From a virus: a DNA stretch of 30,892 bases. The notes under the pieces were generated by a model. That model did no database searches. It saw only the letters and a list, made by a program, of their open reading frames with translations, and was not told the origin of the DNA. The position numbers and the translations under genes are program-made. The stretch covers positions 1-30,892 of the IMG/VR virus record IMGVR_UViG_3300015171_000021. One strand, written 5' to 3'. Below are positions 1 through 30,892 of the stretch, one piece after another (position 1 is the stretch's first letter; every line of letters starts with the position of its first letter).

Positions 1-219
1 CACTGCAACGACCCCTGGACGCACCTGAAGCCCGGGACGCTCGGGACGGTCACGAGCGTCGACGCGGTCGACACGATCCACGTCGCGTGGGACACCGGCC
101 AGCACCTCGGCCTCTGCCTCGACGACGGCGACGCGTTCACGGTCGTCAGCACGCCCCGCAGCGACGACGTGATCCCCGAGACGGGCCGCGCGCGCTGGTT
201 CGACGAGGCGTCGTCGTGA
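1..219 (+). CDS. DUF4314-type small protein, 5'-truncated by the window edge
   Basis: The reading frame is open from the first base and stops with TGA at 217-219, leaving the last 72 residues. The visible part has the hallmark layout of DUF4314: a DPW-T-L-pGT-GtV stretch, then a V-D-t-iHVaWDtGq-LgL stretch and a D-G-D-F ending, which suggests a small beta-barrel (SH3-like) fold. Proteins of this family are short and common in actinobacterial and firmicute phages and mobile elements; no biochemical role is established. The stop overlaps the GTG of the next gene, so both are probably co-translated. The start lies outside the window. Confidence 0.75.
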   Translation, partial: HCNDPWTHLKPGTLGTVTSVDAVDTIHVAWDTGQHLGLCLDDGDAFTVVSTPRSDDVIPETGRARWFDEASS

Positions 220-539
220 CGCTCCGCACCCTCGCGATCGTCGCGCTCATCGGCGCGGTGATGTGGATCGCGATCATCGCGGGCATCAGCCACGCCGAGG
301 AGCTGCCGCCCGCCGGGCCGTACCCGGATCGGCCCTGCACGCTCGCGAACCGCATGGACTTCTACCACGCACCCGACGGGACGCTGTGGGAATGCGTTTG
401 CGAAGCGCTCAAGACCGGCCACGTCTGTGATTGGTTCACAGTCGGAACAGTAAAGCCGCTCGCTACGCGCACCCACCATCGACGGAACGCCCACGTCCGC
501 CTCATCACGCCCGTCCGGATCGTGATGGTAGCCCCATGA
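216..539 (+). CDS. Small secreted or membrane-anchored protein, C-terminus possibly altered
   Basis: 107 residues from a GTG whose last two bases begin the upstream TGA (GTGA overlap). An ATG-type start further upstream at 87 would overlap the DUF4314 gene almost completely and is rejected. Residues about 5-24 form one hydrophobic helix followed by a HA-EE junction, compatible with a signal peptide or an N-terminal anchor. The exported part contains four cysteines (C38, and a WECVC motif followed by HVCDWF), suggesting disulphides. After about residue 78 the sequence becomes basic and unstructured and runs straight into the HNH gene, so the original 3' end may have been replaced when the endonuclease arrived. 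Function unknown. Confidence 0.6.
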   Translation: MTLRTLAIVALIGAVMWIAIIAGISHAEELPPAGPYPDRPCTLANRMDFYHAPDGTLWECVCEALKTGHVCDWFTVGTVKPLATRTHHRRNAHVRLITPVRIVMVAP

Positions 540-1072
540 CGACCAACCGTATCTGCGTGATCGAAAGCTGCGACCGGCCCGTATACGTACAGATACGCGG
601 CTTGTGCGGCGCGCACTACCATCGCTGGCAGCGTTACGGCGATCCGGAGGGCGGAGGAGCGCCGCGCTCCGGAACTACGCCGATCGAGCGCATCTGCGCG
701 AAGAGTCGCCGCGAGGATCGCGGCTACATCACGCCCTGCCGCGTCTTCACCGGGTACCGATCGAAGAAGGGCTATGGGGACGTCGGCGCCGGAAAGGCCG
801 TGCACGTCATCATCTACGAGTACGTCCACGGCCCCGTGCCGAAAGGCGAGCCGGTACATCACCGATGCGAGCAGCCCGACTGCTGGGATCCCCTGCACCT
901 GATCGCGCTGACGCCGCTCCAGCACAAGGCGGAGCATCACCGGACGCACTGCTACCGCGGCCACCCCCTGAGCGGCGAGAACCTCGAATTCGCGCATCGC
1001 TCGAATGGCTACGTCGACAGGCGCTGCCGCGCCTGCCGAAAGATGCGCCTAGCGCGAAAGGGAAAAACATGA
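536..1072 (+). CDS. HNH homing-type endonuclease (first copy)
   Basis: 178 residues from an ATG overlapping the previous stop (ATGA). The N-terminus (residues about 7-33) has a zinc-finger-like C-x4-C...LCGAHYHRW module common in phage HNH enzymes. The nuclease core is near residues 103-135: HHRC...CWDPLHL...H-x3-HH, a beta-beta-alpha-metal HNH motif in which the usual N of the C-N-P triplet is D. The C-terminus carries a GHPLSGENL block and a CRAC-type zinc knuckle. Such free-standing enzymes cut DNA lacking the insertion and spread by recombination. Codon use is less GC-biased than in neighbours (ATA, GTA, TTG codons), a sign of transfer. The second HNH gene at 28527 shares the C-terminal module. 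Confidence 0.85.
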   Translation: MTTNRICVIESCDRPVYVQIRGLCGAHYHRWQRYGDPEGGGAPRSGTTPIERICAKSRREDRGYITPCRVFTGYRSKKGYGDVGAGKAVHVIIYEYVHGPVPKGEPVHHRCEQPDCWDPLHLIALTPLQHKAEHHRTHCYRGHPLSGENLEFAHRSNGYVDRRCRACRKMRLARKGKT

Positions 1073-1308
1073 ACCACGTCGACCCGCGGCCCGACCCGCA
1101 GCGCCGCACCGCGCACTACGAGTACGCCTGGCGCGTCGAGCGTGGCACGCCGTTCGTGCTCTACCCGTCGATCAGGGCCGCGCTCGACCACAGGCCACCG
1201 GGCGTCGTCGACCCGCAGGGCAAGCTGCTCGCGCAGCTCGTGTACGACGACGACGGCAGCCTCGCGGGCCAAGCACGCGCAGTGAACTTCCGCGGAGGCC
1301 CATCGTGA
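1069..1308 (+). CDS. Small hypothetical protein
   Basis: 79 residues from an ATG in ATGA overlap with the HNH stop. It is hydrophilic, with a Y-E-Y-A-W-R-V-E-R-G-T-P-F segment and a strand-rich C-terminal half (GKLLAQLVYDDDGSLAG). I recognise no family. The overlaps on both sides (ATGA before, GTGA after) place it in the same translationally coupled string as its neighbours. A weak purine-rich stretch (AAAGGGAAAA) precedes the start. Confidence 0.6.
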   Translation: MNHVDPRPDPQRRTAHYEYAWRVERGTPFVLYPSIRAALDHRPPGVVDPQGKLLAQLVYDDDGSLAGQARAVNFRGGPS

Positions 1309-1640
1309 TCATCCTCATCGTCCTCGGCCTCGCCGCGTGGTGGGGCTACCTCGCCTGGAAGCACCTCGACCACCGCCGCGGCGCTATCTACCTCGGCCTC
1401 GGCGTGATCGTCGAAGGCGCGGGCCTCGCGTTCAGCCTCGGCTGGATCGGCTACCTCGTCCTGACCGCCGCGGGCGCCGCCGCGCTCCTAACCCTCGACG
1501 CGACGCGCGCGATCCGCCGCAAGCGCGCGCCGCGCGCGCCCCGCAAGACGTTCGTCGAGCGCACGAACGCTCGCACCGAGCGCCTCAACGCGACCAGCGC
1601 GCGCCAGCGCGCAGCGATCCGCCGCGCCCTACGGCGCTAA
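1305..1640 (+). CDS. Small integral membrane protein with a basic tail
   Basis: 111 residues, GTG start overlapping the upstream TGA. Two to three hydrophobic helices (about residues 1-16, 27-45 and 47-63) are followed by a long Arg/Ala-rich cytoplasmic-type tail (residues about 68-111). It is the last gene before a strong hairpin terminator. A holin or membrane-remodelling role is possible from topology alone, but the basic tail and location far from the lysis genes give no firm support. Function unknown. Confidence 0.6.
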   Translation: MIILIVLGLAAWWGYLAWKHLDHRRGAIYLGLGVIVEGAGLAFSLGWIGYLVLTAAGAAALLTLDATRAIRRKRAPRAPRKTFVERTNARTERLNATSARQRAAIRRALRR

Positions 1641-1676
1641 CAGCCTCGCGCCGGGCCGGAGCGGCCCGCGAGACGA

Positions 1677-1713
1677 CAACGCCCGCGACACCCCCTAGGC
1701 GTCGCGGGCGTTG
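1677..1713 (+). terminator. Perfect 13-bp hairpin terminator ending the leftmost operon
   Basis: CAACGCCCGCGAC (1677-1689) is the exact reverse complement of GTCGCGGGCGTTG (1701-1713), with an 11-nt loop. A smaller 7-bp hairpin (CGGGCCG/CGGCCCG, 1652-1668) lies just upstream. There is no U-tract, as is usual for GC-rich hosts. It separates the leftmost small-gene operon from the terminase promoter, which begins 8 nt downstream. Confidence 0.75.
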
Positions 1714-1720
1714 CGCGTTG

Positions 1721-1726
1721 TACGAT
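1721..1726 (+). promoter_or_regulatory. Candidate -10 box for the terminase operon
   Basis: TACGAT, 9 nt before the GTG of the small terminase gene, with no Shine-Dalgarno between. This would place transcription initiation at or next to the start codon (leaderless mRNA). No recognisable -35 hexamer at standard spacing. It follows directly after the hairpin at 1677-1713. Confidence 0.5.
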
Positions 1727-1735
1727 CAAACCCCC

Positions 1736-2299
1736 GTGACCCCGAAACCCAAGCCGTTCGCGGCGCCCGAAGCGCCACTCGACCCACAACGCCCCCCCGT
1801 ACCGTACGAACGCTTGCCCGGCGAGTCGAACACCGCGTTCCACTGGTTCACGCGGTACCGCGACACGCCACCCGGCGAGCGCTCGATCCGAGTGCTTGTC
1901 GGAAAAAAGACGAGCCAACTACGTCAAATCCAGAAGTACTCGTCGCGATTCCAGTGGGTCGCGCGCAGCCAGGCGTGGGACGACGCGATCGACGAGCGCA
2001 ACCGCACCGCGAGACTCGAAGCGGTCGAGAGCATGAACCGCCGCCACGCCGCCGCGGCCGCGATCGTGTACACGAAGATCCTGCAACGCGCCCAGGGCAT
2101 GAGCCCGCTAGAGCTGACGCCGCAGAACATCGCGAGCCTGATGGTCGCCGCCGCCAAGGTCGAACGCGAAGCGCTCGGCGTGCCCAGCTCGATCGCGCAG
2201 CTCCAGCACGCCGCGACGGAAGCGAGCGGCGAGCCCGTGCCGCTGCTCGCGTGGCTCGCGGGCCGCGTCGCAGGCGAACCAGACCCCGAAGATGCCTAA
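1736..2299 (+). CDS. terS: Terminase small subunit
   Basis: 187 residues from GTG. It would recognise phage DNA and load the large terminase for packaging. After a Pro-rich N-terminus, residues about 25-85 contain the pattern typical of this group: F-x-W-F-x-R-Y-R-D, then ERS, then a S-S-R-F-x-W-V-A-R-S-x-A-W-D block, a degenerate helix-turn-helix. A long helical region (about 90-150) should mediate oligomerisation. The start is chosen because the frame upstream crosses the terminator and the neighbouring gene, and because the -10-like TACGAT lies 9 nt before it. It overlaps the next gene by 8 nt. Assignment rests on these motifs and on position before terL. Confidence 0.8.
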   Translation: MTPKPKPFAAPEAPLDPQRPPVPYERLPGESNTAFHWFTRYRDTPPGERSIRVLVGKKTSQLRQIQKYSSRFQWVARSQAWDDAIDERNRTARLEAVESMNRRHAAAAAIVYTKILQRAQGMSPLELTPQNIASLMVAAAKVEREALGVPSSIAQLQHAATEASGEPVPLLAWLAGRVAGEPDPEDA

Positions 2300-2474
2300 C
2301 CCAGACCCCGATACGCAGCACGTCTACCCGCTGAACGACCTGATCGAGCACGAACTCGAAGGCGACGACTGCATCTGCGGCCCCGAAGTCGAGCCAATCA
2401 AGCGCGAGGACGGGTCGATCGGGTGGCTCGTGACGCACCACTCGCTCGACGGCCGCGAGCGGCACGAAGCCTGA
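2292..2474 (+). CDS. Conserved small protein between terS and terL
   Basis: 60 residues, ATG start overlapping terS. It has the recognisable pattern Y-P-L-N-D-L-x-E-H, then D-D-C-x-C-G-P, then W-x-V-x-H-H-S-x-D-G-R-E. Very similar small acidic proteins sit at this exact position in many actinophages and related prophages. The Cys-x-Cys and the two His could bind a metal, but no function is established. The stop overlaps the terL start (TGATG), so it is translationally coupled to terL. Confidence 0.75.
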   Translation: MPNPDPDTQHVYPLNDLIEHELEGDDCICGPEVEPIKREDGSIGWLVTHHSLDGRERHEA

Positions 2475-4051
2475 TGGCGACGCTCGTCGACGCACGCAAG
2501 CGGCGCATCCTCGAAGACGCGGGCCTCTGGAACCTCGGCCAGCACATCAGGAGCGACCCGGTACGCGCCGCGAGCGAGCTACTCGGCAGGGACCTCTGGT
2601 CGAAGCAGGCGGAGATCGTGCTGTCCACGTTCGCGCACGACTACACGTGGGTGCGGAGCGGGAACGGGATCGGGAAGACGTTCACGGCCGGGACGGTCGC
2701 GCCACTGTTCGCGCTCGCGTTCCCGGGCTCGACGGTGCTCACGACGGCGCCGACCGGCCGTCAGGTGCGCGAGGTGTTGTGGCGCGAGATCCGCGTCGCG
2801 TGGAACGCCGCGCGCGACGCGATCCAGCGCGCAATGGATGGCCTCGGCGTCGCGTACGAACCTCTGCCGGAGGCGAAGCAGGTCGGGATCGACCTGGCCG
2901 AGGACTGGTTCATGCTCGGCCAGTCCACGGACGAGCCGGAGCGGTTCGCGGGGTACCACTCCGACCACCTGCTGCTGATCGTCGACGAGGCCAGCGGCGT
3001 GAGCGACAAGATCTACGAAGCGGCCGAGGGCAACCTCACGAGCGGCGGCGCTCACCTGCTCGCGATCGGCAACCCCACGCAGACCGCGGGCCAGTTCTAC
3101 CGCGCGTTCACGGTCGAGGCCAACGTCGAGTCGAGCAACCACGTGCACATCAGCGTGCTCGACTCGCCCCTGTTCACCGGCGAGCCCGTAAACGACAGGG
3201 CCCGGCGGCACCTGACGAAGCCCGAGTGGGTCGAGAGCAGGCGCGCCGCGTGGGGCGAGGATCACCCGCTCTACCAGGTACGCGTCCTCGGGAACTTCCC
3301 GAGCACCTCGGACGTGACGATGATCAGCCTCGGCGACGTCGAGCGCGCGCAGCGCCGCGAACCCGACCCGGCCGCGACGATGCTCGACGCTCACCCCGTG
3401 CTCTCGATCGACGTCGCGCGCTACGGCAGTGACGAGACGAGTATCGCGCAGCTCCGCGGCGACGAGATCAGCATCGTCGACTCCTACAGCGGCCGCTCCA
3501 CGACCGAGACGGTCGGGATCGCGATTCGGCACGCGCAGCGGCTCCTCGACGACAACGCGCTGAGCGTCACGATCGTCGTCGACGACGTCGGCGTCGGCGG
3601 CGGCGTGACCGACCAGCTCGTCGAGATCGTCTCGGATCGCGTCAGCATCGTGCCGTTCAACGGCGGGTCGAAACCGATCGACGAGGAGCACTACCTCAAC
3701 CGCCGCAGCGAGGCGTGGCACCAGTTCAGCCTGGCCCTCGACGAGTACGTGATCCTCCGCGACGACCCGGTCACGGGGCGGCCTGACGAGCAGCTCACGG
3801 CCGACCTGGTCGCGCCCGAGTACAAGTTCGACTCGCGCGGACGGATGGTGCTGGAGCCGAAGGCGGACACGAAGAAGCGCCTCAACGGCCGCTCGCCGGA
3901 TCGGGGTGACGCGGTCGTGATGCTCCTCGACGTAGGCGCCCCGAGCCGCGCGGCGATCGAGGAGCACCTCGCGGTCGCTCAGGCCAACGCGGGCCGCGAA
4001 CCACGCGGCGAGATCAGCAGCCGCCGCGCCCCGTGGGAGGAGCGCTGGTGA
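2474..4051 (+). CDS. terL: Terminase large subunit (packaging ATPase and nuclease)
   Basis: 525 residues from ATG in TGATG overlap. It is the motor that pumps DNA into the prohead and cuts concatemers. The N-terminal ATPase has Walker A GNGIGKT (63-69), Walker B LLLIVDE (166-172) and coupling motif IGNPT (198-202). The C-terminal RNase H-like nuclease has the three expected acidic positions: D313 (SIDVARYG), D370/D371 (VVDDVGVG) and D479 (DRGDAV). Length is normal and all key residues are present, so the protein should be active. The stop overlaps the GTG of the following small gene. An upstream in-frame start at 2423 would overlap the small gene fully and is not favoured. Confidence 0.96.
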   Translation: MATLVDARKRRILEDAGLWNLGQHIRSDPVRAASELLGRDLWSKQAEIVLSTFAHDYTWVRSGNGIGKTFTAGTVAPLFALAFPGSTVLTTAPTGRQVREVLWREIRVAWNAARDAIQRAMDGLGVAYEPLPEAKQVGIDLAEDWFMLGQSTDEPERFAGYHSDHLLLIVDEASGVSDKIYEAAEGNLTSGGAHLLAIGNPTQTAGQFYRAFTVEANVESSNHVHISVLDSPLFTGEPVNDRARRHLTKPEWVESRRAAWGEDHPLYQVRVLGNFPSTSDVTMISLGDVERAQRREPDPAATMLDAHPVLSIDVARYGSDETSIAQLRGDEISIVDSYSGRSTTETVGIAIRHAQRLLDDNALSVTIVVDDVGVGGGVTDQLVEIVSDRVSIVPFNGGSKPIDEEHYLNRRSEAWHQFSLALDEYVILRDDPVTGRPDEQLTADLVAPEYKFDSRGRMVLEPKADTKKRLNGRSPDRGDAVVMLLDVGAPSRAAIEEHLAVAQANAGREPRGEISSRRAPWEERW

Positions 4052-4323
4052 CGTACTCGCACCTGCCCTGCCGCTGCGGCGCTGAGCGCGGCGACGTCGA
4101 CACGGGAAGCGGCCACTGCGCCGAGTGCCGCAAGCGCATCGGCAAGGTGTCGACGGAGGAGATGCTCGCGGCGTTCGACCGCTGCGACCGCTCGACGGGC
4201 GGCTCCACGCCGCGCGTGGCGTGGGTCACGCCGCTCGCGCCGCAGTGGCTCTGGCGCTCCCAGCCGCCCGCGAAGGAGCGCGGCGTGCGCGTCCTCGTGA
4301 TCCCGATCGACGAGCAGGAGTAG
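4048..4323 (+). CDS. Small Cys-motif (putative zinc-binding) protein
   Basis: 91 residues from GTG overlapping the terL stop (GTGA), preceded by a good Shine-Dalgarno (GGGAGGAG, 4036-4043). An earlier in-frame GTG at 4033 is less well placed. Residues 8 and 10 (CRC) and 24 and 27 (CAEC) form a likely zinc knuckle; the C-terminal half is Trp/Pro-rich with a short strand (VRVLVIPI). No family recognised. It opens the island of small genes between terminase and portal. Confidence 0.6.
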   Translation: MTYSHLPCRCGAERGDVDTGSGHCAECRKRIGKVSTEEMLAAFDRCDRSTGGSTPRVAWVTPLAPQWLWRSQPPAKERGVRVLVIPIDEQE

Positions 4324-4341
4324 CAATCCCCCACCCGATAC

Positions 4342-4383
4342 GCTACGATCGTACGTAGATACCTGTATCCCGATGGAAGGGGA
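4342..4383 (+). promoter_or_regulatory. Palindromic promoter/operator module A with leader and RBS
   Basis: GCTACGATCGTACG (4342-4355) contains the perfect palindrome TACGATCGTA (4344-4353), whose first six bases also match a -10 box. A short leader follows, containing ATCCC and the Shine-Dalgarno GGAAGGGGA (4375-4383), 6 nt before the ATG at 4390. The same 14-mer and the same leader layout recur at 5422-5465, which argues for a shared control element. Confidence 0.6.
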
Positions 4384-4389
4384 CGCACC

Positions 4390-4605
4390 ATGAACACCAG
4401 TCCGCCGTATCCGCGGTATCCCGACGTGCACGTCCAGCTGAGCGGGCTCGATGGGAACGCGTTCAGTATCCTCGGCCGCGTGAGTAAGGCACTGCGCGAC
4501 GCGCGCGTGCCCCGCGCGGAGCTAGACCAGTTCCGCGTCGAAGCGACCAGCAGTGATTACGACAACCTGCTCGCGACCGCGATGCGCTGGGTCGACTGCT
4601 CGTGA
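4390..4605 (+). CDS. Conserved small hypothetical protein
   Basis: 71 residues, ATG 6 nt after GGAAGGGGA. It shows a pattern I recognise from many short phage and bacterial proteins: VxLSGxDGNAFxILGRV, then ALRxAxVPRAEL, then EATSSDYDNLL and a final MRWV. The compact alpha/beta sequence suggests one small folded domain. No function is established for the family. It is the first gene of the unit driven from the palindromic module, and its TGA overlaps the next GTG. Confidence 0.7.
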   Translation: MNTSPPYPRYPDVHVQLSGLDGNAFSILGRVSKALRDARVPRAELDQFRVEATSSDYDNLLATAMRWVDCS

Positions 4606-4961
4606 ACCAGCAGCCTAACCGCGCGACGCCCGAAGGGTGCGAGTGCCGCCTCGGCGACCGGGTCGGGACGGTCGGGCGCGTACTGCCGCTCTACGAAGGC
4701 CGCGACGAGCACGACTTCATGGTCGACGTGCGCTGGCGCGACGGCGCGTATTCCTGGGAGCGGGTGGCGGACCTGACGCTGTTCGCGATGAGCGAGGATG
4801 AGTTTGACGCGCGCGTCGCGGTCTGCGTGGCCGCTCAGAACGCGTTCCAGCGCACGCCGCGCTGGCGCCCCATCCGGCGCCGACGGCTCCGCGAGGTGTG
4901 GCTCGTTGAGACGTCGCGGCTCGCGCTCGAAGTGATCATCGACGAGGAGGCCACCACGTGA
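4602..4961 (+). CDS. Hypothetical protein with SH3/KOW-like N-terminus
   Basis: 119 residues, GTG overlapping the previous TGA. Residues about 14-55 (CRLGDRVGTVGRVL ... FMVDVRWRDGAYSWE) have the strand pattern of an SH3-like barrel of the kind found in small nucleic-acid or cofactor-binding proteins. The rest is helical, with an Arg-rich patch near residues 85-96 (RTPRWRPIRRRRLRE) that could contact nucleic acid. This is a fold guess only. Coupled on both sides by 4-nt overlaps. Confidence 0.55.
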   Translation: MNQQPNRATPEGCECRLGDRVGTVGRVLPLYEGRDEHDFMVDVRWRDGAYSWERVADLTLFAMSEDEFDARVAVCVAAQNAFQRTPRWRPIRRRRLREVWLVETSRLALEVIIDEEATT

Positions 4962-5221
4962 GTCCGCACCCGTTCGTCAGCCACCCGCGTGACCCGGCCG
5001 AGATGCGCATCGCGGCGCGCATCGAGAGCGGCCGCAACGGGCACGACCCGCTGCCCGCGTTCCTGGTGTTCCCGGTCGTGTACTGGAACGTCGAAGGCGA
5101 CGAGCTGAGCCGCGAGGGGATCCGCGCGCGTGACCTTTCGAGCGCGATCGCGATCGCGGGGAATCGGTCGAAGCGGCACCGTGAGGCGACCGGCTTCCAC
5201 GTCGGCCGGGGCCAGCGATGA
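4958..5221 (+). CDS. Small hypothetical protein
   Basis: 87 residues, GTG overlapping the upstream TGA. It has a central PAFLVFPVVYWNVEGDELS strand region and a helical segment (ARDLSSAIAIAGNRSKRH), an alpha/beta mini-domain with no family I recognise. The 4-nt overlaps on both sides make it part of the same polycistronic unit. Confidence 0.55.
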   Translation: MSPHPFVSHPRDPAEMRIAARIESGRNGHDPLPAFLVFPVVYWNVEGDELSREGIRARDLSSAIAIAGNRSKRHREATGFHVGRGQR

Positions 5222-5421
5222 GCACGTGGAACGTGATCCGCGAGATCGTGGGCGACTTCCCGGGCGGCACGGAGCGCGAGCTTGTCCTCGTCGACCTATC
5301 TCGCGACCGCGCCGTCGACGAGGCTCAGCGCCTCTGGGACGTCGACCCGGGCGACCCGTACCTCGACGTGCGGTTCGTCGTCGAGTCGAGCGACGGGCTC
5401 CGGCGCCTCGAACTACGGTAG
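5218..5421 (+). CDS. Small hypothetical protein
   Basis: 67 residues, ATG in ATGA overlap. Acidic and Asp-rich, alternating strand-like (ELVLVDLS, DVRFVVES) and helical (RAVDEAQRLW) segments. No family recognised. It is the last gene before the second palindromic module, which overlaps or directly follows its stop. Confidence 0.55.
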   Translation: MSTWNVIREIVGDFPGGTERELVLVDLSRDRAVDEAQRLWDVDPGDPYLDVRFVVESSDGLRRLELR

Positions 5422-5465
5422 GCTACGATCGTACGCAACCACTGATCCCATCCCTCGGAAGGGGA
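5422..5465 (+). promoter_or_regulatory. Palindromic promoter/operator module B with leader and RBS
   Basis: GCTACGATCGTACG at 5422-5435 is identical to 4342-4355 and again holds the palindrome TACGATCGTA (5424-5433). The leader also contains ATCCC and the identical Shine-Dalgarno GGAAGGGGA (5457-5465), placed just before the ATG at 5469. The palindrome-to-ATG distance is close to that of module A. Confidence 0.6.
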
Positions 5466-5468
5466 ACC

Positions 5469-5870
5469 ATGAGCACTCGCATGCAGACCGTCCGCGCCAT
5501 CGTCATCCCGGCCAACGCGGAGGAGCCGATCCACGAAATCGGCCTGACCGGAAACCCGAGCGACGGGTACCTCGACGCGCTTCAGGCGCTCGTCGGCGGC
5601 CTGATCGAGGCCGTTCCCTGGAGCGGCGCGCCGGACGACGTGACCCTGTACGTGAACGAGGAGGGCAAGTTCGACCAGGACGCGAACCCGCGGAACGATC
5701 GCGCGACGCGCATGCTGCGCCCGGGAACGGGCCTGTTCCTCGGCGACTGGATCGCGGGCGCGCTCGTGATCGCGGGCCTCGACCGCCGTACGGGCGAGAC
5801 GGTCAGCCTGAGCGACGACGTGGACGTGAGCGTCGTCGAGGAGTGGTGCGGCCGCGAGGTGCGCGCGTAA
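5469..5870 (+). CDS. DUF3846-type protein
   Basis: 133 residues, ATG directly behind the GGAAGGGGA ribosome site of module B. It matches the DUF3846 layout: an N-terminal strand (VRAIVIPANAE) followed by LDALQALVGGLIEAV, a TLYVNEEGK stretch, N-P-R-N-D-R-A-T, and a F-L-G-D-W-I-A-G-A-L-V-I-A-G segment. DUF3846 proteins are small, common in actinobacterial mobile elements and phages, and of unknown function. It heads a second small operon in the island; the stop overlaps the next start (TAATG). Confidence 0.8.
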   Translation: MSTRMQTVRAIVIPANAEEPIHEIGLTGNPSDGYLDALQALVGGLIEAVPWSGAPDDVTLYVNEEGKFDQDANPRNDRATRMLRPGTGLFLGDWIAGALVIAGLDRRTGETVSLSDDVDVSVVEEWCGREVRA

Positions 5871-6031
5871 TGGAGCCCGGAGACGCAGCCTGGAGCCGCG
5901 CCGAAGCGGCGTGGCTCACGCAGCCCGACCCGCCCGAGTGCCCCCGGTGCGGCGCGGGCCTCGACGACGACGACGCGTGCGAGGACGCGTGCGGCTGGAC
6001 GGCGCCGCACGACCCGCGCGAGGAGGACTAG
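5870..6031 (+). CDS. Small acidic protein with a CPRC zinc ribbon
   Basis: 53 residues from ATG in TAATG overlap. The core is CPRCGAGL (C22, C25) followed by C37 and C41 (ACEDACGW), a four-cysteine zinc-ribbon pattern. The surrounding sequence is strongly acidic. Proteins this small often act as protein-binding adaptors, but nothing specific can be said. Confidence 0.55.
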   Translation: MEPGDAAWSRAEAAWLTQPDPPECPRCGAGLDDDDACEDACGWTAPHDPREED

Positions 6032-6034
6032 CCC

Positions 6035-6238
6035 GTGCCTCCCCGCCTAGCCCCCGAGGTAATCCAGGATCGCCTCGATCGGTACGCGGCGGGAGAGCCG
6101 CTAGCGATGATCGCTGAGGATCATGGCATCGCGCTCTGGACGCTGATCGCTACGGCGCACCGGTACGCGCCGTGGCTGATCGGCGAGCGTGCCCGCGGCG
6201 GCGGGCGGCGCGAGTGGCCCGTGGAGGCGAAGCCGTGA
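6035..6238 (+). CDS. Small putative helix-turn-helix protein
   Basis: 67 residues, GTG start 3 nt after the previous stop with AGGAGGA (6021-6027) as ribosome site. Residues about 10-45 (DRLDRYAAGEPLAMIAEDHG followed by a second helix) have the shape of a helix-turn-helix of the Trp repressor/Sin-like class: A-G-E-P-L-A-M-I-A-x-x-H-G-I. The tail is Arg/Gly-rich. It could be the local regulator acting on the two palindromic modules; that is inference from position only. Confidence 0.5.
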   Translation: MPPRLAPEVIQDRLDRYAAGEPLAMIAEDHGIALWTLIATAHRYAPWLIGERARGGGRREWPVEAKP

Positions 6239-6498
6239 GCAGCATCCGCGAGCACCTGGAAGCCATCCGGGACAGGCACACGGATAGCCCGTGGTGCACT
6301 CTCTGCGGCCAGCGAGGTCCCTGCCCGGATTTCGTGGACGCGGTAGCCGCACTCGCCACGCTCGACGCCTGTGTGCTGGACGAGTTCTGGGACAACGACA
6401 GCCCGAACACATCATCCAATCCGCTGCAGATTCGCCTCGTGCCTGACGCGTCGTTGTCTGCGCGTGGCGACGAGCAACCCGCCAAGGAGAACACATGA
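6235..6498 (+). CDS. Small hypothetical protein with a Cys motif
   Basis: 87 residues from GTG overlapping the upstream TGA. An N-terminal helix (SIREHLEAIRDRH) is followed by CTLCGQRGPC, a possible zinc-binding turn, then an acidic alpha-helical stretch and a disordered tail. I do not recognise the family. Base composition is less GC-biased toward the 3' end. Confidence 0.5.
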   Translation: MSSIREHLEAIRDRHTDSPWCTLCGQRGPCPDFVDAVAALATLDACVLDEFWDNDSPNTSSNPLQIRLVPDASLSARGDEQPAKENT

Positions 6499-6641
6499 GG
6501 GCGCTCGCGGTCTGGACAGGCGCGATCGTTCTCCTGCTCATGCTCGCCTCGGCCGGGGTGCTACACGGAGACGTGTGCCTCGGCCGCGTCGGCTGCCTCG
6601 ACGCGCACGGCCAGACGATCCAACTGCACCCAGCCCCGTAG
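6495..6641 (+). CDS. Small membrane or secreted peptide
   Basis: 48 residues, ATG in ATGA overlap with the previous gene. One hydrophobic helix (residues about 4-22, AVWTGAIVLLLMLASAGVL) is followed by a short extracellular-type tail with two cysteines (C28, C35). It could be an anchored peptide or a signal-peptide-bearing exported one. Function unknown. Confidence 0.5.
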   Translation: MRALAVWTGAIVLLLMLASAGVLHGDVCLGRVGCLDAHGQTIQLHPAP

Positions 6642-6666
6642 GCGCGGCGCGGTAGTCGCGCGCTGC

Positions 6667-6672
6667 GATCCT
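6667..6672 (+). promoter_or_regulatory. Weak candidate -10 box before the PLD gene
   Basis: GATCCT, 7 nt before ATG 6680 (spacer ACGGGGC). It matches the NAnnnT core but lacks the first T. Listed because its spacing equals that of other candidate leaderless promoters in the window. Confidence 0.3.
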
Positions 6673-6679
6673 ACGGGGC

Positions 6680-7258
6680 ATGGGATCGCTCCTGACCGCC
6701 GCCAGTCTCGACAGGTTCGCGGCCGCGCCGTTCCCGGCGCCCTACTCGACCACGCGCCGCGACTTCTTCGCGGGCGTCGACGACGTCCACGGCGTCCTGA
6801 AGCTCGTGATCGCGAGCGCCACGCACAGCCTCGCGCTGAACATGTTCGGGTACGACGACGACGAGCTAGACGCGCAGATCCGCAAGCACGTCGACGACCC
6901 CGGCGTGTTCGTGCAGATGAGCCTCGACCGCAGCCAGGCCGGAGGCGTACACGAGAAAGCGCTCCTCGCGAAGTGGCAGCCCGCGGCAATGAGCCGCATC
7001 GCGATCGGCACGAGCGAGCACTCCGCCATATCGCACCTAAAGCTCGGGATCGTCGACGGGTACATCGTGTTCGACGGGTCGACGAACTGGAGCGCGAGCG
7101 GCGAGCAGAAGCAGGACAACCAGCTCTCCGTCAGCTTCGACGCTCTCTACGCCGCGCGCGCCCGCACCAGGCTCGACCGTATCCACGAGGTGATGCTGCG
7201 GCAGATGGCGGCGCGCGGCGAGCTAGGCCCCGGCCAGAAGGGCGGCCCCGTCACGTGA
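6680..7258 (+). CDS. Phospholipase D-superfamily nuclease-like protein
   Basis: 192 residues from ATG. One HKD motif is visible: H119-x-K121-x4-D126 followed by G-S-T-N (133-136), as in Nuc-type endonucleases of the phospholipase D superfamily, which act as homodimers because one chain supplies half of the active site. It has no signal peptide, so it likely works in the cytoplasm or is packaged. Substrates in the family are nucleic acids or phospholipids; DNA is the more likely substrate for a single-HKD phage protein. It lies between terminase and portal, coupled by GTGA overlap to a membrane protein. Its role in the phage is unknown. Confidence 0.8.
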   Translation: MGSLLTAASLDRFAAAPFPAPYSTTRRDFFAGVDDVHGVLKLVIASATHSLALNMFGYDDDELDAQIRKHVDDPGVFVQMSLDRSQAGGVHEKALLAKWQPAAMSRIAIGTSEHSAISHLKLGIVDGYIVFDGSTNWSASGEQKQDNQLSVSFDALYAARARTRLDRIHEVMLRQMAARGELGPGQKGGPVT

Positions 7259-7500
7259 CGCTGCGCAGCGCTATCGACGATCCGCGGTCGCACGCGGTCC
7301 TCACGCTGTTCTGGTGCCTGCTCGTGCCCGTCGCGATCGCGACAGGGTGGATCTACTCGACGGCGTTCGTGAGCGCCCTCAGCCTCGTGGCGCTGATCCT
7401 CGGGCAGGGCTCGTGGTGGGCGGCCGCGAAGGTCGCGCAGGTACAGGACGAGGACGCGAACGTCAGCGACGTGATCGAGAAGCTCGACGAGAAGCTGTAG
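7255..7500 (+). CDS. Small membrane protein with two helices and an acidic tail
   Basis: 81 residues, GTG overlapping the PLD stop. Hydrophobic helices at about residues 15-33 and 36-55 are separated by a short turn; the last 25 residues are acidic and helical (DANVSDVIEKLDEKL). This topology is common in phage membrane proteins of unknown role. Coupling to the PLD gene suggests a joint function, perhaps membrane recruitment, but this is speculation. Confidence 0.55.
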   Translation: MTLRSAIDDPRSHAVLTLFWCLLVPVAIATGWIYSTAFVSALSLVALILGQGSWWAAAKVAQVQDEDANVSDVIEKLDEKL

Positions 7501-7503
7501 CGG

Positions 7504-7540
7504 TAGCGTTCCGCGCTAGCCCCGGCCGCGGCGAACGCTA
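7504..7540 (+). terminator. Hairpin terminator closing the small-gene island
   Basis: TAGCGTTC (7504-7511) pairs perfectly with GAACGCTA (7533-7540); four more pairs (7512-7515 with 7527-7530) extend it after a 2-nt bulge. It starts 4 nt after the stop of the membrane protein gene. Confidence 0.55.
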
Positions 7541-7566
7541 GCTGTCGATCGCCTCCGCCGGGGTGA

Positions 7567-7652
7567 GGGCACCGCGGCGTGGGCGCCAGAGCCTCCCGCC
7601 GAACGCCGACCGCCCCCTCGCAATCGCGGGCGGAGCGTGCGCCGCGGTGCCC
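7567..7652 (+). repeat. 13-bp inverted repeat with a 60-nt interior, upstream of portal
   Basis: GGGCACCGCGGCG (7567-7579) and CGCCGCGGTGCCC (7640-7652) are perfect reverse complements. The 170-nt gap between the membrane protein gene and portal (7501-7670) holds this repeat, the terminator and the candidate -10; I see no gene in it. The right arm ends 6 nt before the -10 box, so the structure could control portal transcription. Confidence 0.5.
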
Positions 7653-7658
7653 GACCGA

Positions 7659-7664
7659 TATCCT
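7659..7664 (+). promoter_or_regulatory. Candidate leaderless -10 box for portal
   Basis: TATCCT, 6 nt before ATG 7671 (spacer CCACTC), no Shine-Dalgarno. It is one of the best matches to the recurring TAnnCT signature of this window. Confidence 0.55.
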
Positions 7665-7670
7665 CCACTC

Positions 7671-9140
7671 ATGGCTGCACCGACGCTGCTAGGGGACGTA
7701 CCGCAGACCACGAAGCCCACCGTCGAGATCGGCGCTCTCTACCCGTACGGCGTTCACGGGTTCGGCGGCGCGTCGCTCGTCGACATGGACGAGTACCTCC
7801 CCGACCTCGTGTGGCCCTGGTCGGTGCGGGTGTACGCGGAGATGGTCAACGACGCGCAGGTCGACTCGCTCTATACCGGCCTATGCTGGCCGATCCGCCA
7901 GTTCCGGTGGAGCCTGGAGCGCGGCGACGCGGACGCCGCGCTGACGCAGCTGATCGCGGACGACCTCGGCCTGCCCGTCGTGCTCGACACAGGCGCGGAC
8001 GCGACGCCGCCGCCGCAGCGCCGCGACCGCCTATTCGACCACGCGCAGCACCTCACCGACTCCCTCCGCGGCCTCGTCTATGGGCACTACTACTTCGAGC
8101 TGGTCGGCGAGATCATCGACGGGCAGTGGCGCCTCGACCGCGCCGCCGCGCGCCCGCCGAAGACGATCAACCAGTTGAAGGTCACGGAGCACGGCGAGCT
8201 GCTCGCGATCGTCCAGAACCTCACGATCCACGCCGAGCCGATCCCCGCATCCTGCCTGGCCGCGTACGTGTGGGATCGGGAGGGCGCGAACTGGTTCGGC
8301 CGCTCGCTGATGCGCAGCCTGTACGGCCCCTGGCGGCTCAAGCAGCGCCTGCTGAACGTTGACCGGATGCGGCACGAGCGCAACTCGATGGGCGTCCCGA
8401 TCGTCGGCACGAAGCCGGGCGCGACGAAGGGCGAGATCGACCAGGCGAACCAGCTCGCGGCCGCGTACAGGGCGGGCGACGCCGCGGGCGGCGCGCTCCC
8501 CGACGGGTACAGCCTGACGCTCCAGGGCGTCCAGGGCTCGACCACGAACCCGCTCGAATCGGTCAAGTATTACGACGAGCTGATGGCGCGCCGCATGTTC
8601 CAGATGATCACGATGCTCGGCTCCACGGCGACCGGGAACCGGGCGCTGGGCGACGCGTTCCGCGACCTGCTCGACAACGCGCTGCGCACGATCGCGGACT
8701 GGTACGTCGACCACACGGAGCGCGAGATCATCCAGCGCTGGTTCGAATGGAACGCGGGCCCCGGCGAGCCCACGCCTCACCTCGTGTACGACCCGCAGCC
8801 CGACGTCTCCATGGAGCTACTGAGCACGATGGTCAAGGACGGCGTCGTGCAGCCCGACGACACGCTGGAGAACTGGGTGCGGGATATGCATCACATTCCG
8901 GCGCGCACGGAGACGCGCGCGGAGCAGCTCGCGGCCGAGGCGCCGACGCCGCCCACCCCGACGATCGTGCCGCCCGGGAGCGCGAGCGTCACGCCCGGCG
9001 GGATCGCCGCGAGCGAACCGGCGAGGCTCGGACAGCCGCTGCTCGACCGCGACGGGCGCGCCGTCCTGACCGCCACGGGCGAGCCCGTCCTCATCGGCGT
9101 CGACGGCAGGGCGTTCAGTGCCTCCGAACGCCACGGGTAG
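7671..9140 (+). CDS. Portal protein (DUF935/Mu gp29-like)
   Basis: 489 residues from ATG. The portal forms the dodecameric ring at the head vertex through which DNA enters. Evidence is the family-typical core: an early W-P-I-R-x-F-R-W-S-L-E block, the Y-G-H-Y-Y-F-E-L-V-G-E-I segment, and W-F-G-R-S-L-M-R followed by W-R-L-K and R-x-E-R-N-S-M-G-V-P, closely resembling DUF935 portals. The C-terminus is Pro/Thr-rich and flexible. The frame is open upstream to 7563, but that extension lies in the inverted repeat; the ATG behind the TATCCT box is preferred. It overlaps the minor head gene by 23 nt. Confidence 0.88.
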   Translation: MAAPTLLGDVPQTTKPTVEIGALYPYGVHGFGGASLVDMDEYLPDLVWPWSVRVYAEMVNDAQVDSLYTGLCWPIRQFRWSLERGDADAALTQLIADDLGLPVVLDTGADATPPPQRRDRLFDHAQHLTDSLRGLVYGHYYFELVGEIIDGQWRLDRAAARPPKTINQLKVTEHGELLAIVQNLTIHAEPIPASCLAAYVWDREGANWFGRSLMRSLYGPWRLKQRLLNVDRMRHERNSMGVPIVGTKPGATKGEIDQANQLAAAYRAGDAAGGALPDGYSLTLQGVQGSTTNPLESVKYYDELMARRMFQMITMLGSTATGNRALGDAFRDLLDNALRTIADWYVDHTEREIIQRWFEWNAGPGEPTPHLVYDPQPDVSMELLSTMVKDGVVQPDDTLENWVRDMHHIPARTETRAEQLAAEAPTPPTPTIVPPGSASVTPGGIAASEPARLGQPLLDRDGRAVLTATGEPVLIGVDGRAFSASERHG

Positions 9141-11007
9141 CCCGAGCGCGCTCACTACCTGGCCTTTCAGGCGCTTCCCCACGATCGTGGAGGCCACGGC
9201 CCGCGTCGACTACCCGGCGCTCAGCGGAGCGTTCGACGACGCCACGGCGCACGCCGTGAGCGCCTGGGCGGGGATCCGCGCGCGGCACGTCAAGAGCCTG
9301 CTCGCGCAGGCCGCGACGCTGATCCCGGACGCCGCGACGACCGACGTGTCGTGGATCGACCATCTCGCGCTCGACCCGCAATCCGCGGAGCCGATCTACG
9401 AAGCGATCGTGTGGGCGGTCGCGCTAGGCCAGGCGGGCGCCCTCCAGGAGGCACGCGACCAGGGCGCGACGCTACCCGCGGCGCCGACCCCGGTCGCGGT
9501 AGCGGACGCCGCGGACGCACACGGCCGCGCACGGGGCCTAGAGCGCCTGCTCGCAGTCCAGCTCCTCCAGGTCGTGAAGCGCGAAGGGATGCGCCTCGCG
9601 GGGACGCGCACGAGCGCGCTCCTCGCGCTCAGCCGCGCGCTCGGCGACGCGCCGACCCGCGGCGAGCGGAACACGCTGAAAGCCGGGTCGACCGGAGGCG
9701 TGAACGAAGGCCGCCTCTCCGTCTTCCGGATGATCCGGATCGGCACGCCCGGCATCCAGGCCGCGGAGGGCGACCCGCCGCCGCTCAGCGAGCAGGTCGG
9801 CTACCTCTACGCCACGGAACTACTCGACGACCGCACGTGCGACCCGTGCGGCGCGATCGACGGGACGCAGTACGCGTCGCTCGACGACGCGTCGAACGAC
9901 TATCCGGGCCTGGGCGGCGGGTACGTGTGGTGCGACGGCAGGGAGAACTGCCGCGGCAGTCTCGTCGTCGTGTACGCCGACGTCGCGGCGCCGACCGTCG
10001 ACGGCGGGTCGAGCCAAGCGCAGGCCATCGCCGACCGCGTCGCGCGCGAGCAGATCCAGCAGGACGCGATAGACCGGCGCGCGGCCGCGGACGCGCGCGA
10101 TGCGTTCCGCGGCATCCCGCCACCCAGCGGCGAGCAGCCTCTCCCGCCCGGCGCGCCGCCGCAGACCCCGCCGCCTACTCCGCCGAGCGGACTCGTCGTG
10201 CAGGCGCTCCGCGACGTCTGGGCCGGTACCCGCGTCGACGTTACGAGCAGCGTCCCGTCCTGGGACGCGGAACGGCTCACGGGGATGATGCAGAGCGAGA
10301 AGCTCACTCAACTCGGACTCCGCGTTGAAGCGAACAGCCGCGGTAGTATCAGCGGCAGCAACACCGCGATCGGCGCGACGATCCGCGGCGCCGACAACCG
10401 ATCGCTGGGCACCCTGAGCCGAGCAATCGGGAAAACCGGCCCGGACTCGTTCAAGGCCGAGCACGGCTCGTTCCACCTCGAACCCGAGCTACAAGGAAAG
10501 GGCATCGCGCGAGAGCTGCTCGCGAGCCATGTCCGCGAGTACGACGCTGCTGGCATCACGCGCGTCGAGGTGACCGCAGCGGGCGACAACGGGCGGTATA
10601 CGTGGGCGCGATTCGGCTTCGACTTCAACTTCCCGAGCGCCGCCGAACTCGATCCAAACTTCCCGGCCCTCCCACCGCACGACCTCACCTCGATGCGCGA
10701 AAGCTTCCGCACCCAGCTCTACCAGCGCGTGATCGACACGCTGCCGAAAACGATCGACGTGGGCGGCACGCAAGTCGTGCCCGGCCCCGAACTCGCGCTC
10801 CGCACTACCTATCCGGAGTCCATGAAGCTGATCGACGAGGCGACGCACACATGGGATTTCGCGGGCCTGCTGATCAACGAGAACGGCGTCGAGATGACCG
10901 GGAAAGAAATGATGCTGAAAGGCCCCGGCTGGTACGGATCGCTCGACCTCACGCCCGGCAGCGAGGGCCGCGCGATCTTCGACGCCTACACGCGCCAATC
11001 GAGATAG
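9118..11007 (+). CDS. MuF-type minor head protein fused to a GNAT-like acetyltransferase domain
   Basis: 629 residues from GTG inside the portal gene. Residues 1-290 are a MuF/SPP1 gp7-type head morphogenesis domain ending in the characteristic CDPC (241-244), D-G-T-x-Y and GGGYVWCDGRENCRG (267-280) block. A Pro-rich linker (334-357) follows. Residues about 395-505 look like a GNAT N-acetyltransferase: acetyl-CoA-binding loop QGKGIAREL (459-467), strand VEVTA, then NGRYTWARFGFDF (491-503). The last 120 residues are an unassigned extension. In MuF polymorphic toxins the variable C-terminus after such a linker is an effector delivered with the virion. The 3' part is less GC-extreme (GAA, AAA, TCA codons), suggesting separate ancestry. 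The GNAT call is by motif only. Confidence 0.82.
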   Translation: MPPNATGSPSALTTWPFRRFPTIVEATARVDYPALSGAFDDATAHAVSAWAGIRARHVKSLLAQAATLIPDAATTDVSWIDHLALDPQSAEPIYEAIVWAVALGQAGALQEARDQGATLPAAPTPVAVADAADAHGRARGLERLLAVQLLQVVKREGMRLAGTRTSALLALSRALGDAPTRGERNTLKAGSTGGVNEGRLSVFRMIRIGTPGIQAAEGDPPPLSEQVGYLYATELLDDRTCDPCGAIDGTQYASLDDASNDYPGLGGGYVWCDGRENCRGSLVVVYADVAAPTVDGGSSQAQAIADRVAREQIQQDAIDRRAAADARDAFRGIPPPSGEQPLPPGAPPQTPPPTPPSGLVVQALRDVWAGTRVDVTSSVPSWDAERLTGMMQSEKLTQLGLRVEANSRGSISGSNTAIGATIRGADNRSLGTLSRAIGKTGPDSFKAEHGSFHLEPELQGKGIARELLASHVREYDAAGITRVEVTAAGDNGRYTWARFGFDFNFPSAAELDPNFPALPPHDLTSMRESFRTQLYQRVIDTLPKTIDVGGTQVVPGPELALRTTYPESMKLIDEATHTWDFAGLLINENGVEMTGKEMMLKGPGWYGSLDLTPGSEGRAIFDAYTRQSR

Positions 11008-11010
11008 GCT
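11005..11010 (+). promoter_or_regulatory. Candidate leaderless -10 box
   Basis: TAGGCT, overlapping the stop codon of the minor head gene, 6 nt before ATG 11017 (spacer GGGCTC). No Shine-Dalgarno. Confidence 0.45.
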
Positions 11011-11016
11011 GGGCTC

Positions 11017-11157
11017 ATGCCCGACGCTCCGATTGAGGATCCCGGCCCGACTGACGAGACGCGAGAGCAGGAACGCGCGTGGCAGGTCGAGCGCACGAAC
11101 GCGCTCCGCGCGAAGGCGGGCCTGCCCCCGCTTCCGGAGCCGCCCCTCGCCCAGTAG
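11017..11157 (+). CDS. Small hydrophilic protein
   Basis: 46 residues, ATG start behind TAGGCT. An acidic, Pro-rich N-terminus is followed by an amphipathic helix (TREQERAWQVERTNALRAKA) and a Pro-rich tail. No family recognised. It could be an antitoxin-like or accessory partner of the preceding MuF-GNAT protein, but there is no sequence support beyond adjacency. Confidence 0.5.
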   Translation: MPDAPIEDPGPTDETREQERAWQVERTNALRAKAGLPPLPEPPLAQ

Positions 11158-11160
11158 TGT
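11155..11160 (+). promoter_or_regulatory. Weak candidate -10 box
   Basis: TAGTGT overlapping the previous stop, but with a 10-nt spacer to ATG 11171, longer than at the other sites. Low confidence. Confidence 0.25.
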
Positions 11161-11170
11161 CCGCGTCGCG

Positions 11171-11386
11171 ATGGCGACGATCTACGTGACCCTCACGAGC
11201 GGCGCCGAGCGCGCCGCGTGGCGCGACGGCACTCTGCTCCTGAAGGGCAGCGCGCGGCTCATCGCAGACGCCATCGTCGCCTCCCCCACCGCCGAGCCCG
11301 CTGGATGGGCGACGCTCCCACAAGCCTGGGCGCTGCTACGCGTGATCTACCCGCAGGCGCAGCTACGCACCGACGAGCTACCGTAA
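11171..11386 (+). CDS. Small hypothetical protein
   Basis: 71 residues from ATG. The beginning alternates as strands (MATIYVTLTSGAERAAW, DGTLLLKGSARLI), followed by a helical half with an AWALLRVIYP segment. It resembles a small single-domain alpha/beta protein; no family recognised. No Shine-Dalgarno is evident. Its 3' end contains the candidate promoter for the next gene. Confidence 0.5.
   Translation: MATIYVTLTSGAERAAWRDGTLLLKGSARLIADAIVASPTAEPAGWATLPQAWALLRVIYPQAQLRTDELP
11379..11384 (+). promoter_or_regulatory. Candidate leaderless -10 box
   Basis: TACCGT, 7 nt before ATG 11392 (spacer AACCGCT); its last base starts the upstream TAA stop. Confidence 0.4.
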
Positions 11387-11391
11387 CCGCT

Positions 11392-11517
11392 ATGACGTGG
11401 CTCCGGAACCTCCTGCGCGGCTCGTGCCAGTGCGGGCACACGCGCGTCGCTCACGCGCACTACCGACCCGGCCGCGACTGCGGCCAGTGCGCGTGCGCAA
11501 GGTTCCACCGTGTCTGA
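11392..11517 (+). CDS. Small zinc-ribbon-like protein
   Basis: 41 residues. Cysteines in CQCGHTRVAH (C12, C14) and CGQCACARFH (C30, C33, C35), together with several histidines, form a likely metal-binding module, with an HxHY-R-P-G-R-D-C pattern seen in other short phage zinc proteins. Basic overall. Function unknown. No ribosome site; preceded by TACCGT. Confidence 0.5.
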   Translation: MTWLRNLLRGSCQCGHTRVAHAHYRPGRDCGQCACARFHRV

Positions 11518-11581
11518 CGACCCGTACCCGCTCCCCGCGCCGACGATCCCGCCGCCCGGCCAGGTAGCCTGGCCCGTATGA
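11510..11581 (+). CDS. Possible 23-residue Pro-rich peptide
   Basis: GTG start overlapping the previous gene by 8 nt, stop TGA at 11579-11581 overlapping the next ATG. The product is Pro-rich and unstructured. Only its tidy overlaps with both neighbours support it; it may be chance. Confidence 0.3.
   Translation: MSDDPYPLPAPTIPPPGQVAWPV
11565..11570 (+). promoter_or_regulatory. Candidate leaderless -10 box
   Basis: TAGCCT, 7 nt before ATG 11578 (spacer GGCCCGT). Identical hexamer to 11722-11727 and 24999-25004. Confidence 0.45.
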
Positions 11582-11649
11582 CGCTCTACGGCCTGCTGAT
11601 CATCATCCTGATCGTCGTCGTGATCGTGTTCGTCGCGCGCCGCCTCTGA
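11578..11649 (+). CDS. 23-residue single-helix membrane peptide
   Basis: ATG to TGA encodes one continuous hydrophobic helix (LLIIILIVVVIVFVA) flanked by MTLYG and ARRL, i.e. a minimal transmembrane peptide with a positive-inside end. The purity of the hydrophobic run argues that it is real despite its size. Similar tiny membrane peptides occur in phage genomes; no function can be assigned. Confidence 0.5.
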   Translation: MTLYGLLIIILIVVVIVFVARRL

Positions 11650-11724
11650 CGGAGCGGCGTCGTCGATCGGCGGTGCGCCGAATGCCACCGCCGCCGAGCA
11701 CGCAAGGCGATGCGCGGCGTGTAG
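11650..11724 (+). pseudogene. Possible relic of an HNH-endonuclease C-terminus
   Basis: In the frame of the preceding peptide, after its TGA, 24 codons without a start read RSGVVDRRCAECHRRRARKA and on to a TAG at 11722-11724. This resembles the end of the HNH protein at 536-1072 (RSNGYVDRRCRACRK): same R-S...V-D-R-R-C-x2-C and basic tail. It may be the remains of a decayed endonuclease, or a coincidence of Arg-rich coding. Confidence 0.35.
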
Positions 11725-11727
11725 CCT
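11722..11727 (+). promoter_or_regulatory. Candidate leaderless -10 box
   Basis: TAGCCT, 7 nt before GTG 11735 (spacer AGCGCTC), no Shine-Dalgarno. Confidence 0.45.
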
Positions 11728-11734
11728 AGCGCTC

Positions 11735-12029
11735 GTGGCGAGAACGAAGTACGAGCCAGAGTCGGAGGTCTGGCACGACACCTGCCCATGGTGTGGTGGG
11801 TTTTGAGGATCTCCAGATAGGCGTTGAGCGCGAGTGGTCGTGTGATTTGTGGTGTAGGACCTGTTCGGGCTGGAGCCGCCTGATGCGGTACCCGGATGGG
11901 CTCGTGAGGCTGCGCGCGCCGCGCGCGCGGATCGACAAGCGCCGCGAGGCCCATCCGCCGAAAGCGCACGCGGAGGAAAACGGCAGTCAGAATGCGGGTG
12001 ATGACGGTCGAACTTGTCACGATCCCTGA
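11735..12029 (+). CDS. Frameshifted zinc-ribbon gene (programmed +1 shift or broken)
   Basis: The frame from GTG 11735 gives 23 residues ending TCPWCGGF and stops at TGA 11804-11806. The +1 frame continues at once with EDLQIGVEREWSCDLWCRTC and runs to TGA 12027-12029. Joined, the 97-residue product has a four-plus-cysteine zinc ribbon (CPWC ... CDLWCRTC), which neither half has alone. The junction GGG-TTT-TGA-G allows tRNA-Phe to slip from TTT to the overlapping TTT in the +1 frame, with a slow stop codon in the A site and a GGTGGG purine run just upstream, like the prfB recoding site. A four-T indel or sequencing error explains it equally. Codons here (ATA, GTT, TGT, TTG, AGG) are unlike the neighbours. 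The 3' end overlaps the protease gene. Confidence 0.55.
11988..11993 (+). promoter_or_regulatory. Candidate leaderless -10 box for the capsid operon
   Basis: CAGAAT, 7 nt before ATG 12001. It shares AATGCGGGTG with the site in front of the holin-like gene (CACAAT, 29743-29748). The first base deviates from T. Confidence 0.4.
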
Positions 12030-13146
12030 CGTCGAGCTGGCCGCGACCGGTACTCACCACCTGAAGACCGGCGACACGGTAATCGACCGCGACGACCTCG
12101 TGGCCGCGCTCGAAGCGGCGGAGCAGGACCCGGCGGTGCTCTATCCCCGCGCGAAGCTCGCGCACGAGAAGCAGCTCGACACGGGCGAGCCGAGCTTCGG
12201 TGTGGCCGCGAACCTGCGCCTCCGCGACGATCCCGACGGATCCACGAAGCTCCTGGGCGACTGGGTCGGCTGTCCGAAGTGGCTCGCGGACGTCGCGCCC
12301 GCGGCGCTCCCGAACCGCTCGATTGAGGGTGAGCGGAACTGGACGAGTCCGAGCGGGAAGACGCACCGCCTGGTGATTAGCGCGTTCGGCCTGCTGGGCG
12401 TCACGATGCCCGGCATCAAGGGCCTGAAAGACCTGGCGACCTGGTACGGGCCGAGCACGCCGAAAGGCGTGATCCTGGCCGCGTACGGCGACGCCACCCA
12501 GATCGACGATCCGAAGAAGGAGAGCATCGTGCCGTTCCCGAAGGCGTACATGGAGAAGCTCGGCCTCGCCGAGGACGCGGCCGACGACGTCGTGCTCGCG
12601 AAGCTCGACGAGCTGGAGAAGGCCGCGAAGGGCGACCCGGACGCGATCAAGCTCCAGGTCGACGCGGCCGTCGCCGCAGCCGCCGACGCCGCGCGCGTGA
12701 AGGCCGAGACGGACGCTCAGGCCGCCGCGCAGTCGAAGATCGACGACGCGCGCAAGGCCGCGCTCGACGAGCTGAAGGAGCAGGGCCTGACCGTCGTCGA
12801 CGGCGAGGCGCTCGCGAAGCTCCAGGCCGACGCGACCGCGGGCGCCGAGATCGCCGCGAGCGCGGCTGACGCGAAGCGCAAGGGCGTGATCGAGGCCGCG
12901 ATCGGTAAGGGCAAGATCGCCCCGAGCCGTCGCGAGCATTTCGTGAGCGCGCTCGAAAGTGGCGCGATCGACGAGGCCACGATCGACGCGCTGCCCGAGA
13001 ACGTCGTGCCCGTCGCTCAGCGCGGCGCGACCGAGGACGCGCTCGTCGCGAGCCAGGGCGACGCTTCGGGCCTCGGGATGCCCGAGTCGTGGTACAGCGA
13101 CGCCGAGCTGAAGGTACTCCGGGAAGCCGGACGGCTACCCGCGTAG
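12001..13146 (+). CDS. Prohead protease with C-terminal scaffold (Mu gpI-like)
   Basis: 381 residues. The N-terminal half (about 1-160) follows the layout of Mu I-type and HK97-fold head maturation proteases: KLAHEKQ (H55), then FGVAANLRL, a DW-x-x-C-P-K-W-L block, and NRSIEGE with S107. H55 and S107 are the candidate catalytic His/Ser pair; this is by analogy. From about 195 to 300 the protein is Ala/Lys/Asp/Glu-rich coiled coil, the expected internal scaffold, and the C-terminus (about 300-381) may bind capsid. So protease and scaffold are one chain, as in Mu. ATG 11992 is in frame and possible, but ATG 12001 has the -10-like box at the right distance. Confidence 0.8.
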   Translation: MTVELVTIPDVELAATGTHHLKTGDTVIDRDDLVAALEAAEQDPAVLYPRAKLAHEKQLDTGEPSFGVAANLRLRDDPDGSTKLLGDWVGCPKWLADVAPAALPNRSIEGERNWTSPSGKTHRLVISAFGLLGVTMPGIKGLKDLATWYGPSTPKGVILAAYGDATQIDDPKKESIVPFPKAYMEKLGLAEDAADDVVLAKLDELEKAAKGDPDAIKLQVDAAVAAAADAARVKAETDAQAAAQSKIDDARKAALDELKEQGLTVVDGEALAKLQADATAGAEIAASAADAKRKGVIEAAIGKGKIAPSRREHFVSALESGAIDEATIDALPENVVPVAQRGATEDALVASQGDASGLGMPESWYSDAELKVLREAGRLPA

Positions 13147-13182
13147 CTGATCCGAATCCGAGAAACGAGATAGGAGCCACAG

Positions 13183-13575
13183 ATGGCGCTTCCCACCAAC
13201 GAGTGCATCCCGATCTACGAGGACGGCGAGCGCGTGACCGGCGTGGTTCTGACCGCGGCGGTCACCGGCAAGCGGTTCGTGAAGATCGCGGCCAGCAAGC
13301 CCGCAGGCGGCAACCTCCAGATCGCGCCGGTCACGGTCGGCGCGACGAAGCCGCTCGGCGTCGCGTCCTCGGACTGCAACGTCGCGGACGTCGTGACCGT
13401 CCTCACCGGGCCGGGCATGATCATGCCCGTGACCGCGGGCGGCACCGTCACGAACGGCCAGGAGCTGGAGATCGACTCCGTCGGCCGCGTCGTCACGCTC
13501 GCAGCCGGACGGCCCGTCGGGCTGGCCGTGAGCGACGCGACGATCGGCCTCGACTGTCTCGTCAAGCTCTACTAG
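13183..13575 (+). CDS. Capsid decoration-type protein (DUF2190-like)
   Basis: 130 residues, ATG 6 nt after AGGAG (13172-13176). The beta-rich sequence with repeated turns (DGERVTGVVLTAAVTGKRFV, GATKPLGVASSD, TVTNGQELEIDSVGRVVTLA, RPVGLAVSD) matches the DUF2190 style of small proteins sitting between protease and major capsid. These are thought to decorate or stabilise the head. It lacks a recognisable enzymatic motif. Its position immediately before the capsid gene strongly supports the role. Confidence 0.72.
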   Translation: MALPTNECIPIYEDGERVTGVVLTAAVTGKRFVKIAASKPAGGNLQIAPVTVGATKPLGVASSDCNVADVVTVLTGPGMIMPVTAGGTVTNGQELEIDSVGRVVTLAAGRPVGLAVSDATIGLDCLVKLY

Positions 13576-13611
13576 AGGGTCCTGGCGGCCCCCGAAAATA
13601 GGAGTTACTGA

Positions 13612-14505
13612 ATGCCCACCATGCAGCACCCCCTGGGGCCGCCAACGCTTAGCGGTACCCAGGTCACCGTCGACGTCAGCCTCCAGTCGCCGACGCGGAT
13701 CACGCACTACCTGTCCGATATCACGCTGCAGAAGTTCCTGAGCGAGAAGGTGTTCTCGTCTGACGGCGGCGTGAGTGGCGGCGCGGTGATCTACGACCAG
13801 CTGGACACGAACCAGCTCTACCCGACGCGCATGCCGGAGCCGGTCGCGCCGGGCAGCGAGTTCCCGAGCATCCAGGACGCTCGGATCCCGCCCAAGGTCG
13901 CGACCGTCGCCAAGTGGGGCGCGAAATTCTTCATCACGGACGAAGCTCGCGACCGCAACGACGTGTCCCTGTTCACCAACTCGCTGCGCCGCCTCGGGAA
14001 CGGGATGGTGAAGACGATCGACACCGTCGCGGTCGCGACGATGGAAGCGGAGTTCACGAACCGGCCGGGGCAGGTCATCGCCGGGCACTCGTGGAGCACC
14101 GTCATGCCGATCGGCTCGACGCCCGCGAACCCGCGGATCTGGCCGGGAGCGGACTTCCAGGCCGCGCTGCAGCTCACGCAGACGCAAGAGCTGGGCTACG
14201 TGCTCGACACGGTGCTGCTGAACCCGGTCGACGCGAGCCAGCTCGCGTTCGTGTACGGCGCGACGAACCTCACCGAGGCACTCGGCATGTACGGCCTGGA
14301 GCGGTTCGTGTCGAACCGCGTCCCGGCGGGGCAGTGCTACGTGATCGCCGCGCAGGTGCCGGGCGGGATGCGCATCGAGTCGCCACTGGGCACGATCACG
14401 TGGCGCGAGGAGGAGATCCAGTCGACGTGGATCCAGGCGAGCGTGCGGCCCGTGTTCTACATCGACGAGCCGCTCGCGATGGTCAAGATCACGGGGATCG
14501 CGTAG
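13612..14505 (+). CDS. Major capsid protein
   Basis: 297 residues, ATG with AGGAG (13602-13606) as ribosome site. The sequence has the features of an HK97-fold coat protein of the Mu/actinophage type: an N-terminal arm, a P-x-x-A-T-V-A-K-W-G-A-K-F-F-I-T-D-E spine-helix entry, a long helix (RNDVSLFTNSLRRLGNGMVK), an A-domain-like Q-L-T-Q-T-Q-E-L-G-Y segment and a final strand (VFYIDEPLAMVKITGI). No cleavage site can be fixed. It lies after protease and decoration genes and before connector genes, as expected. Confidence 0.85.
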   Translation: MPTMQHPLGPPTLSGTQVTVDVSLQSPTRITHYLSDITLQKFLSEKVFSSDGGVSGGAVIYDQLDTNQLYPTRMPEPVAPGSEFPSIQDARIPPKVATVAKWGAKFFITDEARDRNDVSLFTNSLRRLGNGMVKTIDTVAVATMEAEFTNRPGQVIAGHSWSTVMPIGSTPANPRIWPGADFQAALQLTQTQELGYVLDTVLLNPVDASQLAFVYGATNLTEALGMYGLERFVSNRVPAGQCYVIAAQVPGGMRIESPLGTITWREEEIQSTWIQASVRPVFYIDEPLAMVKITGIA

Positions 14506-14508
14506 ATC

Positions 14509-15099
14509 ATGGCTGCTAGCACCCGCATCGTCGCGTTCGGCGCGATCACCTATGACGACGCCGATGGCGTCCACCGCATGGCCAGTCAGGGCGACGAGGT
14601 TACGCTCGGGAAGCCCGACGAGGACCGCCTCGACCGGCTCGGCGCGCTCTACCCGAAGGACTACGATCCCGACAAGGCCGCGCTCGACGAGGCCACGGCC
14701 GCGCTCGCCCCGATGGGCGTCGACTCGGCGCTCAACGACGCGCGCGTCGCGGTCGGTATCCGCGACGCGCAGATCGCGGAGCTTCAGGCCGAGCTGCTGC
14801 AGAAGGATCAGCAGATCGCGGCGCTCCAGAACGCGCCGCGCCCCGAGGGGCCCGCGGGGTCGCCGAGCGCGAAGCTCGACCCGGCCGCGGAGCGCCGCGC
14901 GAAGCGCGCAGCCGCCGCAGCACAGGCCGCGACGGAGCCCGAGGACAAGAATCGGCCGAGCGCGAAGGCCGCGGCGGCCGCTCAGGCGGGCACGGAGCAG
15001 GCGATCGCCAGCGACCCGTTCGACTCGTCGAACCAGACGCCGCCCGTCGCGGTCAACCCCGACGGCACGGTCGTCGCGGACGACGCCACTAAGCGGTAG
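14509..15099 (+). CDS. Ala-rich coiled-coil protein downstream of capsid
   Basis: 196 residues from ATG, 3 nt after the capsid stop. Residues 1-50 are a small folded segment (GVHRMASQGDEVTLGKPDEDRLDRLGALYP) like the N-terminus of several short phage head proteins. Residues 84-109 (RDAQIAELQAELLQKDQQ) are a clear coiled coil. The C-terminal third is disordered with a duplicated AK-x-AAAAAQA-x-TE element (131-143 and 152-163). Probably a head or connector accessory; no family assigned. Confidence 0.6.
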   Translation: MAASTRIVAFGAITYDDADGVHRMASQGDEVTLGKPDEDRLDRLGALYPKDYDPDKAALDEATAALAPMGVDSALNDARVAVGIRDAQIAELQAELLQKDQQIAALQNAPRPEGPAGSPSAKLDPAAERRAKRAAAAAQAATEPEDKNRPSAKAAAAAQAGTEQAIASDPFDSSNQTPPVAVNPDGTVVADDATKR

Positions 15100-15105
15100 C
15101 CCGGC

Positions 15106-15636
15106 GTGTCCTTCGTGCCGGAAACGGACGACGCCACGCCGGTCGTCGCGTACCGGCCGACGGTCAAGCACGTCGCTGAGGAGATTCCCGCCCGCGTCCT
15201 CGACGCTGGCGGGAATCGCCCCGGCACGTTCACGAGCGCCACGACCCCGACCGGCGACCAGGTCGAGCGGATCATCGACAAGAGCCTGGGCGAGGTGGCG
15301 ATGACGCTCGGGTACGTCGTGCCCGCCTCGTGCCTGCTCGGCGCGCAGCGGCTCGTGGCGCTCCACGCCGCTGCGAGCATCGAGATGGGGTACTGGCCGG
15401 AACAGTCCGGGAGCGGCACCGCGACGCTCCTCGCGCGCCTCGACGCGCGGTACGACAAGCTCCTGCCGATGGTCGAGAGGTGCATCGCGATGAGCGGCGC
15501 GGGCGGCCCCGACACCGATATCGCGACGGCCGACGAGGGCACGAAGCCGCAGTGGGGATTCCCGGTCGGCGCGGAAGTCGCGGAAGGCGCCGAACGCAGC
15601 CTGCTCTCCTACCCCGACCCGCGGAAACTCTGGTGA
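15106..15636 (+). CDS. Putative head-tail connector/adaptor protein
   Basis: 176 residues from GTG. It is helical with the head-tail adaptor style: VERIIDKSLGEVAMTLGYVV, a helix RLVALHAAASIEMGYWPEQS, and ARLDARYDKLLPMVERCI. These resemble gp6/DUF1320-type connector proteins that form a ring under the portal. The gene sits exactly where such a protein is expected, between capsid and the virion morphogenesis protein. Stop overlaps the next GTG. Confidence 0.65.
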   Translation: MSFVPETDDATPVVAYRPTVKHVAEEIPARVLDAGGNRPGTFTSATTPTGDQVERIIDKSLGEVAMTLGYVVPASCLLGAQRLVALHAAASIEMGYWPEQSGSGTATLLARLDARYDKLLPMVERCIAMSGAGGPDTDIATADEGTKPQWGFPVGAEVAEGAERSLLSYPDPRKLW

Positions 15637-16127
15637 GACTCACCGCTGAAATCTCCGGTGACCAGCAGATAAATCACGAGCTGCTCGCGATCACCGACCG
15701 CGCGCTGAACGCCACGCCCGTGTGGGAAGCGATCATGATCGACCTGGAGCACGTCGAGCGCGGCCAGTTCGACTCCGAGGGCGGCGACGCGAGCGGCGGC
15801 TGGCAGCAGCTCTCCGACTCGTGGTTGGCGTACAAGACGCGGAACGGGTATGACACGCGGATCCTGCGCATGACGGGCGCCCTGTTCGACTCGCTGACGA
15901 GCGGCACGGCGGACTACGCGGTGCGGGAGATCACGCCGCTGGGCTTCACGTTCGGGACGACGCGGCCGCACGCGGGTGTGCATCAGCGCGGGTCGCGCGA
16001 CGGGCGCGTGCCGCAGCGGAAGTTCCTGGAGTTGACGCAGGAGCGCCGCGAGGCGTACGTCCGCAGCCTGCTCGGCTGGGTACGCACCGGCAACCCCCTG
16101 CCGTACCTCAAGCGCCGAGGCGCCTGA
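15633..16127 (+). CDS. Virion morphogenesis (Mu gpG / P2 gpS-like) tail completion protein
   Basis: 164 residues, GTG overlapping the previous TGA. The pattern W-x-A-I-x-I-D-L-x-H-V-E-R-x-Q-F-D-S-E, then W-x-Q-L-S-x-x-x-L-x-Y-K, R-I-L-R-x-T-G-A-L-F-D-S-L-T, and H-x-x-G-S-R-D-G-R-V-P-Q-R-K-F-L matches the Phage_tail_S (virion morphogenesis) family. Members complete the head-tail neck. The conserved P-x-R-x-F-L ending is intact. Coupled by overlap to both neighbours. Confidence 0.82.
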   Translation: MRLTAEISGDQQINHELLAITDRALNATPVWEAIMIDLEHVERGQFDSEGGDASGGWQQLSDSWLAYKTRNGYDTRILRMTGALFDSLTSGTADYAVREITPLGFTFGTTRPHAGVHQRGSRDGRVPQRKFLELTQERREAYVRSLLGWVRTGNPLPYLKRRGA

Positions 16128-16771
16128 TGCCTGTCGCGGCCACGAACCAGTTCGGCGACCTGTTCGTCAACACGCAGCTCGAAGGCGTGCTCGCGAACCT
16201 CCTGCGCGCGTGGATGCCGACGTACCTCGCCGAAGTCGTGAGGCAGCACCCGCTGCCGGACGCGACGGTCACGCTCGCGCCGCCCGCGAGCGTCGCGACG
16301 CACAGGCGGGATGCGCGCTGGGGCGAGGAGAGCCTCCCGAGCGTCGTGGTACAGATCCCGGGCACGACGAGCACGGAGAAGCGCGGCGACGGGACGGCCG
16401 CGGCGTGGTGGGCGGTCACCGTCCTCTGCGTCGTGCAGGCGTCGACGCTGGAGGACACGAACCGCCTCTCGGGGTACTACACCGCCGCCGCGCGCGGCGT
16501 GCTGATGCAGCAGCGGCACCTGCTCGGCCTCGTCGACGACGTCGAGTGGCTCGACGAGCGGCACGACCGGATCCTCACGAACGAGGACAAGCAGCGCAGC
16601 CTGCAGGTCGGGTCGCTGACGATGCACATGCTCGTCGAGCACATGGTCAACGCGCGCTTCGGCCCGCTCGGGATCAGCGACCTCCCGAACCCGGCGATCC
16701 CCGCGCCGTACGCATACCCGCCGCTGCCGACCTCCAACACCGTCGTCACGGACGCGCAGGCCCAGTCGTGA
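16127..16771 (+). CDS. Putative tail terminator/neck protein
   Basis: 214 residues, ATG in TGATG overlap. It has a helical N-terminus, then an alpha/beta core (SVVVQIPGTTSTEKRGDG, WWAVTVLCVVQASTLEDTNR, VEWLDERHD), consistent with a tail terminator that caps the tail tube. Position after the gpG-like gene and before the sheath supports this. No decisive motif, so the function is mainly inferred from order. Confidence 0.55.
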   Translation: MPVAATNQFGDLFVNTQLEGVLANLLRAWMPTYLAEVVRQHPLPDATVTLAPPASVATHRRDARWGEESLPSVVVQIPGTTSTEKRGDGTAAAWWAVTVLCVVQASTLEDTNRLSGYYTAAARGVLMQQRHLLGLVDDVEWLDERHDRILTNEDKQRSLQVGSLTMHMLVEHMVNARFGPLGISDLPNPAIPAPYAYPPLPTSNTVVTDAQAQS

Positions 16772-16962
16772 ACGGCGATGCCGACGACGTGCGCGAACTG
16801 CTCGAAGAAGTCGTCGACGACGAGCGCTGGCGCATCATCGAGCTAGTCGCGGTCGAGACGCTCCTGCGCACCGTGCATGACCTCGGCGTGCCGACGCAGG
16901 CGCGCGTTGACGCTGCGGCCGCGCTCCTCCAAGCCGCTCAATCCCGACAAGGAGTTTCCTGA
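16768..16962 (+). CDS. Small helical acidic protein
   Basis: 64 residues, GTG overlapping the previous TGA. Entirely helical and acidic at the start (DADDVRELLEEVVDDERWRI), with a second helix (ARVDAAAALLQAAQ). Function unknown; short helical proteins occur in the neck/sheath interval of related phages. Its 3' end contains the AAGGAG ribosome site for the next gene. Confidence 0.55.
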   Translation: MNGDADDVRELLEEVVDDERWRIIELVAVETLLRTVHDLGVPTQARVDAAAALLQAAQSRQGVS

Positions 16963-17225
16963 TGGCTCGCAAGTTCATGAACCCCACGACGCACGTGATC
17001 CACGTCAAGGACGGCGCGCCCGTCGCGAGCGGCGGGACGTTCACCGCGAAGGGGGACGAGGACTGGCTCGCGCTGCTCCTGAACGGCGGCGAGGCCGTGA
17101 GCGTCGACCCGGACAAGGTCGAGGACGATCGCGATGCGGCAGCGGCGAGCGTGAAAGCGCAGACGGACGCCGCGAAGGGCGACAATGCAGACGTGCCCGC
17201 TAGCAGCAGTCAGGAGCCGCGCTAA
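16962..17225 (+). CDS. Small protein before tail sheath
   Basis: 87 residues, ATG in TGATG overlap behind AAGGAG. The first half is a small beta unit (MNPTTHVIHVKDGAPVASGG), followed by an L-A-L-L-L-N-G-G segment; the second half is an acidic, Ala-rich disordered tail. No family recognised. Position immediately before the sheath suggests a minor structural role. Confidence 0.55.
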   Translation: MARKFMNPTTHVIHVKDGAPVASGGTFTAKGDEDWLALLLNGGEAVSVDPDKVEDDRDAAAASVKAQTDAAKGDNADVPASSSQEPR

Positions 17226-18655
17226 TGCCACGACCCGGAATCGACATTCTGACGGTCGATACCGCCCCGCCGTTCGTGACGAACACGGACACGGGGCAGG
17301 CATTCGCGGCCGCGAGCACCAGTCGCGGCCCGACGACACCGCAGCTGCTCCAGTCGCTCGCGGACTTCACGCGCCTGTACGGCCCGCGCGTGACCACGAG
17401 CATGGCGTACGACTGGGTCGATGCGGCGTTCCACTCGGGCCTCGGGAAGCTCTGGTTTAGCCGCCTCGTGGGGCCCGGCGCGACCGCTGCGAGCAAGGTG
17501 ATCCTGAACGTCGGGACGATGTTCACGGTGACCGCGAACGGCGTCGGCACGTGGGCCAACGCGGTCAACGTGTCGATCGTCAGCGACGGCGGCGGCCTGT
17601 TCCACATGCTCGTCGCGTTCACGGACACGGACGGCACGGTCTACACCGAGCAGTCCCCGAGCACGAGTGATCCGGCGCAGGTCGCGTCGTGGGGCGACTC
17701 GGCGCAGTTCGTCCGCGTCGCGGTCGGCACGGCCGCGATGATCGCCGTCGCCGCCGCTCCGCTCGCGACCGGCACGGACGACACCGCGAACGAGAACGAC
17801 ACGGCGCTCGGCGTCGCGCTCGCACGCTTCACGGTCGCGATGGGGCCGGGGCAGGTTGCCGCTCCGGGCCGCACGACGATCACCGCGATCCAGGCGATCG
17901 CCGATCACGCCGCCGCGAACTTCCGCGTCGCGCTCGCGGACGCTCCCGACACCGCGACCGCGTCGACGATCACGGCGCTGGCCGTGACCGTGAGAGCGCT
18001 CACGAACGCGCGGTACGTGCAGCTCCTCGCGCCCTGGATCTACGTCCCGGGCCTGATCGGCGGCACGACGCGCCGCGTGCCGTACTCCGCGCTCCAGGCC
18101 GGACTGATCGCGCAGAGCGACCAGGCGAACCCGGTCAGCTTCGCGGTCGCGGGGCCCGCGCGGGGACGCTCCGCGTACCCGCTCGACGTCACGCAGTCCT
18201 ACATCGACACGGACAGGGCGCTGCTCTCCGCGGCGGGCGTCACGATCGGCCGGAACCGCAACGGCGCCGTGACGACGTTCGACTACGTCTCGGCCGCGAA
18301 CCCGCTGACCTTGCCGCAGTGGGTGAACTTCGGCTCCGCGCGGCTCGTGATGTACGCGCAGGCCAACGGCCGCAAGATCGCCGAGGCGTTCATGTTCCAG
18401 CCGATCGACGGCAAGAGCATCCTCATCAACACGTTCGCGGAAGCGCTCAACGCGATGCTGAAGCCCCTGCAGGACGCCGGAGCGATCTACGGCTCCGACG
18501 CCAATCCGGGGTACCGCGTCGACACGAGCGGGAACACGATCACGACGATCGCGAACAACGAGCTGCACGCCACTATGCTGCTCCGTACCAGCCCGTTCGC
18601 GCAGTGGATCGCCGTCAACATCGTGAACGTCGCGATCAGCCAGACAGGGGTCTAA
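17225..18655 (+). CDS. Tail sheath protein
   Basis: 476 residues, ATG in TAATG overlap. The contractile sheath that drives the tube through the host envelope. It starts with the typical PRPGIDI-x-T-x-D-T-x-P segment and an A-x-S-x-R-G-P-x-x-P entry, contains W-x-x-A-V-N-V-S-I-V in the central domain, and ends with the conserved domain containing L-x-A-A-G-V-x-x-G-R-N-R-N-G-A-V, G-S-A-R-L-V-M-Y-A and the final N-I-V-N-V-A-I-S handshake strand. Its presence defines a myovirus-type tail. Confidence 0.9.
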   Translation: MPRPGIDILTVDTAPPFVTNTDTGQAFAAASTSRGPTTPQLLQSLADFTRLYGPRVTTSMAYDWVDAAFHSGLGKLWFSRLVGPGATAASKVILNVGTMFTVTANGVGTWANAVNVSIVSDGGGLFHMLVAFTDTDGTVYTEQSPSTSDPAQVASWGDSAQFVRVAVGTAAMIAVAAAPLATGTDDTANENDTALGVALARFTVAMGPGQVAAPGRTTITAIQAIADHAAANFRVALADAPDTATASTITALAVTVRALTNARYVQLLAPWIYVPGLIGGTTRRVPYSALQAGLIAQSDQANPVSFAVAGPARGRSAYPLDVTQSYIDTDRALLSAAGVTIGRNRNGAVTTFDYVSAANPLTLPQWVNFGSARLVMYAQANGRKIAEAFMFQPIDGKSILINTFAEALNAMLKPLQDAGAIYGSDANPGYRVDTSGNTITTIANNELHATMLLRTSPFAQWIAVNIVNVAISQTGV

Positions 18656-18658
18656 CGC

Positions 18659-19090
18659 ATGCGCCAAGACCAGTTCGCAGTCCACGTCACGCTCGTCGAC
18701 CCGGACAGCGGCGCGAACATTCCGCTCGGGATCTGGGACAAGGCGACGGGCGGCGACGTCGACTCCAGCGAGACGAAGTACCGGCCGGGTGGCGGGCAGG
18801 GCGACGAGATCGTCATCGGCGGCGCGAAGACGACCAGCAACCTGATCGTCGAGAAGCTCTGCAATCGCGACTCCGACGGCGTCTCGATCGCGAAGTGGAT
18901 GCGCTGGGCGGGGCGGGCGCGCGCGCTCGTGACGATCCACTACCTGACGCCGAACTATGACGCGACGGGCGGGCCCGCATTGTCCTACGCGGGGCAGTTG
19001 AAGAAGGTCACGCCGCCCGCGGCCGACTCGAACGGGAACGCCGCGGCGCTCGTCGCGCTCGAAATCTCCTGCGCCGGACTACCCACCTAA
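18659..19090 (+). CDS. Tail tube protein
   Basis: 143 residues, ATG 3 nt after the sheath stop. A small beta-rich protein whose V-H-V-T-L-V-D start, P-L-G-I-W-D-K-A-x-G-G-D-V-D-S, and the strand VTIHYLTPNYD fit the tube subunit of contractile phages. Length is typical. It directly follows the sheath, the near-universal arrangement. Confidence 0.83.
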   Translation: MRQDQFAVHVTLVDPDSGANIPLGIWDKATGGDVDSSETKYRPGGGQGDEIVIGGAKTTSNLIVEKLCNRDSDGVSIAKWMRWAGRARALVTIHYLTPNYDATGGPALSYAGQLKKVTPPAADSNGNAAALVALEISCAGLPT

Positions 19091-19103
19091 CTGGAGGACT
19101 CGG

Positions 19104-19406
19104 ATGGCGAAAGCCACGAGCAAGCTCACCCGCACGACCAGTTCCAAGCCGCAGGCGAGCGACAAGGGCAGCAAGGGCCCGGCGATCCCGAAGCCGACGC
19201 AGGGCAGCGCCGCGAAGGTTTCGATGCAGCCCGGCACGGGTCGCCGCACGGGTGCGCAGAAGGCGCCGCCGAAGCAGACGATGCCGCAGGGCAAGGTCGG
19301 GCAGATGCCCGGCCAGCTCGTGAACGGCTTGCCGACGCCGCTCGCGCAGGGCCGGATCCGCGCGCCGCTCGTCGGCGGGCCCGTCCCCAAGGGCTCCCCC
19401 CGCTAG
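19104..19406 (+). CDS. Basic, disordered Lys/Gly/Pro-rich protein
   Basis: 100 residues, ATG with a strong GGAGGA (19093-19098) ribosome site. It is almost entirely Lys, Gly, Pro, Gln, Ser and Ala, with no predicted fold and few acidic residues. It is not a known tail component; a nucleic-acid- or tube-binding accessory is conceivable. It is the last gene before the terminator at 19477. Confidence 0.55.
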   Translation: MAKATSKLTRTTSSKPQASDKGSKGPAIPKPTQGSAAKVSMQPGTGRRTGAQKAPPKQTMPQGKVGQMPGQLVNGLPTPLAQGRIRAPLVGGPVPKGSPR

Positions 19407-19476
19407 ACTCGGATCGCTTCGGCGGGCCTGGTGGACAGGTTCAGAGAGGACGCGGACTCTGCCGATACCCGCGACG

Positions 19477-19512
19477 CGACGGCCCCCGCCGAGCCACCTG
19501 CGGGGGCCGTCG
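19477..19512 (+). terminator. Perfect 13-bp hairpin terminator after the head/tube block
   Basis: CGACGGCCCCCGC (19477-19489) pairs exactly with GCGGGGGCCGTCG (19500-19512) around a 10-nt loop. No U-tract. The 148-nt gap 19407-19554 holds only this, the following -10 candidate and a ribosome site. Confidence 0.75.
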
Positions 19513-19516
19513 TCTG

Positions 19517-19522
19517 TACCCT
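19517..19522 (+). promoter_or_regulatory. Candidate -10 box for the tail chaperone/tape measure unit
   Basis: TACCCT, in the context TGTACCCT, 32 nt before ATG 19555. Unlike most sites here the gene has a leader with GGAGG (19544-19548) as ribosome site. The TGTACnnT just behind a terminator hairpin repeats the arrangement at 1713-1726. Confidence 0.4.
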
Positions 19523-19554
19523 CCCGGTGTCCACCCCGACTGCGGAGGCCCCTC

Positions 19555-20139
19555 ATGCCCAGTACGACCGACCCGGCGGCCGCTGACCTCGCGGCGTTCG
19601 ACGATCAGCTACAGGGCGGCGCCGCGCCCGCTGTTCCGGCCGCGCAGGGGTCGATCCTCGCGCAGCTCCGCTCGGAGTACGACAAGAGCATGGCGGAGCG
19701 CACGATCATCCTCGCGCTGCCGTGGCTCGACGGGCTCTGGGGCAAGTTCACGCCGATCGACGTGCCCGACTACGAGGAGGCGCGCAAGCGCCGCGTCGAG
19801 ACGATGGACGACAACCTGCTGATGACCGCCGACTCGATCGCGCGGCACTGCGTCGAGATCCTCTACGGGGATAGTCGCGAGACGGCCGAGCCGCTGCAGG
19901 CGGTCGTGGAGCGCGAGACGGGAAAGACGCTCTCGGGCCCGATCCGGTTCGACGAGAACCTCGCGCTGATGTTCGGCATCGAAGACCCCACGGGCGCGCC
20001 GCTGCGGCCGCGCGCGATCGTGCTCGGCCTGCTCACGCGGCCGACGGACAAGCTGCCGTTCACGGCGTTCGCGGAGAAGCTCGTCTTGTGGAGCCGCGGC
20101 GAGGCCGGGAAGGCGGTCGAGGACGCCGTGGGGGAATAG
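19555..20139 (+). CDS. Tail assembly chaperone, N-terminal frame
   Basis: 194 residues, ATG with GGAGG. It precedes the tape measure gene, as tail chaperones (lambda gpG type) do, and would bind the tape measure protein while the tube assembles. Sequence: an Ala-rich N-terminus, then T-I-I-L-A-L-P-W-L-D-G-L-W-G-K-F-x-P-I-D-V-P-D-Y and a helical body ending F-T-A-F-A-E-K-L-V-L-W-S-R-G-E-A. The last codons are GTG GGG GAA TAG, containing a slippery heptamer that can shift ribosomes into the -1 frame of the next gene. Acidic, as in the family. Confidence 0.75.
   Translation: MPSTTDPAAADLAAFDDQLQGGAAPAVPAAQGSILAQLRSEYDKSMAERTIILALPWLDGLWGKFTPIDVPDYEEARKRRVETMDDNLLMTADSIARHCVEILYGDSRETAEPLQAVVERETGKTLSGPIRFDENLALMFGIEDPTGAPLRPRAIVLGLLTRPTDKLPFTAFAEKLVLWSRGEAGKAVEDAVGE
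20130..20136 (+). other. Candidate -1 ribosomal frameshift site
   Basis: G-GGG-GAA directly before the TAG of the chaperone frame. Slippage by one base lets translation continue into the -1 frame, which is open to 20345, giving a G-GT-type fusion. Position and type match the known phage tail chaperone recoding scheme. Confidence 0.55.
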
Positions 20140-20155
20140 AGAGCCAGGCTCCACG

Positions 20156-20161
20156 TATCCT
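20156..20161 (+). promoter_or_regulatory. Candidate leaderless -10 box inside the chaperone region
   Basis: TATCCT, 7 nt before GTG 20169 (spacer GGAGAGC, which also reads as a weak GGAGAG Shine-Dalgarno at close range). It could let the second chaperone frame be expressed alone. Confidence 0.35.
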
Positions 20162-20168
20162 GGAGAGC

Positions 20169-20345
20169 GTGGGCCTGGCAATGCACTTCGGAGTCGACCC
20201 GATCCTGATGCTGACCAGCGGCGACCCGATCCTCGCTCGCGTCCTCGACGACGTCGTGACCGCCGCGCAGGCCGAGCGGGCGCATGAGCGGGACGCGCTC
20301 GCGGCCGCGATCGGGAACGCCGTCAACAAGGTGATGGGCGGGTAG
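20169..20345 (+). CDS. Tail assembly chaperone, second (-1) frame
   Basis: 58 residues if started at GTG 20169; as a -1 frameshift extension of the upstream frame the added segment runs from 20136 to 20345. The sequence L-A-M-H-F-G-V-D-P-I-L-M-L-T followed by a helix (ILARVLDDVVTAAQAERAHE) resembles the second part of chaperone pairs in other phages. It ends 1 nt before the tape measure start, which fits the T segment of the G-GT model. Whether it is made only as a fusion, alone, or both cannot be told from sequence. Confidence 0.6.
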   Translation: MGLAMHFGVDPILMLTSGDPILARVLDDVVTAAQAERAHERDALAAAIGNAVNKVMGG

Positions 20346-20346
20346 C

Positions 20347-22080
20347 GTGGCGGTCAGCGAAGACTCGGTGCTGATCCGGTTCCTGCTGACCGGCGAGGGC
20401 GTGTTCGCGACGAAGATCCGCGCGATGCGCGGCGAGATCCTCGGCCTCTCCAAGGACGTGCAGCGCTCGAACGCCGCGCAGCTCGACTCGTCGATCGCGT
20501 CGAGTAAGGCCGCGACGGGCATGATGCGGTTCGGGAGCGCCGCGAAGTGGACGGCCGGGATCTTCGGCGTCGGCCTCGCGTTCGGACTCGTGGGCGTCCT
20601 GCATCGCGCGACGACGTTCATGAGCCAGCAGACGGTCGTGATGAAGCAGACCGAGGCGCAGATCAAGTCGACGGGCGCGAGCGCTGGATTCACCGGCGAG
20701 CAGATCAAGAAGATGGCCGAGTCGCTCGCCGCCACGACCGGCCAAGACCCGCTGCAACTCCAGTCTGCCGCGAACCGGATGCTTGGCTTCACGAACGTCC
20801 GCGGCGCGATCTTCCAGAACGCGATCAAGGAGGCCAACGACGTCGCCGTCGCGATGCACACCGGCCCCGAGAGCGCCGCGAAAGCGCTCGGGTTCGCGCT
20901 CGACAATCCCGCGACGGGCATGATGCGCCTGATGCGGCTCGGGGTGAGCCTGAGCGCGGCGAACAAGTCGTACATCAAGGATCTCGTCGCGCGGGGCCAG
21001 ACGGAGCAGGCGCAGGTGTTCATCCTCGACACGCTGCACCACAAGTACGGCGACTCCGCGCGGATGTTCGGCGAGACGCTGCCGGGGCAGCTCGGGAAGC
21101 TGAAGTTCGCGATCGACGAGCTGCTCGCGCGCGAGCTTCACCCGCTGACGGTCGGCGCGACCGCGCTCGCGGGCGCGTTCGCGACCGTCGCGCTCTGGGT
21201 GCTCCGGAACACGTGGGTGCTGAAGCCGCTCGGGGTCGTGCTCGGCGTCGTCGCCGCAGCCGTCGCGCTCTGGGCGCTGCACACCGGGGCGCTACTCGTC
21301 AAGACGGCCGCGCTGTGGGTCTGGGAGCAGCTCTCGCTCGTCTCGACGTGGGCTCACGCCTTGGCGTACTACGCGGTCACGGCCGCCGTGTGGCTGTACG
21401 AGTTCGCGACGCTGACGCTAACCGGGACGCTCGTGGCGGCCACGACCGCCGTGTGGGCGTTCACGACCGCGCTGCTCGCGAACCCGATCACGTGGATCGT
21501 CGTCGGCGTCGCGCTGCTCGCCGTCGGCCTGTACCTGCTCTATACGCGCGTGACGTGGTTCCACAAGGCCGTCGACGACGTGTTCCATTTCCTCCGCGAC
21601 CACTGGGCGCTGATCGGCGCGATCCTCATCGCGCCGTTCTCGATGTGGATCGCCGCTGGCATCCTCGTCGTCACGCACCTCCAGGACATTGTCTCGTTCG
21701 TGAGCAGTCTCCCCGGGCGCCTCGCGGGCGCCGGTGCGCACATGTGGGACTGGCTGACGCGTACGTTCCGGCACGCGATGAGCGCGATCCTCGACATGTG
21801 GAACGCGTCGCTCGGGAAGATCGACCTGTCCTGGTTCGGCGGGCCCGACCTGCACGTCCATAACCCGTTCGGGTCGCAGTCCGCGCACGCGGCTGCGCGG
21901 ACGGTGCCGAGCGTGCAGTCGCGCCCGGTCGTCGCGAGCGTCGGCGGCGTCACGGGGCCGCGCGCGGGCATGGCGCTCGCTCAGCATCCGGACGCGATCC
22001 ATACGCACGTCTACCTCGACACGAAGGAAATCGCGACGGCCGTGAACGAGTACAACTCGACCGCCGGAGCGCGGCGATGA
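20347..22080 (+). CDS. Tape measure protein
   Basis: 577 residues from GTG. It sets tail length and is ejected with the DNA. Residues 1-270 are helical, with an N-terminal hydrophobic segment and long amphipathic helices (FTGEQIKKMAESLAATTGQ and onward) typical of the family. About 270-460 contain many hydrophobic helices (VLKPLGVVLGVVAAAVALWA, ITWIVVGVALLAVGLYLLY), expected to form the membrane channel. The C-terminus is His/Pro-rich and flexible. By the usual rule of about 0.15 nm per residue the tail would be roughly 85 nm, a short contractile tail. Stop overlaps the LysM gene. Confidence 0.87.
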   Translation: MAVSEDSVLIRFLLTGEGVFATKIRAMRGEILGLSKDVQRSNAAQLDSSIASSKAATGMMRFGSAAKWTAGIFGVGLAFGLVGVLHRATTFMSQQTVVMKQTEAQIKSTGASAGFTGEQIKKMAESLAATTGQDPLQLQSAANRMLGFTNVRGAIFQNAIKEANDVAVAMHTGPESAAKALGFALDNPATGMMRLMRLGVSLSAANKSYIKDLVARGQTEQAQVFILDTLHHKYGDSARMFGETLPGQLGKLKFAIDELLARELHPLTVGATALAGAFATVALWVLRNTWVLKPLGVVLGVVAAAVALWALHTGALLVKTAALWVWEQLSLVSTWAHALAYYAVTAAVWLYEFATLTLTGTLVAATTAVWAFTTALLANPITWIVVGVALLAVGLYLLYTRVTWFHKAVDDVFHFLRDHWALIGAILIAPFSMWIAAGILVVTHLQDIVSFVSSLPGRLAGAGAHMWDWLTRTFRHAMSAILDMWNASLGKIDLSWFGGPDLHVHNPFGSQSAHAAARTVPSVQSRPVVASVGGVTGPRAGMALAQHPDAIHTHVYLDTKEIATAVNEYNSTAGARR

Positions 22081-22829
22081 CGCGGCCCGTCGTGAGGGCG
22101 CGCGGCGGGCAGGCGACGCCCGTCCACCCGACCCCGGCGGGCGCCGTGCAGCGCACCGCGCCGACGCCCGCGACGATCCGCGATTCGCAGAGCGTCACGA
22201 TCACGAGCGTCACGCCGCCGAAGCTCAGCGTGACCGCCTTCCTCGACGCGACACGGCCCCAACCCTCCGGCGGGTACGGCGGCTGGACGGTACTCCAGCG
22301 CGTCCGCCGCAAGGGCGTCCTGGAGTTCGACGGGTCCGCGCCGTTTACGCTCGCGGTCGCGCTCGTGCTCGACGGCGGCGCGCAGCGCACGAGCATCGAG
22401 GGCGACTGTGACCGCCTGGAGGAGATGGCGCTCACCCCGCAGCCGCTCGTGCCGCCCCCGATCATCGAGGTGTCCGGCCCGTTCAGTAAGGCGACCGCGA
22501 ACGCGCAGTGGGTAATCAGCGATATCGCGTGGGGCGCGAGCCTGATGCTCGCGTCGGGTGACAGGCACCAGCAGTTCGTGACCGTGACGTTCCTGCAGCA
22601 CGTCAGCGAGCCGCTCGCGTCGACGCCGACGCGCGCAGCGAAGGCCGCGGCGAAGAACACGCGGCCGTACCTCGTGAAGGCGGGCGACACGCTCGATCAC
22701 ATCGCGGCCGACCAGCTCGGGTCGAGTCTCCGCAAGAGCGAGATCCTGGCGCTCAACCCGAGCCTGCACAACGACCCGCGGAACGTCACGCGCGGGATGC
22801 ATCTCGTTCTCCCACCGAAGACGAAGTAG
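22077..22829 (+). CDS. LysM-containing baseplate/tail protein
   Basis: 250 residues, ATG in ATGA overlap. Residues about 195-247 form a LysM domain: Y-L-V-K-A-G-D-T-L-D-H-I-A ... L-G-S-S-L-R ... I-L-A-L-N-P ... G-M-H-L-V-L-P. LysM proteins at this place in contractile phages connect the tube to the baseplate hub (gp53/XkdP type). The N-terminal 190 residues are beta-rich with an F-D-G-S-A-P-F-T-L-A-V-A-L-V-L-D-G segment. It binds peptidoglycan or a baseplate partner; the latter is more usual. Confidence 0.8.
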   Translation: MTRPVVRARGGQATPVHPTPAGAVQRTAPTPATIRDSQSVTITSVTPPKLSVTAFLDATRPQPSGGYGGWTVLQRVRRKGVLEFDGSAPFTLAVALVLDGGAQRTSIEGDCDRLEEMALTPQPLVPPPIIEVSGPFSKATANAQWVISDIAWGASLMLASGDRHQQFVTVTFLQHVSEPLASTPTRAAKAAAKNTRPYLVKAGDTLDHIAADQLGSSLRKSEILALNPSLHNDPRNVTRGMHLVLPPKTK

Positions 22830-25001
22830 ATGGCGAACACGACGAGCCCGTTCGCGCCCGTCGATCCGCTTACGGGCCTGCCGATCGTCACGCCCGACCC
22901 GAGCGCTCCGCCGCGCGGGATTCCGTACAAGCTGCCCGGCCTCGGGAAGAATCGGAAGCGCACGCTGCTCCTGGCGCTGCCCGGCGACGCGGCGTGGATA
23001 CCGCCGAGCGCGAACGGCCTCGCGAGCCTCGTCGTCGGCGACCACTGGCTCCGCTACGACATTCACAATCGGATCACCGCGGCCGCGGTCGAGAGCACGA
23101 TCACGGGCGCGAGCACCGTGAAGCTCAGCATCCACGACCCCGAGCTACGGCTCCTGAACAGTGGCCTCCTGCAGCAGCGCTGCCGGATCAGGCTCGGCGG
23201 GTACGTGTTCGAGCTGGTCAGGGTCAAGAAGCAGGGCTACGTACTCGCCTTGGAGTTCGAGGACGCGGTCGTCGCGGAGCTACGCACCGCGGCCCGGTCG
23301 GGCTACAAGACCTGGAAGGCGGGCACGATCAGCGCCGTCGGCGCGATCCGCTGGTTCCTGAGCGAGAAGGCGAAGGGCGCGGACGGCAAGATGCACGACC
23401 TGCCGGGCGTGACGCTCTACGCGCCCGTCGACCCGGGCGGCGGCGCGGGCGCCGCGATACCTCAGCACTCGACGAGCGTCGCCGCGTCGAACGCGGCCGT
23501 CGCGCGCGACCCCGGCCTCGCGCACAAGAACGTGAAGGTCAAGGGCGCGGCCGCGACCAGCCAGCAGACGCAGAACATCAACGTCGTCCTGAAGACGATC
23601 CTGGCGTTCTCGCCGCGCCCGACGACCGCGGAACTAGTCATGGCCGTGATGTGCGTCACCGCCGAGACGAGCGCGGGCAATCCCAGCGGCGGGTCGGGCT
23701 CCAGCGTCGGGATCTTCCAGCAGACGCCCGAGGGCGGTTACACCGGGTACGACCGTACGGATATCGTGCGCGCCACTCAGGAGTTCTATAAGCGCCTGCA
23801 CAAGATCACGACGAATCCGGCGTATAAGGGCACGCCGCTCTACGCGATGGTGCAGGCCGTTCAGGGTAGCGGCGCCGGGAAGGCGTCGAACGGCGCGTCG
23901 AACTACGGCCCCTGGGAGGGCGAGGCGAAGAACACCGTCGGCCTGTTCCTCGGCCCCGACGCGGCCCGCTACGGCCTGGGCGTGAACGCGCCCGACCTGC
24001 TCGGCAAGAACCCCGCGAGCAACAAGCCGCACACGTTCCACCGCGGCTCGCCGCACACGCCCGAGGACTCCTGGACGGCCATGCAGCGCATCGCGCGCGA
24101 AGTCAACTACAGGTGCTTCGTGGTCGGCGAGGTGCTCTACTTCATGGGCGACCGGCGACTGCTCGCGGGCGAGCCGCGCCTGTCGCTGAACATGGGCGTC
24201 GACGGCGTGCACAAGCTCGACTACGACATTGACGTCGGCAAGCGCGTGAGCACCGTCGACCTCGAAGTCGACACGAAGGCGTGGAGCTGCCCGCCGGGCA
24301 GCGTGATCGACCTGCACGACCTCGGCCCCGCGAACGGGTCGTGGCTCGTCGACACCGTCAGCGCCGACCTGAAGAAGCCGAGCCTGCTGACCGTGAAGCT
24401 CACGCGGCCGAAGGTGCCGCTGAAGGAGGCCGCCGACCCGACGCCGACGTCGAGCACCGGCAGCGTGGTCGCGAGCGACGGTAGCGTCCTGCCGACGTCG
24501 GGGCCGTTCGCGCCGTCAAGCCCGCTCGCGCCGGGCGGCGGCGGAGCGAGCGCCCCGGGTACCGGCGGCGGATCGTTCTCGGCACTGATCACGGGCGCGA
24601 AGTACGTCGGGCCCGACCAGGGCATCGACTTCACGGGAGCGGGGCCGCTGTTCGCGCTCGCGGACGGCGTCGTCACGCGCGTCGCGCCGGGCGGTACCGG
24701 CTGGCCCGGTATCGGCGCGATCCTCGTCTACCAGATGACCAGCGGCTCGCGCAGCGGCCAGTACGTCTACATGGCCGAGGACATTACGATCCAGCCGGGC
24801 ATCGGGAAGGGCGTGCGGATCAAGAAGGGGCAGCAGATCGCGTACGCGACTGGCTCCGGCCAGGCGCCGGGTATCGAAGTGGGCTTCGCGCAGGATGGCA
24901 ACGGCGCCGCGTTCGGGACGATTTATGACGGGAAGCAGGGCGGGCCGCCGCCCGTCCACGGGTGGGACATGCAGGCGTTCGTCCAGGGCCTCTCGAAGTA
25001 G
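22830..25001 (+). CDS. Large baseplate hub with lysozyme-like and degenerate M23-like domains
   Basis: 723 residues, ATG adjoining the LysM stop. The outer parts (about 40-200 and 410-530) have the strand pattern of gpD/gp27-type hub proteins (STVKLSIHDPELRLL, YVFELVRVKKQGY; later STVDLEVDTKAWSCPPGS, SWLVDTVSADLKKPSLLTV). Residues about 255-375 form an inserted helical domain with AETSAGNPSGGSGSSVGIF (278-296), reminiscent of lysozyme/transglycosylase folds, with E279 the candidate acid. After a Gly/Pro/Ser linker, 590-690 resembles an M23/lysostaphin-type fold (DQGIDFTG, ADGVVTRVAPG, IKKGQQIAYATGSG, IEVGFA), but the zinc ligands are mostly absent: D in place of the first His, IEVGF in place of HLHF. 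It probably helps penetrate the wall during injection. Confidence 0.75.
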   Translation: MANTTSPFAPVDPLTGLPIVTPDPSAPPRGIPYKLPGLGKNRKRTLLLALPGDAAWIPPSANGLASLVVGDHWLRYDIHNRITAAAVESTITGASTVKLSIHDPELRLLNSGLLQQRCRIRLGGYVFELVRVKKQGYVLALEFEDAVVAELRTAARSGYKTWKAGTISAVGAIRWFLSEKAKGADGKMHDLPGVTLYAPVDPGGGAGAAIPQHSTSVAASNAAVARDPGLAHKNVKVKGAAATSQQTQNINVVLKTILAFSPRPTTAELVMAVMCVTAETSAGNPSGGSGSSVGIFQQTPEGGYTGYDRTDIVRATQEFYKRLHKITTNPAYKGTPLYAMVQAVQGSGAGKASNGASNYGPWEGEAKNTVGLFLGPDAARYGLGVNAPDLLGKNPASNKPHTFHRGSPHTPEDSWTAMQRIAREVNYRCFVVGEVLYFMGDRRLLAGEPRLSLNMGVDGVHKLDYDIDVGKRVSTVDLEVDTKAWSCPPGSVIDLHDLGPANGSWLVDTVSADLKKPSLLTVKLTRPKVPLKEAADPTPTSSTGSVVASDGSVLPTSGPFAPSSPLAPGGGGASAPGTGGGSFSALITGAKYVGPDQGIDFTGAGPLFALADGVVTRVAPGGTGWPGIGAILVYQMTSGSRSGQYVYMAEDITIQPGIGKGVRIKKGQQIAYATGSGQAPGIEVGFAQDGNGAAFGTIYDGKQGGPPPVHGWDMQAFVQGLSK

Positions 25002-25004
25002 CCT
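24999..25004 (+). promoter_or_regulatory. Candidate leaderless -10 box for the spike/fibre gene
   Basis: TAGCCT overlapping the hub stop codon, 6 nt before ATG 25011 (spacer GACGGG, which also reads as a weak GACGGG ribosome site). Confidence 0.4.
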
Positions 25005-25010
25005 GACGGG

Positions 25011-26171
25011 ATGCCTCACGACCCGTTCATCGACGACGCGCTGCCCCTGTCCGCGCAGGAGTCGACGAGCAGCGAGCCGCGGCTCGCGGCGGGCACGATC
25101 AACCGCGTCTCGGGGAGCGGCGCGAGCGCGCAGGTGTGGTGCGAGATCGACGGGTTCGACGGATACGAGTGGGGGCCGCTGGAGCATCGCCCGTTCGCGG
25201 AGGGCGAGGCGCCGCTCGTCGGCGCGCGGTGCGCCGTCGGGATCTTCAGTGACGAGAAGTGGCTCGTCGGGACGGACGAGACGCTCGTGACCGCCGCGAC
25301 GTGGTACACGACCACGAGTGCGCCCGCCGCGGGCCTCGGCGCGGAGGGAGACCTCGCACTCGACACGACCAATAACGCGTGGTACGGGCCGAAGCACCTC
25401 GGCGCGTGGGGCGCCGCTCACTCGCTCGTCACGCCCGTGATCCCGCCGAGCTTCCTGGTCGGCACGGGCGTGCCCGCGGCGGGCACGGGCCGCGACGCGG
25501 ACGCGTACATCGACAAGGCCACGGGCCTCCTATACTCGCCGAAGGCCGCGGGTGCGTGGCCCGCCGGGGCGCTGCTCCCCCCGGCCCTGACGATGACCGC
25601 CAAGAGCGCCGCGTATACGGCCGTGAGCGGCGACTACGTGGCCTGCACGGGATCGTTCACCGTGACCCTGCCCGCGCCGACCGCGGGCCGCATCGTGGGC
25701 GTCAGGAGCGTGAACGGTACGGGCGCGGCGCCCGTGACGATTAGCACGCCGAGCGGCGCGATCCTCGGGCCCGGCGTGGCCTCCGCCGCGACGAGCATCA
25801 CGCTCGGAAAGTCCGGCGCGTTCGTCACGCTGCTCGCGGACGGCACGAACTGGAGCATCGTCGCGGGTACGCAGGACACCGGCTGGATCGCCGTCACCTT
25901 CACAAACGGGTGGAGCAACCACACCGGCGACACCTGCCAGTACCGCAAGATCGGCCCGCTCGTCTACACCACGGGTTACATGGCCGCGGGCACCGCAGGC
26001 GCGTCAGCGTTCACCCTGCCCGCGGGTTTCCGCCCGGTCACGGAATACGCCCACGCCGTCAACGCCGTGGGCGTCGCCACGCTGCTCTACTACCAGGCGG
26101 CGGGTACGGTCGTCTGCACGACGGCCCCGGCCTACATCAACCTCGCCGCGTCCTTCCCCTGCGAGCTATAA
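25011..26171 (+). CDS. Baseplate spike/fibre protein with OB-like N-terminus
   Basis: 386 residues from ATG. Residues about 25-90 (AAGTINRVSGSGASAQVWCE ... ARCAVGIFSDEKWLVG) look like an OB-fold unit of spike or gpV-type proteins. Residues 104-133 and 154-183 are two copies of a fibre motif (A-P-A-A-G-L-G...G-D-L-A-L-D-T-T-N-N-A-W-Y-G-P-K and its partner), seen in many tail fibres. The C-terminal 190 residues are Ala/Gly/Thr-rich beta sandwich with FTVTLPAPTAGRIVGV-type strands. It likely sits at or near the baseplate tip and may contact the host. The exact family is uncertain. Confidence 0.65.
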   Translation: MPHDPFIDDALPLSAQESTSSEPRLAAGTINRVSGSGASAQVWCEIDGFDGYEWGPLEHRPFAEGEAPLVGARCAVGIFSDEKWLVGTDETLVTAATWYTTTSAPAAGLGAEGDLALDTTNNAWYGPKHLGAWGAAHSLVTPVIPPSFLVGTGVPAAGTGRDADAYIDKATGLLYSPKAAGAWPAGALLPPALTMTAKSAAYTAVSGDYVACTGSFTVTLPAPTAGRIVGVRSVNGTGAAPVTISTPSGAILGPGVASAATSITLGKSGAFVTLLADGTNWSIVAGTQDTGWIAVTFTNGWSNHTGDTCQYRKIGPLVYTTGYMAAGTAGASAFTLPAGFRPVTEYAHAVNAVGVATLLYYQAAGTVVCTTAPAYINLAASFPCEL

Positions 26172-26188
26172 GCAGCCGACGCTCCGCG

Positions 26189-26194
26189 TATGAT
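26189..26194 (+). promoter_or_regulatory. Candidate leaderless -10 box
   Basis: TATGAT, 8 nt before ATG 26203 (spacer CGTGACCT). Closest match to the TATAAT consensus in the window. Confidence 0.5.
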
Positions 26195-26202
26195 CGTGAC
26201 CT

Positions 26203-26385
26203 ATGAATGCGCCGATCGCTGTCCACTGCCGCTACTGCGACCGGCGCCGCGCGCGACCCGGCCGCGACTACTGCACCGGCTGCTCGACCCAGCTCGCGAT
26301 GCACGCCGAGCTATCCGCCCCGCCGCGCGCGCCGCTCCCCGCCACGCCAAGCGACTCGGACGAGTCGCGGCTCGCGACCGCGTGA
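26203..26385 (+). CDS. Small zinc-ribbon protein in the baseplate operon
   Basis: 60 residues. C9-x2-C12 (CRYC) and C24-x2-C27 (CTGC) separated by a basic R-R-R-A-R-P-G-R-D-Y loop form a zinc-ribbon, resembling the short zinc modules at the ends of the HNH proteins. The C-terminus is Pro/Ser-rich and disordered. An overlapping frame from ATG 26190 to 26420 lacks such a motif and is disfavoured. Function unknown. Confidence 0.55.
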   Translation: MNAPIAVHCRYCDRRRARPGRDYCTGCSTQLAMHAELSAPPRAPLPATPSDSDESRLATA

Positions 26386-26410
26386 CGCGCACGCCCGCAA
26401 CGCCTGCACG

Positions 26411-26416
26411 TACGCT
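26411..26416 (+). promoter_or_regulatory. Candidate leaderless -10 box for the baseplate wedge operon
   Basis: TACGCT, 7 nt before GTG 26424 (spacer ATGACGC), no Shine-Dalgarno. Confidence 0.5.
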
Positions 26417-26423
26417 ATGACGC

Positions 26424-26753
26424 GTGGCGCTGGTCAATCCGCACCTCGCATTCCCGTTCCGGTTCGCCGCGAACGGGCACGCGGCCAGTAACGAGCAGGG
26501 CAGCGGCGACGACGTCCAATCCTGCGTCGGCGTCGCGATCGTGACGCCATTCGGGTACCGCGTCGACGAGCCCGACTTCGGCGCCAGGCCCGAGGACTTC
26601 GCCGTCCTGCCGACGAACATCGACGCGCTGATCAAGGCCCTGGAGCGCAGCGAGCCGCGCGCGCTCGTCGCGATCGAAGAAGACCCGAACCTGATCGCGC
26701 GCCTCGAATCGCACCTGCGCGTGTTCGTCGACCGAGCAGAAGGCGGAGCATGA
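26424..26753 (+). CDS. gp25-like baseplate wedge protein
   Basis: 109 residues from GTG. Patterns typical of the T4 gp25/Mu gpW-like family: hydrophobic opening HLAFPFRF, a middle V-A-I-V-T-P-F-G-Y-R-V-D-E-P-D-F-G motif, and an amphipathic I-x-A-L-x-R-S-E-P-R-A segment. These proteins link the sheath base to the wedge. The stop overlaps the baseplate J gene (ATGA), the usual order. Confidence 0.82.
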   Translation: MALVNPHLAFPFRFAANGHAASNEQGSGDDVQSCVGVAIVTPFGYRVDEPDFGARPEDFAVLPTNIDALIKALERSEPRALVAIEEDPNLIARLESHLRVFVDRAEGGA

Positions 26754-27910
26754 CCTACATCGACTTCGGCCTCTCGACCGACCCGGACGCGGTCGCGCAG
26801 ATCGCGTACACGGAGATGGGCGTCGTCGCGCCCGGCTGGCTGCCGATCCCGAGCGAACTGGACGTGTGGATGATCCAGGCGTTCAGCCGGGTCGCGGCCG
26901 AGACGCGCGACGTCACGGGCCTCGTCGCGCAGGGCATCTTCTCGTTCTGGGGCACGCAGATCCTCGGCATCCCGCCGCTCTCCGGCGCGCCCGCGAGCGC
27001 TCCCGTGACGTTCACGGCCGTCGACACCGCGGGGTACACGGTGCCCGCCGGGACGGTCGTGATCCTGACCGCGGCGGACGCGACGCAGCACGCGTTCAGC
27101 GTCGCGAGCGATATCGTGATCGCGCCCGGATCGACGAGCCAGTCGGGCAGTCTGAACGCGAACGACACGGGTATCGTCGGGAACGGGATCACGGCCGGGG
27201 CGGGCCAGATGAGCGACTCGCTCGCGTTCGTCGCGGCGGTCGCGACGACGGCCGTGACGACGGGCGGTACGGACGCCGAGACGGATGACGCGTACCTCTC
27301 GCGCCTGCGCGACACGGCGCAGTTGATCGCGCCACGGCCGATCACCGCGCAGGACTTCGCGGTCATGGCGCGCAGCGCGAGCGCGGAGATCGTGCACGCG
27401 CTAGCGATCGACCAGTGGGACCTGAACCTCGGCACGGGCGCGCATGAGAAGACCGTGACCGTGATCGCGTTCAACGCCGCGGGCGGCGCCGTGTCCGCGG
27501 CCGCGAAGTCGGCGGCGCTCGCGCTGCTCCAGAGCCGCCGCGAGGTGAACTTCCTGATCTACGTCGGCGACCCCACCTCGAACGTCGTGAGCGTCGACTT
27601 CACCGCGAAGGCGCAAGTCGGATACGCGACCGCGAGCGTGAACGCGGCCGTGATCGCGGCGCTCCAGGCGTACCTGAACCCCGCGACGTGGAGCGCGCCG
27701 AGCGACGGCTCCGAGTCGGGCTGGCGCGTGCAGGGCCTCGTGTACGTGAACGAGCTGATCACCGTGATCAGTAACGTGCAGGGCGTCGACCGCTGCGTCA
27801 GCGTACGCGTCGGGAGCGGCCTGAGCCTCCCGAGTGGCACGACCGACCTGACCCTCTCGGGCCTTGCGCCAACAGCGACGTACGGCAACGTCACGGGCAC
27901 CACGACGTAA
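26750..27910 (+). CDS. Baseplate J-like protein
   Basis: 386 residues, ATG in ATGA overlap. It has the Baseplate_J layout: an N-terminal helical part, then an A-P-V-T-F-T-A-V-D-T-A-G-Y-T-V-P-A-G-T-V-V beta domain, the G-G-T-D-A-E-T-D-D-A-Y-L-S-R-L-R-D segment and P-I-T-A-Q-D-F-A-V-M-A-R, and a C-terminal V-N-A-A-V-I-A-A-L-Q-A-Y-L-N-P module. It forms the wedge of the baseplate and controls contraction. Length and order are normal. Confidence 0.9.
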   Translation: MTYIDFGLSTDPDAVAQIAYTEMGVVAPGWLPIPSELDVWMIQAFSRVAAETRDVTGLVAQGIFSFWGTQILGIPPLSGAPASAPVTFTAVDTAGYTVPAGTVVILTAADATQHAFSVASDIVIAPGSTSQSGSLNANDTGIVGNGITAGAGQMSDSLAFVAAVATTAVTTGGTDAETDDAYLSRLRDTAQLIAPRPITAQDFAVMARSASAEIVHALAIDQWDLNLGTGAHEKTVTVIAFNAAGGAVSAAAKSAALALLQSRREVNFLIYVGDPTSNVVSVDFTAKAQVGYATASVNAAVIAALQAYLNPATWSAPSDGSESGWRVQGLVYVNELITVISNVQGVDRCVSVRVGSGLSLPSGTTDLTLSGLAPTATYGNVTGTTT

Positions 27911-28530
27911 TGGCGCGACCCGTCGTGAGCGCGTTCGCGAACCAGGTCTACGCGCTCCTGGAGCCCGTCGCGGGCGGCGACGAGGCCGCGGGCTGGCCGC
28001 TGCTGCTCTACGTCGAGGCGTGCAGCAGGATGATCGACCCGGTCGACGTGATCGTCAGGGACGCGCCGGGCGTGCCCGGCTGGGGCGTCGCGATGGACGC
28101 CAACAACGCGCCCTTGGCGCAGCTCCCGTGGCTCGGCCAGTTCGCGGGCGTCACGGTCGACACGACCCAGCCCGACGCGACCCAGCGCGCCCAGATCCTC
28201 GGGCACTCCGGATTCGCCCGGGGCACGCTCGCCGCGATGATCAGCGCCGCGCAGGCCACGATGACGGGCTCGAAGACCGTCAGCTACACGGAGCGCAGCG
28301 GCGACGCGTGGACGGTCGCGTTCACGGCCGCCGCAGGCGAGGTGCCGAGCGTTACCGCGACGCTCGCCGCGATCGTAGCCGTGAAGCCCGCCGGGATCAT
28401 CGTGACGTTCAACGGCGCAGGCGGCGCCAGCGCGAACACGAGCTACACGCAGGTGAAAGCCCGCGGCTCGTACGCTACGGTCAAAGCCACGTACACAAAT
28501 TACTTGGACCTCAAAACGAGGGGCTCGTGA
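27910..28530 (+). CDS. Tail protein I / Mu gp48-like baseplate component
   Basis: 206 residues, ATG in TAATG overlap. It follows baseplate J, where P2 gpI/Mu gp48-type proteins lie, and contains L-P-W-L-G-Q-F-A-G-V, Q-R-A-Q-I-L-G-H-S-G-F-A-R-G-T-L and a Y-T-E-R-S-G-D-A-W-T-V-A-F strand, all common in that group. It probably links wedge to fibres. The C-terminus runs into the second HNH gene (GTGA overlap). Confidence 0.75.
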   Translation: MARPVVSAFANQVYALLEPVAGGDEAAGWPLLLYVEACSRMIDPVDVIVRDAPGVPGWGVAMDANNAPLAQLPWLGQFAGVTVDTTQPDATQRAQILGHSGFARGTLAAMISAAQATMTGSKTVSYTERSGDAWTVAFTAAAGEVPSVTATLAAIVAVKPAGIIVTFNGAGGASANTSYTQVKARGSYATVKATYTNYLDLKTRGS

Positions 28531-28958
28531 ATACCACCCGCAAGCCGATCACCGAGAGGCTCGCCACGAAGCTACGGCGCGGCGACGACGGCTGCCTCCA
28601 CTTCACCGGCGCGGTAATGCCGAACGGCTACGGATATATCGGGCGCGGCGGGAAGTACGGCGGCTCGACGTATGCACACCGCGTAGCGTGGGAAGCGGTA
28701 CACGGACCGATTCCGAAGGGCATGGAGATCGACCATCTCTGCCGCAATCGCGCGTGCTGTAATCCGGCCCACCTAGAGCTAGTCACGCATCGCGAGAACG
28801 TAGCGCGCGGCGCAGCGCCGAGCGCTGTCGCGCATCGCGCCGGTACGTGCACGATCGGCCATCCGATGAGCGGCGAAAACCTGTACGTAAGCCCCGGCGG
28901 CCAGCGTCACTGCCGTACCTGTCGTGCGGCATACCGAAAGACGAGGAGCACGGCATGA
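28527..28958 (+). CDS. HNH homing-type endonuclease (second copy)
   Basis: 143 residues, GTG overlapping the previous TGA. The core is canonical: A-H-R-V-A-W-E, P-I-P-K-G-M-E-I-D-H-L-C (H of the motif), R-A-C-C-N-P-A-H-L-E-L-V-T-H-R-E-N. After that comes GHPMSGENLYVSPGGQRHC and a CRTC zinc knuckle, matching the C-terminal module of the protein at 536-1072. Codons are less GC-biased than in neighbours (AAA, TTA-like use, ATA), consistent with a mobile insertion between the tail protein and the collar fibre. Confidence 0.9.
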   Translation: MNTTRKPITERLATKLRRGDDGCLHFTGAVMPNGYGYIGRGGKYGGSTYAHRVAWEAVHGPIPKGMEIDHLCRNRACCNPAHLELVTHRENVARGAAPSAVAHRAGTCTIGHPMSGENLYVSPGGQRHCRTCRAAYRKTRSTA

Positions 28959-29716
28959 CGAACACGACGCGGCTCGGCCTGACGTACCCGGTCAGCAGCG
29001 CGACCGCGGACGTCCCGGCCGACATGGGCGTGCTCGCGGGGCAGCTCGACGTGCTCACGCTCGCGTACGCCAGCGGGACGTTCGCGGCGCGGCCCGCGGC
29101 GAGCGCGATCGCGGGCAAGATCTACTGGGCGACGGACTACAAGCGCTCCTACATCTCGGACGGCACGAACTGGTACGACATTCAGCCGCCCGTGGGGCAG
29201 GTCTGCCCGTTCCCGATGGCGACGCCGCCGGACGCGACGTGGCTCATCTGCGACGGGTCGAGTCAGCTGCGCGCGACGTACGCGGCGCTGTTCGGCCTGC
29301 TCGGCTCGACGTACGGCTCCGTCGACGCGACGCATTTCACGCTGCCTGACCTGCGCGGCCGGACGGTGTTCGGGACGGACGCGGGCGCGGGCCGTGTCGT
29401 GACCGATCCGCACGCGATCGGGAACACGGGTGGCGTCGAGCGGTACACGCTGCTCTCGGCCGAGGCCGCGCAGAAGGCCGTGTCCACGAACGTCGACGCG
29501 GGCGCGCACGTGCACGCGCCGGGCGGTGGCGGGTCGTGGCTCACGAACGGCACCGGCACGGGCGCGAACGTCACGACCGGCGGCGGCGGGTACGCGCTCG
29601 ACCCGAGCCTGTCGAACCCCGGGAACCACGGTCATGCGATCGCGGGGTCGAGCGCCGCGTCGTCGCACGAGAATATGCCGCCCTACATCACGCTGAGCTA
29701 CATAATCAAGACCTGA
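28955..29716 (+). CDS. Tail fibre with phage tail-collar domain
   Basis: 253 residues, ATG in ATGA overlap; an upstream in-frame ATG at 28847 lies inside the HNH gene and is not favoured. N-terminal part: LGLTYPVSSATADVPADM and a G-K-I-Y-W-A-T-D-Y-K-R-S-Y-I-S-D-G-T-N-W-Y fibre motif. From about residue 80: tail-collar domain with P-D-A-T-W-L-I-C-D-G-S-S, Y-A-A-L-F-G-L-L-G-S-T-Y-G, F-T-L-P-D-L-R-G-R-T-V-F-G. The end is Gly/His-rich and closes with the typical N-M-P-P-Y-I-T-L-S-Y-I-I-K. Collar-domain fibres recognise the host surface. Confidence 0.88.
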   Translation: MTNTTRLGLTYPVSSATADVPADMGVLAGQLDVLTLAYASGTFAARPAASAIAGKIYWATDYKRSYISDGTNWYDIQPPVGQVCPFPMATPPDATWLICDGSSQLRATYAALFGLLGSTYGSVDATHFTLPDLRGRTVFGTDAGAGRVVTDPHAIGNTGGVERYTLLSAEAAQKAVSTNVDAGAHVHAPGGGGSWLTNGTGTGANVTTGGGGYALDPSLSNPGNHGHAIAGSSAASSHENMPPYITLSYIIKT

Positions 29717-29742
29717 AAGCGCACGCGCGGCGCGGCGCCGAT

Positions 29743-29748
29743 CACAAT
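29743..29748 (+). promoter_or_regulatory. Candidate leaderless -10 box for the lysis genes
   Basis: CACAAT, 6 nt before GTG 29755. Shares AATGCGGGTG with the box before the protease gene (11991-12000). Confidence 0.4.
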
Positions 29749-29754
29749 GCGGGT

Positions 29755-30015
29755 GTGTCGACGAATCCCGACGACCCCGGCATCCTGACGCGCATCGAGA
29801 CGCTCGAATCCCAGGTCGCGGCGATCGTCGCGGTGAACGCGCGTGAGGACGCGGAGGCGCGTGACCTCGCGGATCGTGACGAGGCGCAGGACGCGCAGGC
29901 GGTCACGCTCGGGAACCTGATCAGCTCGACCCAATCCCAGATGCTGTGGATCTGCGCGGCGTGCCTGCTGTTCGGAGCGGCCGCCGGGTACCTCCTGACC
30001 CGGGTCTTCGGATGA
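29755..30015 (+). CDS. Holin-like / XhlA-type membrane protein
   Basis: 86 residues from GTG. An N-terminal coiled-coil helix (ILTRIETLESQVAAIVAVNA and onward, many heptads) is followed by one C-terminal transmembrane helix (MLWICAACLLFGAAAGYLL) and a short tail. This is the XhlA-type topology of proteins that help open the membrane for lysis, and it immediately precedes the endolysin (ATGA overlap). It could also be a spanin-like or a baseplate anchor, so holin function is inferred from topology and position. Confidence 0.65.
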   Translation: MSTNPDDPGILTRIETLESQVAAIVAVNAREDAEARDLADRDEAQDAQAVTLGNLISSTQSQMLWICAACLLFGAAAGYLLTRVFG

Positions 30016-30892
30016 CACCCCGGAAGCCGTCTCGGCAGCACTGGCAGGGCGTAGCGGCGACGCTCGTGGTGCTCGCGGCGCTCGCGGGCGGCACGCTCGC
30101 CGCGCGGAGCCTGTTCTACAGTGGCGCGGCCACGACCGCCGGGAACGTCTACGGCGTCCTCCAAGCCGAGGCCAAAGCGCACCCGAAACGGGCGGTCGTG
30201 CCGTACGTCGGGCCGTTCAACCTGCATGGCTGCGGCCCGGCGATCAGCGAGCTGGATCGCGCGCTGATCCGCAAGCACTTCCGCTTGGCGCGGCAGAAGG
30301 TCGCGCCCTGCTACGGGAAGGTCACGGCGCACGAGGTAGCGGCGTTCCAGCGCTCGATCCACTACAAGCCGACCGGCAGGTACACGCTCGCGACGCACCG
30401 CCAGCTCGTAGCACGCGGCGGGTACACGTTCCGGGCGCGCGGCAGGCTGATCGTCTACGCGCACGCCCGCTACGTCGACGCGTACCGCAACGCCGTCGTG
30501 CGTATCGCGCAGCACGTCGCGCTCGTCGGCGGCAACACGCTCTCCTACTCGCAGAGCGCGAGCCGCCAGAACTACGGCGCAGGCTGGCCCGGCATCCCGC
30601 CCGCCACCGACTGCAGCGGCATGGTGATCTTCGTCGAGTACCAGGCCGGAGCAGGCCCCGCGGTCGGCTACTTCGGCCCCGGATCGGTCGTCGGGTACAC
30701 CGGGACGCTCGCCCTGCAAGGCCGCCCGGTGCCGTTCGGCGCGAAGCTCTATCCCGGCGACGTGATGCTCTACGGCAGCTTCCCATTCTTCGACGCGGCG
30801 ATCTACATCGGCCGGGGCCTCGTACTTCAGCACGGCGGCGTGGGCGTACGGATCTTCCCCTACAACTTCAACGGCCAACTCGGGTCGATCCG
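30012..30892 (+). CDS. NlpC/P60-type endolysin with peptidoglycan-binding-like domain, 3'-truncated by the window
   Basis: 293 residues without a stop. Residues about 13-36 form a hydrophobic signal or membrane anchor (VAATLVVLAALAGGTLAA). Residues about 70-137 look like a peptidoglycan-binding unit, with V-A-A-F-Q-R-S-I-H-Y-K-P-T-G-R-Y-T. From about 155 a NlpC/P60-like cysteine peptidase begins: T-D-C201-S-G with the catalytic Cys, then P-G-D-V-M-L-Y, and D261-A-A-I-Y-I-G where the family normally has a catalytic His at the first position (H-V-G-I-Y). H274 (QHGG) lies downstream. Such enzymes cut peptidoglycan stem peptides. The substitution needs checking; the C-terminus is outside the window. 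Confidence 0.78.
   Translation, partial: MTPRKPSRQHWQGVAATLVVLAALAGGTLAARSLFYSGAATTAGNVYGVLQAEAKAHPKRAVVPYVGPFNLHGCGPAISELDRALIRKHFRLARQKVAPCYGKVTAHEVAAFQRSIHYKPTGRYTLATHRQLVARGGYTFRARGRLIVYAHARYVDAYRNAVVRIAQHVALVGGNTLSYSQSASRQNYGAGWPGIPPATDCSGMVIFVEYQAGAGPAVGYFGPGSVVGYTGTLALQGRPVPFGAKLYPGDVMLYGSFPFFDAAIYIGRGLVLQHGGVGVRIFPYNFNGQLGSI

What the first reader, a model, noticed from the sequence alone, without database searches (positions are those of the whole stretch)
9118..11007. MuF minor head protein fused to a GNAT-like domain, resembling a MuF polymorphic toxin
One 629-residue chain joins a canonical MuF head domain (CDPC and GGGYVWCDGRENC block), a Pro-rich linker (334-357) and a domain with GNAT signatures (QGKGIAREL at 459-467, then strand VEVTA and NGRYTWARFGFDF), plus 120 unassigned residues. 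MuF polymorphic toxins described for temperate phages have exactly this head-linker-effector layout. A virion-carried acetyltransferase could modify a host protein, tRNA or drug after injection. The less GC-biased 3' half suggests modular acquisition. The GNAT assignment and toxin role are inference.
Basis: partly seen in the sequence, partly recalled or inferred. Interest (0 to 1): 0.75.

Follow-up and report, generated by a model that had tools for sequence, protein, structure and literature searches.

The report
Phage head protein carrying acetyltransferase effector
A virus of bacteria carries, fused to one of its capsid proteins, an acetyltransferase-type enzyme domain that relatives swap for other toxin domains and that elsewhere comes paired with a dedicated small protein, so it is probably delivered into the bacterium at infection to modify a host target.

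Summary
Window 9118-11007 encodes a 629-aa MuF-type head protein, a Pro-rich linker and a GNAT-fold domain (AlphaFold2 pLDDT 84; Foldseek matches are acetyltransferases). The "120 unassigned residues" are not separate: GNAT plus tail (ending GK..L.G..W.G) form one ~200-aa module. I found this module in 72 viral contigs (61 non-redundant). Carriers include MuF, portal-MuF and ADP-ribosyltransferase-containing proteins and, in actinomycetes, giant WXG100-type proteins. Relatives of this MuF domain end short, or carry a papain-fold toxin (beside an annotated immunity gene), metallopeptidase-like regions or GNAT: true C-terminal swapping. In the largest GNAT clade a 60-90-aa, mostly acidic partner lies beside the module; a search seeded only with that partner returned 24 loci, all with GNAT 8-69 nt upstream. 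The window has no partner of the three families I modelled, only two unassigned small ORFs. Best reading: a virion-carried acetyltransferase effector of the polymorphic-toxin/polyvalent-protein kind. Enzyme activity, injection, target and toxicity are inferred. "Temperate-phage MuF toxin" is only partly supported: lifestyle is unknown, and the module also occurs in SPO1-like phages. I rate it a new variant of a known kind, with an apparently undescribed effector-partner pair.

The parts
9118..11007 (+). MuF-GNAT fusion gene, 629 aa
9118..10110 (+). MuF-type minor head part, residues 1-331 (CDPC ... GGGYVWCDGRENCRG block 9685-10011)
   Evidence: PHROG 595 E 4.6e-4; 45-56% identity over residues 214-295 to Arthrobacter phage MuF-like proteins; alignment A7
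10117..10188 (+). Pro-rich linker, residues 334-357, disordered in the model
10321..10632 (+). GNAT core, about residues 402-505
   Evidence: AlphaFold2 strands/helices; Foldseek PDB; A3 alignment
10492..10509 (+). CoA pyrophosphate loop signature QGKGIA (residues 459-464); Q/R in 51, G460 in 53, G462 in 51 of 57
10588..10620 (+). Family signature N-G-R-Y-T-W-A-R-F-G-F (residues 491-501): G492, W496, G500 invariant, Y494 56/57
10633..10950 (+). C-terminal tail domain of the module (residues 506-611) with signature GK-x3-L-x-G-xx-W-x-G (595-607); W605 56/57
11017..11157 (+). 46-aa ORF in the slot where relatives have the small partner gene; unrelated to partner families A-C; weak Pfam HIND-motif hit
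11171..11386 (+). 71-aa ORF, GC3 0.87, no family match; possible but unproven partner gene
7563..9140 (+). Mu-type portal protein, directly upstream
   Evidence: PF06074 E 2e-32
2423..4051 (+). terminase large subunit
   Evidence: PHROG 2 E 1e-29
11992..13146 (+). Mu-I-like head maturation protease
13612..14505 (+). major capsid protein (relatives mainly in actinobacterial phages)

Best explanation
The gene is a minor head protein of a tailed phage whose C-terminus is a swappable effector: a GNAT-type acetyltransferase with its own C-terminal tail domain. The MuF part builds the protein into the capsid near the portal in a few copies. At infection the effector leaves with the DNA and acetylates an amine on a cytoplasmic target of the bacterium (more likely a protein than tRNA), helping take-over, overriding defence, or inhibiting the cell. 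In related loci a small, mostly acidic helical protein encoded beside the module probably keeps the enzyme in check in the producing cell. Shown: fold, module boundaries, carriers, swapping, partner linkage in relatives. Inferred: catalytic activity, packaging, injection, target, neutralisation by the partner.
For: GNAT fold by AlphaFold2/Foldseek. A CoA-loop signature and an invariant G-x-Y-x-W-A-x-x-G-F block conserved over 57 divergent sequences imply selection for a working site. The module recurs in 72 viral contigs (all own-HMM E < 1e-16) on different carriers: Phage_Mu_F in 19 of 60, ADP-ribosyltransferase domain in 6 of 60, portal, ParB, NUDIX, 2H phosphoesterase. It also occurs as three tandem copies on a Glycomyces minor-capsid protein and in a portal-MuF-GNAT chain of Actinomadura, and in giant actinomycete proteins, two of which were confirmed to have WXG100-like N-termini and one of these also a GT4-conflict domain. 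Relatives of this MuF domain carry the papain-fold toxin domain PF15644 at the same place, with a neighbour annotated 'immunity protein' in phage Brent. In 74 MuF relatives the C-termini are polymorphic. The GNAT half has lower GC3 than every control window. A partner-only search gave 24 loci, all with GNAT 8-69 nt upstream; partner type follows GNAT clade.
Against: No experiment. In the window itself no partner of families A-C is found. At the usual catalytic-Tyr position of GNATs this family appears to have Trp (motif comparison from memory, not structure-checked), so chemistry may differ or be lost. Packaging and injection are not tested. Some cultured relatives have the module at the N-terminus or middle of the head protein (R7M, Lucjan), less typical of a detachable toxin.
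Confidence: 0.72

Rival explanations
1. It is an antibacterial MuF polymorphic toxin in the strict sense: the delivered GNAT (for example a TacT-like acetylator of aminoacyl-tRNA) stops growth of non-lysogens, and lysogens are protected by an immunity gene.
For: C-terminal swapping with a known toxin domain plus annotated immunity gene in the same MuF family; sharing with WXG100-type proteins; small partner gene tightly linked to the module in a clade that includes isolate-genome (prophage-like) contigs; Foldseek hits include the toxins TacT2 (ranks 4-5), GmvT and KacT.
Against: The toxin hits are mixed among generic GNATs; the window module is acidic (pI 5.4, net -6), unlike an expected tRNA binder; SPO1-like phages carry it without an A-C partner; no known immunity gene in the window.
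Confidence: 0.3
2. It is an early host-takeover or counter-defence effector of the polyvalent-protein kind, modifying host RNA polymerase or a defence protein, not meant to kill.
For: Occurrence in SPO1-like phages and co-occurrence with ADP-ribosyltransferase, ParB, NUDIX and 2H domains typical of polyvalent proteins (PMC5512222 places polyvalent GNATs in the RimI-like, protein-modifying clade). Precedent: the phage GNAT Rac mediates cleavage of the host RNAP alpha subunit (PMC7552054).
Against: No target evidence; Rac is not shown here to be a virion protein or a relative; the tightly linked partner gene suggests the activity must be restrained, closer to toxin logic.
Confidence: 0.45
3. The domain acts on the virion itself: it acetylates phage structural proteins or is a structural ornament of the head-neck region.
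For: It is fused to a head protein, and in R7M and Lucjan it lies N-terminal or internal; in some loci the partner domain is the N-terminus of the next gene product (L044, L022).
Against: 33 of 74 relatives of this MuF end within 40 aa of the block and others carry enzyme-like domains at that place, so it is dispensable for MuF function; WXG100-type proteins carry it with no virion.
Confidence: 0.12
4. Degenerate passenger: an inactive former GNAT kept by chance.
For: Weak Pfam scores, Trp in place of the usual Tyr, and divergence of the window copy (long tree branch).
Against: Open frame of 274 codons, conserved CoA loop and family signatures, confident fold.
Confidence: 0.08

Closest known systems
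MuF polymorphic toxins (Jamet et al. 2017, PMC5576092)
   Same: MuF gene directly after the portal; N-terminal MuF, linker, exchangeable C-terminal effector; payload shared with another delivery family; small ORFs downstream.
   Different: The paper's main text mentions neither GNAT nor acetyltransferase (supplementary tables not read); those toxins are mostly nucleases, metallopeptidases, ARTs and RelA-like, in temperate phages mainly of Firmicutes. This phage has an actinobacterial-type capsid and unknown lifestyle.
GNAT domains in polyvalent proteins (Iyer et al. 2017, PMC5512222)
   Same: GNATs deployed in phage virion-linked multidomain proteins; one of the two families typically neighbours an ART domain, as 6 of 60 carriers do here.
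   Different: No MuF-GNAT fusion, tail signature or partner gene appears in the passages read. Whether this is one of those two families could not be tested: their exemplar sequences were not compared.
Papain-fold (Gln_amidase, PF15644) MuF proteins of Arthrobacter phages Brent, Bumble, Colucci
   Same: Same MuF domain family, Pro-rich linker, C-terminal effector, small following gene (annotated immunity protein in Brent).
   Different: Unrelated effector domain in place of GNAT.
GNAT toxins TacT, GmvT, KacT (aminoacyl-tRNA acetylators)
   Same: GNAT fold and a small partner protein (an antitoxin there).
   Different: Virion-fused with an extra tail domain, acidic module, Trp at the usual Tyr position, partner usually downstream; similarity is at generic fold level only.
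Phage GNAT Rac of phiKMV-like phages (PMC7552054)
   Same: Phage-encoded predicted GNAT acting on host machinery.
   Different: No head domain known; relation to this module not tested.

Membership tests
GNAT acetyltransferase fold | Characteristic alpha/beta GNAT fold | tested here: met
   AlphaFold2 pLDDT 84, pTM 0.78; Foldseek PDB hits mostly N-acetyltransferases
GNAT acetyltransferase fold | Acyl-CoA pyrophosphate loop Q/R-x-x-G-x-G/A | tested here: met
   QGKGIA at 459-464; Q/R in 51, G462 in 51 of 57
GNAT acetyltransferase fold | Pfam gathering score | tested here: not met
   PF13673/PF00583/PF13508 all below cut-off for the window; some relatives pass
GNAT acetyltransferase fold | Acetyl transfer activity | not testable with these tools
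   needs biochemistry; the usual Tyr position appears to be Trp
MuF minor head proteins | Gene directly downstream of portal in the packaging module | tested here: met
   portal 7563-9140 overlaps its start
MuF minor head proteins | Detectable MuF domain | tested here: inconclusive
   Pfam PF04233/PF06152 not hit; PHROG 595 E 4.6e-4; 50-56% identity to annotated MuF-like proteins over 57-66 aa; hhalign to Pfam-positive MuF rows not significant
MuF polymorphic toxins | Same N-terminal family with different C-terminal domains | tested here: met
   74 relatives: papain-fold, metallopeptidase-like, protease-like, GNAT, or no extension
MuF polymorphic toxins | Effector shared with another toxin-delivery family | tested here: met
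   same module in giant proteins with WXG100-like N-terminus (Pfam-confirmed in two, L095 and L107)
MuF polymorphic toxins | Immunity gene next to the toxin gene | tested here: inconclusive
   relatives: linked small partner, neutralising role untested; window: only unassigned 46- and 71-aa ORFs
MuF polymorphic toxins | Temperate phage | not testable with these tools
   window is a 30.9-kb record classed as a virus with no integrase or repressor among the genes scanned; family also in SPO1-like phages
MuF polymorphic toxins | Toxicity | not testable with these tools
   needs expression assay
Polyvalent-protein GNATs (Iyer 2017) | Membership of one of the two described GNAT families | not tested
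   exemplar sequences not compared

The most novel reading that the evidence does not exclude
The GNAT-tail module and its small partner form an undescribed effector-inhibitor pair, with an altered GNAT active site (Trp for Tyr). It would be used both by phages, as a virion-injected payload on head proteins in one to three copies, and by actinomycetes in WXG100-type secreted multidomain proteins: one acetyltransferase weapon with two delivery machines.
Probability: 0.4. Interest if true: 0.8.

Novelty: new variant of a known kind. Interest (0 to 1): 0.62.

Why it matters
MuF proteins are widespread in tailed phages, but what their C-terminal extensions do is mostly untested. This adds an acetyltransferase payload with clear boundaries, a conserved signature, and, in related loci, a tightly linked small partner, so both activity and neutralisation can be assayed with two genes. 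Sharing with WXG100-type bacterial proteins links phage-injected effectors with bacterial secreted toxins.

Tried and rejected
(1) Direct single-sequence searches for the window GNAT in viral and genome contigs found no relative; only the alignment A1, built from weak tblastn hits, opened the family. (2) Stand-alone GNATs of Vibrio and Aeromonas phages, and a Microcystis phage hit, were set aside as generic or chance matches. (3) tRNA-acetylating toxin as first choice: rejected because Foldseek hits are mixed and the module is acidic. (4) Small ORFs as generic head-module genes: less likely, because the partner-only search returned GNAT neighbours in 24 of 24 (about 18 contigs not seen before, several near-identical). 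(5) Partner families A-C in the window: HMM scores at noise level. (6) DNA patterns for the 46-aa ORF: no match. (7) Partner in cultured phages: tblastn found none. (8) 395 actinomycete-class genomes: GNAT module in 6, partner in 1; the partner scan scored few candidates per genome, so it is a lower bound. (9) The tree is the quick version with many open forks; the window's place is unsure.
Full report
OBSERVATION. The window is a 30,892-base record classed as a virus. ORF 9118-11007 (+, 629 aa) begins inside the end of a Mu-type portal gene (PF06074, E 2e-32) and is followed after small ORFs by a Mu-I-like protease, scaffold, major capsid protein and, further on, a contractile tail sheath. 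Capsid relatives are mainly in actinobacterial phages.

N-TERMINAL HALF. No Pfam MuF model is hit. The MuF assignment rests on PHROG 595 (E 4.6e-4, residues 229-294), 45-56% identity over the CxxC...GGY..C.G...CRG block to Arthrobacter phage proteins annotated MuF-like or capsid maturation protease, and gene position. It is a divergent MuF, not a canonical one.

C-TERMINAL HALF. Pfam GNAT models match below their cut-offs. Relatives found by tblastn (Exiguobacterium phage vB_EalM-132, Microbacterium phage Jera, Alteromonas phage R7M, and Micromonospora, Nocardia, Miltoncostaea and Skermanella plasmids) align over GNAT plus tail. The tail signature GK-x3-L-x-G-xx-W-x-G is shared across different carriers, so the '120 unassigned residues' are part of the effector module. 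A profile search of viral contigs gave 72 loci, all matching my HMM with E < 1e-16. On 57 rows G492, W496 and G500 of the window are invariant, Y494 and W605 are 56/57, and the CoA loop QGKGIA is conserved. AlphaFold2 on residues 340-629 gave pLDDT 84.3 and pTM 0.78. Foldseek against PDB returns mostly acetyltransferases, including the toxins TacT2, GmvT and KacT but also many non-toxins; against viral models the longest matches are Bacillus phage JL and CP-51 and uncultured-phage proteins.

ACTIVE SITE (inference). Compared by motif with RimI-type GNATs from memory, the invariant W496 sits where the catalytic Tyr normally is, with Y494 two residues before. This was not checked on coordinates.

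CARRIERS. Of 60 full-length carriers, 19 match Phage_Mu_F and 6 an ADP-ribosyltransferase exoenzyme domain; others have portal, VG15, ddrB-ParB, NUDIX, 2H and SAP domains. Bacterial genomes add a Glycomyces minor capsid protein with three tandem modules, an Actinomadura portal-MuF-GNAT chain, and giant proteins (about 1400-3350 aa) of Actinoplanes, Phytohabitans and Micromonospora. Two of the giants scanned (L095, L107) have a WXG100-like N-terminus (E 7e-13 and 3e-12), and two (L095, L096) a GT4-conflict domain.

SWAPPING. The three Arthrobacter MuF relatives examined carry, after a Pro-rich linker, the papain-fold toxin domain PF15644 (E about 2e-7) and a following ORF of 93-105 aa, annotated 'immunity protein' in Brent. 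A search with the MuF block gave 80 loci. In 74 where the block was located, 33 end within 40 aa, 9 have the papain-fold domain, 14 a long shared extension that reads like a fused protease region, several a zincin-like HE-x-G-H motif (by eye), and two GNAT (L158; L218, the same contig as L050). The window makes a third. GC3 of the window GNAT half (0.81-0.84 per 150 codons) is below all 80 control windows, consistent with separate acquisition.

PARTNER GENE. Scanning ORFs around the modules revealed recurrent small genes. Family A (about 60-90 aa when free-standing, motif H..W...SDYN.H.VD; pI mostly 4-6) lies 0-70 nt downstream in most clade-A loci; exceptions are L045 (directly upstream) and L057 (244 nt). 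Families B and C fill the same slot in other clades. In five loci (L022, L044, L059, L071, L132) the family-A domain is the N-terminus of a longer next ORF, and in Actinoplanes it is the C-terminal part of an ORF of about 300-460 aa near the giant gene. A search of viral contigs with family A alone returned 24 loci, every one with a GNAT module 8-69 nt upstream. Six of these contigs were already known from the GNAT search and several are near-identical, so independent cases number roughly a dozen. On the GNAT tree the three partner types form three separate groups (0 of 200 shuffles as low), though the tree is the quick version. AlphaFold2 predicts family A as a compact three-helix protein (pLDDT 95.5). 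No family library describes A, B or C. The window has none of A-C; its two following ORFs (46 and 71 aa) are unassigned, so an immunity gene there is possible but not shown.

MECHANISM. [quoted passage not shown]). The window protein most plausibly brings a GNAT effector into the cell by that route. Target unknown; a protein is favoured over tRNA because the module is acidic and published polyvalent GNATs are RimI-like (PMC5512222). Whether the outcome is growth inhibition, lysis-lysogeny bias, transcription takeover (as for the phage GNAT Rac, PMC7552054) or counter-defence cannot be decided here. Occurrence in SPO1-like phages favours take-over; swapping with a toxin and the linked partner favour a harmful activity that must be restrained.

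COMPARISON AND NOVELTY. It works like a MuF polymorphic toxin or polyvalent effector. Membership of the strict MuF-toxin class is unproven (lifestyle, immunity, toxicity). GNAT is not mentioned as a MuF payload in the Jamet main text, and literature searches found no MuF-GNAT report, with the limits of an open-access library and unread supplements. The module-partner pair appears undescribed.

LIMITS. All functional steps are inference; partner families were first found by inspection and then tested once; the window copy is among the more divergent members.

Noticed in passing
11017-11157: The 46-aa ORF after MuF-GNAT hits the Pfam HIND motif (eukaryotic Hub1-interacting peptide) at E 2.3e-6, above the gathering score; probably convergence on a 19-residue motif, but odd.
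   Followed up: partly
L094 1266-5603: Glycomyces minor capsid protein (Phage_min_cap2) with three tandem GNAT modules in one 1446-aa chain.
   Followed up: partly
L098 2304-5540: Actinomadura single chain joining portal, MuF and GNAT.
   Followed up: partly
L044 4606-6705; L022 4603-8280: Partner family A is fused to the N-terminus of a downstream virion-type protein; in L044 Pfam finds a 2H phosphoesterase domain.
   Followed up: no
L113 3550-3831, L111 3755-4072, L112 3686-3994: Small genes after papain-fold MuF proteins of Arthrobacter phages resemble each other; the one in Brent is annotated immunity protein.
   Followed up: partly
5130-5870: ORF with DUF3846 domain (E 5.5e-15) between terminase and portal.
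   Followed up: no
22830-25001: 723-aa tail protein with a weak M23 peptidase match near its C-terminus (E 0.0014), possibly a wall-penetrating enzyme.
   Followed up: no
L003 5356-9926: Two neighbouring Exiguobacterium phage proteins (one with GNAT, one with a zinc-peptidase-like HExxH motif) share an N-terminal segment (K.VQV.GKNG..F.RMQWVDP.TG), perhaps a common virion-targeting or processing signal.
   Followed up: no
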